A DNA stretch of 64,000 nucleotides from the NCBI GenBank assembly GCA_029265975.1, contig JAJUGN010000003.1:18738-82737 (forward strand), in the 5' to 3' direction. This DNA is from Clostridiales bacterium (GTDB taxonomy: Bacteria > Bacillota > Clostridia > Oscillospirales > Oscillospiraceae). This document shows, piece by piece, positions 1 to 64,000 of this stretch. The position numbers were made by a program, and so were the translations under genes. The notes beneath the pieces were generated by a model, which was given only the letters and a program-made list of their open reading frames with translations, was not told the DNA's origin and did not search any database. Position 1 is the first letter of the stretch, and every line of letters starts with the position of its first letter.

Positions 1-99
1 ACCGAACGCATAATGATTAAATGCGTCCGGTTTTCCGTAAGGCTGAAAGCGCCTGGCGCTCCCTGCATAGAATGTCTCGGCTGGTCTAATATGCCTTAC

Positions 100-873
100 T
101 CAGTTCGCGCCTTGCCGGGGAAGCGCGGTCTTCCTGAGATAATATCTTGGCTTTCCCACAGTCTTCCTCTTATACTCGATGGCTTCGGAGGGACAGCCCG
201 AGATGCACGCCATGCAGTGCGTGCAGTTGCCGCCGTAAGACGGCTTGCCGTCCCTCAGCGTTATATTGTTCAGCGGGCAGAGCCTCACGCATTCCCCGCA
301 GCCGGTGCATTTGTCTGTGGCGCGGAACCCTTTGTCCTTCACTCCGAACAGGTAAAACACCGGAGTAATTACCTGTGTCGTAAAAGCCGCCGTCTGCTTT
401 CCTTCCGGCTTCGGAAAGTCCTCCTGCTCCCTTATATACCTTGATATTATCGGTATCTTTCTCTCCGCAGCGGCTATTATCTTCTCCTGTTCCTCCTTGC
501 CCGGAACCTTGAAGCGGGCGACGTAATTTTCCGGCATTCTGACCTCGTATACGCCCATATATGACATGAGCTGCATCTGGCAGAGCTTTTCGAGGAAAAA
601 ACCCGCGCTGCCTATGCTGTCCCCGCAGGTCATGACGAAGTAGGCCTTTGTGTTTCCCGTGAATGCGCCCTGAGTATAAAAATCCTCAAAAACTCTCGGG
701 ACGCGCCAGGCATATGTCGGAAAAACGAAAACATAAGGCTTCTCCGAGCAAAACTCTCCCCTTTTCTGCGCCTTTATATAATCGTTGGCGCAGACAAGCT
801 CGTCTTCAAGGCGCACCGCGAGAAGCTCGGCTATATAGCGGCTGTTTCCCGTGCCCGTATAGTATATGACCAT
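100..873 (-). CDS. EFR1-type ferredoxin: flavodoxin-like domain plus two 4Fe-4S motifs
   Basis: N-terminal YYTGTGNSRYIAE flavodoxin-like FMN loop; CTGCGECVRLCP and CTHCMACISGCP motifs. Confidence 0.85.
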   Translation of the reverse strand: MVIYYTGTGNSRYIAELLAVRLEDELVCANDYIKAQKRGEFCSEKPYVFVFPTYAWRVPRVFEDFYTQGAFTGNTKAYFVMTCGDSIGSAGFFLEKLCQMQLMSYMGVYEVRMPENYVARFKVPGKEEQEKIIAAAERKIPIISRYIREQEDFPKPEGKQTAAFTTQVITPVFYLFGVKDKGFRATDKCTGCGECVRLCPLNNITLRDGKPSYGGNCTHCMACISGCPSEAIEYKRKTVGKPRYYLRKTALPRQGAN

Positions 874-1191
874 GAAAATCCCCCCGTGTATTCCCGCGCG
901 GCGGCGGAAACCTCTGCCTGCCGGCCACGCCCGTTTACCGCCGCACTCCGTGCAGCCGCCTTCTCGTGACGGCCTGCGAGCCTTTGATTACGAGCCGTCG
1001 CCGCAATAATAAACGCAGGCGCGGCCGGAACAAGCTTCGCTTTTAGGGTTATTATATCGGAAAAGCACTTCGCTTACAATACGAATTTTGCGCTAATTTA
1101 ATATTTATGTACAATTTGTAAAATATTAAATACCATTATTGACAGTCATATGAACTTATGATATGGTTAATCACGAATAAAAGGTATTGCG

Positions 1192-1782
1192 GTGGCTCAA
1201 ATGGAAGATAATAAGTTTACTATTCCGGGAACTAATATTAAGATAGGCGGCCTTATCGGCTCTATTTTCACCGGGGTCGGGACCATCCTCTCGCCTTTTC
1301 TGGGCTTCGGCTCCGGTCTGCTGCTTTCGCAGATCACGCACATAGCCGACAACCTGACGAGGGAAACTATACAAAACTGGGTAAAGAGGAACTATGTGGA
1401 CCCGCCGCGCAAGGGCAGGTTCTATGATGAAAACCAGGTGGCAAGGATACTGATTTTCAACTCCCTGCGGAGGGTGCTGGAGCTTGACGACATCAAGCTG
1501 CTTCTAGACTGCGCAAGCTCTTTTTCGAAGGGCTCTCTGACGGAAAAGGAGCTGCTGGTGATCTTTAACGACTCCGTAATCAAGACGAAGGGCGCGAAGC
1601 CGGGCGATCTCGAAGCTTACGAAAGGGCGGCGGGAGAAGAGATAATCAGGAGCCTTGAAAAAAAGGAGGGTGACAAAGCAAAAATCAAGGAAGTCGTATT
1701 CATCATGCTTACCGCTTATCAGAGCTGCATTTTGAAGCAAAAGGCCGACGATATGATTTTCAAGCTTAAAACGGTTTTATGA
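1192..1782 (+). CDS. DUF1836-like protein
   Basis: IQNWVKRNYVDPPRKGRFYDENQVARILIFNSLRRVLELDDIKLLL, MerR-like helix pattern typical of DUF1836; GTG start. Confidence 0.6.
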   Translation: MAQMEDNKFTIPGTNIKIGGLIGSIFTGVGTILSPFLGFGSGLLLSQITHIADNLTRETIQNWVKRNYVDPPRKGRFYDENQVARILIFNSLRRVLELDDIKLLLDCASSFSKGSLTEKELLVIFNDSVIKTKGAKPGDLEAYERAAGEEIIRSLEKKEGDKAKIKEVVFIMLTAYQSCILKQKADDMIFKLKTVL

Positions 1783-1861
1783 TCTATCTTTTTCACAGTT
1801 TTGTTGCTAACAGTGAATTTCCGCATAATAATATTATGAGAATATAAAAGGAGAATTGAAA

Positions 1862-2368
1862 ATGTCTGAGAACAAATTGAACGACGGGCTCAAAAAAGCC
1901 ATTTATACCGGCGTTGGAATAGCCGCCGTAACTGCCGACGCGGTAGGCAAGGCGGCGGAAAAAATCGCGAAAAACAGCGGTCAGTACGTTGAAACGCTTT
2001 CCAAAAAGGGCGAGGAGGCGGTTGAGATCCTTTCAAAGAAGGGCGAAGAGGCCATCGAAAAGGGTAAGGCGCTCAGCGAGGAGCTCAAGCGCAGGAAAGC
2101 GGCCGCGTCCGAAAGCGTGAAGAAGGTTCTCGAATCGCTGGAAAAGCTCACAAAGGAAGAGATAGAGAACCTCAAGGCAAAGCTCGCGGAGCTGGAGGAA
2201 AAGGTTGACGACGCCAAGGTCGAGGTCAGGTCGGAAGCCGAGGAAATCCTCTCCAAAATCGAGAAGCTCAGCAAAGAGGAATTTGAGGTCATAAAGTGCA
2301 GGGTCGAGGAAATCTATGAAAATTGGACGAAAGATGATGACAATGACGACAAGGGAGAGCAGTCCTAA
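1862..2368 (+). CDS. phasin-like coiled-coil protein
   Basis: Lys/Glu/Ala-rich helical protein; ATG at 1862 preceded by AAGGAG; the track start at 1856 is an upstream TTG. Confidence 0.6.
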   Translation: MSENKLNDGLKKAIYTGVGIAAVTADAVGKAAEKIAKNSGQYVETLSKKGEEAVEILSKKGEEAIEKGKALSEELKRRKAAASESVKKVLESLEKLTKEEIENLKAKLAELEEKVDDAKVEVRSEAEEILSKIEKLSKEEFEVIKCRVEEIYENWTKDDDNDDKGEQS

Positions 2369-3941
2369 GGAAGGCTCCTCTGCCGCAAGGCTGAAAGAAA
2401 TAGCTGAAGTTTTCGGGCGTTACAACCTCATTCGCGGTTTAACGCCCGAAAAACTGCGCCATATCCTCGAGGACCTCGGGCCGACCTTTGTAAAGCTGGG
2501 TCAGCTTATGTCATCGCGCCCCGACCTGCTCCCCGACGAATACTGCCGTGAGCTGGCTCTCCTTCGAAGCGCTGTCCGTCCAATGGATTTTGACGAGGTC
2601 AGGCAGGTGCTTGAACGCGAGTACGGAAAAGACTGCACCGAGATATTCAGATTTGTGGACGAAATCCCTCTCGGCTCGGCTTCCATCGCGCAGGTTCACG
2701 CGGCGGTGCTAATGGACGGGCGCAGCGTTGTGCTCAAGGTTCAGCGCCCGGGTATATACGAGCGGATGGACCAGGACATGAAGCTCATGCACAAGGCGGC
2801 GGCGCTGGCAAAAATAGCCGTCAGGAGCGGAGACGTGATAGACTTCGGGGGCGTCCTCAACGAGATGTGGACGGTCGCAAAGCAGGAGATGGACTTTTTG
2901 ACCGAAGCCGGACACATAAAAAGGTTCAGCGAACTTAACAATCTCGATTTTGTGGAGTTCCCTCGGGTCGAATGGGAGCTGACGACCTCAAGGGTACTGT
3001 GCATGGAAAAAATCGACGGCGTCGGGATAGGCGAAAACCAAGCTCTCGCCGAGTCCGGGTTCGACCTCAGAGAGCTTGCGAGAAAGCTTGCCTCATGCTA
3101 TGTGAAGCAGGTGCTGGAAGACGGCTTCTTCCACGCCGACCCCCATCCCGGCAACATAATAGTCAAAAACGGCAAAATCGTCTGGCTCGACCTCGGAATG
3201 ACGGGCACTCTTTCCCCCCGCGACCGTGAGCTTTTCAAAAAAGCCATAATAGCGGTCGCCGCGGGCGACGTCTATTCCCTTAAAACCGCCGTTCTAGGCA
3301 TAAGCAGGCATTCGGGGAAAATAAACCACAGCCGCCTTGCGGACGATCTGGACGGCATGCTCTCAAGATACGGCTCCATGGAGTTGGGGAGCATAAACAT
3401 AAGCGAGGTGATGCGCGATCTCATCGGGATAGCGCGCTCGAACGGTCTTGCCATGCCGCCCGGCATCGCGATGCTGAGCCGCGGCATAATAACGCTGGAG
3501 GGCGTCATAAGCAGGCTCGATCCCGAAACGAATGTCATAAGCATTTTCACCGACGTGACCTCAAAGACGCTCGTTGACGAATTTGACATATTTAAGGAGC
3601 TTGAAAGGGCGAAATCGATGCTCCTCGGCATAGGCGGAAGGACGTCCGAGCTCTCCACAAACCTTTCCGAAACTCTGAGGCTGGCCTCGCGCGGACAGGG
3701 CAAGCTGAACATAGAGCTTATCGGCTCGGAGGAACCTCTTTTCAGGATCAATTCCATGGTCAACAGGCTCATTGTCTGCCTGCTCAACGCCGCTATCCTC
3801 ATTGGCTCCAGCCTCCTGTGCCTAACCGACATGAAACCGAAGCTGCTCGGCATTCCCCTTCTGGGCGTTTTCGGCTACACGGCTTCTCTTATACTGAGCG
3901 CATGGCTCCTTTATACTATAATGTTCAGGAAAAAGCATTGA
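2316..3941 (+). CDS. ABC1/AarF/UbiB-family atypical kinase
   Basis: LGPTFVKLGQLMSSRPDLLP, GSASIAQVHAA, FFHADPHPGNI, two C-terminal TM segments; true start may be at a downstream ATG (2337 or later). Confidence 0.9.
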   Translation: MKIGRKMMTMTTRESSPKEGSSAARLKEIAEVFGRYNLIRGLTPEKLRHILEDLGPTFVKLGQLMSSRPDLLPDEYCRELALLRSAVRPMDFDEVRQVLEREYGKDCTEIFRFVDEIPLGSASIAQVHAAVLMDGRSVVLKVQRPGIYERMDQDMKLMHKAAALAKIAVRSGDVIDFGGVLNEMWTVAKQEMDFLTEAGHIKRFSELNNLDFVEFPRVEWELTTSRVLCMEKIDGVGIGENQALAESGFDLRELARKLASCYVKQVLEDGFFHADPHPGNIIVKNGKIVWLDLGMTGTLSPRDRELFKKAIIAVAAGDVYSLKTAVLGISRHSGKINHSRLADDLDGMLSRYGSMELGSINISEVMRDLIGIARSNGLAMPPGIAMLSRGIITLEGVISRLDPETNVISIFTDVTSKTLVDEFDIFKELERAKSMLLGIGGRTSELSTNLSETLRLASRGQGKLNIELIGSEEPLFRINSMVNRLIVCLLNAAILIGSSLLCLTDMKPKLLGIPLLGVFGYTASLILSAWLLYTIMFRKKH

Positions 3942-4071
3942 CACGGGTTCAAGTCCGGTTCGATGCTTTTTCATATTTCATTATTCTTATTTTACCGGCC
4001 GGGAGAGGCCGTGGTTGACGCGGACGGCGCCCTGGTATAGAATGTAACAAAAATTCATTGTGGAGGACGGC

Positions 4072-4284
4072 ATGGCCAAGTTTGAAAATATGAGCAGGGC
4101 CGAGCTTGAAGCGAAGCTCAGGGAACTCAAGGACCTGTACGAAGAAGTTGAGGAGGAGCGGCTGATCATCCTCGGGCAGCAGAACATTCATCTTTCAAGC
4201 CGCTATGTTACTAAGTACAAAAACGAGCTTGACGGCATAATGGCGGACATAGAGAAGGTTGAAAGCCTGCTTGCAAAAGAATGA
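4072..4284 (+). CDS. small coiled-coil hypothetical protein
   Basis: short ORF with TGGAGG RBS before the ATG and a terminator directly downstream. Confidence 0.6.
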   Translation: MAKFENMSRAELEAKLRELKDLYEEVEEERLIILGQQNIHLSSRYVTKYKNELDGIMADIEKVESLLAKE

Positions 4285-4285
4285 A

Positions 4286-4325
4286 AAGCGGAGCCGTCGG
4301 AATATCCGGCGGCTCTGCCTTTTTG
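4286..4325 (+). terminator. Rho-independent terminator
   Basis: GCGGAGCCGtCGG aatat CCGGCGGCTCTGC followed by CTTTTT. Confidence 0.75.
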
Positions 4326-4466
4326 CGACTATGTAAGAGAGGAATAAGTAGAGAATCTGTCTTATCTGAGGATTTCTAAGCTAATGATAGCACATGCGGT
4401 GCTTTTTATCTTCAAATCGGGGAAAAATCGCTGTAAAATTTGCGCGCCTGGGATTTCCCAAGGCGT

Positions 4467-7190
4467 TCAGGCGCTTTTCATCACCTTAAAGAGCAGCGCG
4501 GATTTTGCGTTGTTCTTTTCGAGCTCCCCGCGGTTTTTGAGCGCCCAGTCCTTCCATCTTTCAAACCATTCCTGTCCCGTCGATGCGGTGCCGAGATCCG
4601 GCGCCTCGCCGCCGAGTATGTCAAGCATCACCGAACGCATGATGTGTCCGTTAAGTCCCGTCTGCCCGCCCTTCAGAAATTCGGAGCATATATAGCGCAG
4701 CGTGGTCTCCCCGCCGCTTACGAGGGCTTCGTAGCTGCTTTTATGCGCTTTTATGTAATCTCCGGGATTTGAGGACGCCGCCGGCGAGGAGCAGATTTCA
4801 TTAAGCAGGCTCCAGACGACAACATCCGCGTCGAGGCCGGAATATTTTTCGGAGACCTTTATGCTGTCAAAAGTGGCATGCTGTCCCATTGTGCCGGTGA
4901 TGTATTCAAGCGCGGCCTGTCTGGGATCCAGAAGCCCCGGTCTGTGCCCGCTGTCGCACTCGGCCTGAAGCTCCAGGTAGTATTTGTAGGCTTCGCCTTT
5001 CAAATCCGGCGTCACGAGATACATATTCCCGTAGGAGTCATACCAGCGCTCCACGCACCATATTCCCCCGGAGCCCTTCCGCACCGGCTGCGAGAGTATG
5101 AGTATCGCTTCTCTGCCGTCCGAGAGCTTGAAGCTTACGTTGTAATGGTCGCCCTGATAGGTTTCGGGCTTTATGAGTTTTCTGTTTTCAAGCCAGAGCC
5201 TCAGACCGTTTTCCATGCCGCCTTCCTCGTTTACGCTGCCCGTCCAGGTGTTGCCGAGATAGGTCGGATTGCCGTTCGGATAAGAAATGATCAGCAGCGG
5301 CTGGCCCATGCTGCCATACTCAGTTATGGCGCCGTTTTCCTGAGTCATGCCCCCGGCAAAAATGACCTTGCTAATGTCCTCGGGCAGCATACGGTACTCC
5401 AGCAGCCAGAGCTCTATCGGGTAAGCCGTCAAATTCTCAAATCGCGCCGCCTTTTTAAGGCTCGTTATTTTGCTGTCCTTTATTATGACGCCGTAGGATT
5501 TGAAGCTTTCGATAACCTTATCCACATATTCCCGAGCAAAGCGCTCCTGTGCGCTGCCGCCTGCGAGCCTTGAATCGGCGTAAGCCTTGAACCTTTCGTA
5601 TAGTTCGTCGTTCAGGCGGCTGCGCTGCCCCCCGACCCCGTGCTGCAGATATGCAAGGCCTTCAAGTTTGTACGCGTAGTAGTCGATGTTTTTCCCGTTT
5701 GAGTACTTTTGCTCAATGAGATAGCATTCGTCGAGCGCATCCACGTCTGCCGCCGGCCATGCCGCCGATTTTACCATAAAGTCCGCAATAATGTCCTCGC
5801 AGAGCTTGGCTCCCTCGGGCGAGGGCAGCAGCACGCTGCCGGCCGCCCCCAGCTTTCTTATGTTGTAGCTTATCGAAGGCAGCAGGCTTGCGCTTTTTTC
5901 GATCGTGCCGCCGCTTTGAGAAGGCAGGGCGGCGCTGATGCTAAGCTCGACATAGTCCTTGCTGAGAGCGACTGCATACGTTTTCCCCCGCTCCCAGGCC
6001 TTCGCGTCGTTTACGTCCTCATAAAAGTGCAGGCTCTGCGAGAATTCTCCGCTTAAAGCCCTTCCGGCGATATGTATATTCCAATCCTTCGGATTTTCAT
6101 AGTCCTCAGGTATGGTGAAGCTCACCTGAGAGTCGGAAAAAGAGATCCCGGATATGAGCTTATCCAGAGCCTCCTCCGGTGAAAGCCTTTTTGATTTTAC
6201 GCCGGCGTCTGTTTTTGCGCTTGTGAAAGTGCAGCCTACGCACAGCGCCGCGGCTATTATTACCGCGACAAGCGCAGGAACAAAAGTTTTAGGTTTTTTT
6301 ATTATCATATCGAGCCTGGACTTTATTCCCCGTTTTCCCGAAACCATCGTTGTGGCGGCGCACATAAGCCCTGACGGCGCTTTCTTCACCGCTATCATAT
6401 CTACAAGAGCGCGGCCGTATTCAAGACGTCCCCCTTCTCCTATTCTCCTGATGACGGCCTCGTCGCAGGCCATCTCGGCGTCGAGCCTCGACAGTATCGC
6501 CGCCGCCCATACGAGCGGGTTCCACCAGTGGGCGGCAAGGCAGAGCCCCCGCATAAGCGACCATAAATGGTCGCCGTGGCGGTAGTGGCAAAGCTCATGC
6601 TCAAGCACCATTCTCATTGTTTCGCCGCTTTGAGCGGCCCTGGGTGTCAGGTAAATCGCCGGACGGGGAAGTCCGAAAAGGCAGGGCGAATCTATCGCCG
6701 GGCTTACATAGACCGGCAGACCGGCTTCCGGCGCCTCATAACCCATTCTTGTTTTGCGCAGCCTCGCGTAGAATCTGAGGTTCGTCGATACTACCCAAAA
6801 AATTCCGGCAGCGGAGCCAGCAAACCAGATTCTTTTCAGATATTCGGCGGCCGAATCGCCGCTGCCGCTTTTGCCGCCCTGCTTTTGGACGCCCCCCGGA
6901 ACGCTTTCGTCCCCCGGAACAATCTGCGTGCTCCCCGCGCCTGACGGCAGCGCCTCCGGGGCGGGAACATTAGGAACGGCCTTTTCTTCCCGCGCCTGAA
7001 GCGGAGCCGTGCGGGCCGCGTTCATAACGCTTAACGGGCTTTTCATCAGCGGAAACGGGAGCAAAAGCCGCAAAAGCGCAAGCCCCCACAGAGCGTATTG
7101 CAGCCTGCGGCTGATTTTGTTTCGAAAGACGGCGCGCAGACAGATGAGCGCCGTAATGAGCACCGAAGAGGTGACAAGGTATTCGATCAC
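4467..7190 (-). CDS. M56-family (BlaR1/MecR1-like) membrane metallopeptidase with long C-terminal extension
   Basis: N-terminal TM segments, LEHELCHYRHGDHLW zinc motif; overlaps an upstream BlaI-type gene. Confidence 0.85.
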   Translation of the reverse strand: MIEYLVTSSVLITALICLRAVFRNKISRRLQYALWGLALLRLLLPFPLMKSPLSVMNAARTAPLQAREEKAVPNVPAPEALPSGAGSTQIVPGDESVPGGVQKQGGKSGSGDSAAEYLKRIWFAGSAAGIFWVVSTNLRFYARLRKTRMGYEAPEAGLPVYVSPAIDSPCLFGLPRPAIYLTPRAAQSGETMRMVLEHELCHYRHGDHLWSLMRGLCLAAHWWNPLVWAAAILSRLDAEMACDEAVIRRIGEGGRLEYGRALVDMIAVKKAPSGLMCAATTMVSGKRGIKSRLDMIIKKPKTFVPALVAVIIAAALCVGCTFTSAKTDAGVKSKRLSPEEALDKLISGISFSDSQVSFTIPEDYENPKDWNIHIAGRALSGEFSQSLHFYEDVNDAKAWERGKTYAVALSKDYVELSISAALPSQSGGTIEKSASLLPSISYNIRKLGAAGSVLLPSPEGAKLCEDIIADFMVKSAAWPAADVDALDECYLIEQKYSNGKNIDYYAYKLEGLAYLQHGVGGQRSRLNDELYERFKAYADSRLAGGSAQERFAREYVDKVIESFKSYGVIIKDSKITSLKKAARFENLTAYPIELWLLEYRMLPEDISKVIFAGGMTQENGAITEYGSMGQPLLIISYPNGNPTYLGNTWTGSVNEEGGMENGLRLWLENRKLIKPETYQGDHYNVSFKLSDGREAILILSQPVRKGSGGIWCVERWYDSYGNMYLVTPDLKGEAYKYYLELQAECDSGHRPGLLDPRQAALEYITGTMGQHATFDSIKVSEKYSGLDADVVVWSLLNEICSSPAASSNPGDYIKAHKSSYEALVSGGETTLRYICSEFLKGGQTGLNGHIMRSVMLDILGGEAPDLGTASTGQEWFERWKDWALKNRGELEKNNAKSALLFKVMKSA

Positions 7191-7588
7191 TGCGACGCCT
7201 CCTCCTCAGCTTTCCGTAGTATTTCATAAAGCTCCTCGATATCCTGCTTTCGCAGGGCCTTCTGACACGCCATGGACGCCACCATCAGCCCCAGGCTGCC
7301 GTTGTAGACCTTTTTCAGGAAGCTCTCGGTTTCCTTTGCCGCCGTTTCGCTTTTCTTTATCGCCGGATAGTACTGACGCGCTCGCGCGCCTTCCTCAAAG
7401 CGTACCGCGCCCTTTTCCTCCATTCGGGTAAGCATGACGAATATCGTGCTCTTGTTCCAGCCCGTGTCGGTCTTCAGCTCCGATACCATCTCCGCTATGG
7501 TTCGCGGAGATTTCTCCCATAAAAGGCTCATCAGCTTCCACTCGCCGTCCGAAAGGCTTATATTTTTGCTCAAGGCTATCTCCTCCAA
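7187..7588 (-). CDS. BlaI/MecI-family transcriptional repressor
   Basis: LSDGEWKLMSLLWEKSPRTIAEMVSEL...WNKSTIFVMLTRMEEKGAV winged helix. Confidence 0.9.
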   Translation of the reverse strand: MEEIALSKNISLSDGEWKLMSLLWEKSPRTIAEMVSELKTDTGWNKSTIFVMLTRMEEKGAVRFEEGARARQYYPAIKKSETAAKETESFLKKVYNGSLGLMVASMACQKALRKQDIEELYEILRKAEEEASQ

Positions 7589-7677
7589 TCAGGATAACAA
7601 TTGTTAACCTCATTGTAGACCGCCAGTAAACATTTGTCAACCAAAATTTGCAGTCTCCGGAAAAAATTTTGAAAAAA

Positions 7678-7705
7678 GCTCCTGCGGCACAGGCGCCGCA
7701 GGAGC
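7678..7705 (-). terminator. Rho-independent terminator
   Basis: GCTCCTGCGGC/GCCGCAGGAGC hairpin with a T tract in the minus direction. Confidence 0.75.
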
Positions 7706-7717
7706 GCGAAGTGATAT

Positions 7718-8428
7718 TCAGAATGGCTTTTTGCCGTCCAGCCAGCCCTGGGCTTTCCAGTGACTTATATCTCTCTCCCCCCAGTCATACTTTTTCATCG
7801 CTCTTATTACCATGCCGAACATAAAGCTTCTGAAGAGCGGGTTCGGAAGCCTGTCAGCGTTTTTGACAGCCTGCGCGATTTTCTTCGCCGTCTTTTCGGC
7901 GTTCTTTTTTATCCTGCTCTTATTTTTCTCCGGCACGCCGCTCCATTTTGCCGCCGCCACAGCGTGCTTTACAGTGAAAACCTTCTTAACTCCCCAGAAC
8001 TTCAGACTGTTGCGCAGGGTTTTCGAGGCGTGACGCAGCCCCGCCCCTGCGGTTGTCGTCACTGTAAGACCGATTTTATTGAACATTTTCGGGTCGGGTC
8101 TGTGGCTCAGCCACATATAGCAGAGATGATCCAGGAGGGCCTTCATCTGACCTGAAACATCAAGCGCATAAACGGGCGACGTGAGTATTATCAGATCGGC
8201 TTCGAGGATCGCGTCCGCGATAGACCTGACAGCTTCCGAATGAGGACACTTATCTTCACCGTTAAAAAAGCAGGAGAAGCATCCTGCGCAGAAATGGGGC
8301 ATGGCATCGGGCAGAAAAAACTCCTTAGACTCGACCTCGGCGTATTTTTTAAGCTCCTGCCTTATAAGGTCCATGCTGTTCCAGGTGCTGCCTCGCCTTG
8401 TGCTGCCGTTTATTACCGCGAGCTTCAT
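7718..8428 (-). CDS. NADPH-dependent FMN reductase / iron-sulfur flavoprotein-like
   Basis: KLAVINGSTRRGSTW N-terminus; CAGCFSCFFNGEDKCPH. Confidence 0.8.
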   Translation of the reverse strand: MKLAVINGSTRRGSTWNSMDLIRQELKKYAEVESKEFFLPDAMPHFCAGCFSCFFNGEDKCPHSEAVRSIADAILEADLIILTSPVYALDVSGQMKALLDHLCYMWLSHRPDPKMFNKIGLTVTTTAGAGLRHASKTLRNSLKFWGVKKVFTVKHAVAAAKWSGVPEKNKSRIKKNAEKTAKKIAQAVKNADRLPNPLFRSFMFGMVIRAMKKYDWGERDISHWKAQGWLDGKKPF

Positions 8429-8517
8429 TTTAACCTCCGCAATTTTTACAGTTTTTTCTTATAATACAGGTTTTCCGCGGAAAATACAAATCCGATTTTT
8501 ATTTTTCTACATAAAGA

Positions 8518-8541
8518 TGCGGGGCGTAAAAGCGCCCCGCA
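8518..8541 (-). terminator. Rho-independent terminator
   Basis: TGCGGGGCG TAAAA GCGCCCCGCA. Confidence 0.6.
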
Positions 8542-8555
8542 AGCTGTGTTCCTCT

Positions 8556-9791
8556 TTAATTTTTGGCTTGTGAAAGCGCGTTCGACACGGCGCTTATTAT
8601 GCCCTTGCTCGTGAATGTCGCGCCGCTCACGGTATCTACCGAAGTGCTCTGCTTTGAGATTATTCCAGATACTATCGTGGAGAAGGCCCTGCTGTAATAC
8701 TGGGGTGTATCCCCGGTCGACACCGTGTCGATAGCGGTTATTTTTCCGTTCGATACGGTGACATTGACTGTCGTCTTCTGGTTTTTATATCCGATACCCG
8801 TACCGCTGTACGTTCCGTCCTTGTAGGCCGACGCGGTTTTAGTGACAGTCTGTGCCGACGCCTTTTCCGAGGGTTGGGGGGAAACCACTGCGCCCGCCGT
8901 ATCCGAAGCCGCGTTTCCCGCAACATAGTATTCGGGTTTGGCGTTCGCTTTGAGCGCATCGATTCCGAAAACTCCGGCGTAATAGAGACCAATCAGGAAA
9001 ACTGCGGCGAATGCTGCGAAAAGCTGCGCCAAGCCTCGCGAAAAAGCGGTGAGTCTCGTATTCCCGCGCGGGCACGGGTCTATGCATTTCATGCAGCCTA
9101 TGCACTCTCCGGAGCTGACGCTGGAGTGCTTGTACATAGGTATCCCCATCGCGCAGCTCGAGGTGCAGGCCTTGCACTTCCCGCATTCCTCGCCCCCTTT
9201 CTTAATTTTGACCGTTTTGAAGAAGGATACCGCGCTGAGCACGGCCCCCATTGGGCAGAGGTAGCGGCAGAAGAATCTTTCCACGAACAGTGAGCCGATC
9301 ATTATGACAATAAGTATAATGACTCCCGGCATGAAAGCGGAAAGAGCGTAGGCGATATCCGGCGGAATGGCTCCCAGGACTCCGAAAGCGTCCCACGGGC
9401 TCCACTCCGAAAAGGCTTCAATTCCGAAAGCGCATGTGAATACCAGAAACGCAAGCAGGACGTATTTCAAATACTTCAAAGCGCCGTCCAGTTTTTCCGG
9501 CATTTTGAATTTAATTCTGAAAAGCTTTTTCCCGATAATGCGCAACATATCTCCGAACGTACCGAAAGCGCAGAGCCAGCCGCAGAAGAACCTTCCCAGC
9601 AGAAGAGCAGCTATAATCAGAAGCAGCGCGGGAAAAACCTGGGACAGCTCAAGTGCCTCGCCTCTGAATAAAGCGAGAAATATGGTCTTGACCCCGGAAA
9701 AAGCTTCGGCGAAGAGTCCCGGAATCAGCAAAAATGCGATTATCTGTATGGCGCGTCTTATTATCTGGACTCTTGAATTTGTTTTTTTCAT
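8556..9791 (-). CDS. membrane 4Fe-4S protein (NapH-like) with C-terminal FMN-binding domain
   Basis: GRFFCGWLCAFGTFGD, CRYLCPMGAVLS, CGKCKACTSSC, CIGCMKCIDPCP; C-terminal SGATFTSKGIISAVSNAL FMN-bind motif. Confidence 0.85.
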   Translation of the reverse strand: MKKTNSRVQIIRRAIQIIAFLLIPGLFAEAFSGVKTIFLALFRGEALELSQVFPALLLIIAALLLGRFFCGWLCAFGTFGDMLRIIGKKLFRIKFKMPEKLDGALKYLKYVLLAFLVFTCAFGIEAFSEWSPWDAFGVLGAIPPDIAYALSAFMPGVIILIVIMIGSLFVERFFCRYLCPMGAVLSAVSFFKTVKIKKGGEECGKCKACTSSCAMGIPMYKHSSVSSGECIGCMKCIDPCPRGNTRLTAFSRGLAQLFAAFAAVFLIGLYYAGVFGIDALKANAKPEYYVAGNAASDTAGAVVSPQPSEKASAQTVTKTASAYKDGTYSGTGIGYKNQKTTVNVTVSNGKITAIDTVSTGDTPQYYSRAFSTIVSGIISKQSTSVDTVSGATFTSKGIISAVSNALSQAKN

Positions 9792-9919
9792 ATTCCAAAC
9801 ACCTCTTTGAAATTGAAATGTGTTTTCAACGACGATTCAGGTTTACAATCACATAATAAAAGGACATCATTGAAAAACTGTTGAAATTATATGGTTTTTT
9901 TATGTCATTTTCAAAGAAA

Positions 9920-10165
9920 TATCCCGCCCTTTAACAGGCGGGATACAGACTGTCAAAAAAGCCCTTTGGGCTTTTTTGACAAGGTGGGTTGCATGCCGGG
10001 CGCTCTGCCGCGCCCGTCATGAGAGGTGTCATTTCCGACGTACACGCCGCCGGAAATGACAGATTTGACTTTGTTTACGCCATTGGTGGCGGAAATTCTG
10101 CGAAGCTTTTTTGCTGTAAACAAGTTCTTTGACAAGCTGTATCCCGCCCTTTAACAGGCGGGATA
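9920..10165. repeat. flanking hairpin duplication around copy A
   Basis: 9920-9945 identical to 10140-10165. Confidence 0.95.
9946..10139. mobile_element. ~194-bp hairpin-inserting MITE-like element, copy A
   Basis: ends CAGACTGTCAAA...TTTGACAAGCTG; flanked by perfect 26-bp direct duplication TATCCCGCCCTTTAACAGGCGGGATA at 9920-9945 and 10140-10165, itself a perfect 9-bp-stem hairpin. Confidence 0.85.
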
Positions 10166-10190
10166 TTCGGAAGAATTATAATCTCACGCT

Positions 10191-10988
10191 TTACGCGGCC
10201 GTCAGGTCTTTGCGTTCAAACAATCTAATTGCCAGAGCTCCGGTTGCAACCGTAAGCAGGATGCAGAGCGCCGCGTATGAGGGGCTGAGCCTGCCGCTCA
10301 AAAGCTCCGAAGTCGCAAAGTACCTCAGCGGAGAAAGAAGCCGCAGAGCGCCGGGATTTTCAAGCGTGTCGCACACAACGCCCATTACGAAGGCGAATAC
10401 AAATACAAGGTTAGCGCGGCGCGCCCCCTGCTCCGCTTCCCTGGCGAGGACCGAAAGCAGTACCGAAATTGAAAAGAAAAGCATTGAAACCAGATATGCG
10501 GCGGCGTAGAAAAGCAGCACCTCGCGGCTTATGTCCTCCCTGAACCCAAGCGCCGAGGCGGCGGCGAGCGGGAAAACGCAGTTTAAGAGATTGAAAAGCG
10601 TAATTAATATTACGGCCGCCCCAAGCTTTGCCGAAAGTATATCCCTTCTTTTTCTCGGCTTGGTGAAAAGAAATTCGTAGGTTTTGTCCGCCGCTTCCCT
10701 CGATACCGCGTTAAAGCCGAGGCTCAATGAATAAAGCGAGACGCAGATGGCGGCAAAGTACGCTATCACGGCGTAGAAGCCCGAAAGCGTCCTGGTGTCG
10801 GCGTCCGCCATTCCGATAAAGGCAAGTATGACCCTCGGGAAACGGTCGCTTATCGCGTTGAGATCGACGCCCTCCGCCCCTACTCCGAGGTATTTTGTCA
10901 TGCCGACAAAGGTTAATATGAATAGTCCCGCCGTCCAGAAAGCGAATGGCTTCAGATTCGTTTTAAGCTCGCGCCTTATGATATTCAT
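10191..10988 (-). CDS. ABC-2 type transporter permease
   Basis: MNIIRRELKTNLKPFAFWTAGLFIL, multiple TM; operon with a permease and an ATPase. Confidence 0.85.
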   Translation of the reverse strand: MNIIRRELKTNLKPFAFWTAGLFILTFVGMTKYLGVGAEGVDLNAISDRFPRVILAFIGMADADTRTLSGFYAVIAYFAAICVSLYSLSLGFNAVSREAADKTYEFLFTKPRKRRDILSAKLGAAVILITLFNLLNCVFPLAAASALGFREDISREVLLFYAAAYLVSMLFFSISVLLSVLAREAEQGARRANLVFVFAFVMGVVCDTLENPGALRLLSPLRYFATSELLSGRLSPSYAALCILLTVATGALAIRLFERKDLTAA

Positions 10989-10999
10989 ATTTCTCCTCC

Positions 11000-11794
11000 C
11001 TATGCGCTTTTGGCATCGCTCTTCGTATACCTGAAAAAGGAAGCCGCAAGGCATGACGCAATTATTGCAATGGCGCAGAAAACATATTTTGCGCCGAAGG
11101 AGCCGTTAAGGAACAGTTTAATAGGGTCAAAGTACTTCAGCGGGGCGTAAAAATAGTCCGGATACACGTCTTCCAGAATGCTGGAAAGCGCGGAGAGCAG
11201 AAAGGCTCCGAAGGCGATCGCGGCCGCCGTCCCCGAAACCGAGCGCACCCTTTTCATATAAACCGCTGCTAGCACCCCTGCGGACAAAAACATGAGCTGC
11301 GTGAAAAAGAGCGTGCAGGCCGCAAGAAAGAACCTGCCGTCCGAGCGGCCGTTAAACGAGTAAATAAGCATCGAAACGGCAACGTAAACAATATTGGAAG
11401 CGGCAAGGACGGCAACAACCGAGAGAAGTTTCAAAGCAAAGATGTTCCGCCTGCTTATCGGCTTTGTAAATATGAAATCAATGCACTTTGCCCTCTTTTC
11501 GCGTGCGAAAACGGAAACGGCAAGCGAAGCCGCGGCGGCGGCCCCGAAAACAAAAACGTAGAAGGACCCGAAGCCGTAAAAGCCCTCAAAGCTGAAAAGC
11601 ATATCCATCTCAAGGCCGAAAACCTCGGCGAATTCCTTCGGAAAGCCCGCGATTATATTTTTTATCTCGCTGTAGCTTTCAAGAAACACGGGATATACGC
11701 CCAGCATGAAAACGGAGATTATGAGCGCCGAGGCGGCGGTCCATACTGCGGCCGTTCTTATCTGGCTTCTGATTTCAAACCGCAGGATGCTCAC
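11000..11794 (-). CDS. ABC-2 type transporter permease
   Basis: multi-TM protein; DFIFTKPISRRNIFALKLLSV motif. Confidence 0.85.
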   Translation of the reverse strand: MSILRFEIRSQIRTAAVWTAASALIISVFMLGVYPVFLESYSEIKNIIAGFPKEFAEVFGLEMDMLFSFEGFYGFGSFYVFVFGAAAAASLAVSVFAREKRAKCIDFIFTKPISRRNIFALKLLSVVAVLAASNIVYVAVSMLIYSFNGRSDGRFFLAACTLFFTQLMFLSAGVLAAVYMKRVRSVSGTAAAIAFGAFLLSALSSILEDVYPDYFYAPLKYFDPIKLFLNGSFGAKYVFCAIAIIASCLAASFFRYTKSDAKSA

Positions 11795-12686
11795 TCGCTC
11801 CGCCCCCTTCCTCGTAATAGTGCAGAAATATCTCCTCCAATGGCGGATCGCTTATATCGACGTTCAGAACCGGGTACTTCCCTATCGCGGAAAGCAGAAG
11901 GTTGCAGTCTCCCCTGTAGATGAAGCTCACGCTTTGCCCCGAGACCTCGAACTTGCCGCCTCCGGGAACAGAAAAGCCCCTCACATCAGAGCCCGGCTTT
12001 ACAGTGAAGCTGACCTTCTTATACGCGTTCTCCTGAAGCTGGCTAATCCTTTTCGTTTCAAGTATTCGCCCCTCCCTGATTATGGCCACCCTGTCGCATA
12101 TGCGCTGAACCTCGCTGAGTATGTGCGAGGAAAAGAGCACCGTAACGCCCCGCTCGTTTTCACGCTTTATCAGCTCGAAAAAGGTCTTCTGCATCAGCGG
12201 GTCCAGTCCGCTCGTAGGCTCGTCGAGTATTATAAGGTCTGGCGAATGGAGCAGTCCCTGGACAATGCCGACCTTCTTCTTGTTGCCGAGGCTCATGTCC
12301 TCCACCCTCTTGCCGAGGTCAAGCTCAAGAGCCGCAGAAAGCTCCTTGATGCGCTTTGTGCAGTCCTTTCCGTAGAAGCTTGCGGAATAATTAAGGAGAT
12401 CTATCGCCCTCATCCTGTCGTAGTAAAAAACCTCGCTCGGAAGGTAGCCGACGTTTCGGAGTATCTTCTCGGTTTCCCTTTCGCAGTCCATTCCGAAAAC
12501 GCGCGCCTCGCCGCTTGTTTTGAAAATAAGGCCGAGAAGCGTCCTTATTGTGGTGGATTTGCCCGCCCCGTTAGGCCCTATAAAGCCGAAAATCTCGCCC
12601 TCGTTTACGCTGAGGTCCACGTCTATTATGCCCCTTGATTTCCCGTAAAACTTTGTAAGCTTTTTCGTTTCGATTACAGCGCTCAC
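11775..12686 (-). CDS. ABC transporter ATP-binding protein
   Basis: GPNGAGKST, LSLGNKKKVGIVQ, LIILDEPTSGLDP; GTG start with AGGGAGG RBS. Confidence 0.92.
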   Translation of the reverse strand: MSAVIETKKLTKFYGKSRGIIDVDLSVNEGEIFGFIGPNGAGKSTTIRTLLGLIFKTSGEARVFGMDCERETEKILRNVGYLPSEVFYYDRMRAIDLLNYSASFYGKDCTKRIKELSAALELDLGKRVEDMSLGNKKKVGIVQGLLHSPDLIILDEPTSGLDPLMQKTFFELIKRENERGVTVLFSSHILSEVQRICDRVAIIREGRILETKRISQLQENAYKKVSFTVKPGSDVRGFSVPGGGKFEVSGQSVSFIYRGDCNLLLSAIGKYPVLNVDISDPPLEEIFLHYYEEGGGASEHPAV

Positions 12687-13339
12687 AGATATTCCTCCCT
12701 GTATGAAATCCGCCTCAGCATGTCTGTCCATCTGTCGTACTTTTGCATTATATCGTCAAAATCCAGAGGCAGACCGTATCTCTGCCTCTCCTGGAGATAA
12801 CCCTCCATGAGCCATGTAAGCATCCTGACCGTTTCCTGCGGGTCCGCTTCCTCCCTGAACTTCGAATAATCCGCTTTCCTGAAATACCTCTCCATCGATA
12901 AGCTGTCGGTCATTTCAGCCATTCTTGCGGCAAGTTCCTCCGAATAGACCTCTCCGCGCGACAAAAACGCCCTCACGGCAAACCCGAAAAGCTGAGGATG
13001 GCGGCTGACAAGTTCATATTTTTTCGCTGCGGCGTAGCGGAAAAGCTCGAAGAAGTCGCTTATCCCCAAATATTCCTCGTCCATTACTGCGCTGGAAATG
13101 AGCTCACAGACGTAGTCAAAAAGATAAAGGAATAATTCCTTTTTATTATGGAAGTAGTAAAACAGCAGACCCTTTGAAATGCCTGCAAGCTCGGCTATCT
13201 CCTCGGTTGAGGCTCTCTTATACTCGTTCTCCGAAAAGACCCTCAGCCCCGCGTTTATTATCTTCAGCCGCTTTTCTTCCGGAAGCTCCAGAAATTTTTC
13301 ATTCACCACTATCTCCTCCCCGCTCTTGCCATATTGCAT
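12683..13339 (-). CDS. TetR/AcrR-family regulator
   Basis: INAGLRVFSENEYKRASTEEIAELAGISKGLLFYYFHNKKELFLYL; true start likely an internal GTG near 13306. Confidence 0.88.
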   Translation of the reverse strand: MQYGKSGEEIVVNEKFLELPEEKRLKIINAGLRVFSENEYKRASTEEIAELAGISKGLLFYYFHNKKELFLYLFDYVCELISSAVMDEEYLGISDFFELFRYAAAKKYELVSRHPQLFGFAVRAFLSRGEVYSEELAARMAEMTDSLSMERYFRKADYSKFREEADPQETVRMLTWLMEGYLQERQRYGLPLDFDDIMQKYDRWTDMLRRISYREEYL

Positions 13340-13518
13340 TTTATCTTGACCGTTTCGGTTAAACTATTATGGTCAGCCATATTATATGCCGTTGACTATT
13401 TTTTTCAAGACCCCCCGGAACAAAAAATTATCTAAATGTATGGACAATCCTTTGGACAACCTGTATAATTATATTGCAAGTAAAATAATAGGCTCAGCAA
13501 TACTTTTTACAAGAAAAT

Positions 13519-14259
13519 ATGTTTTTGGAGAATGAAAAAGTGGAAAAAAAGCGTTTTTACATAAAAAACGGGAGTGAAAATATCCCCGCCGTATTATGGG
13601 GAAATCCCCGCGGCAAGCTTATCATAGAAGTCCACGGCAATCTGTCCAACAAGGAGGACACCGTTATTTCAATGATGGCCCGTCAGGCTGTGAGGACGGG
13701 TTATCAGGCGCTCAGCTTCGACCTGCCTATGCACGGTGAGCGAACAAACCCCGAATATCCCTGCATTCCGCAAAACTGTATAAGCGATCTGCTCTCCGTT
13801 TACAGATACGCCAAAACGCTTGCGCCCGAAATATATCTTTTCGCCTGCAGCATGGGCGCGTATTTTTCTCTTCTGGCTTATCACAATTTAAGTATCAGGA
13901 AGTGCCTTTTTCTTTCCCCTCTCGTCAACATGGAGCGCCTTATCCGCAGCATGATGGATTATTTCGGGGTCAGCGAGGAGCGCCTCCAGATAGAGCGGCA
14001 CATAGAGCTGCCTAAGGGAGCCTACTTAGACTGGGACTACTACTGCTTTGCGAAAAACAACCCCGTTCCATGCTCCTGGAACAGCCCGATAAAAATCCTG
14101 TACGGCTTAAACGACAACATCACCGGCCTGAAGGAAATCACGGAATTCGGAATGCGCTTCAACGCAAAGGTCGATATCTATAAGCACGGGAGGCATTACT
14201 TCCAAAGCGATGAGGAGCTTCGGGTATTTGACAAGTGGGCGGAGAAAAATCTTATCTGA
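13519..14259 (+). CDS. alpha/beta hydrolase
   Basis: FACSMGAYFSLL nucleophile elbow; VHGNLSNKED; GRHYF catalytic His region. Confidence 0.75.
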   Translation: MFLENEKVEKKRFYIKNGSENIPAVLWGNPRGKLIIEVHGNLSNKEDTVISMMARQAVRTGYQALSFDLPMHGERTNPEYPCIPQNCISDLLSVYRYAKTLAPEIYLFACSMGAYFSLLAYHNLSIRKCLFLSPLVNMERLIRSMMDYFGVSEERLQIERHIELPKGAYLDWDYYCFAKNNPVPCSWNSPIKILYGLNDNITGLKEITEFGMRFNAKVDIYKHGRHYFQSDEELRVFDKWAEKNLI

Positions 14260-14301
14260 ATCGAATATGCCGGAACCCGTGAAACCGGTTCTCAAAAGCG
14301 C

Positions 14302-14337
14302 AAAAGCACAGCGGGGCTTAATGCCCCCTGTGCTTTT
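14302..14337. terminator. bidirectional Rho-independent terminator
   Basis: AAAAGCACAG...CTGTGCTTTT palindrome between convergent genes. Confidence 0.75.
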
Positions 14338-14737
14338 CTTTCTTCTTTCGCTGCTTAAGCTCGAACCTGAGCTTTTCAGCCTCTTCATTACGCAGACGCG
14401 TTTTTTCAATCCGGGCGGCCTTTCCCTCCTCCCGGAGGAGCTTCAGCGCCTGCTGCGATTTTGTGCCGACGCCCTTATCCTCCAGCTCTTTTTTTGCCGC
14501 GCGCCGAATTCTTTTAGGGTTTGCTTTCGCTTTGGAAGCCTCGGAAACCGGTACGGGCGGACCGAAATGAAGCCTGTGCCAGTTTAGGACAAAATACTCG
14601 TATACTTCGTTGTCCCGCGGCTCCGCTCCAAACACCACCTTCGAAACCGTAAGCTCTCCGCCGCAAACCCTTTCGTATACGCCCGTCCAAAACGGATCGC
14701 TGAAGAAAACCGTCAGCTTGCACTCGATTTTTTGCAT
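14318..14737 (-). CDS. yjdF: YjdF-family (DUF2992) protein
   Basis: MQKIECKLTVFFSDPFWTGVYERVCGGELTVSKVVFGAEPRDNEVYEYFVLNW; basic C-terminus. Confidence 0.8.
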   Translation of the reverse strand: MQKIECKLTVFFSDPFWTGVYERVCGGELTVSKVVFGAEPRDNEVYEYFVLNWHRLHFGPPVPVSEASKAKANPKRIRRAAKKELEDKGVGTKSQQALKLLREEGKAARIEKTRLRNEEAEKLRFELKQRKKKEKHRGH

Positions 14738-14744
14738 GACAAAA

Positions 14745-14870
14745 GCCCCCTTGTCTTTCAGGCGAAGAAAGGACAACCAAGGAGGCAGGTTACTGACGGT
14801 CTCGGACCGCGCCCGGACTACCAACCGGGCAGTGTTTTTGTCTTCGCGCATATATAGCTGCGCATATTCT
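14745..14870 (-). ncRNA. yjdF-type (azaaromatic) riboswitch candidate
   Basis: minus-strand leader GAAGACAAAAACACTGCCCGGTTGGTAGTCCGGGCGCGGTCCGAGACCGTCAGTAACCTGCCTCCTTGGTTGTCC; GCCCGG/CCGGGC and CGGTC/GACCG stems directly upstream of yjdF; edges approximate. Confidence 0.65.
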
Positions 14871-14906
14871 ACTACATATGCCTTTCAAATGCAAGTGGCG
14901 CTTTTC

Positions 14907-15719
14907 TCACACTCTGTCGCTCATCGTTTCAAGCAGATGAGCGGTTGATGTCAGTTCTTCCAGGGAATCCGTGATTTCGGCAAACGCCGTTGAAAAGCTC
15001 GCCGTAATCTCATTCGTTTTTTCATTGGTAGAGTGTATCTCATCAACCGATTTGTTTATCGCGTTCAGCATCGTATATATTTTGTTAACCGATTCCCTGC
15101 TTGTTTCTGAAAGCTGCCTTATTTCCTGCGCTATTACGTTAAAGCCTTTGCCGACGGTATCTGACCTCGCGGCCTCTATCGCAGCGTTTATGCCCAGAAG
15201 GTCGGTCTGGGAGGCGACCTGATTTATGAAATTGAATATCTTGTCCGTGCCGCCGACGTTTCTTTTCGCCTCGTCGATTTTTTGCGCGGTTTCATCGTTC
15301 ATTGCCAGAACCGACTGAAGCTTCGACGAAAATTCATTCGACACTCCGGATATCTCCTTTATCGCCGTTGAAAGCGTGCGGGAAAGCTCAAGAAGCTCCT
15401 CGCGCCTCTTGAGGCTTTTTCCTATGACGATACAGCCCTCGACCTTGCCCGATTCCCCTTTTACGGGTACGCTGTAAGACTTCAGTGCGGCGCTGGGAAA
15501 ATAGTCGATCACAGGCCTTGATTCCTTTATTGCGCGGGACACCCCTCCGGTGGGAGAAATCGGCGTTCCCGTATAGTCCTGCCCGTCGTTTCTAACGTTG
15601 CTCAGAAATTTCTCCGTATCGGTCACCGCGAACGACGCCTCGTTGTCAAAAAATTCTTTAAGGTACGGTATAAGAAGGTTAAAAGCGTTCAGCACCTCGT
15701 TGTCGGAAATTCTCTCCAT
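14907..15719 (-). CDS. soluble chemoreceptor-like (short MCP signalling domain) protein, paralog 1
   Basis: FNFINQVASQTDLLGINAAIEAARSDTVGKGFNVIAQEIRQLSETSRES MCP hairpin; no TM or HAMP seen. Confidence 0.85.
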   Translation of the reverse strand: MERISDNEVLNAFNLLIPYLKEFFDNEASFAVTDTEKFLSNVRNDGQDYTGTPISPTGGVSRAIKESRPVIDYFPSAALKSYSVPVKGESGKVEGCIVIGKSLKRREELLELSRTLSTAIKEISGVSNEFSSKLQSVLAMNDETAQKIDEAKRNVGGTDKIFNFINQVASQTDLLGINAAIEAARSDTVGKGFNVIAQEIRQLSETSRESVNKIYTMLNAINKSVDEIHSTNEKTNEITASFSTAFAEITDSLEELTSTAHLLETMSDRV

Positions 15720-15745
15720 TATTTATCGCATCCAGTCATCTAGTA

Positions 15746-16570
15746 TTATACTCTGTCAGCCATCGCTTCCAGGAGCTTTGCGCTTTCGCTCAGCCTTTCT
15801 ACGGATTCGGTTATTTCCAAAAAGGCCGTTTTGAAAGTTTCGGTAATTTCCTGAGTTTTCGTTGTCGAATGGCATATCTCTTCGACGGATTTATTTATTG
15901 TGCTAAGCATCAGGCTAATCTTATCCACCGATTCCCTGCTGGTTTCCGAAAGATCCCTAATTTCCTGCGCTATTACGCCGAAGCCTTTGCCCACGGACTC
16001 GGTCCTCGCGGCCTCTATCGCAGCGTTTATACCGAGGAGATCGGTCTGGGAGGAAACCTGATGGATAAAATTGAATATTTTATCGGTGCTGCTGGCGTTT
16101 TTTTGAGCTTCCTCTATTTTTTTATTTGTTTCTCTGTTCATCTCTACGACCGAATTGAGCTTCTCGGAAAACTCGTTCGAGATATTCACGATTTCCCCGA
16201 TGGCCGTCGAAAGCTCTCTGGAAAGCTCGAGCACATCCTCGCGCTTTTTTAGGCTCTTTCCTATGCAGATGCAGCCCTCCACCCTTCCGGACTCGCCTTT
16301 GACCGGCAGGCTGTAAGACTTCATCGCGTCCCCGAACATCTCTTTGGGAATATAGCTTATTACGTTTCTTCCCTCGGCTATCGCTTTTGCGATCCCGCCC
16401 TTGGCAGGTATTGGCGTGCCGGTGTAGCTTTTTCCGTCGGTTCTGACGTTTATAATAAACTTCTCCGTGTCGGTTACAGCTATCGAAACCTCATTGTCGA
16501 ACAGCTCCCGCAGATATGGAACCAGAAGGTTGAATGCGTTGAGCACTTCGTTTTCCGATACAATTTCCAA
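15746..16570 (-). CDS. soluble chemoreceptor-like protein, paralog 2
   Basis: FNFIHQVSSQTDLLGINAAIEAARTESVGKGFGVIAQEIRDLSETSRES; shared N-terminal domain. Confidence 0.85.
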   Translation of the reverse strand: MEIVSENEVLNAFNLLVPYLRELFDNEVSIAVTDTEKFIINVRTDGKSYTGTPIPAKGGIAKAIAEGRNVISYIPKEMFGDAMKSYSLPVKGESGRVEGCICIGKSLKKREDVLELSRELSTAIGEIVNISNEFSEKLNSVVEMNRETNKKIEEAQKNASSTDKIFNFIHQVSSQTDLLGINAAIEAARTESVGKGFGVIAQEIRDLSETSRESVDKISLMLSTINKSVEEICHSTTKTQEITETFKTAFLEITESVERLSESAKLLEAMADRV

Positions 16571-16640
16571 TATTCTTCGCTCCCGATCGTATTTTTTCTT
16601 TCTCGCATGCGCCCTCCGGACGCATGTTGTGCGCTCGCTT

Positions 16641-17474
16641 TCAGATCTTGTCCGCCATGACTTCGAGAAGGTGCGCGTTTTCGCTCAGCTTTTCCACAGA
16701 AGCGGCGATATCCGAAAAAGCAGTTGAAAACGTGGCTGTTATCTCCTGTGTCATGGCCGTGGTCGTGCATATATCCTCAACCGACTTGTTTATTGCGTTC
16801 AGCATCGTATAGATCTTGTCGACCGATTCCCTGCTGGTTTCCGAAAGCTTCCTTATTTCCTGAGCTATGACCTTGAAGCCCCTGCCCTCGGCGCCCGCCC
16901 TCGTAGCCTCTATGGAGGCGTTGATCCCGAGGAGATCCGTCTGCGAGGTCACGTCGTTTATGAAGCTGAATATCTTATCCGTGCTGCTGACGTTGTTCTG
17001 CGCCTCGCTGACTTTTTTCGCGGTTTCCTTGTTCATTTCCACAACCGTCTGGAGCTTGGCTGCGAAATCGTTCGCGACCTGCAGGATGTTTTTCAGCGCC
17101 ATGGACAGGTTCTTGGACAGCTCTAGAAGCTCCTCCCTTTTTTTCAGGCTTTTTGCGACGCAGAGACAGCCCTCCACCTTTCCGTTAGGCCCTTTTACGG
17201 GTATCGCGTACGATTTTATCGCCGTGCCGTAGAGTTCCTTCGGTATATTGCTTATAATCGTGCGGCCCTCTTTGATCGCTTTATAGGCTCCTCCTCCGCT
17301 CGGTATGGGATCTCCCGGATCGCTCCTGAGTGTAAACGCAGGACAGCCTACATTTTTGAGGTAGACTTCCGTATCGCATATCGCTATGGTCGCTTCGTTA
17401 TCGAAAAAGACCTGAAGATACGGTATTACAAGGTTAAAAGCATTCAATACCTCGTTGTTTGAAATATTTTCCAT
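16641..17474 (-). CDS. soluble chemoreceptor-like protein, paralog 3
   Basis: MENISNNEVLNAFN start; FSFINDVTSQTDLLGINASIEATRAGAEGRGFKVIAQEIRKLSETSRES. Confidence 0.85.
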   Translation of the reverse strand: MENISNNEVLNAFNLVIPYLQVFFDNEATIAICDTEVYLKNVGCPAFTLRSDPGDPIPSGGGAYKAIKEGRTIISNIPKELYGTAIKSYAIPVKGPNGKVEGCLCVAKSLKKREELLELSKNLSMALKNILQVANDFAAKLQTVVEMNKETAKKVSEAQNNVSSTDKIFSFINDVTSQTDLLGINASIEATRAGAEGRGFKVIAQEIRKLSETSRESVDKIYTMLNAINKSVEDICTTTAMTQEITATFSTAFSDIAASVEKLSENAHLLEVMADKI

Positions 17475-17659
17475 ACATTTTTCTCCTGTCATACATGGTT
17501 TGATGTGCCCGGCGGCTCTCCCAATCCGGCCGAGCCCTAATAACCCTCTGTTCTGTTTAATTTTATCGTCATTAAACGTATTTTGTTTAGCCGCAAAACG
17601 TATTATCGTCATTTTTTATAAAATTGCCGTTGATTCTTTTTGCGTTTGCCCATACAAAA

Positions 17660-17700
17660 ATACGGCGGCGCAGAGGGCACATGGCCCGGCGCCGCCGTAT
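17660..17700. terminator. GC-rich hairpin, likely terminator
   Basis: ATACGGCGGCGC...GCGCCGCCGTAT long stem between paralogs 3 and 4. Confidence 0.65.
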
Positions 17701-17745
17701 TTGCATATTTATTGATTTTTTTGGCTTTCCTGATAAAAATCCCTT

Positions 17746-18564
17746 TTACACCTTGTCGGCCATTACCTCGAGGGTTTTAGCGTTTTCACTCAGTTTCTCA
17801 ACTGAAGACGCTATGTCGGCAAAGGCTTTTGAGAAGCTCTCGGTGATTTCCTGAGTCTTTTCCGTTGTCGAGCATATCTCGTCGACCGACTTGTTTATAT
17901 CGCTCAGCATCGCGTATATTTTGTCCACCGATTCCCTGCTGGTTTCGGAGAGCTTCCTTATTTCCTGGGCAATGACCTTGAAGCCCCTGCCCTCGGCGCC
18001 CGCCCTCGTGGCCTCTATCGAGGCGTTTATCCCGAGGAGATCGGTCTGCGAGGTCACCTTGTTTATGAGCTTGAAAATCTTGTCCGTGTCGCTCACGCTG
18101 CTGTGCGCCTGCTCAATCTTCTGGGCGGTTTCCGCATTCATGGCCACCACGCTCTGAAGCTTTGCCGAAAAGTCATTCGCAACCTCGGAAATCTGCTGGA
18201 GAGCCGCCGAAAGGCTTTTTGAAAGCGCCTGCAGCTCCTCACGCCTTTTGAGGCTCTTTCCGACGATGATGCAGCCGTCGACTTCACCGTTTTCTCCCTT
18301 TATCGGAACGCTGTATGACTTGAGCGCCATCGAGGGAAAATAATCGATCACGGGCTGTCCCTGCTTTATCGCCCTGGAAGCGGCGCCGGTAGGGGAAAGC
18401 GGCGTATTGTTGTAGCTGTCGCCCGTGCCGTCGTTCCTCACGTTGTGCAGGAACTTCTCCCTGTCTGTTACCGCAAACGAAGCCTCGTTGTCGAAGAAAA
18501 TATTAAGATAGGGTATAAGCATGTCAAAGGCGTTTATTATTTCATTGTCAGAAACTTTTTTCAT
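17746..18564 (-). CDS. soluble chemoreceptor-like protein, paralog 4
   Basis: FKLINKVTSQTDLLGINASIEATRAGAEGRGFKVIAQEIRKLSETSRES. Confidence 0.85.
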   Translation of the reverse strand: MKKVSDNEIINAFDMLIPYLNIFFDNEASFAVTDREKFLHNVRNDGTGDSYNNTPLSPTGAASRAIKQGQPVIDYFPSMALKSYSVPIKGENGEVDGCIIVGKSLKRREELQALSKSLSAALQQISEVANDFSAKLQSVVAMNAETAQKIEQAHSSVSDTDKIFKLINKVTSQTDLLGINASIEATRAGAEGRGFKVIAQEIRKLSETSRESVDKIYAMLSDINKSVDEICSTTEKTQEITESFSKAFADIASSVEKLSENAKTLEVMADKV

Positions 18565-18729
18565 GGCTTAACACATCCAAACATTTATTTTTTAATCTTT
18601 CCGCCCTTATTTTCTTCGTCAAAAAAACGTCATGCTTGAGTCTGTTTTGCGATTTTAGCAAGATAATTATAATATTTGGAAGCGTTTACAACCATCTTTT
18701 ATATTTCGACAAAAATCAACTCGGCTGCT

Positions 18730-19236
18730 TCAGCCCTTCTTACCCTTCCTGACGGCGTCAAGAATCAGGCTTACGCTCTGCTCGACATCGAGACCCGAAC
18801 ATTCCGCCACCGCATCGCAGTATTTGAGGTAGAGCGGCAGCCTTTCGTCATATATGTCCTTCAAGGTCTGCCCCTTTCTGATTACGACGCCGCGGGTCTT
18901 TATGTTTTTCAGTCTCCTCTCGACCTCGTCGAGGTCGAGCCTAATATAAACGCAGAATCCGTCCTCCCTGAGGGCTCGCATGGCCCTGTCGGAGTATACG
19001 GCGCTTCCGCCCGTCGCGATAACCGAATTGCGGCACTTAAGGCCGGAGAGAACCTTCTCTTCCGTTTTCAGAAAGGCCTCCAGCCCCTTTTTGTCGATTA
19101 TTTCCTGGAGCAGCATTCCCTCTCGCTGCTGTATAAGTATGTCGGTGTCTATAAAATCCATACCCAGAGCTTTCGCTACAAGCACGCCGACCGTGCTTTT
19201 CCCCGCTCCCGGCATTCCTATGAGAATAATATTCAT
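18730..19236 (-). CDS. aroK: shikimate kinase
   Basis: MNIILIGMPGAGKSTVGVLVAKALGMDFIDTD Walker A; VIATGGSAV. Confidence 0.85.
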   Translation of the reverse strand: MNIILIGMPGAGKSTVGVLVAKALGMDFIDTDILIQQREGMLLQEIIDKKGLEAFLKTEEKVLSGLKCRNSVIATGGSAVYSDRAMRALREDGFCVYIRLDLDEVERRLKNIKTRGVVIRKGQTLKDIYDERLPLYLKYCDAVAECSGLDVEQSVSLILDAVRKGKKG

Positions 19237-19381
19237 AATCAGCCTCCCGCTCTGATAAGTATTTGTCCAGACGGAATAATATAAAAAAATAAAAATCCTG
19301 TAAAGCTTAGCAATAAGCCAAAAACAAGAGCATTCTCTTGTCCCGGAGAGCTGAGCCTTAGAAAACGGGCGTTTTTTAGGA

Positions 19382-19410
19382 TTGCATTTTGATTTTTTGT
19401 AAAATATACT
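19382..19410 (+). promoter_or_regulatory. sigma-A-type promoter for the downstream ncRNA candidate
   Basis: TTGCAT - 17 bp - TATACT. Confidence 0.65.
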
Positions 19411-19416
19411 TAAACC

Positions 19417-19705
19417 AAGCTCCAGGGAATACTTAATCATAATACTAATCGGATCGGAAGACCGCCGCTAAAAACGGAAAACAGGAGTGCGGATAAGCAT
19501 CACGAAAAGTGATGAGAGCCGCGGATCGGGTGGAATAATCAATATTTCAATGGCGAGTACGAAAGTGCTTTCAGGGGAATAGGCGTTTGGAAACCGGGTT
19601 TAGAAGCTTTTGTAAAAAAAGGGTCGCCGTAACGAGATGTTTTTGATGTAGGTTCGCTGGAGCTAATTATATTTTAGAGACGGGGCTTTACGGCTCCGTC
19701 TCTGC
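19417..19705 (+). ncRNA. structured non-coding RNA candidate, family not assigned
   Basis: CATCAC-GAAAA-GTGATG and AGTAC-GAAA-GTGCT hairpins, several purine-rich conserved-looking segments, strong terminator AGAGACGGggc...CCGTCTCT near 19676-19703; no convincing + strand ORF. Confidence 0.6.
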
Positions 19706-19992
19706 TTTTCTGTAAAGGGAAAACACATTTTTTATATTTTTAAAAAGTGAGTCCTCTCTTGCTTCGACGTCAAAAAAGCCAATTACCTTATCGCACTTTT
19801 CGCAGAAATATGCATTCGGAATTTTCACCTGCCTGAGAAAAAAGTTCCTATCCCCGCGCAGGCTCCTGCAGTCTGTATAAATCCCCAAATAGTTTTTTCT
19901 TCAAACTGCTCTTCGGGAAGCCACGCGACGCTGACGCTTCCCGCAATAAGACCTCCTTTATGCATTTCTCCGCCGCAAATAGGACACTTCAT
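19688..19992 (-). pseudogene. zinc-ribbon (PF20097/DUF6487-like) small protein split by an apparent -1 frameshift
   Basis: first frame MKCPICGGEMHKGGLIAGSVSVAWLPEEQFEEKTIWG; second frame continues IYTDCRSLRGDRNFFLRQVKIPNAYFCEKCDKVIGFFDVE; an A6 run lies at the junction. Confidence 0.5.
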
Positions 19993-20047
19993 AAACTTAC
20001 CCCCACGGTTTTGTCTTCATCCGTTTGGCCTGCGCGTAAAACCGGCG

Positions 20048-20584
20048 CTAATTGGCCCCTTCCTTCATTTCGGCTATAAACGGAAGATTCCTGAACTTTT
20101 CGTCGCAGTCGAGTCCGTAGCCTATGACCCTGGCCTTGGAAACCTCGAAGCCCGCGTATGCTACCGGGATATTTATGAGCTGCTCGGAGGGGCTTATCAG
20201 AAGCGTGCATATCTTGAGGCTTTGCGCCCCTCTTGTTTCAAGGTTCTGAATAAGATAGCCCGTGGTCAGTCCCGAGCGTATGATATCCTCGATAACGAGG
20301 ACATGCTTTCCCGAAACATCGTAGTCAAGATCCTTGTTTATCCTTACGGCTCCCGTTTTGCGCGTGGAATTTGCGTAAATGCCTATGGAAACAAAGTCCA
20401 TAATAATGGGGAGATCGATCGCTCGCGCAAGATCGGTAAGGAAAAACATCGAGCCCTTCATTACGGCGACCAGCACCAGCTCCATGCCGGAATAATCGGC
20501 GGTTATCTGTTTGCCGAGCTCGGTTATGCGCTTTTTAAGCTCATCCTCGCCTATGAGTATCCTTCTCATGCCTTGAATGTCCAT
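20048..20584 (-). CDS. hpt: hypoxanthine phosphoribosyltransferase
   Basis: VLVAVMKGSMFFLTDLARAI; VLVIEDIIRSGLTTGYL PRPP motif; ARVIGYGLDCDEKFRNLPFI. Confidence 0.92.
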   Translation of the reverse strand: MDIQGMRRILIGEDELKKRITELGKQITADYSGMELVLVAVMKGSMFFLTDLARAIDLPIIMDFVSIGIYANSTRKTGAVRINKDLDYDVSGKHVLVIEDIIRSGLTTGYLIQNLETRGAQSLKICTLLISPSEQLINIPVAYAGFEVSKARVIGYGLDCDEKFRNLPFIAEMKEGAN

Positions 20585-20594
20585 TTTCCTCTCC

Positions 20595-21521
20595 TCATTC
20601 CGGTCTCAGCCGTTCTATAAGGGAATAGAAGTCCTTTTTATAGACGATTTTTATGTTTGTTCCCGGATAAAGCTCCCTGAGCCTGTTTATTTTCCTGTTT
20701 TTCTGGGTGACGTACCTCTGATTCATGGTTGTAAGCTCGATATAGGTGTCAAACTTTGTGAGATAGAAGTCCGGGCTGAAGGCCATGGTGACGTTGCCCT
20801 CGGCATCCCACTCTATGGGGAAGGTTTTCGGCTCGTATTTCCAGTCTATGTGATACATGTCCAGTATGGCGGCGAACTCCTCCTCGGACTGATTTTTGAA
20901 TACGGGCCGCTCCGGCAGCCTTTCCGCTTCCTCCTGAGGCGTGTCGGGCTCAAGGCGGTTTTTTATCTCCCGTTCCCTGTACAGGGCCGCGACCGAGGAT
21001 ACGCACTCGTCGACCGAAAGCAGCGCCGTGTTCAGAACGACGTCGTAGAGGTTCGGATCGGACAAATCTGCGCCGAATACCGTGGAGACGAACCGCCGGT
21101 GCTTTTTATCGGCGGTTTCGATTATCCTCTCGGCGGCCTCCGAAGAAACATGGTGCTGCCGCCTCGCTCTCAGAATCCTCGTATCCTTCGGGGCAATTAT
21201 GCGCACATGCACGGCGTCCTTCCTGCCGGCTAAAATCACCTGAGAGCCGAAGCCCACAAGCACGGCCGGGTTAGATTCGAGATACTTTTCAAGCTCGCGC
21301 GTCAGGCTGTCCAGAAATGTGCCCTCCCTGCCGTTAGGGCTTAAATAATACTTTGCGCTCTCGGAAAGCATTTTAAGATCATAGGGATTAGGAGCGATGC
21401 CCGGGAAACGGGAAAACAGGTCGTTTCTTGAAATGAGCTCCCAGCCCAGCCTGCGCGAGAGCGCCGCCGCGATCTCGTCGCCGAAGCTGCACATCTGCCT
21501 TGAAACGGTTATGACAGGCAA
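20595..21521 (-). CDS. cytidylate kinase-like family protein
   Basis: LPVITVSRQMCSFGDEIAAALSRRLGWELISRNDLF; TTG start at 21519-21521 with AGGAGG RBS; the track ORF extends spuriously into element copy B. Confidence 0.8.
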   Translation of the reverse strand: MPVITVSRQMCSFGDEIAAALSRRLGWELISRNDLFSRFPGIAPNPYDLKMLSESAKYYLSPNGREGTFLDSLTRELEKYLESNPAVLVGFGSQVILAGRKDAVHVRIIAPKDTRILRARRQHHVSSEAAERIIETADKKHRRFVSTVFGADLSDPNLYDVVLNTALLSVDECVSSVAALYREREIKNRLEPDTPQEEAERLPERPVFKNQSEEEFAAILDMYHIDWKYEPKTFPIEWDAEGNVTMAFSPDFYLTKFDTYIELTTMNQRYVTQKNRKINRLRELYPGTNIKIVYKKDFYSLIERLRPE

Positions 21522-21618
21522 GGATCTTCCTCCTTTATGCACAAGGCGCAATCTTGCCAATATTATATCAAACCCCATGCGATTGGAAAATCTTTTTTTT
21601 GCGGCGCGGCATGACAAA

Positions 21619-21863
21619 AGGCCGCCGTTTTGTAACGGCGGCCCCAGCTTGTCAAAAAACTTGTTTACAGCAAAAAAGCTTCGCAGAATTTCCGCCGCGA
21701 ATGGCTGAAACAAAGTCAAATCTGTCATTTCCGGCGGCGTGTACGTCGGAAATGACACCTCTCATGACGGGTGCGGCAGAGCGTCCGTCATTCAACCCCC
21801 TTGTCAAAAAAGCCCAAAGGACTTTTTTGACAGTCTGAGGCCGCCGTTTTGTAACGGCGGCCC
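21619..21863. repeat. flanking hairpin duplication around copy B
   Basis: 21619-21644 identical to 21838-21863; each contains a 10-bp stem, 4-nt loop hairpin. Confidence 0.95.
21645..21837. mobile_element. hairpin-inserting MITE-like element, copy B (opposite orientation to A)
   Basis: CAGCTTGTCAAA...TTTGACAGTCTG; perfect 26-bp duplication AGGCCGCCGTTTTGTAACGGCGGCCC at 21619-21644 and 21838-21863. Confidence 0.88.
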
Positions 21864-21965
21864 GAAAACCGAAATGACGCCGCCGGCGGGGCATCCGCGA
21901 GCCGGCTCGGCCTTCTGTTGGGGGAGCCTGCCCCCGCGGTACGGCGCTTGAATAATGCGCAGGGC

Positions 21966-23796
21966 TCAGCTTAGGATTATGATTACCTTTGCGGCGAAAT
22001 TTGAGGAGCCGCTGTATTCGCCGTAAGCCACGATGTTGCTTCCTGTCGGAAGGACCGAAAGGCCTATGCTTGTGCCGGTCGAGGCGTATATTATCCAGCG
22101 CAGGGACGAGGAGCTTATGTAAACAAGCTTTCCAGAAGACGTGAGCAGCGTAATTACGCCGTCAGTACTGTTGACGAGCAGCACGGAGCCTGAAATCTGA
22201 CTGCCGGAGACGACGGCGGAGCTTTTCAGGCTTATCTCGGTTATCGTGCTCCCGTAGACCACAACCGAGACCGTATCGCCGACCTTTATGTCGGAAAGCT
22301 TGATAGTCGAGGTGCCGTTTGTCACCGTAACCGTTTCATCAAGCATATAGGTAACGCTGCTTCCGTCGGACTTCTTTATTGTCCAGCTCGTACCCGTGGC
22401 GTTGTTCACTATTGACGTCAGCTCTCCCGATACGGTCAGCCCGTTGTCCGCCAGGGCTATCGCGGTGACGGCGCAGTTTTTCACCGTGAGTCCGACCGAG
22501 TCGCCCGCCTTGACGCGGTCTATCGTTACCGTCCTTCCGCCACGGGTCACTTCCGGAAGGTTTGAGATGCCGAAGGAAAAGCTGTATTTCATTCCGCTTT
22601 CGTCGGCTACCTGCAATGTCACCGTCGTCCCGAAGCTGATCTGGGATACCGTTCCGCTTATGCTGGCGTCTCCGGAAACGGAAACTATTCTTGTCGCGAT
22701 ATTGTTTTCGCACCTCAGCGTGAGAAAAAATCCCTTTGTAAGGGACGCCACAGCAACCGTGGAGCCGCTTTGGGTTATCTCGGCCGAGCCCGATACGGTA
22801 TATACGCTTTCAGAGTCCGTTTTATCCTTGATATAAACCGTAGTCGCATCGGTATAGAAGGCCAGATCTTTAAGCGTGCCCTGAACCCATTTGACTGAGG
22901 AAGAGCTTTCTATATCGACCTTGATCACGTTTCCCCGGCTGCTCGTTATCCTGGCATAGCAGCCAGCGTAATCAGAGCTTAGGGCTCCTGAAGCTCCGTT
23001 GACCTTTACGGCCGCCTCGCTCGGGATCGCAATAATCCTCAGAAGCCCGTCCAGGCCTCTGAAAGATATTTCCATGCCGCTTACGGATTCTATTATTCCC
23101 TCCCGCCTCGAAAGCTCGGCATAGGATTCAAGGGTCAGGGCGACGCCGTTTTTCTGGAGGTATTCGAGTGAAACCGAAACCATTTTGGCCGCGACCGCCC
23201 TTGTAACGCTTGACTTTGGGTTAAAATTGTTGTTGTTGTCGCCGTTAACTACCCCCAGAGAAACAAGCACGGCGACGTGCGGCTTGAACGAATCGTTTAT
23301 TTTGCCGGCATCCGCAAAGCTCAAGGCGACGTCTTTCAATGACGATGCGGTTTTTTCCATTTTCATGGCCCTGACCAGGAAAACGGAGAGGGCTTCCTTC
23401 TGTATGGTCTTTGTGAGGTCCAGGCTCTTAAGCTCGCTCTGATTTATAATCCCCGCCGCCAGGCATACTGCTATTTCGTCATAGGCCCAGGAAATGGACG
23501 AGGGCACGTTGGCGCTGATGAAATCCTTGTAATCGGATTGTATCAGCTCGTCCTGAAGGGTGTCCGGAGAATAAAATCTCGAAAGCAGAGCCAGGGTTTC
23601 GCAAACCGTAATATTGTTTTCGGGTCTTATCGTACCGTCGTCATAGCCGGACATCAGCCCTTTTGCCGCCAGATCCTCGATGTACTTCCGGGCCCAGTGC
23701 CCTTCAAGGTCGCTGTATGCCGCCGCAAAAGCCGGCATGCCTAAAGAGAAGATGAGCGCAAAGCACAGCGCCAAAGCCATCGCCCTTTTTTTCATA
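21966..23796 (-). CDS. S-layer homology (SLH) domain protein
   Basis: signal peptide MKKRAMALALCFALIFSLGMPAFAAA; YSDLEGHWARKYIEDLAAKGLMSGYDDGTIRPENNIT SLH motif and further SLH-like repeats. Confidence 0.9.
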
Positions 23797-24117
23797 AAAC
23801 CCCGCCTTTCTGTCTTTATAAGCCGGATATCAGGCAGTTTCCGCACTGAAAAGCAATCACCGCCATTATACAGGATACTTTCGGCTTTTCATGAAGATTA
23901 TGTAAATTCGGCAAATAAATATAATTTCATTATAAAACATAACAAACCATTTTTCCATAGGCAGAAGCGTTTCACTACACAATAATTTATGACGCAATTA
24001 AAAGACAAAAAGAAAAAAACATGTTAAAATATCTACGGGAAAGGATTTGAGGCATAATTTTTTCCAATATATGCTATAATATCGGCAAACAGGCAATAAA
24101 AGCATCGGAGGTTTGAT

Positions 24118-25065
24118 ATGGCTGAAATATACCTTGCCGGCGGCTGTTTCTGGGGACTCGAAAAATACCTCAAAATGATACGAGGCGTAAAATCCACCCT
24201 CGTCGGATATGCAAACGGCAGCACTCAGAATCCCAGCTACGAGGATGTATGCTACAACAATACCGGGCACGCGGAAGCTGTCAGGGTTGAATATGACGAG
24301 AGCATAGCGCCCCTTAAATTTCTTTTGAGGCTTTATTTCGACGCTATCGACCCGACATCCGTCAACCGTCAGGGTTGGGACATCGGCACACAGTACAGAA
24401 CTGGAATATACTATACCGATCCCGCCGACCTGCAGAGCATTAACGAGGCCGTCGAAAAGCTTAAAAGCGGGCTTAATAAGCCCGTGGCCGTTGAAGTCAA
24501 ACCGCTCATGAACTTTTACCCCGCCGAGGAATACCACCGGAATTATCTCGACAAAAATCCCGCCGGATACTGCCACATAGGCATACAGAAAATCAAAAAA
24601 GCCTCGGAAGCGGTGCCAGAACCTTCTGATTTTCCGAAGCCGAGCGCTGAACGTCTGAAAGGCCTGCTGACGCAGCTGCAGTTTGACGTGACTCAAAGGA
24701 ACGCGACGGAACCTCCGTTTGAAAACGAGTACTGGGATCACTTCGCAGACGGCATTTATGTTGACATAACAACGGGCGAGCCCCTCTTTTCTTCGAAGGA
24801 CAAGTTTCTCTCATCCTGCGGGTGGCCGAGCTTTTCAAAGCCGCTTGCGCCCGACGCGCTTTATGAGAGGGAGGATTTGTCGCACTTCATGGTAAGGAGA
24901 GAGGTAAGGAGCAAAAAGGGAGACGCGCATCTTGGCCATGTCTTCGAAGACGGCCCCCGCGACAGGGGCGGTCTCCGCTACTGCATTAACAGCGCCTCGC
25001 TACGCTTTATTCCCAAGGAAGACATGGCGAAAGAGGGTTACGGCCATCTGCTTGATAAAATCTGA
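24118..25065 (+). CDS. msrAB: MsrA-MsrB bifunctional peptide methionine sulfoxide reductase
   Basis: [12 protein letters not shown] (MsrA) and [29 protein letters not shown]...[13 protein letters not shown] (MsrB). Confidence 0.93.
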
Positions 25066-25194
25066 AATTAAACGTTAAAATAACATCGTATAAAATGAAA
25101 AATAATAATATTTTACTAAACAACCCTATATACTCTATTGAATAAATCCGGCGTACTTAATATACTCATTAATGGAAGGTAAAATAATTCATTA

Positions 25195-26247
25195 ATGGGG
25201 GTATCCAAATTGAGCAGGCCTGATTTCCATCAAGACGAAATAAGAAATGCGGTTACGGTTCCGGGCATATTCGGCACTACGTTTCAGAAATTTGCAGGTC
25301 CCGTGACACCCAGGCGGAACATGGAGCTTCTCTACGAGAAAAAAATGCCTTACTGGGTTCCGGGACTCTGCGGTGAATTCAACTATGTAAGGCCGCAGTG
25401 CATGCCCGACATCGCCTCCCGGGCTCCCGAGGGAGGGCGTGACATGTTCGGAATCGAATGGACCTACGTCCCAGTAGTCAGGGGCTCCATAGTCAAGCCC
25501 GGAAACCCCACCGTACCTGACATAAACGAGTGGGAAAAGTATGTAAAGGAAGTAGACGTGCTCTCCTGGGACTGGGCAGGCTGCGCGGAGAGCATGAAAT
25601 CAAAGATGGACCCGACTCGCATGGCTCTCGGAAACATAACCTGCGGATTTTTTGAGCGGCTTATTTCCTTCCTCGACTTTGAGGCGGCGGCGATAGCCCT
25701 TGTGGACGAGGAGCAGCAGGAGGGCGTTCACAGGCTGTTCAACAGGCTTTGCGAGATTTACGACCAGGAAATCGACTGCCTTAAGAAGTATTTTGACATC
25801 GGCGCCCTCAATTTTCACGACGACTGGGGCTCGCAGCGCGCCCCCTTCTTCAAAATCGAAACGCTCCGTGAAATGATCCTCCCCTACATAAGCCGCGTGG
25901 TGGAATCCTGCCACAGGCGCGGGATATACTTCGATTTCCACTGCTGCGGTTTTGTCGAGCCTTTTGTCCAGGTAATGATCGAGGCCGGAATGGATTCCTG
26001 GGGCGGACAGGAGCTTAACGACAAGCTCAAGCTGAAGGCGACCTACGGAGACAGGCTTATCTGGACATTTCCCGCGCCCGAGCTTTCTGAGAACGCCTCC
26101 GACGATGAGATCCGGGCGGCCGCGGCCAGATTTATGGAAATAGCCGGGAACGGCGGGGTGATTATCCAGGGCGGAGCCTCAAACAAGAGGTTTGCGGAAT
26201 GCTTATACGAGCTGAGCCGCAGGGAATACGCGAAATACAGCGATTGA
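25195..26247 (+). CDS. uroporphyrinogen decarboxylase-family (MtaA-like) methyltransferase
   Basis: NFHDDWGSQRAPFF, FHCCGFVEPFVQVMIEAGMDSWGGQ. Confidence 0.8.
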   Translation: MGVSKLSRPDFHQDEIRNAVTVPGIFGTTFQKFAGPVTPRRNMELLYEKKMPYWVPGLCGEFNYVRPQCMPDIASRAPEGGRDMFGIEWTYVPVVRGSIVKPGNPTVPDINEWEKYVKEVDVLSWDWAGCAESMKSKMDPTRMALGNITCGFFERLISFLDFEAAAIALVDEEQQEGVHRLFNRLCEIYDQEIDCLKKYFDIGALNFHDDWGSQRAPFFKIETLREMILPYISRVVESCHRRGIYFDFHCCGFVEPFVQVMIEAGMDSWGGQELNDKLKLKATYGDRLIWTFPAPELSENASDDEIRAAAARFMEIAGNGGVIIQGGASNKRFAECLYELSRREYAKYSD

Positions 26248-26282
26248 TTTGCCGTTTCCGGCTTCCAATATGATGAAAAATC

Positions 26283-26318
26283 AAAAACCTCCGCCGCCGT
26301 TACGGCGCGGAGGTTTTT
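26283..26318 (+). terminator. Rho-independent terminator
   Basis: AAAAACCTCCGCgCC...GGcGCGGAGGTTTTT. Confidence 0.75.
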
Positions 26319-26435
26319 GTGTATTGCTCCCTGAGTATTTCCCCATTAACGCTCATTTCCTTGCCTTGCGTATGCATTTTTGCTAAAATAAGCCAGCGGC
26401 TTCTCTCTTATTGAATTTTTGGAAAGGTGTTCATA

Positions 26436-26783
26436 ATGGCTAAATACGAAAAAAGACTAACGGGAAATCTTGACGAGCTTCTCTCCGTGCTTCACAGCGA
26501 CATTACGGAAGGGAGCATTTCCGCCAGCCTTGAGGACGGAAGCGACATAAAAATCGATCAGATTCGGGTTGCCGTCAGGGTATACGAGCGTTACAGCATG
26601 ATCGGCGGCAACAGGGTCAGCCTTAATATTACTGTCGCAGCGAACGGAAGCGACCTTTATCTCTCCGCCATCGCCTCCGGAGGCAGCCAGGCGGTGTTTT
26701 TCAAGGTCAACACTTTCGGTGAGGAAGCATTTCTGCAATCCGTCGTCAAATCCGTTGAATACTACGTCTCAAATCACAGCTGA
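26436..26783 (+). CDS. DUF6054-like small protein
   Basis: MAKYEKRLTGNLDELLSVLHSDITEGSISASLEDGSDIKI; short conserved-style ORF with RBS. Confidence 0.5.
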   Translation: MAKYEKRLTGNLDELLSVLHSDITEGSISASLEDGSDIKIDQIRVAVRVYERYSMIGGNRVSLNITVAANGSDLYLSAIASGGSQAVFFKVNTFGEEAFLQSVVKSVEYYVSNHS

Positions 26784-26823
26784 GGCCGATCGGTTACAGC
26801 GCTTAATCATAAGCTTTGCAAAG

Positions 26824-26857
26824 CAAGCGATCGTGCGCGGATGCGCACGATCGCTTG
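26824..26857. terminator. bidirectional hairpin between convergent genes
   Basis: CAAGCGATCGTGCGC/GCGCACGATCGCTTG near-perfect stem. Confidence 0.65.
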
Positions 26858-26873
26858 AATATCTTATATTGAT

Positions 26874-27950
26874 TTATTCTCCGGAGAACTTCTTGCGCGA
26901 AGCTATGTAGAGCTCCTCGCGGAAGGGTGCGGGATACGCCCTGAAGTTGGCGTTTACTATGCAGGGCTTGTCGGGGTTGCAGAACTTCGCGACAAACTCG
27001 CGGGCGGCAGCTCTCATCTCATCCTCGCTCAGCGACATGACGTCGGGTATCTCCGGGATGACGCCGATTATGATCTTGTCGCCGTAAAGCTCATATATTT
27101 TGACCGTGTCGTTCATGGGCTGTCCGGACCACGCGTCGAAGCCGCAGGCTATCATATTCGGAACCTGCTTGAAGAGCTGTCCGCAGCTGTGGAACTCGGC
27201 GATCCTGCCCCTTGAATGCACGTAATCGTTGAACTTGCGGATCGGCGGGACGAGCACCTCCTCCACCACGCTCGGGCTGAAGAACGTCTCCCTCTGGGAG
27301 CCCCAGTCGTCGTGGATATAGAAGCAGTCTATCTCCGGATAGTCCTCGAGAAGCTTGTCCGCGATCTTTATGTAAAGATCGGTGAGCTTGAAGAAAAGCT
27401 CCTTGACGGCGTCAACCTGCTCGTCGTCGACCATCGCAAGTATGGCGGCCTCGAAGTCCATAAATGAAATCAGCCTTTCGAACCAGCCGGTAAAGAGCCA
27501 TGTCGAAACGAATCTGCCTTTTTTCAGGTAGTCCTTATTTATTTCATAGCTTTCCTTCCAGTTCCAGGAGTTTATATCGGGCCATTTGAGCTTGTCATAC
27601 CACTCGTTTGCGTCGGAAAGGAAGGGTTTTCCGGGACGAACTATGGATCCGCCGACGGTCGGTATGTATTCCCAGTCGAGACCGAACATGTCTTTTCCGC
27701 CGACATTTTCGATCGGGAAGGGAACGGCCTCGAGTACGAATGCGCGAGCGACGTTGTCGGGAATTACGCGGGGATTGAAGCTCATATTTTCGACGTTAGT
27801 AATCTGCCAAATGGGTTTCCTCTTGTACATTGCGAGCATGCCTTCGCGCGGGGATACGGGGAAATTATAAATCAGATTTTCCGGAGCTCCCATTCTGCCC
27901 GGCACCTTGCCTACTACTTCGAGCTCTTTGGGATCAAACTTTGGGATCAT
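26874..27950 (-). CDS. uroporphyrinogen decarboxylase-family methyltransferase
   Basis: FYIHDDWGSQRETFFSPSVVEEVLVPP, EFHSCGQLFKQVPNMIACGFDAWSGQ. Confidence 0.8.
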   Translation of the reverse strand: MIPKFDPKELEVVGKVPGRMGAPENLIYNFPVSPREGMLAMYKRKPIWQITNVENMSFNPRVIPDNVARAFVLEAVPFPIENVGGKDMFGLDWEYIPTVGGSIVRPGKPFLSDANEWYDKLKWPDINSWNWKESYEINKDYLKKGRFVSTWLFTGWFERLISFMDFEAAILAMVDDEQVDAVKELFFKLTDLYIKIADKLLEDYPEIDCFYIHDDWGSQRETFFSPSVVEEVLVPPIRKFNDYVHSRGRIAEFHSCGQLFKQVPNMIACGFDAWSGQPMNDTVKIYELYGDKIIIGVIPEIPDVMSLSEDEMRAAAREFVAKFCNPDKPCIVNANFRAYPAPFREELYIASRKKFSGE

Positions 27951-28114
27951 TTGCTTTCCTCCTTATAATAAGTATAGTATAAACCTGTCGGATAGTCACT
28001 CATCGCTGATTATATAATATATTATATTATTTCGCTACTGTTTTATATAAAAATATTTTTTATTGTCGAAGCATTGACTATCCCGCCCCCCTTTTTCGCC
28101 GTAGAAAATGTCGA

Positions 28115-28142
28115 GTGGGCGTGCTAAAAATAGCACGCCCAC
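28115..28142 (-). terminator. hairpin terminator
   Basis: GTGGGCGTGCTA AAAA TAGCACGCCCAC perfect stem. Confidence 0.7.
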
Positions 28143-28162
28143 AAGGGTATCCGCTTTTGTTT

Positions 28163-29239
28163 TTATACGGCGAATTTTTCTCTTGACGCTTTGTAAAGCT
28201 CTTCCCTGAAAGCGTCCGGCATGTTCCTCAGGTTCACAAGGCAGGGCTTTTGAGGGTTGCAGTACTTTTCCGCAAACTCCCGCGCGGAGGCTCTGAGCTC
28301 CTCGGAGCTCATGGACGGACTCACATTGTCAGGGACGACGCCTACGAGTATCTTGTCTCCGTAAAGCTCGTATATCCTCTTCGTGTCGTTCATTGGCTGC
28401 GGAACCCATGAATCCCAGCCCGCGGCGATCATATTGGGCACCTGCTTCATTATCTGTCCGCAGCTGTGAAGCTCGCATATCCTGCCGGTGGAGTGGATGT
28501 GGTCCGTAAACTTCTTCATGGCGGGAACGATGAATTCCTCAACAATGGCGGGGCTGAAAAAGGTCTCTTTCTGCGAGCCCCAGTCGTCATGAACGAGGAA
28601 GGAAGTTATTTCCGGATAGTAGTGGATGAGCTTGTCCGCTATTTTTATATAGGTTTCGGTAAGCTTCATAAAAAGCTCCTTGACGGCATCCTGCTGCTCC
28701 TCGTCTACCATCGAAAGTATTGCGGCCTCGAAATCCATCCAGGATATAAGCCTTTCAAACCAGCCGGTGAAAAGCCATGTCACGTTATGCCTCTCCGGAG
28801 AAAGAAAGCCCTTGTTGAGCTTATAGCAGCCTTCCCAGTCCCATGAATCGACATCGGGGAATTTAATTTTGTCATACCATTCGGAGGCGTCCGAGAGATA
28901 GGGCTTGCCGGGGCGGACCATTGAACCTCCGACGGAAGGTACGTATTCCCACTCGATGCCGAACATATCCCGACCTCCGACCTTTTCCATCGGAAACTTT
29001 TCAGCTTCGATTACATAAGCACGGGCCACGTTGTCCGGAATGACGCTCGGATTGAAAATTATTCCCTCAACATTGGTGGTCTGCCACACGGGCTTCCTGT
29101 CGTACATCGCGCGGACGCCCTCGCGCATGCTGAGCGGAAAGCTGTAAATCGGGCTCGGCGCTCCGCCCATCCTGTCGGGCACATAGCCGACGACTTCCAG
29201 TTCCTTCGAATCAAACTTCGGGTTCATATTTACCTCCAT
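28163..29239 (-). CDS. uroporphyrinogen decarboxylase-family methyltransferase (paralog of 26874-27950)
   Basis: FLVHDDWGSQKETFFSPAIVEEFIVP, ELHSCGQIMKQVPNMIAAGWDSW; likely start MNPKFD slightly downstream. Confidence 0.8.
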   Translation of the reverse strand: MEVNMNPKFDSKELEVVGYVPDRMGGAPSPIYSFPLSMREGVRAMYDRKPVWQTTNVEGIIFNPSVIPDNVARAYVIEAEKFPMEKVGGRDMFGIEWEYVPSVGGSMVRPGKPYLSDASEWYDKIKFPDVDSWDWEGCYKLNKGFLSPERHNVTWLFTGWFERLISWMDFEAAILSMVDEEQQDAVKELFMKLTETYIKIADKLIHYYPEITSFLVHDDWGSQKETFFSPAIVEEFIVPAMKKFTDHIHSTGRICELHSCGQIMKQVPNMIAAGWDSWVPQPMNDTKRIYELYGDKILVGVVPDNVSPSMSSEELRASAREFAEKYCNPQKPCLVNLRNMPDAFREELYKASREKFAV

Positions 29240-29507
29240 AGTCCTTTTTTATTATACGGTACGCGCCGCCGGCGATCGTACATGCCGGCAGACTGCGAAA
29301 ACTCCCGCGGAATCACCGCTCATCCGTAATAAGCCTCCTGTCGGGGCCGGATACAGCCTCAAAACCCCATATTAATGCAGATTATATGCTAAATCGTTTT
29401 AGTTTTATATAAAAATATTATTGTGTTTGCAAAAAGCAATAAACGAAGTCTTATCCTACGCGCCTTGCGAAGGACCCGGACTATGCAGGCGCGCGGATTT
29501 TTCCTTA

Positions 29508-30071
29508 TTACGGCCCCTGTATGATATAGTTCACCACATCTCGGTTTCTCGGCGGCGCCTCTCGTTTTTCCTCATTCTTCTTGTATCCGAGCGCGACTCC
29601 GAAATACGGTTCGTACCCCTGCGGAATGCCCAGCCTTTCAGCTTCGCCCGGAACGGCAAAGCAGGCTCTGACGAGCCCCAGCCAGACCGAGCCTATGTTC
29701 ATGCTTTCCGCAATAAGCAGCATGTTCTGAGCGGCGGCAGAGCAGTCCGCGATGGATGTGTCCACATCCTTTCTTCCGGAAACTATTATAAGCGCCGGCG
29801 CGCCGTATGTTATATCTGAGGTGGGGCTTAGGCCGATTTTCCTCTTCCATTCCGAATCGGATTTCGCCAAAACCGACTTGGCGGCTGCATTTATCCTGCC
29901 TATGACCTCCCTGTCCTGAATCACGGTAAAGTGCCATGGCTGCATATTGCGTCCGGATGGCGCGTAAATCGCGGCTTCAATAATCAGCTCAAGCTCTTCA
30001 CGCTTCAGCGGGTCGCTTTTGTAAGCCCTGACGCTTCTTCTGCTTTTTATTACATCCATTAACTCGTTCAT
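29508..30071 (-). CDS. nitroreductase family protein
   Basis: MNELMDVIKSRRSVRAYKSDPLKREELELIIEAAIYAPSGRNMQPWHFTV. Confidence 0.9.
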   Translation of the reverse strand: MNELMDVIKSRRSVRAYKSDPLKREELELIIEAAIYAPSGRNMQPWHFTVIQDREVIGRINAAAKSVLAKSDSEWKRKIGLSPTSDITYGAPALIIVSGRKDVDTSIADCSAAAQNMLLIAESMNIGSVWLGLVRACFAVPGEAERLGIPQGYEPYFGVALGYKKNEEKREAPPRNRDVVNYIIQGP

Positions 30072-30231
30072 TTCTGCGCCTCCAAGGAATCCGGATTTTT
30101 TATTAAGAATAGCATCGGACGGACGTGCTGTAAACCGTATTTTCAAAGTTTTCGTCCACCCGCAGGTATGCAAACGGCAAGGGACGCCGGCAGCTTATTC
30201 CGGCGCCCCTTCGTAACAGGCTGATTTCGAG

Positions 30232-33200
30232 CTATTTTATTACGGCGAGCAGCTCTCCGGCCTTCACCGTCTGCCCCGCCGATACAAACACCTTTTCCAC
30301 GGTGCCTGTCATCCGGGCCACCACGCTGGTCTCCATCTTCATCGCCTCGATGATGGCAATCACCTGATTTTCCTCGACCCTGTCCCCTTCCCTGATATTG
30401 AGCTTTGATATCATTCCGGGTATGGAGGATCCGATCTGGCTCTTGTCTGACGGGTCTGCCATGGTTATCTGCCTTATCGTGTCGGCGACCGCCGGATCCG
30501 GCACCGAAACCTCGCGGCGCATGCCGTTCAGCTCAAAATGCACGCTTCTCGTGCCGTCCTCGTTCCGCTCTCCAAGACCGAGATATTTTATAATGAGGGT
30601 TTTTCCGTCCTCTATCGATATCTGCGTGGTTTCTCCCACATTCATGCCGTTGAAGAACACGTTGCTTGACATATTTGAAATCAGTCCGTATTCCTGGCTG
30701 TGCTCGAAAAACTCCGCCACAACCTTCGGATAGATGCAGTAGGAGATCACGTCCCTGTCAAGCGGGTTCGGATTGTATTTTTTCAGCTCCTCGCGCACCT
30801 CGTCGAAATTCACAGGTGGAAGAAGCTCTCCGGGCCGGCAGGTGATCGGCTTTTCCCCCTTCAGAACAACCCGCTGTATATCCTCCGGGAAGCCCCAGGC
30901 CGGCTGACCCATCATGCCCTTGAAGTAGCTGACGACGGAATCCGGGAATGTGAGAGCCTCGCCCTTCTTGACTATATTCTCCGGAGTAAGCCCGTTCTGA
31001 ACCATGAATATCGCAAGATCTCCGACCATCTTCGAGGAGGGCGTGACCTTTACTATGTCGCCCAGCATGGCGTTTACTGTCGCGAACATCTGCTTCACTT
31101 CCTCGAAGCGCTCCCCCAGCCCGAGAGAAACGACCTGCGGGTAAAGATTGGTGTACTGGCCGCCGGGTATCTCGTACTTGTATATTTCGGTCATCGGGTT
31201 TTTCAGCCCGCTGTCAAATTTTTCGTAGCGCAGGCGCACGTCAGCCCAGTAATCGTCAAGCTCCTGAAGACGGTCGAGGTCAAGTCCGGTGTCCCTCTCG
31301 GTTCCCGCAAGCGCGGCGACGAGAGAGCTCATCGAAGGCTGCGACGTCAGCGAGGACATTGACGCCGTGGCGACGTCCACTATATCGACTCCCGCCTCCG
31401 CCGCCATCAGCAGGGCCGCTATCTGATTGCCGCTGGTGTCGTGGGTGTGGAAGTGAACGGGGATGCCCACTTCCTGCTTCAGCGCAGACACAAGCTTTTT
31501 GGCGGCGTAAGGCTTGAGAAGCCCTGACATGTCCTTTATGCCGATTATGTGGGCTCCGCGCCTCTCCATTTCCTTAGCGAAATCGACATAGTATTTCAGG
31601 GTGTACTTGTCGCGCTTCGGATCCATTATGTCGCCCGTGTAGCAGACCGCGGCCTCGCAGATCTTGCCCTGCTTCAGCACCTCCTCGATAGCAATCTCCA
31701 TACCCGGTATCCAGTTCAGTGAATCAAACACCCGGTAGACGTCTATGCCGGACTTCGCCGACTCGGCGATGAAGGCGCGCACAAGGTTGTCGGGGTAATT
31801 TGCGTATCCCACCGTATTCGCGCCGCGCAGCAGCATCTGGAACATTATGTTTGGAATCTTTTTGCGAAGCTGCTCAAGCCTTTCCCACGGGCATTCGTGC
31901 AAAAAGCGGTAGGAAACGTCGAAGGTGGCTCCTCCCCACATTTCAAGAGAGAAGCAGTCCGCGAGTATTTCCGACACACCGTCGGCCGCCATCAGCATGT
32001 CTCTGGTCCTCATGCGTGTGGAAAAGAGCGATTGGTGCGCGTCGCGCATCGTGGTATCCGTTATGAGGAGCTTTTTCTGCTCCAGCACCCATTTTTTCAC
32101 CGCGTCCGGCCCGTTCGAGTCCAGAAGCTGCTTTAGGCCGGGGCCGGGCTTGGCCTTTGCGGCTGGATAGCGCGGTTCGTTGTACTGCGGCCGCTCCATG
32201 TCGGGATTTTTGACCTGGATGTTGGCTATGTATTTAAGGGCTCTCGTAGCCCGGTCTCTGGAGCCTATGAACTCAAAAAGCTCCGGCGTGTTGTCTATGA
32301 ACTTTGTGTTGCAGTCCGCGGCAAGGAAGACCGGGTGGTGGAGGATATTCGTCACAAAAGGTATGTTGGTTTTCACGCCCCGTATATGAAGCTCGTTTAT
32401 GGCCCTGGAAGCCTTGCGGCACACTCCCGGGAATGTGTTGTCCCAGACTGTGACCTTGACTAAAAGCGAATCATAGTAAGGCGACACGGTAACGCCGGTG
32501 GCGGCGTTGCCACCGTCGAGGCGCACGCCGAAACCTCCGCCCGAGCGGTATGACGTTATTTTTCCGGTGTCGGGGGCGAAATTGTTTGAGGGGTCCTCCG
32601 TGGTGACCCTGCACTGTATGGCATATCCGTTCATGCGGAGGTCTTCCTGCTTCGCAAGTCCTATCTCAGGGTGGCTAAGCGGGTGGCCCTCGGCGATGAG
32701 CACCTGGGCGCGAACAATGTCGATGCCGGTGACCATCTCCGTCACGGTATGCTCCACCTGTATGCGCGGGTTCATTTCTATGAAATAGTGCGAGCCGGAT
32801 TTGTCGACCAGGAACTCGACCGTGCCGGCGTTTACATATCCAACGGCTTTCGCTATTTTCACCGCGTCGGAATAGAGCTTTTCCCTGATTTCGAGCGGCA
32901 CTGAAAAGGCGGGGGAAAACTCGACGACCTTCTGGTACCGGCGCTGGAGCGAGCAGTCGCGCTCGCCCAGGTGCATGACGTTGCCGTGCTCGTCGGCAAG
33001 TATCTGCACTTCGATGTGCTTTGGTTCTACGAGGTATTTTTCAATGAATATGTCGCCGTTGCCGAAGGCTTTCTTCGCCTCGCTTCTGACAAGGTTGAAG
33101 GACGGCTCAACCTCTTCGGGGCTGTCGCAGCGGCGCATCCCGCGTCCTCCGCCTCCCCCGGCGGCCTTCAGAATGACCGGGAAGCCGAACGAGACGGCCT

Positions 33201-33654
33201 TTTCAAGTGCCTCCTTCGCGTCTTTAAGCGGCTCCGATGTCCCGGGGATCGTCGGCACTCCGCAGCTTATAGCTATGGCCTTGGCCGCAAGCTTGTCGCC
33301 CATTTTGTCCAGCACCTCGGACGGCGGACCGATGAACTTAATGCCCGCGGCCTCGCAGGCGCGCGCGAAATCGGCGTTCTCGGAAAGAAAGCCGTAACCC
33401 GGATGTATTGCGCTCACACCCCGGTGCTTTGCCAGGTCTATTATGGACGGAATATCGAGATAAGCCCCCAGCGGGCTTTTGTTCTGTCCTATAAGGTACG
33501 CCTCGTCAGCCGCAATCCTGAAGAGACTGTATGTGTCCTCGTTTGAATACATCGCGACTGTCTGTATTCCGAGATCATGGCAGGCTCTGAAGATGCGGAT
33601 GGCGATTTCGCCGCGGTTGGCGGCGAGAACCTTTGTAATTTTACGCTCAGACAT
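30232..33654 (-). CDS. pyc: pyruvate carboxylase
   Basis: biotin carboxylase N-terminus (LAANRGEIAIRIFRACHDLGI), carboxyltransferase (TTMRDAHQSLFSTRMRTRDML), biotinyl motif EAMKMETSV. Confidence 0.97.
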   Translation of the reverse strand: MSERKITKVLAANRGEIAIRIFRACHDLGIQTVAMYSNEDTYSLFRIAADEAYLIGQNKSPLGAYLDIPSIIDLAKHRGVSAIHPGYGFLSENADFARACEAAGIKFIGPPSEVLDKMGDKLAAKAIAISCGVPTIPGTSEPLKDAKEALEKAVSFGFPVILKAAGGGGGRGMRRCDSPEEVEPSFNLVRSEAKKAFGNGDIFIEKYLVEPKHIEVQILADEHGNVMHLGERDCSLQRRYQKVVEFSPAFSVPLEIREKLYSDAVKIAKAVGYVNAGTVEFLVDKSGSHYFIEMNPRIQVEHTVTEMVTGIDIVRAQVLIAEGHPLSHPEIGLAKQEDLRMNGYAIQCRVTTEDPSNNFAPDTGKITSYRSGGGFGVRLDGGNAATGVTVSPYYDSLLVKVTVWDNTFPGVCRKASRAINELHIRGVKTNIPFVTNILHHPVFLAADCNTKFIDNTPELFEFIGSRDRATRALKYIANIQVKNPDMERPQYNEPRYPAAKAKPGPGLKQLLDSNGPDAVKKWVLEQKKLLITDTTMRDAHQSLFSTRMRTRDMLMAADGVSEILADCFSLEMWGGATFDVSYRFLHECPWERLEQLRKKIPNIMFQMLLRGANTVGYANYPDNLVRAFIAESAKSGIDVYRVFDSLNWIPGMEIAIEEVLKQGKICEAAVCYTGDIMDPKRDKYTLKYYVDFAKEMERRGAHIIGIKDMSGLLKPYAAKKLVSALKQEVGIPVHFHTHDTSGNQIAALLMAAEAGVDIVDVATASMSSLTSQPSMSSLVAALAGTERDTGLDLDRLQELDDYWADVRLRYEKFDSGLKNPMTEIYKYEIPGGQYTNLYPQVVSLGLGERFEEVKQMFATVNAMLGDIVKVTPSSKMVGDLAIFMVQNGLTPENIVKKGEALTFPDSVVSYFKGMMGQPAWGFPEDIQRVVLKGEKPITCRPGELLPPVNFDEVREELKKYNPNPLDRDVISYCIYPKVVAEFFEHSQEYGLISNMSSNVFFNGMNVGETTQISIEDGKTLIIKYLGLGERNEDGTRSVHFELNGMRREVSVPDPAVADTIRQITMADPSDKSQIGSSIPGMISKLNIREGDRVEENQVIAIIEAMKMETSVVARMTGTVEKVFVSAGQTVKAGELLAVIK

Positions 33655-34196
33655 CAAATAATCTCCTCCAAAAATGCAAGAAATAACCGTATTTGTTTCA
33701 TTTTAATTATATTATAAAAATACAAAAAAGAAATAGGAATAATTTAAGAAATTTGAGCACATATTTATTGATTTTATGAAACTTCTTACAAAAAGCGGCC
33801 ATTTGCAAATGTTCTGAAGCATTCTAAAGCCGATGTAAATGAATTTTTTGGTTTTTAGGACGCCGTCAAAATAAATCCTCTGAAAATCGCGAAGATTCGC
33901 CTTCTGTTTTATCACGATTTTTATATAAAATTTTTGCCTTTATTTTTTAATGATTTGAAAGAAATGTTTTTTTTCATGCAAATAGTGATTTTTATTTCGA
34001 AAAAGTTCCTTCATCTCAGCTCAGGAATCGCGCCATGCAAAAATACTTTAGAAGTTTTTTCCACAAAACGCTTGATTTTGCCTTAACACTATGATAATAT
34101 GCAGCAAGAACTTATGTTCTCAATTTTTGTCTGCTCATTTTTAATCCACAGGCGCAAAAAGAATGCATTGGTTACATATTAAAGGGAGATGAAAGC

Positions 34197-34463
34197 ATGT
34201 TTGAATCGCGCTGCGGAGTATTGTGCAATTCCTGCGAGAGGAAGGCCGCCGTCGGCTGCAAGGGCTGCGTTAATATGGAGAAGCCTTTCTGGGGCGGGGA
34301 ATGCGGCGTCAAAACCTGCTGCGAGAGCAGAAAGCTCGACCATTGCGGCAAATGCGCGGACTTCCCCTGCGACATGCTCGCCAATTTAGGCAGGGAATTC
34401 GGATACGACCCGCTTCCGAGGCTTGACGCCCTCAGAAAATGGAGCGCCGAGAGCGTTCTGTGA
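34197..34463 (+). CDS. DUF3795-like Cys-rich protein
   Basis: SRCGVLCNSCERKAAVGCKGC...CCESRKLDHCGKCADFPCDML. Confidence 0.75.
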   Translation: MFESRCGVLCNSCERKAAVGCKGCVNMEKPFWGGECGVKTCCESRKLDHCGKCADFPCDMLANLGREFGYDPLPRLDALRKWSAESVL

Positions 34464-34472
34464 GCCCGCTTC

Positions 34473-34525
34473 AATAATACAGGCAAGCCCGCGGTTTTGA
34501 ACGTCGCGGGCTTGCCTGTATTATT
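34473..34525. terminator. long bidirectional hairpin terminator
   Basis: AATAATACAGGCAAGCCCGCG / CGCGGGCTTGCCTGTATTATT, 21-bp stem. Confidence 0.75.
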
Positions 34526-34552
34526 CTTATTATTTCGCCGAAGTTTTCTTCC

Positions 34553-34942
34553 TCAGATGACCTTCACATAAAACTGCCTGGTTCTGGGCCCGTCAAATTC
34601 GCAGAAATAAACGCCCTGCCAGGTGCCGAGAACGAGCCTTCCGTTTTCGATGGGTATCGTCACCGAGGAGCCGATGCAGCTCGCCTTGAGATGGGCCGCC
34701 GAGTTCCCTTCGGAGTGCCTGAATTCAGCGCGGTCCGGAAAGGCCTTGCCCAGCCCCAGAAGCATATCCCTCACCACGTCAGGGTCGGCGTTCTCGTTTA
34801 TGGTTACGCCCGCAGTCGTATGCGGGCAGTAAACTATGCAGACGCCGCTTGCAACGCCGCTCTCCTTCACCGCGCCGCTTACCTCCCCGGTTATATTATG
34901 GAAGTTTTCCCTCTCCGTTTTTATCGAATATTTCCTCAGCAT
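34553..34942 (-). CDS. YjbQ/UPF0047-family protein
   Basis: VYCPHTTAGVTINENADPDV, GTWQGVYFCEFDGPR. Confidence 0.9.
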   Translation of the reverse strand: MLRKYSIKTERENFHNITGEVSGAVKESGVASGVCIVYCPHTTAGVTINENADPDVVRDMLLGLGKAFPDRAEFRHSEGNSAAHLKASCIGSSVTIPIENGRLVLGTWQGVYFCEFDGPRTRQFYVKVI

Positions 34943-34963
34943 ATTCTCACCATAAAACTCAAA

Positions 34964-35383
34964 CTATTGCCTTTTCAGGTCGCATTCCTTGCAGTAGCCG
35001 TACATCTCAATCCTATGGCCCGTAACTCGGAAATCCCGTTCCGAAAGCTCCGTAGCGAACCCTTCAAGAGGGCAGCCTTCCATCTCGAGAACCCTGCGGC
35101 AGCCGAGGCATACGGCGTAATGCCTGTGCCTGAAGCGGTTAAGCTCGTATAGGGCCGTGCCTCCGTCAGGCATCGTGGTTTTTAGAGCCAGGTCTTCCTT
35201 TACGAACAGCTCAAGTATGCGGTATACCGTGGAAAGCCAGAGCCGGCAGTCCTCTTTTTGCGCGCTTCCGCAGATGTCCACGGCGCTCATGGGATAATCC
35301 GAATTTTCGAGAACGGAAAGCACGCATTCGCGCTGCCTTGTCTTTTTTATTCCGCGAGGCAACTCGCGCCGTTGCTCCTTCAT
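34964..35383 (-). CDS. Fur-family regulator (probable Zur)
   Basis: ALYELNRFRHRHYAVCLGCRRVLEMEGCPLEGF; clustered with a zinc-type ABC transporter. Confidence 0.85.
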   Translation of the reverse strand: MKEQRRELPRGIKKTRQRECVLSVLENSDYPMSAVDICGSAQKEDCRLWLSTVYRILELFVKEDLALKTTMPDGGTALYELNRFRHRHYAVCLGCRRVLEMEGCPLEGFATELSERDFRVTGHRIEMYGYCKECDLKRQ

Positions 35384-35458
35384 TCAATACACCTCTCTGT
35401 AATTGCGGCGGCCAATTCAGTTAATTAATGACTGTTATGCTCCCAGGAAGCGGCGCGG

Positions 35459-36275
35459 CTATTGTCTTTCAGTCCTTTTCAGGCCCGAGACCAGTCTTTT
35501 GCCCAGAATGACGGTCAGCAGCAGGGCCACCGAAAAAAGCGCCGTGAGGCCTCCGGGCGCCACGTTGAGATAATAGGAAAAAACAAGTCCCGACATTATG
35601 TCAACGGCGCTGAAGAAAATGGAAAAAATAAGCGTCGTTCGGAAGCCCTTCCCGAGCTGAAGCGCCGTGGCGACGGGAATGGCTATCATCGAGCTGAGCA
35701 CGAGCACGCCCACTATCCTTATCGACACCGATATCGCCGAAGCGACTAGTATCGAAAATACATAGTTTATCAGCCTGACCCTGACTCCCGCCACCTTGGC
35801 CGCCTCCTCGTCAAAAGCGATATAGAGCATCTGATGGTAAAGCAAGGCGACTGCAAGCAGGGAGATAATGCTAAGGGCCAGAACCATTACCATATCCGCC
35901 CTTGATACGGTGAGCACGCTCCCGAACATAAACGCCTCCGCGTTCACTCGTAGCCTGCCCGAGCTGATTATCGTAATCGCCGTGCCCACCCCGAGCGATA
36001 GTATTATCGACAGTATAAGGTCGGTGTGCTTCCTGTAATAGCCCCTCAGAAATTCGACGAGCGCGCCGCAGACGGATGTAAATACAAAGGCGCCCAGCAC
36101 CGGGCTTTGCCCTAGCAGAAGCCCTATCGTAATTCCGGCCAGCGAGGCGTGGGAAAGCGCGTCGCCTATCATGGAATATCTTCTCAGCACCAGGAAAATC
36201 CCTATGCAGGGGCAAAGCAGCGATATGCACAGCGAAACGAAAAAGGCGTTCTGCATAAATCCGTAGCTCAGCATT
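35459..36275 (-). CDS. zinc/manganese-type ABC transporter permease (ZnuB-like)
   Basis: VLRRYSMIGDALSHASLAGITIGLLLG; ABC-3 family TM pattern. Confidence 0.88.
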
Positions 36276-36941
36276 TCAGCTCTCCCCCCTGCCCTTAAGA
36301 TATTCTTCCGCATAGCTTTTCGGAGTGCAGATATGTCCCTTTCCCATTGAAAGGTGGTAAATGGCCGTGGAATTCAGAACCGCGGCCTCCAGATTATGCT
36401 CCACCGATACTATCGTGACTCCGTTTTCCTTGTTGAGCTTTTTGAGAAGCCCGTAAATTTCCTTCTGGCTGGAAGGGTCAATTCCGCTCGAAGGCTCGTC
36501 GAGAATAATAAGCTCTGGGCTTCCGAGCATCGCCCTGGCTATAAGCGCCTTCTGGCTTTGTCCTCCCGAGAGCGTGTCCACAAGAGCGGAGGAAAATTCT
36601 TCAAGACCGACCCTGCCGAGGGCATCTCTTACCGCCCCCCTGTCCCTTATGTTCAAAAGCCGGCGGTACGAATCGAGCATTTCATGCAGGGTAATCGGGA
36701 AACCCGAATTGACGGAACCCTGCTTCTGCGGAACGTACCCTATGCGCCTGGCTTCTGTTATGATCTTGCCCCGAACGGGCTTGATAAATCCCAGTATAAG
36801 CTTCATGAGCGTGGTTTTGCCGCAGCCGTTTTCGCCCACCACCGAAACATACTCTCCGTCCTTAAGTTCGAAATTTATGCCGTTCAAAACAAAAGGCTGA
36901 GAGGCGCTGTATGAAAAATAGAGATTTTCTGCCCTGATCAT
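36276..36941 (-). CDS. zinc-type ABC transporter ATP-binding protein (ZnuC-like)
   Basis: GENGCGKTTLMKLI, LSGGQSQKALIARAM, LIILDEPSSGID. Confidence 0.9.
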   Translation of the reverse strand: MIRAENLYFSYSASQPFVLNGINFELKDGEYVSVVGENGCGKTTLMKLILGFIKPVRGKIITEARRIGYVPQKQGSVNSGFPITLHEMLDSYRRLLNIRDRGAVRDALGRVGLEEFSSALVDTLSGGQSQKALIARAMLGSPELIILDEPSSGIDPSSQKEIYGLLKKLNKENGVTIVSVEHNLEAAVLNSTAIYHLSMGKGHICTPKSYAEEYLKGRGES

Positions 36942-37021
36942 GAGACGCTGCCTTTCCGGAAACCTAACCCCGCGCTTTTTTCTTGACAAATACTTCCTTT
37001 TGATATTATCATTATTATAAA

Positions 37022-37042
37022 TGCAAATGCGAATTATTTGCA
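37022..37042. promoter_or_regulatory. candidate Zur/Fur-family operator
   Basis: TGCAAAT GCGAATT ATTTGCA perfect 7-bp inverted repeat between divergent znuC and znuA. Confidence 0.55.
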
Positions 37043-37067
37043 AGTATTTTTTCGGAGGGCAACAAAA

Positions 37068-37988
37068 ATGAAAAAAAGGATTGCGGCTTTTATTCTGTGC
37101 ATTATCTCGCTTGCGGGCTTTGCCGCATGCTCGGAGAGCGGCGGAAAAAGCGTTTCGGCCGCTCAGCAGAGCAAGCTGCGCGTTTATGTCAGCTTCAACG
37201 CGCTTAAGGAGTTCGCCTCAGCCGTCGGGGGCGACAAGGTGGATGTGAAGGCCATGATACCGGACGGCGCCGAGCCGCATGACTTTGAGCCTAAAGCCCA
37301 GGACATAGCGGGGCTCGGAAAGGCCGATGTCTTTGTGATCAACGGGCTTGGCATGGAGCCCTGGGCCGAGAAGTCGGTTGCAGCCGCCGGAAACAAAAAT
37401 CTCGTAGTGGCAGACGCCTCAAAAGGCGTGCAGGCGATAAAGACAGAGGATGAGGAAGGGAAAAAGGAGCACGGCCAGTACGACCCGCATATTTGGCTCA
37501 GCCTGAAATGCGCGCAGACGGAGGTCCGAAACATAAGGGACGCGCTTTCAAAGGCGGATCCGGCGAACAAGGAGTATTACGACAAAAACTGTGAAAACTA
37601 TGTTTCGCAGCTTGAAAGCCTGTACGGCGAATTCAGCGCAAAGTTCAAGAGCGTGCCATCAAAGAATTTTGTAACCGGGCATGCGGCCTTCGCGTATCTC
37701 TGCCGTGATTTCGGACTCAGCCAGAACAGTGTGGAGGATGTCTTTGCCGAGGGCGAGCCGAGCCCTCAGAAGCTCGCTCTTCTCGTTGAGTATTGCAGGA
37801 AAAACAATGTGAAGACCATATTTGCCGAGGAAATGGCAAGTCCAGAGGTTTCAAAGGCCCTTGCAAGGGATGTCGGCGCGAAAGTTGAGACCATCTATAC
37901 CCTAGAAAGCGCCGAGGACGGCAAAAGCTATCTCGAACGCATGCGAATAAACTTAAGCAGGATTTACGAGAGTCTTGCAGTCGCCTGA
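37068..37988 (+). CDS. zinc-type ABC transporter substrate-binding lipoprotein (ZnuA-like)
   Basis: lipobox LAGFAAC; GAEPHDFEPKAQDI; YDPHIWLSLKCAQ; GHAAFAYLCRDFGL. Confidence 0.9.
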   Translation: MKKRIAAFILCIISLAGFAACSESGGKSVSAAQQSKLRVYVSFNALKEFASAVGGDKVDVKAMIPDGAEPHDFEPKAQDIAGLGKADVFVINGLGMEPWAEKSVAAAGNKNLVVADASKGVQAIKTEDEEGKKEHGQYDPHIWLSLKCAQTEVRNIRDALSKADPANKEYYDKNCENYVSQLESLYGEFSAKFKSVPSKNFVTGHAAFAYLCRDFGLSQNSVEDVFAEGEPSPQKLALLVEYCRKNNVKTIFAEEMASPEVSKALARDVGAKVETIYTLESAEDGKSYLERMRINLSRIYESLAVA

Positions 37989-38023
37989 CTGTAAAAAACC
38001 ATTTCTTCTCACCCGCACGCAGG

Positions 38024-38270
38024 GAGCGCCCGAACCTTCCGTTCGGGCGCTCAGCTTGTCAAAGAACTTGTTTACAGCAAAAAAGCTTCGCAGAATTTCC
38101 GCCACGAATGGCGGAAAAAAAGCCAAATCTGTCATTTCCGGCGGCGTGTACGTCGGAAATGACACCTCTCATGACGGGCGCGGCGGAGCGTCCGTCATTA
38201 AACCCCCTTGTCAAAAAAGCCCAAATGGCTTTTTTGACAGTCTGAGCGCCCGAACCTTCCGTTCGGGCGC
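38024..38270. repeat. flanking hairpin duplication around copy C
   Basis: 27-bp direct duplication (one base of boundary ambiguity with the element). Confidence 0.93.
38051..38244. mobile_element. hairpin-inserting MITE-like element, copy C
   Basis: (T)CAGCTTGTCAAA...TTTTGACAGTCTG; duplication GAGCGCCCGAACCTTCCGTTCGGGCGC at 38024-38050 and 38244-38270, the likely znuA terminator hairpin. Confidence 0.88.
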
Positions 38271-38371
38271 CGTTTATATAAATTCATGCTCCCTGCGCTG
38301 TCTGCAATCCGCTTCCTGCGCCTTGTTTTATCTGCTTTCGGTTATTTTCGTTCGCCGTGTTATGCAAATCC

Positions 38372-39799
38372 TTACTGCTTGTTCTTTGCGGCCTTGCCGC
38401 GGAAAAGCGAAAGTCCCGTTCCGGCAAGACATATGAAGGCGTATATTACGAGGGCCGTGCGGATCGCGTCGGAGAGCGTCTCCGGAGGGGCCTTGGATAT
38501 CACCACGTTGCCGACGCAGGCGCCGAGTATATAAATGATAATTACCATGGATACTGACTGTCCGAGCGTACGCATGGTCCCCAAAATGGAATTTGCCTCG
38601 CCGTAATGCGACTTGTCCACGCACGAGAGCACGGCATTGGTGTTAGGCGACGAGAAAAAGCCGAAGCCTATCCCTATGACCGCAAGAGCGAATATTATTC
38701 GCCAGAGCGGAAAGTCCACGCTGATCGTGCTCAGCAGAAAAAGACCCAGTGCCGAAATCGCCATGCCCGCCGAAGCAAGCTTGTGGGGCGCCACGCGCTC
38801 GGAAAGACGTCCGGCAAACGGCGAAATGACGGTCATGACCAGCGGCTGGCTGATAAGCACGAGTCCGGCCGCGGACGAGGAGAGTCCCTTCACGTTCTGC
38901 AGGTACAGCGACATGGTATAGCTGAGGGCAAAAGTCGCCCCGTAATTGAGCAGGGCCGCAAGGTTCGAGAGCGTGTATCCCATATCGAGGGCAAAGAGCC
39001 TGACCTGGACGAGCGGATATGGCGAGCGCTTTTCCCATACCGCGAAGCAGGGCAGGAGCACTATGGATAAAAGCACGAGAAGCTTGGCCCACAAGCCGTC
39101 CCTCCAGCTCGAAAGCCCGAAAATCAAAGAGAAAACCATTACAATATAGAGTATGTTGCCAGGTATGTCGTGCTCATGCTTTTCCGAAGCCTCGCTCCTG
39201 CTTATGAAGCGGTTTGCAAGGTAAAGAGACACTACGGACATTGCAAAGGCCACGGCAAATATCGAGCGCCAGCCCAGCGCCGAGTTGAGCAGCCCGCCTA
39301 GCACCGGACCCGTGCTGAGCCCGGCATAAGTGGCCGTCACCGAGTAGCCGAGTATTCTTCCCCGCATCCGGGATGGAAATGCGTTCAGAAGCAGCGGGAT
39401 GTTCGCGCTGAATATCATCGCCGAGCCGACGCCCTGAAGGGATCGGGCCGCTATTAAAAGGCCTATTGAATTTGCGAGGGCGGACGCTATGCTGGTCGCG
39501 GCGAAAATCACCGTGCCTGCAATAAATATCCTACGCCTGTCCGTGACGTCCGCGAGATGCCCGAACGGCACGCTCAGAACCGCTACGACGAGAGTAAACA
39601 CGCTTACGACCCATGTGACGGTGGTGGCGCCGCTGTTGAGCTGGCTGCTTATGTCCGTGACGGACAGGTTCAGAGCGGAGGTCATAAACGGCACGACATA
39701 GGCCGTGACTAGAGCCACCGCCATCGTCGCCTTCTGGCGGGCGGTGAAACTGTCCCCGAGAGCGGATGCGTCCCGGGGCTCAAAGCTGTTTGAAGACAT
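38372..39799 (-). CDS. MFS drug-type transporter (14-TM DHA2-like)
   Basis: LNLSVTDISSQLNSGATTVTWVVSVFTLVVAVLSVPFGHLADVTDRRRIF. Confidence 0.88.
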   Translation of the reverse strand: MSSNSFEPRDASALGDSFTARQKATMAVALVTAYVVPFMTSALNLSVTDISSQLNSGATTVTWVVSVFTLVVAVLSVPFGHLADVTDRRRIFIAGTVIFAATSIASALANSIGLLIAARSLQGVGSAMIFSANIPLLLNAFPSRMRGRILGYSVTATYAGLSTGPVLGGLLNSALGWRSIFAVAFAMSVVSLYLANRFISRSEASEKHEHDIPGNILYIVMVFSLIFGLSSWRDGLWAKLLVLLSIVLLPCFAVWEKRSPYPLVQVRLFALDMGYTLSNLAALLNYGATFALSYTMSLYLQNVKGLSSSAAGLVLISQPLVMTVISPFAGRLSERVAPHKLASAGMAISALGLFLLSTISVDFPLWRIIFALAVIGIGFGFFSSPNTNAVLSCVDKSHYGEANSILGTMRTLGQSVSMVIIIYILGACVGNVVISKAPPETLSDAIRTALVIYAFICLAGTGLSLFRGKAAKNKQ

Positions 39800-40026
39800 T
39801 TGACAAACCCCTGTTTCAGTTATTAGCGTTTTTTATGTCGTACATTATATCATTGGCGGCCGCGGGTGTATATCATCTTTTTTCTCTCTTTTATCGACAA
39901 ATCGGAAAAAGTATTTTTATGCTCCGATTTATCAAACCAATCGGAAAACTATTTGTTTTTGTCGAAAAATTATGTATAATAATGGTGTGTAAGCTCGAAA
40001 ACTTGAGCACGGGAGGGTTAAACTCC

Positions 40027-41715
40027 ATGGAAAAAGAACGCTTATTGGTTGAAATAAGGTCTAATCTCGAAGGTCTGGGACTGGAGGTTCAGGCCGGAAA
40101 CGGCACGGACATCTCCTTAAGCAGGGAGTTTGTGGACGCAAAATGGTCTTCCGGGAGCAAAAAAATAAGCTACGAGTCCTTCATATTTGCAAACGAAGAC
40201 GATAAAACCGTTTACATGTACGAAAAGACAACCGAAACCGGCGGGGGCTTTTCGTTCGGAAGCGACAGCGGAACCACCTTCCAGTCCGGCTCCACTCTTT
40301 TCCGCAAGGTAAAAAGCACCAGGTACGGCCCCGGCGGCAAGGCCTATGAGTACGACCTTGATCTGGGGGCGATACCCAAAACGGTCAAGGAGGCCGCTTC
40401 AAAATACGGCTGGAAATTCAAAACCGTTCTCGGCAAGAACAAGGCTCTTTATCCCGCGGGCTATATCCCCTCCTCGGCCCCCGTTTCGGAATCCCGGCCA
40501 GAAGAACGTCCGGCCGCGGGAACCGAAACCTCGTTCTGCGGCCAATGCGGAGCCGCGCTGAGCCCCGGTTCAAGGTTCTGCGACAAATGCGGAAAGCCCG
40601 TGGCCGCTGCTCCTCCCGTTCAAAGCGCTACGCAGGCCGCTCCGGCAAAGAACGTAGCTTCCGGTGGAGAAAACGGCGCTCAAAACGGCGCGAAATCAGA
40701 AAGCGGCAACAAAAGCAAAAAGCTCTTCACCGTTGGCCTTATTTTGCTCGCCCTTATTGCGCTTTTCCTTATGTCTGCCGGCAAAGTCGGCCTTGTCGGC
40801 TGGGTCTTCGCCATAATTCTGCTGGTCGTATATTTCCTTATAAGGAAGCTTCTCATAAGAAAAGGCTGCCTATTCAACGCCGTAATCTTTATACTGTTCT
40901 TGTTTATGCTGTTTGTCACCTTCAGCCTTACTCAAAAAACCGTGACAAGCGGAGCTACACCCAAGAGCGGCTCCTCGCCGAGTCCCGCCGCAAGCGCGCA
41001 GACGGCTTTGAAGCCGACCCAGTCGGTTTTGCCCTCTTCCCAGGCCGCGCCCCTTTTCAGAATCGATTACCTCAGCCTGGGTCTGTGGCCTTCCTTTACA
41101 TACACCTCGGACACGGGAAACAATATGCAGCTCGGCCTCGCCGGCGACATCGGCTTTTCGCTCTACCTGAATCCCGCCGCCCTGCAGAATCCGGCGGACA
41201 AGGTCTCAAAAATCAGCGTTAACGTAAAAACCCTGAAAGCCCCCGCATACGGAAGCGTGAAGCTTTACAGGATGAGACCCGACCTCGCCTCCCCTCCGAG
41301 CAGGCCGTCGGAGCAGAGCAAATATGCAATTCCCATGAGCTTTGATCTGACTGTAAAGGACAGCTACAGCTCGAACGAGGATCCGAAGGATTACCTGATT
41401 TCCTATTACAACTCCCTCAGCTCCGGCCAGGTGAGGATATACTACTGCGTCCACAACCTTATGCCCGTTGACCCCGCCATCCCCTCATGGATAGATAACG
41501 TGCCTGTCGCAGTCGGCAAGGGCATCAGCTCCGACGCTCTCCGCGGCACCATCGGCCTCGAAATCCTGATAACGATGCAGAGCGGCGAAAGGCACAGGAT
41601 ATATGTCGAGCGCGAAATGATAAAAGGCGACTTTTTCAGCAAAAACAGGCTCCCCAATGTGACCGAGGACTATCAGGGGAAAACAAGCCCCATAGTCTCG
41701 GCAAAGGTTGGCTGA
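40027..41715 (+). CDS. zinc-ribbon membrane protein of unknown function
   Basis: CGQCGAALSPGSRFCDKCGKPV zinc ribbon, then two or three TM segments and an exported C-terminal domain. Confidence 0.7.
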   Translation: MEKERLLVEIRSNLEGLGLEVQAGNGTDISLSREFVDAKWSSGSKKISYESFIFANEDDKTVYMYEKTTETGGGFSFGSDSGTTFQSGSTLFRKVKSTRYGPGGKAYEYDLDLGAIPKTVKEAASKYGWKFKTVLGKNKALYPAGYIPSSAPVSESRPEERPAAGTETSFCGQCGAALSPGSRFCDKCGKPVAAAPPVQSATQAAPAKNVASGGENGAQNGAKSESGNKSKKLFTVGLILLALIALFLMSAGKVGLVGWVFAIILLVVYFLIRKLLIRKGCLFNAVIFILFLFMLFVTFSLTQKTVTSGATPKSGSSPSPAASAQTALKPTQSVLPSSQAAPLFRIDYLSLGLWPSFTYTSDTGNNMQLGLAGDIGFSLYLNPAALQNPADKVSKISVNVKTLKAPAYGSVKLYRMRPDLASPPSRPSEQSKYAIPMSFDLTVKDSYSSNEDPKDYLISYYNSLSSGQVRIYYCVHNLMPVDPAIPSWIDNVPVAVGKGISSDALRGTIGLEILITMQSGERHRIYVEREMIKGDFFSKNRLPNVTEDYQGKTSPIVSAKVG

Positions 41716-41832
41716 AAGCAGGGCTCGCCCTTATGCGATAGCGGTTAGGAGAATGAAATTCAAATTGGGCATTGTGTTTTCGCGTGAATCTGCTAGAATA
41801 ACCATATATTTATTAACCGGCGAGGTATTGAA

Positions 41833-42582
41833 ATGCTGAGGATGATAAACGTCGGCGTGGCTTTTGAAGGCGACTCCGGCAACAAGGAAGTACTGAAGGA
41901 TATCAATCTTACACTGGAAAACAATAAAATCTATGTAATGACCGGCCCGAACGGCGGCGGAAAATCCTCCATAGCCAAGGCTATTATGGGAATATATCCG
42001 ACAAGCGGGCGTATAATGCTCGACGATACGGATATATCGGAAATGGGCATTACCGAAAGGGCAAGGCAGGGCATAGGCTACGCCTTTCAGATGCCCGCGC
42101 GTTTCAAGGGCCTGAAGGTCCGCGACCTGCTCAGGCTTGCCTCAGGCGGCGAAAAAATCGACGAGTGCCAGCTGCTTTACGACGTGGGGCTTTGCGCCCA
42201 GGACTATCTGAACCGCGAAATAAACGCCACCTTCTCGGGCGGCGAGCTTAAGCGGATAGAAATAGCGAGCATACTCGCCCGCAGGCTGAAGGTAGCCCTG
42301 TTCGACGAGCCGGAGGCGGGCATCGACCTCTGGAGCTTCCAGCGCCTTACCGAGACCTTCGAGGCCCTGCACAGGAAGTACGACACCACCATCGTTATCA
42401 TTTCCCATCAGGAGAGGATACTGCGTCTGGCGGACGAGGTCATACTGATTTCCGACGGCACCGTAAGCGGAAGGACCAGCCACGAGGAATTTTTGAATCA
42501 GATTTCGGAAATGGATTCGAATTGCCTATGCAAGTCGGACTGTATCAAGGGAGGCGCCGCGAATGCTGAATGCAGTAGATAA
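41833..42582 (+). CDS. SufC-like ABC ATPase
   Basis: TGPNGGGKSSIAKAIMGIYP, ATFSGGELKRIEIASILAR, ALFDEPEAGIDLWSF. Confidence 0.88.
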   Translation: MLRMINVGVAFEGDSGNKEVLKDINLTLENNKIYVMTGPNGGGKSSIAKAIMGIYPTSGRIMLDDTDISEMGITERARQGIGYAFQMPARFKGLKVRDLLRLASGGEKIDECQLLYDVGLCAQDYLNREINATFSGGELKRIEIASILARRLKVALFDEPEAGIDLWSFQRLTETFEALHRKYDTTIVIISHQERILRLADEVILISDGTVSGRTSHEEFLNQISEMDSNCLCKSDCIKGGAANAECSR

Positions 42583-43483
42583 AAAGCTTCTTGAGGAGGT
42601 GGCGGGTCTTCACGAGATTCCGCAGGGCGCCTACAACATCAGGAAAAACGGCGAGGGCATAAGCAGGAACACCACCGCCAACATCAATATCGTTACGAAA
42701 AAGGACAAGCCCGGCATAGACGTCATAATCAAACCGGGAACGAAAAACGAGAGCGTCCACATTCCCGTTATCATGTCGAAGGAGGGCCTTACCGACGTCG
42801 TCTACAATACTTTTGAGATAGGCGAAGATTCCGACGTCGTCATAGTGGCCGGCTGCGGCATACACAACTCCGGCGACGGCAGGGCCCAGCACGACGGCAT
42901 ACACGAGTTTTTTGTGCGCAGGGGCGCGAAAATGAAGTATGTCGAGAAGCACTACGGAGAAGGCAGCGGCCGGGGCGAAAAAGTGCTTAACCCCAAAACC
43001 GTCATCGAAGTGGAGGCGGGCGGCGTCGCGGAGCTGGAAATGGTCCAGATAAAGGGCGTGGACAGGACGGTCCGCGACACCGAGGTAGTTCTTCATGAGA
43101 ACGCCCGCCTGATAGTAACGGAAAGGCTGCTGACATATATGGAGCAGACGGCGGAGTCCATCATAACGGTCGAGCTTAAGGGTGAGGATTCGAGCGCCCA
43201 GATAATTTCCCGCTCCGTCGCCCAGAACGATTCGAAGCAGGTGTTCCATCTCAATCTTCGCGGCCACGCAAAATGCCGAGGGCATATACAATGCGACTCC
43301 ATCATCATGGACAACGCCCATGTGTCTTCCATACCCGAAATATCGGCTCTTCATTCGGACGCCCAGCTTATACACGAGGCGGCCATCGGAAAAATCGCTT
43401 CCGACCAGCTCGTGAAGCTTATGACCCTCGGGCTCACCGAAAAAGAAGCGGAGGATACCGTGCTAAAAGGATTTCTCAACTAA
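42563..43483 (+). CDS. SufB/SufD-like Fe-S assembly scaffold
   Basis: HLNLRGHAKCRGHIQCDSIIMDNAHVSSIPEISALHSDAQLIHEAAIGKI. Confidence 0.88.
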   Translation: MLNAVDKKLLEEVAGLHEIPQGAYNIRKNGEGISRNTTANINIVTKKDKPGIDVIIKPGTKNESVHIPVIMSKEGLTDVVYNTFEIGEDSDVVIVAGCGIHNSGDGRAQHDGIHEFFVRRGAKMKYVEKHYGEGSGRGEKVLNPKTVIEVEAGGVAELEMVQIKGVDRTVRDTEVVLHENARLIVTERLLTYMEQTAESIITVELKGEDSSAQIISRSVAQNDSKQVFHLNLRGHAKCRGHIQCDSIIMDNAHVSSIPEISALHSDAQLIHEAAIGKIASDQLVKLMTLGLTEKEAEDTVLKGFLN

Positions 43484-43529
43484 TATACTGGGAGGACCTG
43501 AAGTTTATTAGGTCCTCCCAGTATATTAG
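43481..43529 (+). terminator. long hairpin terminator overlapping the stop codon
   Basis: TAATATACTGGGAGGACCT / AGGTCCTCCCAGTATATTA. Confidence 0.75.
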
Positions 43530-43818
43530 CGGCCTTAAAATCCGCCTCTTTTTTGCAATTGGCGGCAAAATTTCCAAAATCCTCCGCGCAGGCGGGCGAT
43601 TAATACATTTTTAACGTAAAACCAGTAAAATTTCATACCAAATTTATGCATTTTCAACTTCACTTCTGCAAACAACAATTGACACTATGATTTGTCATGA
43701 TATAATTTATTATTATAGTTTTGCAATCGGCTGATACATATTGGGTAATGTTTTTATATATTTGTATTGCTTCATCGCCCTTGCGCCTGGGTAATAATAT
43801 AACCTGCCGGGAGACTTT

Positions 43819-45810
43819 ATGGGAGACAGAATAAGAGTTATGATGACAACCGAGGGCACCTACCCCTTCCACGCGGGCGGCGTCAGCACCTGGTGCGACT
43901 TGCTTTTGCACGGCAAGCCGGAGAGTATAGACTATCTCCTTTACAGTGTCATCATGAACCCCTTCGTCACCCAGAAATTTAATCTGCCCCAGGGCACAAG
44001 GCTCATAAAAGTACCCTTGTGGGGCACCGAGGAGCCCGGCGAGCACCTTGAGCAGCCTTTCTCAGAAGTTTACTCCAAGAAGCTGAAGACCACCGAAAAA
44101 ATAGTAAAAGACGAGTTTCTCCCGCTTTTCAGGGATCTTGTGGAAGAAGCCTTCTCCGCCGTAAAGGACCCCGAGAAGTTCGGCGTCACCCTGCATAAAA
44201 TGTACAGGTATTTCAGTACATATGAATACAGGGAGAGCTTCAAATCTGAGATCGTGTGGAATTATTTCAAGGACTTTGTCTTTACATATACCTCGGACCC
44301 GGGCAACAAGATATCTACCCCGGACGCATTTTCCCTTGTCCAGAGCATAGGCTGGCTGTACAGGTTCTTCACGGTATTGAACACCCCCGTGCCCGAGGTG
44401 GACGTTTCCCACTCCGTCGCCGCCGCTTTCTGCGGCATTCCCTGCGTGATAGCGAAGCTTGAATACGACGCTCCCTTTCTTCTTACGGAGCACGGCATAT
44501 ATTTAAGGGAACAGTACCTTTCCCTGAGCAAACGGAACTATCCTCCTTATCTCAACACCTTCCTGATAAGGTTTGTTAATTCGATAGTGTCCCTCAATTA
44601 TTTTTACGCCGACCAGGTCTCTCCCGTCTGCAATTACAATACGCGATGGGAGCGCAAGTTGGGGGTGAGGCCCGAGAAAATAAAGGTCATATACAACGGT
44701 GTAGACGAGAAAATATTCGTGCCCTCCAGGTCCCGCCCGAAGAAGGATTATGTTTCCGTCGTTTCCGTCGCGAGAATAGATCCTATAAAAGATATAAAGA
44801 CCCTTATGAGGGCCGCGGCGCTAATACTGAAAACAAATGAAAACGTAAGGTTTTCCGTTTTCGGCTCGGTTTCCGTCGAGTCTTATTACAAGGAATGCCT
44901 CGAACTGAAGGAAGAACTCCAACTCGGAGACAAGTTTGAGTTCAAGGGGCATTCATCCGATATGGCCTCCGTATATCAGGATGCCGATATTATTGCTCTG
45001 TCAAGCATCTCCGAGGCTTTCCCATATACCGTCGTCGAAGCTATGATGACAGGCAAGCCGGTAGTCACCACAGGGGTGGGCGGCGTCGGCGAGGCCTTGG
45101 GCAGCTGCGGCGTCATCGTTAAGCCGAGAGACCACGAGAAGCTTGCCGAAGGCCTGCAGAAGCTCATTAAAGACAAGGCTCTCAGGGATTCCATGGGCGC
45201 GGATGCAAGGGAGCGCGCGCTGAACCTGTTTAAGGTTGACGCTTCGAGAAGGCAGTATTATTCAAGCTATCTTGCCCTGGCCGAGCGGAGGAAATCCCGC
45301 GTTCTCGAAAAGAGCGCAGCCAATATTACATATATCGCCGCCATTGCCGCGAGGAGGCAGGCTTTGCTCAGGGATAAGGCCTACGCGCTCTTCGATCTCG
45401 GTTTGTACGAGGTGGCAATACCGCAGATAAGGCGGGCCATCATGGCGGACGTTAATTCATATCTCGTACCCGAAATGCTCAAAAAGATAGCCGAGGCCTA
45501 CTGCCTGCTCGGAGATGTTTCAAGGGCGGCCGTGGAGATCGAAAAAGCCAATCTTTTGAGGCGCGCGGGCGGACGCGGCAGAGAATACAAACTTCAAAAG
45601 GACAAGGCATATTCCCTTTTCGCTCTGGGCATGTACGAAGAGGCGATTTCGCTGCTCAGAAGCTTGATAATGTCAGCCATTGATTCTGAAGATGTGCCGT
45701 TTATGCTGCGCAAAATATCCGAAGCTTATTTGAAACTAGGAGACCCCTCCAGGGCTGCGGTTGAAATAGAGAAGGCGAATCTTTTGAAGCGGATCCGCGC
45801 CGCCGTATAA
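43819..45810 (+). CDS. PelF-like GT4 glycosyltransferase (DUF3492-type N-terminus) with C-terminal TPR-like repeats
   Basis: MTTEGTYPFHAGGVSTWCDLLL; VIYNGVDEKIFVPS; ALSSISEAFPYTVVEAMMTGKPVVTTGVGG; two repeats DKAYxLFxLGxYExAI...SRAAVEIEKANLL+R. Confidence 0.85.
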   Translation: MGDRIRVMMTTEGTYPFHAGGVSTWCDLLLHGKPESIDYLLYSVIMNPFVTQKFNLPQGTRLIKVPLWGTEEPGEHLEQPFSEVYSKKLKTTEKIVKDEFLPLFRDLVEEAFSAVKDPEKFGVTLHKMYRYFSTYEYRESFKSEIVWNYFKDFVFTYTSDPGNKISTPDAFSLVQSIGWLYRFFTVLNTPVPEVDVSHSVAAAFCGIPCVIAKLEYDAPFLLTEHGIYLREQYLSLSKRNYPPYLNTFLIRFVNSIVSLNYFYADQVSPVCNYNTRWERKLGVRPEKIKVIYNGVDEKIFVPSRSRPKKDYVSVVSVARIDPIKDIKTLMRAAALILKTNENVRFSVFGSVSVESYYKECLELKEELQLGDKFEFKGHSSDMASVYQDADIIALSSISEAFPYTVVEAMMTGKPVVTTGVGGVGEALGSCGVIVKPRDHEKLAEGLQKLIKDKALRDSMGADARERALNLFKVDASRRQYYSSYLALAERRKSRVLEKSAANITYIAAIAARRQALLRDKAYALFDLGLYEVAIPQIRRAIMADVNSYLVPEMLKKIAEAYCLLGDVSRAAVEIEKANLLRRAGGRGREYKLQKDKAYSLFALGMYEEAISLLRSLIMSAIDSEDVPFMLRKISEAYLKLGDPSRAAVEIEKANLLKRIRAAV

Positions 45811-45829
45811 AACAAAAGGGTGATCATTT

Positions 45830-46225
45830 ATGGGCAATTTCAAAACCTCCCTGATCGGCTACAGAAAGAAAGCCGTTGACAGGCAGCTGGAGCTGAGCCG
45901 GGCCGCCGCCTGCGAGCTCCTTGCGGAAAAGCAGCGGGTTTTATACAACCTTATGCTTGAAAACAAGGCGCTGGAAGCCGAAAGAAACGAGCTGCTGGCA
46001 AGCAATCTGCTCCGTGAAGAGCTGAGCGGCAGGCTCGAGAGCATACTGAGCAAGGGCTTTGTCGAAAACTACAGGCGCTTCTACGAACTGGAGCAGAAAG
46101 TAAACGAAAGCTTAGCGGCCCGCCTGGCCTTGATTGACGCCAGGCAGGCTAAAAGCGGAGAGATCAGGAACAGGCTCAAGTCTTTCGCCGCGCAGATTGA
46201 AGCCGAGATAAAAGGCAGGGAGTGA
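45830..46225 (+). CDS. small coiled-coil protein in Pel-like operon
   Basis: FKTSLIGYRKKAVDRQLELSRAAACELLAEKQRVLYNLMLENKALEAERNEL, DivIVA/GpsB-like coiled-coil character. Confidence 0.6.
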   Translation: MGNFKTSLIGYRKKAVDRQLELSRAAACELLAEKQRVLYNLMLENKALEAERNELLASNLLREELSGRLESILSKGFVENYRRFYELEQKVNESLAARLALIDARQAKSGEIRNRLKSFAAQIEAEIKGRE

Positions 46226-46231
46226 TTTGTT

Positions 46232-47668
46232 ATGGATGCACCGGATTTTGGTTTCAGGCTTTTCGGTTACAGCATAAGCGAGGTGAACGGCGAGCTTCTG
46301 CGCGCCGATTATGAGCATTTTGAATCACTTAAGGATCTTGAGCTCAAAATCGGGAAATATTTGAACGAAAACCAGAAGCTTAAGGACGAGATTGACGCCC
46401 TGAAAAAGAAAAGGGACGGCGCCCTGCTGCAGACCAGGTTTCTTGAAGCCGCCGTAAAGAACGCCGAGCAGTTTATAAAGCTGTATGAGGCCCATACGGA
46501 AGTCGAGATCAGCAGGCTCAAGGAGAAGGAACAGCGTCTGCTGAGGCTTTACGAAGATAAGCTGGCAGCCATCGAAGAAGAGATAAGGAGCGCCCAGAAG
46601 GCTCTTGAGAATGCCCTTGACTTCATAATGCGCGGCAATGCCGAAAATATGCCTCAAGCGGTTTTTTCTTCAGACGCAGCAACCGCAAAGCCGGCTGTAA
46701 GCGCCGGAGCTGAGAGCGAAGAGAAGGAAGCAATAAACGAGTCGCCTGACACTCGGGACGGCGCAAACGAAGGCGCCGATAAGGGAATAATCCAGTTTGA
46801 GCTTGTCAGGGCAGTGAAATTCCGGACCGAGGAGCCTTCCTCCGAAATAAGCAAGGAGACCGCTGTCAATGAGTCCCCAGCCGCCGAAGTCATGACGCCC
46901 GCCGCCGCTTTCGCCGGTCGTAATCCGGGCGCCGTCCCGAGCACCGATTTCTGGGGCCCGATTCCGAAGATAGATTACATAAACTATGATACAAGCGACG
47001 ATACGGAAGATTATCCCCTGTCTTTCGCGGACGATACCCATAACGCATATGGCGCCGGTGAAGCCCTGCCAATAATAGCGGAACCGCTGCCGCTGATTGG
47101 GCTATCCTACGACGGAGCGGACAATTGCGCTCTGCATAAAGCGGAGGAGTCTGCTGCGGCTGTCGGGGACGCAGAAAGCTCCGAAGGGTCGGCGTTTTCC
47201 GATTTAATTCCTCTGCTGGAGACTTATCCGCAACTTAAAGAAACGGCTTTGTCCGGGGATGTTTCAGGCCTCGGGCCCGTAAAGCCCGCCGCCTTGCCCG
47301 ACGCCCCCTTAGAGCCCGATTTCGCCCCGGATCAGATAGCTCCTGAAATAAGAGAAAGCGTTATAGCTCCGGCGATTTCGGACGCTCTGCTTGAAGCGCC
47401 GGTTTCCGAAAAACCCGTTCCGGCGGATTCGGAAAACAATTCCGACAGCCATATGAAGGCCGCCCCCGATGATAAGCTCTCTCTTGCCGCGAAATATATA
47501 GTAGGCAAAATCGCGGGCGAGGACCTTTACGACGGCGCAGGGAGGCTGATAGCCGCTAAGGGCGTCGTTATAACCGAGGACATTGTGCGCGAAGCGGATA
47601 AGGCCGGCAAGCTGAGCGAGCTCATAATCAACATGACTATTTCCGACCTGCCCGAAATATCGGCTTGA
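46232..47668 (+). CDS. coiled-coil/acidic linker protein with small C-terminal GxxLYDxxGxLIAxKG domain
   Basis: N-terminal coiled coil; Pro/Glu/Ala-rich middle; C-terminal YIVGKIAGEDLYDGAGRLIAAKGVVITEDIVREADKAGKLSELIINM. Confidence 0.6.
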   Translation: MDAPDFGFRLFGYSISEVNGELLRADYEHFESLKDLELKIGKYLNENQKLKDEIDALKKKRDGALLQTRFLEAAVKNAEQFIKLYEAHTEVEISRLKEKEQRLLRLYEDKLAAIEEEIRSAQKALENALDFIMRGNAENMPQAVFSSDAATAKPAVSAGAESEEKEAINESPDTRDGANEGADKGIIQFELVRAVKFRTEEPSSEISKETAVNESPAAEVMTPAAAFAGRNPGAVPSTDFWGPIPKIDYINYDTSDDTEDYPLSFADDTHNAYGAGEALPIIAEPLPLIGLSYDGADNCALHKAEESAAAVGDAESSEGSAFSDLIPLLETYPQLKETALSGDVSGLGPVKPAALPDAPLEPDFAPDQIAPEIRESVIAPAISDALLEAPVSEKPVPADSENNSDSHMKAAPDDKLSLAAKYIVGKIAGEDLYDGAGRLIAAKGVVITEDIVREADKAGKLSELIINMTISDLPEISA

Positions 47669-49281
47669 ATAACGCTATGAGTCCTGACATTATTGTTTTT
47701 AACAAAGACACGGATAAGTACAGCGAACTGATTGAGGAAATAAAGGCGGTCCGGATGCCGGAGGACGCATTTGAGATTTCCGCCTATCTCGAATCCTTGG
47801 GCTGGGACGACGACAAGGCCTCCTCGACCTTCGGCGCAAGGGATTTGTTCGAGCTTTCGGAGCGCCTGCTTGAATCCATAGGGGCCTGCCATATATGCGT
47901 TTCGCCCTTTGTGGAGGCCTCCTGCGAGGTCGGCGTCTTCGGCAAGTGGAAAAAATCCCTGAGAAGCTTTCTCCGCGGAATAATATTTGCTTTTCCGATG
48001 GCCATATCCGTCGCCTCGATGCTGACCGTCAGGCTGTCGCTGTGGGCTTACGACGGGCTTTCTGTGGAGATGGCCACCAGTATAGCAATCGGCACCATTC
48101 TGAGCTTTATGGCTGTGGGCGGCTTCACCCAGGTAATTTCCCGGAGAGGGTACGCCTACATCGACCAGGGTTATTACCGCGTGGCCCGGAAAACCACCTT
48201 ATATTTCCTGTTTTTAGGGGCTATTTTCTGTACGCTTCTCTGCCTTGTTTTTATCGGCATAAACCTTTACTTCAGCCAGCTTCCGTTCAATATGCTTGTC
48301 GTTTCCATACTGTACTACGTTTTTTTATGCATCATCTGGCTTTCGGTCACCGTAATGTACCTTCTGCGCAAGGAATTTGCCTTTACAGCGCTTCTCTCAT
48401 TCGGCATCCTTCTTGTCTATGTGCTGTTTTACCACGCGGGTCTCAGCATTATCGTTTCTCAGATAATCGCCCTCTCCGTAGTGTCTATTGTCACATGGAT
48501 TGTACTCATTTTTTATTTCATGTCCGGAGAAAGCAGGTCTGAGAAGGGCATGGACGTGTTCATGCAAAGGAAATCCGTAATGCTTTACACCCTCAAGCCC
48601 TATTTCATTTACGGTTTCCTGTATTTCACCTTCCTTTTTACCGACAGGATAATCGCGTGGTCCTCAAACTCCATATATATGCCTTATATTTTCTGGTTCA
48701 GAGGACAGTATGAGCTCGGTCTGGATTTCGCGCTTCTTATACTCATACTGCCGATGGGCGTCTGCGAGGTTCTGGTATCGGACATGATGGAAAAAATCGA
48801 CAGGGCCATGAAATGCGGCTGGCTGGAGGATAGCAAGCTTACCCAGAGCAAGAGCCTGCCTTATTATGTGAAAAGCCTCGCGGCAATCTTCCTGAGCGCG
48901 GTTTTCAGCGCCGTGTCCGTTACGGCCGCCATATTTCTTATCCGGAATTACGCCCCGTTCGGCATCAGCCTCGATATCTTTTTCAACAGCACAACAATGT
49001 TCGTATATTTTGTCGGAGCGTTGTCTTATTGCTTTTTGTCCGTCTGCCTTGCAAACATCGTGATACAGTTTTCGCTTTCCCATCCCGATAGCGTGGTTAA
49101 AAACCTTTTCATTTCCCTGCTCCTCAATTTTATTGTCGGCTTTGTTTTCAGCAGGTGGTTTGACTACTATTGGGGGATAACGGGCCTCCTCGCAGGCACT
49201 GTCCTGCTTTCCGTTCTTACGACGATTGACATGCTGAAAATCATGAACAAGACCGACTATTATATTTATAAGTCAGTTTAG
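47665..49281 (+). CDS. PelG-like polytopic membrane transporter
   Basis: about 12 TM; YGFLYFTFLFTDRIIAWSS and TQVISRRGYAYIDQGYYR patterns; adjacent to PelF-like gene; start may be ATG at 47677. Confidence 0.72.
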   Translation: MNNAMSPDIIVFNKDTDKYSELIEEIKAVRMPEDAFEISAYLESLGWDDDKASSTFGARDLFELSERLLESIGACHICVSPFVEASCEVGVFGKWKKSLRSFLRGIIFAFPMAISVASMLTVRLSLWAYDGLSVEMATSIAIGTILSFMAVGGFTQVISRRGYAYIDQGYYRVARKTTLYFLFLGAIFCTLLCLVFIGINLYFSQLPFNMLVVSILYYVFLCIIWLSVTVMYLLRKEFAFTALLSFGILLVYVLFYHAGLSIIVSQIIALSVVSIVTWIVLIFYFMSGESRSEKGMDVFMQRKSVMLYTLKPYFIYGFLYFTFLFTDRIIAWSSNSIYMPYIFWFRGQYELGLDFALLILILPMGVCEVLVSDMMEKIDRAMKCGWLEDSKLTQSKSLPYYVKSLAAIFLSAVFSAVSVTAAIFLIRNYAPFGISLDIFFNSTTMFVYFVGALSYCFLSVCLANIVIQFSLSHPDSVVKNLFISLLLNFIVGFVFSRWFDYYWGITGLLAGTVLLSVLTTIDMLKIMNKTDYYIYKSV

Positions 49282-49294
49282 GAGTTGAGCCAAG

Positions 49295-51241
49295 GTGCCA
49301 TATGCAAGCATCGCAAATCATGCAAACGCTATGGCTCATTATCTTTTGAGCTTCATCTTCCTTTTTATTGTTTTCCCGATGCTTATCTTCAGATACAGGG
49401 AAGGCGGGTCCTTCGATAACCTGGCACGTAATTTCATCAAGGCGGTTTTGCTTTACATAATATTGGGATATCTGCTTGTGGTGATCAAGCTTTACGAGTT
49501 CATCGCGCTTGTGCTTTTCATGGTCTCTCTGAACTTTTTGCTGCTGAAAAAGGGCGGAGAAAAGACTGCCGGTATTTTTTATAAAATTAATTGCTTGTTG
49601 ATGGATTTCGCGGACGGAGTTATTCCGGCCGAAGCCCTTGCAAAAAGGGTTTTTGGAGGCTTTAAGAACTTGTTTTCCAAGCTTATTTCAGCTTTCAGGG
49701 ATCCCGCGAACATTCTTCTGCTCTTTGTTTGTCTTTGCTCGCTGTATATAAGGATATACAACGCACTTATCCACCCGGCGCCGTCCATGTCCGACAGCAG
49801 CGTCGTGCTTGCCTGGATGAAATATATAGAAAACCGCATGGTATTCCACGACGGCATATACCCCCAGGGCTTTCACATCTACCTTGCGACGCTCCGCAAG
49901 TTTTCCGCCATAAACCCATTGTATATATTAAACTATTCCGGACCGGTCAGCGGGCTTCTGACAACGCTCAGCATATACTTTTTCACCTCGAGGATTACGG
50001 AAAGCAAGGCAAGCGGCGTTGTGGCGGCGATAACTTTCGGCATTCTGTGGCCGCTGATTTCCGACAACTGGGTAAGGCAGGCGGCGACAAACTCCCAGGA
50101 ATTTGCCTTCGCTTTCATAATGCCTACCTTCTACTATTACATAAAGTATCTTTCCGAAGGCAAACGCGACGATTTGTTCACCGCGTTTGCCGGGATCACC
50201 GTTATAGGGCTTGTCCATTCCATTGCTCTTGTATTCTGCGGCGTCGGCGCTTTCATAATAGTGTTTGTGTTTCTTGTCACCGATCTGAAGAGAAGCTGGA
50301 AAAGGCTTCTGAACACGGTGCTTTCCGGCATGCTCTGCATTTTTATTTCTTTTCTTCCTTTGGGGCTTGGCCTGCTTTTCGGCAAGGAGGTGCATTCCTC
50401 CTCGTCCGAATACCTGCTCTCTAAAATCTACGATAACTTCTTTCCTCCCGTCAGGGGCGTGGACCTTGCCTCTTTTGCGGCTTTGGGCCTCGTGTTTTTG
50501 CTTCTGATAGGCGGTTTAATAAGAAAAAAGCTGAACCGGAGCTATATGTTCGTATTTTTATACGGAGCCGCATACTTCCTTTTCATATATTACGGTCCGG
50601 CGCTGACAAAAAGCCAGGTCATAACCAACAGGTTCGGCGATATGTGGAACCTGTTTATCCCCGTCCTCGTGGGGGTATCCTTCAACATCCTTTTGCTTCC
50701 GATACGCAAAGCCGGCATAAGGTCGGCATTTCAGCTCGGGCTCGCGGCTGTATTTTTTGCTTTCAGCATTTATTGCACAAGACTTACGCCCATTATCCCC
50801 TACAAGGTTCAGTCCGACGCAGCCGTCGAGCAGTACCTCAGAATAAACTCAAGCTTCCGTCCGACTGAATGGCACCTCGTTTCCGGCTTCGTAGGAGGCT
50901 ATGCGCTTTCATACGGCACCGCGTATCACATTCAGTCGGCTGACTTTGTCGCTAATTACAACCCCTCGGATAAGGAAATCACGGATCTTGCCACTAAGGT
51001 GGTTTTGCCCAACATTTTTATTTTTTACGAGAAGAACGTGTTTGTCGACGAAGTGGACTCCCTGGAAGGCCTGGTTCTTGAGCAGTACGAGGCCCGCCTC
51101 AGGGACAGCGACGCCCTTGCGGAATGGATAGAAAAATACAGGGAGGCCCACGGGGAGCTGAACGTGTATTACGAAGACGCCGATCTGGTCGTTTACTATA
51201 TAAAGCAGGGCGATACAAATGATCTTTTCAAAAAATATTAA
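49295..51241 (+). CDS. large polytopic membrane protein (Wzy/glycosyltransferase-C-like)
   Basis: many TM segments with a soluble C-terminal domain, in polysaccharide operon; GTG start. Confidence 0.65.
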   Translation: MPYASIANHANAMAHYLLSFIFLFIVFPMLIFRYREGGSFDNLARNFIKAVLLYIILGYLLVVIKLYEFIALVLFMVSLNFLLLKKGGEKTAGIFYKINCLLMDFADGVIPAEALAKRVFGGFKNLFSKLISAFRDPANILLLFVCLCSLYIRIYNALIHPAPSMSDSSVVLAWMKYIENRMVFHDGIYPQGFHIYLATLRKFSAINPLYILNYSGPVSGLLTTLSIYFFTSRITESKASGVVAAITFGILWPLISDNWVRQAATNSQEFAFAFIMPTFYYYIKYLSEGKRDDLFTAFAGITVIGLVHSIALVFCGVGAFIIVFVFLVTDLKRSWKRLLNTVLSGMLCIFISFLPLGLGLLFGKEVHSSSSEYLLSKIYDNFFPPVRGVDLASFAALGLVFLLLIGGLIRKKLNRSYMFVFLYGAAYFLFIYYGPALTKSQVITNRFGDMWNLFIPVLVGVSFNILLLPIRKAGIRSAFQLGLAAVFFAFSIYCTRLTPIIPYKVQSDAAVEQYLRINSSFRPTEWHLVSGFVGGYALSYGTAYHIQSADFVANYNPSDKEITDLATKVVLPNIFIFYEKNVFVDEVDSLEGLVLEQYEARLRDSDALAEWIEKYREAHGELNVYYEDADLVVYYIKQGDTNDLFKKY

Positions 51242-51262
51242 AACCTATTTGGTGGTTTTACG

Positions 51263-52432
51263 ATGATAGATTATACAAAAATACACGTTCTCCTCGCGGA
51301 CGGCAAGGACAGGCAGGTTCTCCCCATGTCGAGGGCCCTCAAAAGTCTCGGCTGCACCGTCACTACCATAAACGGCTCCCGGCTTGATAACGGCTGGTCG
51401 TCGAGATATCCTGACCACAGAATTCTCGACCGCTCGGTCAAAAAAAGCCCCGAAAATCTGCTCAGGGCCATCGAGTCGGCGCTGGTTACCGGCAAATACG
51501 ATCTCGTTATTACGACGACTGACCCTACGGCGGAGCTGCTGTCGCTGAACAAGGAAAGGCTTGAGCGCTACGCGAAGATAGCCGTGGTGGAGCCCGAACT
51601 GTTTTATGCCGCCTACGATAAGCTGAACACCATGAAGATCTGCATGGAAAACGGCATCCCCTGCCCCAAGACCCTTTTCGGCGTTAAAACACCCGATGAC
51701 ATCATTTCCTCCGGCCTCGGCTTCCCGATCATACTTAAGCCGCGGAAAAGCTTCGGCTCAATCGGTTTTCGGAGAATAGAATCCTCAGAGGAGCTCCTTG
51801 AATATTGCCTTGAGAACAAAATAGATCTGTCTGAGTGCATAGTCCAGGAATACATACCGCAGTACGACATCCAGTATATCGTTTCAGTGTTCGTAGACAA
51901 TGAACACCATATAAAAAGCTTGGTGGTTTCTTCCAAGAACAGATGGTACCCCACCGACGGCGGAACAAGCACTCTGAATATTACGGTAGACCGCCCCGAT
52001 ATCGTCGAAAGCTGTTCCAGGCTGCTGGAGCTTATGGGCTGGCGCGGCTGCGCGGACATTGATCTTATACAGGACCCAAGGGACGGTGCTGCAAAAATAA
52101 TGGAAATCAACGCCCGCCCCTCGGGATGCGTGAAAATCTGCTACGAAGCCGGCGTGGACCTTACAAGACAAATGATCGAGGCCGCCTTCGGCGAGCCCGT
52201 CACGGATTATACCGACTACAAAAAGGGCGTGCGGCTCAGATGCCTGCTTACCGACATACTATGGTTCATCGAATCGGAAAACCGCTTCAAAGCGAGGCCC
52301 TCCTGGTTCAGCATGAAGAACACAAAGGACCAGATCTTTTCGCTTCACGACCCGCTGCCGGGAATAACGTACTGCATCCAGGCCGTTCTCATATACAGGG
52401 AGGAAATGGCGAAGCGAAGACGCCGCTACTGA
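51263..52432 (+). CDS. ATP-grasp ligase-like protein
   Basis: GFPIILKPRKSFGSIGFRRI, IVQEYIPQYDIQYIVSVFVD, AKIMEINARPSG. Confidence 0.82.
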   Translation: MIDYTKIHVLLADGKDRQVLPMSRALKSLGCTVTTINGSRLDNGWSSRYPDHRILDRSVKKSPENLLRAIESALVTGKYDLVITTTDPTAELLSLNKERLERYAKIAVVEPELFYAAYDKLNTMKICMENGIPCPKTLFGVKTPDDIISSGLGFPIILKPRKSFGSIGFRRIESSEELLEYCLENKIDLSECIVQEYIPQYDIQYIVSVFVDNEHHIKSLVVSSKNRWYPTDGGTSTLNITVDRPDIVESCSRLLELMGWRGCADIDLIQDPRDGAAKIMEINARPSGCVKICYEAGVDLTRQMIEAAFGEPVTDYTDYKKGVRLRCLLTDILWFIESENRFKARPSWFSMKNTKDQIFSLHDPLPGITYCIQAVLIYREEMAKRRRRY

Positions 52433-52502
52433 TTATTCCGCCGTGCGGATATCTTCGGGCGCCAAAAACAAATCCTGCGCGCCTGGAACTCGGGAAATAC
52501 TT

Positions 52503-53888
52503 ATGATGAATTTTAAGGAAATCTTCAGACTCGAAGGCCGAATGAAAATAGCCGCTCTTATAGCGGCGCTCAACATATTCCTGGCGCTTTCGGCTTTTTT
52601 CAAGGACATATTTCTGGCCTCCTACCTCGGCACCACCGCCCAGGCCGACGCCTTTCTTCTGGCGTTTTTTGTGCTCGACACCGTCGGCAACAACGTCATC
52701 GGCTTTTCTCTCGGCACCAGCGCCATCCCTGTTTTCACCTCCGCCCGAATAAGGAAGGGCGGCGACTTTGCCTTCCGCCTTCTGCTTTCGCTTCTGATTT
52801 CCTTTCTTATGATCATGTCATGCATAGCGGCTCTGCTGGTCGTAAACGAGCGCTCGCTTGTCCTGTTCTTTTCCGGGATGCGCTCGGACAAACTGCCTTT
52901 CTTTTTTGCTTCCGCTTTTCGGATCATGCTGCCCGTGCTTGTGGTTTACCCTTTCTTTTACGCCGGCAACGCCCTGCTGCAGTCCTCGGACAAGCTCACG
53001 GTGGGAATAAGCTCGTCGATAGTCTTTAACCTTGTTTTTCTGCTTTCGATAATCTTTTCCGCCTTTCGCCATGTACCGTCCGAAACCGGCATACTTATAA
53101 TATCCGCGGCTGTTTTGGCGGGTGTAATAGCACAGGCGGCGATTGTCTGGACAGCTTTGTTCAGGTACGGGCTTATAAGCGTCTCCTCTTTGCTGAGCCG
53201 GACAGGACTGTGGCTGCGCGATGTTCTGAAATACCTGGGGCTCGCCTTCAGGATGTTTCTTCCCTACGCTCTGATGATTTTTCTTTCGCAGGCCACGCTT
53301 TTCATCGAAAGATACCTCGCCTCCGGTCTCAGCGAGGGCGCCGTCGCCGCCTTGAATTACGCATACAGGCTTTCGCAGATGCCTGTATGGATATTCGTTT
53401 CCGCGATAGGCATCGCCGTGTTTCCTGTCATGGCAAGACTTGGGGAGGAAAAATCCGGAGAGGCGGAAGCGACGGCCTTGCTTATAAGATCCCTGAAATA
53501 CATGGCGGCGATTACCATACCGATGATGGTCGCGCTCTTTGCTCTGAGATACCCCGTGGTTACGATACTTTTCAAAAGGGGCGCGTTTGACGAAAACTCC
53601 GTTAAATACACCTGCGACATACTGTCGGGCTACTCGCTCGGGATACTTGGACAAAGCGTCATCGTCTTGTGTCTGAGATACTACCTCGCAATCAAAAAAA
53701 TCACAAAGCCGCTCATAATCCTTTTGTTTACTTTTGCTCTTAATATCGCGCTGGACATGTGCCTTATCAAGGTCATTGGCCTTTCGGGCATCGGCTTCGG
53801 CTCCGCGGCCGCCAGCACCGTCTGCGGCGGATTATTTATTCTGGATATGCGTTCAAGCTCCAAAAGAGATAAGGCAAGGGGATTTTGA
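52503..53888 (+). CDS. MurJ/Wzx-like MOP-family lipid flippase
   Basis: FFKDIFLASYLGTTAQADAFLLAFFVLDTVGN; YALMIFLSQATLFIERYLASGLSEGAVAALNYAYRLSQMP. Confidence 0.85.
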   Translation: MMNFKEIFRLEGRMKIAALIAALNIFLALSAFFKDIFLASYLGTTAQADAFLLAFFVLDTVGNNVIGFSLGTSAIPVFTSARIRKGGDFAFRLLLSLLISFLMIMSCIAALLVVNERSLVLFFSGMRSDKLPFFFASAFRIMLPVLVVYPFFYAGNALLQSSDKLTVGISSSIVFNLVFLLSIIFSAFRHVPSETGILIISAAVLAGVIAQAAIVWTALFRYGLISVSSLLSRTGLWLRDVLKYLGLAFRMFLPYALMIFLSQATLFIERYLASGLSEGAVAALNYAYRLSQMPVWIFVSAIGIAVFPVMARLGEEKSGEAEATALLIRSLKYMAAITIPMMVALFALRYPVVTILFKRGAFDENSVKYTCDILSGYSLGILGQSVIVLCLRYYLAIKKITKPLIILLFTFALNIALDMCLIKVIGLSGIGFGSAAASTVCGGLFILDMRSSSKRDKARGF

Positions 53889-54619
53889 AAATGACAAAAG
53901 GGCTTATAATCATGCCGGCGTATAACGAGGCGGAGAACATCGGCCGGGTGCTCGACGAGGTTTTAGGCCAGAATTTGAACGCCGATATCGTTGTTGTCAA
54001 CGACGGTTCCGCGGACGCCACCGAGGCGGTGGCGAAAAGCAGGGGCGTCAAGGTGATTACGCATCCCTTCAACCTCGGCTACGGCGCGGCTTTGCAGACC
54101 GGCTTCAAGTATGCCTCGATACGCGGCTACGAATACGTCGTGCAGTTTGACTCCGACGGTCAGCACAGGGCGGAGGATCTTTTCAAAATCATCTGCAGCC
54201 TCGAAAACAAAGAGGCGGATATAATTATCGGCTCAAGATTCATGGAGGGCGGAAACTTCGGGGCGGGGATTTCAAAGAAAATAGTCATAAGAATGATGTG
54301 CGCTCTTATTAAGCTCATAACCGGCGCAGCGATAACCGACCCCACCTCCGGCTTTAAGGGCTACCTCAGGCAAATATACCGCTATTATTCGGAGTACAAC
54401 CACTTCCCCGACGATTACCCGGACGCGGACATCCTCGTGAAAATGCTGAAGATGGGATATACGGTCAGGGAGCTTCCGATAAGCGCAAGGCGTCGCGAGC
54501 ATGGCGTGAGCATGCATTCCGGGCTGAAGCCCCTGGTTTACCTCTTGCAGATACTGCTGTCCATATTGATTATCACAATCAGGAACGAGAAGCCCGCATC
54601 GAAAGGAGAGCAAAAATGA
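53885..54619 (+). CDS. GT2 (DPM1-like) glycosyltransferase
   Basis: LIIMPAYNEAENIGRVLDEV; VVNDGSADATEAVAKSRG; YVVQFDSDGQH. Confidence 0.92.
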   Translation: MKMTKGLIIMPAYNEAENIGRVLDEVLGQNLNADIVVVNDGSADATEAVAKSRGVKVITHPFNLGYGAALQTGFKYASIRGYEYVVQFDSDGQHRAEDLFKIICSLENKEADIIIGSRFMEGGNFGAGISKKIVIRMMCALIKLITGAAITDPTSGFKGYLRQIYRYYSEYNHFPDDYPDADILVKMLKMGYTVRELPISARRREHGVSMHSGLKPLVYLLQILLSILIITIRNEKPASKGEQK

Positions 54620-54972
54620 ATTTTACCATAAGAATCATGGTGTTCCTTTTCGGAATGCTCTTCATCATCGGCACCATCAGACTGCTGCTGATAAAAAAAA
54701 TCGGCGAAAGATACTCTGTTTTCTGGCTTGTCGGCTGCCTTGCGATCCTTGTCTTGTCGATTGTTCCCAACCTTGTCGATTACATTGCCTCTTTCCTGCG
54801 CATAGGCTATCCGCCGACCCTTTTGCTGCTGCTTTCCACCCTGATGCTGTTTTGGCTCTGCCTGTACAACTCAATACATATAACCCTGCTGAAGCGCCGG
54901 CTGGTCGAGCTTACGCAGAGGAAGGCAGTGGAAGACGCGCTTGCCGAAGACGAAAAGCAGGTGAACCGCTGA
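54616..54972 (+). CDS. DUF2304-like membrane protein
   Basis: three TM segments, ERYSVFWLVGCLAILVLSIVPNLVDYIASFLRIGYPPTLLLL; directly after a GT2 gene as is typical. Confidence 0.75.
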   Translation: MNFTIRIMVFLFGMLFIIGTIRLLLIKKIGERYSVFWLVGCLAILVLSIVPNLVDYIASFLRIGYPPTLLLLLSTLMLFWLCLYNSIHITLLKRRLVELTQRKAVEDALAEDEKQVNR

Positions 54973-54975
54973 AAT

Positions 54976-56796
54976 ATGGATTTTTACAGATTGCTTGTAC
55001 AATGCCTTATACTGCTTGTGCTGTGCCTCATCGCGTTTGCGATATGGCAGGATTGGAAGCTCAGAAAAATAAGGTTCCAAAAAACGCTCGACTCAAGGAT
55101 ACTCGAGCTAACCGGCTGCAGTAATGACGTTGAGAAGGCCTTCTCCAGCCTTCTGGAAACCGTGAGCATGCTTATCGAATGCAATTCCTACGCCCTTTAC
55201 ATACTGGATCAGAAGAGCAGGAGCTGCTTTACGCTGAGGTCCATACGTCAGGCGGTACAGAGCGAGCTCAATATCGTTCCGAATTATATAGGCCTGGCAC
55301 CTTACACAAAGGACGCCTACACCATGCCCCTGACAATTCCCACCGACGTAATTTTCTCGCAGACTATGGAGATAAAAGAAGGACAGGTAAGCCTTCTGGT
55401 AATACCGCTTTCAAAGGAAATGCTTATTTTGGCGGGACCGATAAAAGACGTCCCTCCTAAGACGCAAAAAGCGCTTGACGCTCTCGGCAGCAAGGCGGGG
55501 AATATCGTTTCCTGCCTGCTCAAGCTGAGCGACAGCAGCTATCAGGCCGAGGAATTTGAAATATCCGAAAGGGCTTCCAAGAGGATTTCCGGCTTCATCA
55601 CAAATGTAAGCTCCATAATCGAAATGGTGATGAAGATGGCGCTTATTACCATATGCGCCGACGGAGCCGTGCTCTTGTGCCGCAGGGAGGAAAGCGTCGT
55701 TGTTGAAACCTCACTCGGAATAGAAAAAGGAAGCATGGAGCTTTTCAAAAACGCCTCCGTGCTCGAATTTCTGATGAGCATTCCCGGTGATGCGGACAGC
55801 TTGTATCTCTCTGATTTTGACGACCGCTTCGGAAAAATCAAAGGCTGCTTAGGCAACGACGACATTAAATTCGTGCTTTTCTACAGGAGCGGAAATAACG
55901 TCGCCGTATTTTACTTTTTGAACTCTCACGCCGTAAAAAGCTATCATATGTCGGCGCTTCATATAATGATGACCAGGATTAGCGACATAATAAGCCATTA
56001 TGAGAACTTCAGAAAAATTGCCGAATCAAATATGGACATTCTGAAGATGATGGCCAACCTTGTGGACAGCCTTAAGCCCTCAACCGTAGGCTATTCGCAC
56101 CTGATGTACCGGTACGCCATGATCATCTGTCGGGAGCTGGGCCTTAGCGCGGAGGAAACCCAGGACATAGCTCTCGCGGCCTTTTTGAGCAACATCGGCG
56201 TTATCTGCCTCTCGGAAGACCTCTTCGGCGTGACGGGCAAATACACGGAGCTGGAGTTCGAGACCATGAAGCTGCATGTGAAGGTGGGGGCTTCCCTCGT
56301 TGAAACTACGACCGGAAATTCCAGCGTCGCAAGCTGCATATTGTATCACCATGAGCGCTACGACGGTCATGGGTACCTCACCGGCATTTCGGGAGAGAGC
56401 ATTCCAATGGGCTCCAGGATACTCGCAGTCATACAAACCTTTCTCGCGACTATCAGCTCGAGGGACTACAGGCCGGCACTGCCCTTCCCTCTTGCAATAG
56501 AATCTCTTAAGGCCTCGGCCGGCTCCCAGCTTGACCCCAAGGTTGTAAAAGCTCTCGTCGGCTGGTTCGAGAAAAAACAGAAGGAATGCTCCGCCGTCGA
56601 CGGCCCTCTCGGACCCTGCTGGGAGATGCGTCTTTCCCCTCAGGAAATATGCTCCGAATGCCCCGCGTATAAGGCAAAGTCGAGAAAATGCTGGGAGTAC
56701 CCGGATGTAAGGTGCAGGGCTCACGGCAACGACTGCGAAACCTGCTTCGTAAAATCCGAGTACGTCTCCAGAATAAAAGACCATTCAAATATATGA
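54976..56796 (+). CDS. membrane-anchored GAF-like/degenerate HD-GYP sensor with C-terminal Cys/Trp motif
   Basis: N-terminal TM; GAF-like middle; YHHERYDGHGYLTGISGESIPMGSRILAVIQTF HD-GYP signature; C-terminal CWEM...CSECPAY...CWEY...C...C..C. Confidence 0.75.
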   Translation: MDFYRLLVQCLILLVLCLIAFAIWQDWKLRKIRFQKTLDSRILELTGCSNDVEKAFSSLLETVSMLIECNSYALYILDQKSRSCFTLRSIRQAVQSELNIVPNYIGLAPYTKDAYTMPLTIPTDVIFSQTMEIKEGQVSLLVIPLSKEMLILAGPIKDVPPKTQKALDALGSKAGNIVSCLLKLSDSSYQAEEFEISERASKRISGFITNVSSIIEMVMKMALITICADGAVLLCRREESVVVETSLGIEKGSMELFKNASVLEFLMSIPGDADSLYLSDFDDRFGKIKGCLGNDDIKFVLFYRSGNNVAVFYFLNSHAVKSYHMSALHIMMTRISDIISHYENFRKIAESNMDILKMMANLVDSLKPSTVGYSHLMYRYAMIICRELGLSAEETQDIALAAFLSNIGVICLSEDLFGVTGKYTELEFETMKLHVKVGASLVETTTGNSSVASCILYHHERYDGHGYLTGISGESIPMGSRILAVIQTFLATISSRDYRPALPFPLAIESLKASAGSQLDPKVVKALVGWFEKKQKECSAVDGPLGPCWEMRLSPQEICSECPAYKAKSRKCWEYPDVRCRAHGNDCETCFVKSEYVSRIKDHSNI

Positions 56797-57524
56797 AGAT
56801 GGACGAAGTTTCAAGCTTTACCGTGTACTACGGCTCCGGTCGCGAAAACGAGCTTGCTCGATACGACCTCGCCGTCATCGAGGCTTCCGGTCACGAAAAG
56901 ACGGCTTTGGAGCGTCTGAGGCGGAGCGGCACTCTGCTGCTTTCCTATCTGAGCTTTATCGAGGTAAGCCCGGAAAGCGTCGTCCGCTCCGAGCTGTCCG
57001 AAAAAGACTTTCTCGATAATGGCGGTCAGCCCCTCATAAACGCGGCTTACGGCAATCTTCTTGCGGATTTCAGCTCAGAAAAATGGCAGTCCCTGCTCAT
57101 GGACCGCATAATGGACCTCCACCTCAACCTCGGATTTGACGGGATATTCATAGACACTCTTGCGGACATCGAGTATTTCAGTCTGCCGGAGTCGAAAAAA
57201 GACGCTCTTCTCTACTCGGCCGCCGACTTTTTGCGGCGGCTGCGCGGTCATTTTCCCGAATTGATATTGGTTCAGAATAACGGCACCGGCTTTCTGTATC
57301 ATTACACCGCGTGTTTTTTAAGCGGCATATGCGTCGAAAACCCGCCGGCGCTCGACGTGTCCGATGTTGAGAAGCTGAGATATTTGAAGGAAAAATTCGG
57401 CATGAAGATTTTCATGCTCACCGACGGGGGTTACGACCCGGTTGGCGAACACAAGGTGAAAGCCGCGGCGCAGGAAAACGGCTTTTTGTATTACCGCGCT
57501 GAAAACGGTTATCTTGACCTTTAG
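56793..57524 (+). CDS. GH114/endo-alpha-1,4-polygalactosaminidase-like (PelA hydrolase-like) protein
   Basis: YDLAVIEASGHEKTALERLRRSGTLLLSYLSFIEV; LGFDGIFIDTLADIEYF; ATG overlaps the upstream TGA; no obvious signal peptide. Confidence 0.75.
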   Translation: MKMDEVSSFTVYYGSGRENELARYDLAVIEASGHEKTALERLRRSGTLLLSYLSFIEVSPESVVRSELSEKDFLDNGGQPLINAAYGNLLADFSSEKWQSLLMDRIMDLHLNLGFDGIFIDTLADIEYFSLPESKKDALLYSAADFLRRLRGHFPELILVQNNGTGFLYHYTACFLSGICVENPPALDVSDVEKLRYLKEKFGMKIFMLTDGGYDPVGEHKVKAAAQENGFLYYRAENGYLDL

Positions 57525-57541
57525 TTTTCTTAACGTGCGAT

Positions 57542-57813
57542 AACCGCCCTGCGAACGCCCGAAGGCGTTCACAGGGCGGTGCAGACTGTCGAAGAAATTG
57601 TTTACAGCAAGAAAGATTCGCAGAACTTCCGCAACGAATGGCGGAAAAAAAGTCAAATCTGTCATTTCCGGCGGCGTGTAAATCGGAAATGACACCTCTC
57701 ATGACGGGCGCGGCAGAGCGGCCGTCATTTAACCCCCTTGTCAAAAAAGCCCAAAGGGCTTTTTTGACAGTTTCAACCGCCCTGCGAACGCCCGAATGCG
57801 TTCACAGAGCGGT
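57542..57813. repeat. 39-bp hairpin duplication around copy D
   Basis: AACCGCCCTGCGAACGCCCGAAGGCGTTCACAGGGCGGT versus AACCGCCCTGCGAACGCCCGAATGCGTTCACAGAGCGGT. Confidence 0.92.
57581..57774. mobile_element. hairpin-inserting MITE-like element, copy D
   Basis: GCAGACTGTCGAAG...TTTTTTGACAGTTTC; flanked by a 39-bp hairpin at 57542-57580 and 57775-57813 with two mismatches. Confidence 0.85.
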
Positions 57814-57841
57814 CGCTTTTTTGGTTTTGAATGAATGGCTT

Positions 57842-58861
57842 TTACAGCACGGTGTCGAAGCCTTGGGGGTTTTTCTTCTGCCAGCGCCATGAGTCGCGGC
57901 ACATGTCGTCCAGACTCTTTTCCGCCTTCCAGCCGAGGAGCCTGTTCGCCTTCTCCGGGTCGGCGTAGCATTCGGCGATGTCTCCGGGACGGCGCGGGGC
58001 GATTTCGTAGGGCACACGGACGCCGTTCACTCTTTCAAAGGCGCTGACAATGTCGAGAACGCTGTATCCCGTTCCCGTGCCGAGGTTGAAAACCTCGGCC
58101 CCCCTGCTCTTCGCGGCATAGTCTATGGCGGCAAGATGCCCCTTGGCAAGGTCCACGACATGGATGTAATCGCGCACGCCTGTGCCGTCCTTCGTCGGGT
58201 AATCGTTGCCGAACACCCTCAGCTTTTCAAGCCTGCCAACCGCAACCTGAGTGATATAGGGCAGGAGATTGTTCGGTATCCCCTGCGGCTCCTCGCCGAT
58301 AAGGCCGGATTCGTGCGCCCCTATAGGGTTGAAATAGCGCAATATGGCCACCGACAGCTCCCCGTCTGCGGCGCAGGCGTCAGTCATTATCTGCTCCGCC
58401 ATGAATTTCGTCCATCCGTAGGGATTAGTGCAGCCGGTTTTCATTCCCTCGACAAGAGGAACTCTTTCCGGCACGCCGTAGACCGTGGCCGACGAACTGA
58501 ACACGAGCTTTTTGACGCCGAACTTTTCCATAGTCTCCAGCAGGGTCATAGAAGCGTCCAGATTGTTCCGGTAGTAAAGCAGCGGCTTTCCGACCGACTC
58601 TCCAACCGCCTTCAGCCCCGCGAAATGGATTACAGCTTCTATGGGGTTCCGTTCAAAAACCTTTTCAAGCTCATTCCTGTCGGCTACATCCAGCTTGTAA
58701 AACCTGACGCTTTTCCCGGTGATCATTTCTATGCGCTTCAGCGCGCTTTCCTTGCTGTTGACCAGGTTGTCGGCGATAATGACCTCATGGCCGGCGCACA
58801 TCAGCTCGACCGCCGTGTGGGAGCCGATAAAGCCCGCTCCACCGGTAAGCAAAATCATCAT
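57842..58861 (-). CDS. galE: UDP-glucose 4-epimerase
   Basis: MILLTGGAGFIGSHTAVELMCAGHEVIIADNLVNS; AVIHFAGLKAVGESV; YNRDYIHVVDLA-like RDYIHVVDLAKGH. Confidence 0.95.
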   Translation of the reverse strand: MMILLTGGAGFIGSHTAVELMCAGHEVIIADNLVNSKESALKRIEMITGKSVRFYKLDVADRNELEKVFERNPIEAVIHFAGLKAVGESVGKPLLYYRNNLDASMTLLETMEKFGVKKLVFSSSATVYGVPERVPLVEGMKTGCTNPYGWTKFMAEQIMTDACAADGELSVAILRYFNPIGAHESGLIGEEPQGIPNNLLPYITQVAVGRLEKLRVFGNDYPTKDGTGVRDYIHVVDLAKGHLAAIDYAAKSRGAEVFNLGTGTGYSVLDIVSAFERVNGVRVPYEIAPRRPGDIAECYADPEKANRLLGWKAEKSLDDMCRDSWRWQKKNPQGFDTVL

Positions 58862-59041
58862 AAATAAAGCCTCTGTCTTTCGTTTATAAAATACGCCCGA
58901 TTATGTCATCATATTACCACATCGGCGCTAACGCTGCAATCCTTGCGCGGAAATAAGGCGTCTTACCGGCTATTATTTACGCAAAATCTTGAAATTTCGT
59001 TGAAATGCAATTGCTCTTTGCTGTTGCCCCCGAGGCCTTTG

Positions 59042-59512
59042 TCAGGGAGCCTGGGAAATCTCTTTTCCGGCGGCCTGCTCCCCTCCTCTCTCCCTGAAAG
59101 CGTCGTATCTGATCGCAACGTCCGGGTTTTCCCTTACAAACCCAATAAACTCTTCTATAAGGCGCACCGTATCGCCGCTAAGAGTGTGCTCTGCCTTTTC
59201 CGTTTCGGATAATATCTCATGCTGGGACACGCCGAGGATTTTAAGGAGCGCCTCTATGGTATTGTGACGCTTCAAAAGCATCGCGCCCACACTTTTGCCG
59301 TCCTCCTCGAGCATTATATAGCCGTATTTCTCATACTTTATAAGGCCCAGCTCGCTCAGCTTCTGCACCATTCTCGTGGCCGAGGGCGGCTGTACGCTCA
59401 AAGCCTCCGAAAGCTCGTGTATCCTTACAAAGCCCGTGCTCTGGGAGAGGCGGAATATCATTTCAAGATAATCCTCCATGGAGGCCGTAAGGGAATTGTC
59501 TTCCTTTTTCAT
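59042..59512 (-). CDS. mntR: DtxR/MntR-family metalloregulator
   Basis: MEDYLEMIFRLSQSTGFVRIHELSEALSVQPPSATRMVQKLSELGLIKYEKYGYIML; divergent from an Nramp gene. Confidence 0.85.
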   Translation of the reverse strand: MKKEDNSLTASMEDYLEMIFRLSQSTGFVRIHELSEALSVQPPSATRMVQKLSELGLIKYEKYGYIMLEEDGKSVGAMLLKRHNTIEALLKILGVSQHEILSETEKAEHTLSGDTVRLIEEFIGFVRENPDVAIRYDAFRERGGEQAAGKEISQAP

Positions 59513-59670
59513 ATATTCGCTGAATGTTTTAAAAATCGTTTTCCATAAAAAACCTCCCTTAAAACATATTCGCTTCAGAATATGACGCCTTTGCGGGAAA
59601 TAGGCCCCGGGGCCTGCATATTCCGCTGTAACTTTGTTTTTTTCCGTTTCATAAATTGTATCAGGCGAAT

Positions 59671-59690
59671 ATTTTTAGCTTAGGGAAATA
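59671..59690. promoter_or_regulatory. possible MntR-type operator
   Basis: ATTTTTAGCTTAGGGAAATA between divergent mntR and Nramp genes, weakly resembling known Bacillus MntR sites. Confidence 0.35.
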
Positions 59691-59709
59691 CTTGATCGGA
59701 ACGTGAAAA

Positions 59710-60984
59710 ATGAAGGATTTAACTGAAACGGGCTCCAGGCCCGAAAACGCCCTTGCATACGCCGCAGAAAATGCAAGGAATAAAACAAGAAATTTTTTCA
59801 AATTTATGGGGCCGGCGTTTGTGGTGAGCGTCGCCTACATAGACCCCGGCAACTTCGCGGCCAACATAAGCGGAGGCTCACATTTCGGCTACTCCCTGCT
59901 GTGGGTGATACTCCTCAGCAATCTTATGGCCATTTTCCTCCAGATAATGTCGGCAAAGCTCGGCATAGCGACGGGGCGAAGCCTCCCGGAAATGTGCCGG
60001 GAAGCCTTCCCGAAAAGCGCAAACTGGTTTTTTTATATTTTGGCGGCCGCTGCGGCCATGGCTACGACTCTCGCAGAATTTGTAGGCGGTGCTCTGGGTT
60101 TTCACCTTCTCTTCGGGATACCGCTCGTCTGGTCGGCTTTTCTGACCGTCGCTGTAACCTTCGGAATAATATACCTTCAGAAATACGGGCAGAAAACAGT
60201 TGAGAAAGTAATAGCGGGGCTTATCGCGGTAGTGTGCGCGGCTTACGCCGTCGAGCTTTTTCTGGCGAAGCCTGATTGGGGTCAGGTGGTAATGCACACG
60301 CTTGTGCCCTCGATTCCGAACGGCCGGGCCACGCTTGTCGCGGTCTCCATGATGGGCGCGACCGTAATGCCTCATGTTATTTACCTGCACTCTCAGCTTG
60401 TGCAGTTCAGAAACCCCGGCGAAGACAGAAAAAGGCACCTGCTTATGGAGAAAATCGATATTGCGGTCGCCATGAACATAGCTTTTGTGGTGAACGCGTC
60501 CATGGTCGTGGTATCTGCGGCGGTTTTTTACGGCAGGGGCGTCGCAGTTGACTCAATCGAGCTTGCGCACAGGTCGCTCGAGCCGCTTCTGGGTCCTCTT
60601 TCGGGGGGAACCTTCGGGGCCGCGCTTCTGGCCTCCGGCTTTTCCTCCTCGTCGGTCGGCGCGATGGCCGGGGAGAGCATCATGGACGGTTTCGTCGGTT
60701 TCAAGCTGCCGCTCAGCGCAAGAAGGCTTATAACGATGCTGCCCGGCTTTGCCGTAATAATCTCCGGCGTAAATCCCATGGACGCCCTGGTCCTGAGCCA
60801 GGCAGGCCTGAGCTTCGCCCTGCCCGCAGCCATTGTTCCTATGCTTATAATAACAGGCAAAGAGAAGTACATGGGCGAATTTGTGAACAAGAGGTGGGTC
60901 CGGGTCCTCGGCGCGATAATCGCTTCCGCGATAATCTTGTTTAACGCCGCTCTGCTGCACTTCACCTTTTCAGGCGGAATATAA
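59710..60984 (+). CDS. mntH: Nramp-family divalent metal transporter
   Basis: MGPAFVVSVAYIDPGNFAANISGGSHFGYSLLWVILLSNLMA; MPHVIYLHSQL. Confidence 0.93.
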   Translation: MKDLTETGSRPENALAYAAENARNKTRNFFKFMGPAFVVSVAYIDPGNFAANISGGSHFGYSLLWVILLSNLMAIFLQIMSAKLGIATGRSLPEMCREAFPKSANWFFYILAAAAAMATTLAEFVGGALGFHLLFGIPLVWSAFLTVAVTFGIIYLQKYGQKTVEKVIAGLIAVVCAAYAVELFLAKPDWGQVVMHTLVPSIPNGRATLVAVSMMGATVMPHVIYLHSQLVQFRNPGEDRKRHLLMEKIDIAVAMNIAFVVNASMVVVSAAVFYGRGVAVDSIELAHRSLEPLLGPLSGGTFGAALLASGFSSSSVGAMAGESIMDGFVGFKLPLSARRLITMLPGFAVIISGVNPMDALVLSQAGLSFALPAAIVPMLIITGKEKYMGEFVNKRWVRVLGAIIASAIILFNAALLHFTFSGGI

Positions 60985-61023
60985 GCTACGGGCGGGGCGC
61001 CTGACGCCCCGCCCGTAGCTTAT
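60981..61023 (+). terminator. long hairpin terminator overlapping the stop codon
   Basis: ATAAGCTACGGGCGGGGCG CCTGA CGCCCCGCCCGTAGCTTAT, 19-bp perfect stem. Confidence 0.75.
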
Positions 61024-61259
61024 ATTCACACGCCGCGCCCGAGCCGCCCATGAACCCCGGCGCCGAACAAAATCCTCTCCGCCGCCGGGGTTTAGCCCTG
61101 AGACTGATGCGCGGGCCTTATCTGCCGGGCTTCCCCGCCTTCACGGAGCGAAAAACCTTTTCTGCCGCCGTTTGATACCAATATAGCTTTTGACAAAGGC
61201 ATGAAATGGTAGTATCATATGCAGGCAGACTAAAATATCAGTAAAGGCGAACTCTCTCC

Positions 61260-61718
61260 ATGAAAAAACGAAATTTGCTTTCCTTTCTGCTCGTCATACT
61301 AATAATAGCGACTCTCGCTTTCATATGGGGCAACTCGCTGCAAAGCATTCCGGAGTCTAAAATCAAAAGCGGCAAGGCGCTGGAAATAATCGCCCCTGTT
61401 CTCGAATTTTTTGTCGGCAAAGGAAACGTAACCGATCATCTGGTCAGAAAGCTGGCGCACTTTACCGAATACTTCGTTCTCGGCATTGAGCTTTCTCTTC
61501 TCATGGCGGTCAGGAGCAGGGTGAGCTTTCAGGGCGTCTGCAACTGCCTTTTTGCGGGACTCGCGGCGGCGGTCACGGACGAGTCGATACAGATAATCTC
61601 AAACCGCGGGCCGCTCGTTTCGGACGTGCTGCTCGATTTCTGCGGAGTGTCGGCAGCCGTTTTTTTGGTGCTCCTTATTATCGCGCTTATAAAGCCAAAA
61701 AAGCGTTACAGGAGCTGA
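61260..61718 (+). CDS. VanZ-family membrane protein
   Basis: VRKLAHFTEYFVLGIELSLL; AAVTDESIQIISNRGPLVSDVLLDFCG. Confidence 0.88.
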   Translation: MKKRNLLSFLLVILIIATLAFIWGNSLQSIPESKIKSGKALEIIAPVLEFFVGKGNVTDHLVRKLAHFTEYFVLGIELSLLMAVRSRVSFQGVCNCLFAGLAAAVTDESIQIISNRGPLVSDVLLDFCGVSAAVFLVLLIIALIKPKKRYRS

Positions 61719-61924
61719 CAGGATCTTTCCGCACAGTATGCGTTATTCGGCATTTGGAGTCAGATTATAAAATATATTGACAAAACAGCTTTTTAGGAGT
61801 AAAATACAAAAATAAAAAATGAGCAAATGAGCGACAAAGGCGTCGCAGATGTATTTCTGTCGCTTTTTGCCGCTTTTTTGTATATTATCAAGCGCTTATC
61901 ACACATAATTTAATAATCTTAAAG

Positions 61925-62190
61925 GCGTCGACAAAGAGAAGTAGTACGCAAGTCAGTTTTCAGTGAGTCCGGGACAGTGCAAACCGGGTATCGGGCCCGT
62001 ATGAATAACACTTTGTAGCCGCAATCTGAAAGCCCGGGTTTTATTCGGGCAAGTAGGTGCGCCGTGTCCGCGCGTTAAGCGGCCGGGCTTTCATACGGAA
62101 GCCTTAAGGAGACCCTCTGGGTAAAATAGGTGGCACCGCGGGCATACAGCTGCTCGTCCTATTGAAAACAGCTGTACATTTATTTTACTG
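61925..62190 (+). ncRNA. T-box leader (probably Asn-responsive)
   Basis: T-box core ATAGGTGGCACCGCGGGC at 62127-62143; Stem I AAAGAGAAGTAGTA...; AATAACACTT region with candidate AAC specifier; CAGCTG.../CAGCTG terminator then T-rich; directly upstream of asnB. Confidence 0.9.
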
Positions 62191-62202
62191 GGAGGAAATT
62201 TT

Positions 62203-63783
62203 ATGTGTTCAATCATGGGTTATTGCGGAACGGACATTCCGGTTCCGGAATTCAAAAAGCATTTTGACAAGACGGTTTCCAGGGGTCCTGACGCGAGCAG
62301 GATCATCGAAACCGGCTGCGGCCTTCTGGGCTTTCACCGTCTTGCGATCATGGGTCTAAACGAGTGCGGCATGCAGCCCTTCGAGCTTGGCGGGAGCTAT
62401 GTAGTCTGCAACGGAGAGCTTTACGGCTTCCGTCCCGTCAAAAAGGAGCTGCAAAAAAAGGGCTACGCTTTCAGGGGCGATTCCGACTGCGAGCTAATTC
62501 TTCCGCTCTACCGCGAGTTCGGTCTTTCAATGTTCGAAAAGCTGGATGCGGAATTTGCCATGGTTATTTACGACGCGGAGAAAAATTCGCTGATAGCCGC
62601 GCGCGACCCGATAGGCATCCGCCCCCTGTTCTACGGCTATACCAAAGCCGGAAGCATAGTTTTTGCGAGCGAGGCCAAGAACCTTGTCGGACTTACCGAA
62701 AAGGTCTCTCCCTTTCCTCCCGGGCACTACTACTGCGACGGCGAATTCATCTGCTATTGCGATATAGCGAGGGTGGACAAAGTTATAGACGACGATCTCG
62801 ATACGATATGCAAAAATATCCACGATAAGCTTGTCGCCGGCATAGTGAAAAGGCTTGACGCGGACGCGCCGCTCGGCTTTCTTCTCAGCGGCGGCCTTGA
62901 CAGCTCCCTCGTCTGCTCCGTGGCGGCCAAAACCCTCGGAAAGCCCATAAGGACCTTTGCCATAGGAATGACCGCCGACGCCATAGACCTTAAATACGCC
63001 AGGGAGGTTGCCGATTATATCAAAAGCGACCATACCGAGGTGGTCATTTCGAAGGAAGATGTGCTGAACGCCCTTGAAACCGTCGTCAGCATTCTCGGCA
63101 CATACGACATAACGACTATACGCGCCAGCATAGGCATGTACATGGTATGCAAATACATCCACGAAAACACCGACGTGCGTGTGCTGCTTACCGGCGAGAT
63201 TTCGGACGAGCTTTTCGGGTACAAATATACCGATTTTGCCCCCAGCCCGGAGGAGTTTCAGAAGGAGGCGCAGAAGCGCCTGCGGGAGCTCCATGTATAC
63301 GACGTGCTGCGCGCGGACCGGTGCATATCCGTAAATTCCCTGGAGGCGAGGGTACCCTTCGGAGACCTGGACTTTGTAAAATACGTCATGGCGGTCGATC
63401 CCGCCAAGAAAATGAACGTCTACAACAAGGGCAAATATCTCTTAAGGCGCGCCTTCGAGGGCGATTATCTGCCCTACGGCATTCTTTACCGTGAAAAGGC
63501 GGCCTTCAGCGACGCCATGGGACACTCGATGGTCGATTATCTCAAGGAATACGCAGAGTCAAGGTATTCGGACGAGGAGTACGAAAAAGCGGCGGCGAAA
63601 TACGATTTTGCAAGGCCCTTCACCAAGGAATCCCTGCTGTACCGCGAGCTTTTTGAAAAATATTATCCCGGTCAGGCGGAAATGGTGTTCGACTTCTGGA
63701 TGCCCAACAAGGAATGGGAAGGCTGCAACGTGAACGACCCGTCCGCCAGAGTCCTTTCAAACTACGGCGACTCGGGCAAATAG
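62203..63783 (+). CDS. asnB: asparagine synthase (glutamine-hydrolysing)
   Basis: MCSIMGYCG Cys2 class II amidotransferase; GFLLSGGLDSSLVCSVAAK PP-loop; LLTGEISDELFGYKY. Confidence 0.95.
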   Translation: MCSIMGYCGTDIPVPEFKKHFDKTVSRGPDASRIIETGCGLLGFHRLAIMGLNECGMQPFELGGSYVVCNGELYGFRPVKKELQKKGYAFRGDSDCELILPLYREFGLSMFEKLDAEFAMVIYDAEKNSLIAARDPIGIRPLFYGYTKAGSIVFASEAKNLVGLTEKVSPFPPGHYYCDGEFICYCDIARVDKVIDDDLDTICKNIHDKLVAGIVKRLDADAPLGFLLSGGLDSSLVCSVAAKTLGKPIRTFAIGMTADAIDLKYAREVADYIKSDHTEVVISKEDVLNALETVVSILGTYDITTIRASIGMYMVCKYIHENTDVRVLLTGEISDELFGYKYTDFAPSPEEFQKEAQKRLRELHVYDVLRADRCISVNSLEARVPFGDLDFVKYVMAVDPAKKMNVYNKGKYLLRRAFEGDYLPYGILYREKAAFSDAMGHSMVDYLKEYAESRYSDEEYEKAAAKYDFARPFTKESLLYRELFEKYYPGQAEMVFDFWMPNKEWEGCNVNDPSARVLSNYGDSGK

Positions 63784-63814
63784 AAAAACATTCAGGGGGC
63801 ATTTCATGCCCCCT

Positions 63815-64000
63815 CAGACTGTCAAAAAAGCCCAAAGGGCTTTTTTGACAGGGGGGTTAAATGACGGCCGCTCTGCCGCGCCCGTCATGAGAGGTGTCAT
63901 TTCCGACGTACACGCCGCCGGAAATGACAGATTTGACTTTGTTTCCGCCATTCGCGGCGGAAATTCTGCGAAGCTTTTTTGCTGTAAACAAGTTCTTTGA
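63815..64000. mobile_element. hairpin-inserting MITE-like element, copy E, truncated by the window edge
   Basis: CAGACTGTCAAAAAAGCCCAAAGGGCTTTTTTGACA... same orientation as A; left hairpin AGGGGGCAT TTC ATGCCCCCT at 63794-63814. Confidence 0.85.

Follow-up and report, generated by a model that had tools for sequence, protein, structure and literature searches.

A 194-bp sequence lying between two identical copies of a complete hairpin raises the question of whether it is a mobile element and how the same hairpin came to stand on both of its sides. It was found in the window, a 64,000-nt stretch (positions 18,738-82,737 of contig JAJUGN010000003.1, here C9) of the Clostridiales bacterium assembly GCA_029265975.1 (here G000), which comprises 1.97 Mb in 75 contigs, is 89% complete and is broken at repeats. 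A sequence-only reading of the window had described five such elements, A to E, as a non-autonomous mobile family whose target is structure and not sequence, and whose target duplication is the hairpin itself. The evidence from 64 loci, from a collinear but empty congener region and from base-exact empty sites of autonomous relatives supports that description. We put at roughly 0.92 the probability that the elements are high-copy MITEs derived from an IS1182-family insertion sequence of this genus, mobilised in trans and inserted at the feet of a cruciform hairpin, with fill-in creating the second copy.

Hairpin-flanked copies in the window and in the genome

The position of A between identical hairpins is borne out, and the coordinates first given for A to E are correct to within one base (C ends at 38243). 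Element E is incomplete because contig C9 ends at position 82737, which is window position 64000. The hairpins flanking B, C and D are each duplicated and each different from those at the other loci. The two element ends listed for A are imperfect inverted repeats, the left-end hairpin of the element is flanked by A6/T6, and Rfam gives no match above the gathering score in any of the window elements.

Table 1. Elements A to E and their flanking hairpins, in window coordinates.
Feature	Position	Strand	Remarks
A, target hairpin, left copy	9920..9945	.	26-bp exact direct repeat, a 9-bp-stem hairpin, TATCCCGCCCTTTAACAGGCGGGATA
A, IS1182-type MITE, 194 bp	9946..10139	+	ends CAGACTGTCAAAAAA / CAGCTTGTCAAAGAA
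A, subterminal left-end hairpin	9951..9981	.	TGTCAAAAAAGCCC-ttt-GGGCTTTTTTGACA, terminator-like on both strands
A, internal hairpin	10027..10061	.	TGTCATTTCCGACG...CGCCGGAAATGACA, family search pattern; occurs in other genera too, at about 80% identity
A, target hairpin, right copy	10140..10165	.	identical to left copy, TATCCCGCCCTTTAACAGGCGGGATA
B, target hairpin copy	21619..21644	.	26 bp, pair identical
B, element	21645..21837	-	
B, target hairpin copy, second side	21838..21863	.	
C, target hairpin copy	38024..38050	.	27 bp, pair identical; single homologous hairpin without element in G004
C, element	38051..38243	-	
C, target hairpin copy, second side	38244..38270	.	
D, target hairpin copy	57542..57580	.	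39 bp
D, element	57581..57774	-	
D, target hairpin copy, second side	57775..57813	.	37/39 identical, 2 mismatches
E, target hairpin, left copy	63794..63814	.	orthologous single G004 hairpin with inverted loop
E, element, truncated by contig end	63815..64000	+	

With the internal hairpin as search pattern and up to 3 mismatches allowed, about 129 copies are found in G000, or about one per 15 kb, against 0 for the reversed-pattern control; their pairwise median identity is 92%. The flanks were analysed for the 64 non-redundant copies with at least 60 bp readable on both sides, among which the element ends are conserved. The score for direct repeats abutting the element has a median of 22.5, versus 3 for shuffled flank pairs, and direct repeats of 23-39 bp are present in 43 of the 64 copies while shuffled flanks yield almost none. 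These 43 duplications total 1245 bp with 32 mismatches (2.6%), and nearly all of them are complete, locus-specific hairpins (stem 7-16 bp, loop 3-10) that have no common sequence. Furthermore, a hairpin search of the flanks that was run independently of the direct repeats shows that 62/64 copies directly adjoin a stem of 8 bp or longer, on either side or on both, compared with 6/1000 random window positions, and the gap between element and stem foot is 0-2 nt. Duplication length and hairpin length correlate at 0.95, a value that is partly built in, since the hairpin was sought inside the duplication, and that we do not count as proof. A chance origin of the element/hairpin pattern is excluded. 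The expectation that a locus-specific hairpin should be duplicated around most copies in the genome thus holds. Being 194 bp long and non-coding, with terminal inverted repeats, target duplications and some 129 copies, the element is a MITE.

The copies scored as lacking a repeat are of several kinds. In four of them (L026, L052, L068 and L073) the two flanks in fact hold the same hairpin, the copies having diverged. The hairpins at the two sides are unrelated in about five, as expected from recombination or nested insertion; eight adjoin a hairpin at just one side, and two adjoin no hairpin. Copies with unpaired, unmatched or no hairpins need later recombination or deletion to be accounted for.

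Many G000 contigs (C24, C25, C33, C43 and C67, for example) stop inside a copy of the element, and the family is probably responsible for much of the fragmentation of this assembly. The internal hairpin region is also about 80% conserved at many loci of another family of the order (L149-L155, G042), where no obvious hairpin duplications lie nearby; the core may predate the ends or serve a separate function.

Autonomous IS1182 relatives and empty sites

A DDE transposase of the IS1182 type (NF033551, or PF13751 with PF05598), such as the autonomous relatives carry, could not be encoded in the 194 bp of the element. No IS1182 transposase was found in G000 (89% complete and broken at repeats), where PF13751 and PF01609 likewise had no match. 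Because of this short length and the lack of an IS1182 gene in its genome, the element is classed as an IS1182 derivative and not as an insertion sequence in its own right. The IS1182 gene of G000 may have been lost or may be unassembled, and it is from relatives that mobilisation in trans is deduced.

PF13751, the IS1182-type DDE domain, has matches in 78/300 genomes from the taxonomic family to which G000 belongs. Complete IS1182 elements with a matching terminal motif are flanked by whole-hairpin duplications of 31 bp (L350, G184), 29 bp (L335, G481) and 30 bp (L334, G540), and a further one with this motif, L360 in G060, by a hairpin duplication of about 33 bp with its loop inverted. The relatives' transposases match NCBIfam NF033551 (IS1182) at E<=3e-115, well over the cut-off, and carry PF05598, PF13751 and PF01609. 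Annotated plasmid IS1182 elements have duplications of 27 and 47 bp in Enterococcus faecium, 21 bp in E. faecalis and 30 bp in Sutcliffiella horikoshii. Hairpin duplication is thus recorded for L350, L335, L334, L365, L366, L369 and L370; over all IS1182 relatives (family relatives, congeners, and Enterococcus and Sutcliffiella plasmids) it spans 21-47 bp, and at 17 IS1182 loci, those on plasmids included, the end of the motif directly abuts a hairpin. The longer autonomous relative with the same ends that the sequence-only reading had suggested looking for has therefore been found.

The link to the MITE is closest within the genus. Congener G004 has a multi-copy IS1182 whose N-terminus recurs at contig ends, where it breaks the assembly. 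Its left end, CAGCCTGTCAAAAAAGC, agrees with that of the MITE at 16/17 positions and is followed by a hairpin comparable to the left-end hairpin of the MITE. At five contig-end sites (C45, C37, C9, C11 and C13 of G004) this end lies directly against five different hairpins; an additional decayed IS1182 copy in that genome also has its end against a hairpin. The right end of the IS1182 of G003, a genome that carries the same MITE as G000, is CAGCCTGTCAAAGAAC; it agrees with the MITE end CAGCTTGTCAAAGAAC at 15/16 positions and abuts a hairpin. From these two comparisons, the left and the right end of the MITE separately match the IS1182 ends of the genus, so that MITE and autonomous transposon have their ends in common.

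IS1182-like ends and the duplication of whole hairpins were also observed in three other MITE families: one of 214 bp in G002 (L156, L159), one of about 191 bp in G004 (L161, L162, L306, L307) and one of 163 bp in G018 (L313, L314). When end motifs without the MITE interior were sought in G000, G003 and G004, each genome gave chance matches. Apart from these, G000 has only MITE variants and a motif on contig C20, G003 has a solo left end at C61, and G004 has another MITE family, likewise with hairpin duplications.

Over its whole length the window is collinear with G004, at about 80% identity, and not one of the five elements is present there. Locus C of G004 holds one hairpin, GAGCGCCCGAGCGGACAGCTCGGGCGCT, a homologue of the hairpin duplicated in G000, and locus E one homologous hairpin with an inverted loop. 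One hairpin each is also present at A and B, unrelated or diverged in sequence and with no clear homology, and no clear hairpin is seen at D in the collinear comparison. The comparison fits a single ancestral hairpin that insertion doubled, with C and E the only decisive loci; none of the empty loci has two pre-existing hairpins.

The plasmid-borne relatives provide sharper comparisons, for which the query was made of the two flanks joined through a single hairpin. For the Enterococcus IS1182 with the 27-bp duplication, the one-hairpin empty site is matched exactly over 286/286 nt in NZ_CP102071.1; for that with the 47-bp duplication, it is matched exactly over 234/234 nt in all 15 plasmids among the matches listed. 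These base-exact empty sites are the strongest evidence that the second hairpin was created by the insertion. Whole-hairpin duplication is thus seen in the genome and in its relatives, and the 43 natural cases in one genome, with the exact empty sites of two relatives, indicate that the target is chosen by the shape of the DNA and not by its sequence.

Insertion mechanism and competing explanations

The outcome is most simply pictured as follows. An IS1182 DDE transposase (DUF772 + DDE_Tnp_1_6), acting in trans, would recognise the ~15-bp element ends and join the two 3' ends of the element to the target at both 5' feet of a perfect hairpin. This hairpin would most likely be extruded as a cruciform, such that the cuts are close in space and one hairpin length apart in sequence; fill-in of the two single-stranded hairpins would then give two identical copies of the full hairpin, one at either end of the element. 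Wan et al. 2017 (PMC5678879) drew such a cruciform 5'-feet attack with hairpin duplication as a hypothetical pathway b, and proposed pathway a, with loss of the hairpin, for IS1272; hairpin deletion was reported for TnSha1 by Furi et al. 2016 (PMC4923244). The elements described here behave as pathway b, with the cruciform intermediate, attack at its feet and fill-in as the steps that we infer. Cleavage at the hairpin base and fill-in had also been proposed from the window sequence: the duplication of whole hairpins matches that proposal, while its chemical step stays conditional. The 43 duplications and the exact empty sites make the cruciform-foot model, a hypothetical pathway for IS1272, directly testable.

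The same element and outcome could instead arise if the target, like that of single-strand transposons, were a hairpin folded from single-stranded DNA, either of the lagging strand or within a transcription bubble. Single-stranded DNA forms hairpins readily and the sites are mostly transcription terminators; nevertheless, we consider this unlikely, as a two-sided duplication requires cuts on both strands, the relatives' transposase is a DDE enzyme and not an HUH single-strand transposase, and duplication of the whole hairpin is what is expected when both 5' feet are attacked. That the two hairpins are older than the element, which would have inserted between tandem terminators or carried the hairpins along, is hardly credible. 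The few copies flanked by unrelated hairpins would suit such an origin, but each locus has hairpins of its own, mostly identical to one another, G004 has one hairpin and not two wherever homology is readable, which contradicts a pre-existing pair at C and E, and the empty sites of the two autonomous relatives contradict it as well.

A different mobiliser was also considered, namely an IS5-type (NF033578-like) transposase at the end of contig C20, the only DUF772 transposase detected in G000 and one with an end-like motif, GAGTCTGTCAAAAATT, upstream. This candidate was rejected as very improbable: hairpin duplications surround 0/80 of its relatives, none of the order-level loci has both matching ends, and the IS1182 ends and duplications fit far better. 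Finally, the element might be a module that benefits the host, kept as a bidirectional terminator between convergent genes with mobility secondary, as its terminator-like left-end hairpin and its strong placement at 3' gene ends could suggest. We regard this as improbable, given that the left-end hairpin is common to the IS1182 of the genus, where its role could be to protect the transposase gene against read-in, that the copies are as alike as in a mobile family, and that G004 has no copy at the place of any of the five in the window.

The C20 locus itself (L120, positions 1-540) holds a partial transposase gene beside a tRNA-Ser terminator, and a related degraded IS5-type copy in G004 is also found beside a tRNA terminator.

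Insertion at cruciform feet, our preferred reading, may have left a further trace. For the MITE pairs L019, L021 and L024, the stems of the two hairpin copies match, while their loops are reverse complements of each other; L019 is among the copies with a repeat, and L021 and L024 are among those scored as repeat-less. The IS1182 pair L360 is likewise inverted in its loop, as is the hairpin of element E relative to its G004 orthologue. A tentative explanation is that single-stranded hairpins are paired in the transposition complex and that the repair polymerase switches between the copies; loop inversion, if it does date from the insertion event, would record a paired-hairpin intermediate as a sequence fossil. 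Spontaneous inversion of hairpin loops occurs in other genomes and is a possible alternative to an origin at insertion. Orthologous hairpins of the window and G004 provided no comparable pairs for a background rate of loop inversion.

Terminator targets and relation to known systems

Insertions are mostly at the 3' ends of genes. By a simple ORF model, 32/63 sites lie between convergent genes, versus 9/62 of the other gaps of the same loci (Fisher p=2e-5), and at convergent sites a median of 21 bp separates the stop codon from the hairpin region. The outer flank is rich in A on the preceding side and rich in T on the following side, the arrangement of intrinsic terminators. Together, the convergent placement, the short stop-codon distance and these flanks indicate that the target is typically a terminator. 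With intrinsic terminators as the usual targets, duplication would keep one terminator on each side of the insert. We propose that insertions are consequently nearly neutral, which would permit about one copy per 15 kb. An element that doubles a terminator and does not destroy it suggests a possible route to ~130 copies in 2 Mb.

Among known systems, the nearest are the hairpin-duplicating IS1182 elements (the E. faecium plasmid element of NC_017962 and NZ_CP014530, and those of G184, G481 and G540), which have the same or a similar terminal motif, target type, duplication and insertion at the stem foot, but are ~1.5 kb long with a transposase gene, whereas the MITE has 194 bp and ~130 copies. 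Group IIC introns and IS1397-type elements also prefer hairpins, terminators or palindromic units; the former, however, are retroelements, and IS1397 inserts in the loop of a palindromic unit with a short duplication. Target duplications of MITEs are usually short and of fixed length. Bacterial MITEs such as MITEAba12 (PMC6382973) are likewise short and non-coding, with terminal inverted repeats, target duplication and many copies, but here the length of the duplication follows the hairpin. IS1272 and TnSha1, staphylococcal members of the IS1182 family, also target hairpins of any sequence, often terminators (PMC5678879, PMC4923244). According to these reports, they delete the hairpin or replace it and produce no target duplication, unlike the elements described here, most copies of which keep a hairpin on both sides.

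The sequence-only reading had named no precedent for a hairpin-long duplication around a ~194-bp element. The duplication is real; hairpin targeting irrespective of sequence has been reported for some IS1182 members and the duplication has already been modelled, and the reading had missed both this and the family identity. New with respect to the published accounts that we found are the scale, the exact empty sites and the regularity of whole-hairpin duplication for part of the IS1182 family. The assignment of this new and very abundant MITE to the IS1182 type, a known family, is well supported. The ISfinder family table reportedly gives IS1182 duplications of 0-60 bp, and hairpin duplication by IS1182 may be recorded already in curated databases. 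Element ends flanked by hairpins offer a simple signature for finding more such elements, repeats of which break assemblies.

Elsewhere in the window, an azaaromatic (yjdF) riboswitch lies at 14753-14851 on the minus strand (Rfam RF01764, 86 bits). Positions 14900-18600 contain several tandem paralogous stretches with multiple G004 cross-matches at 67-76% identity, which suggests a duplicated gene array.
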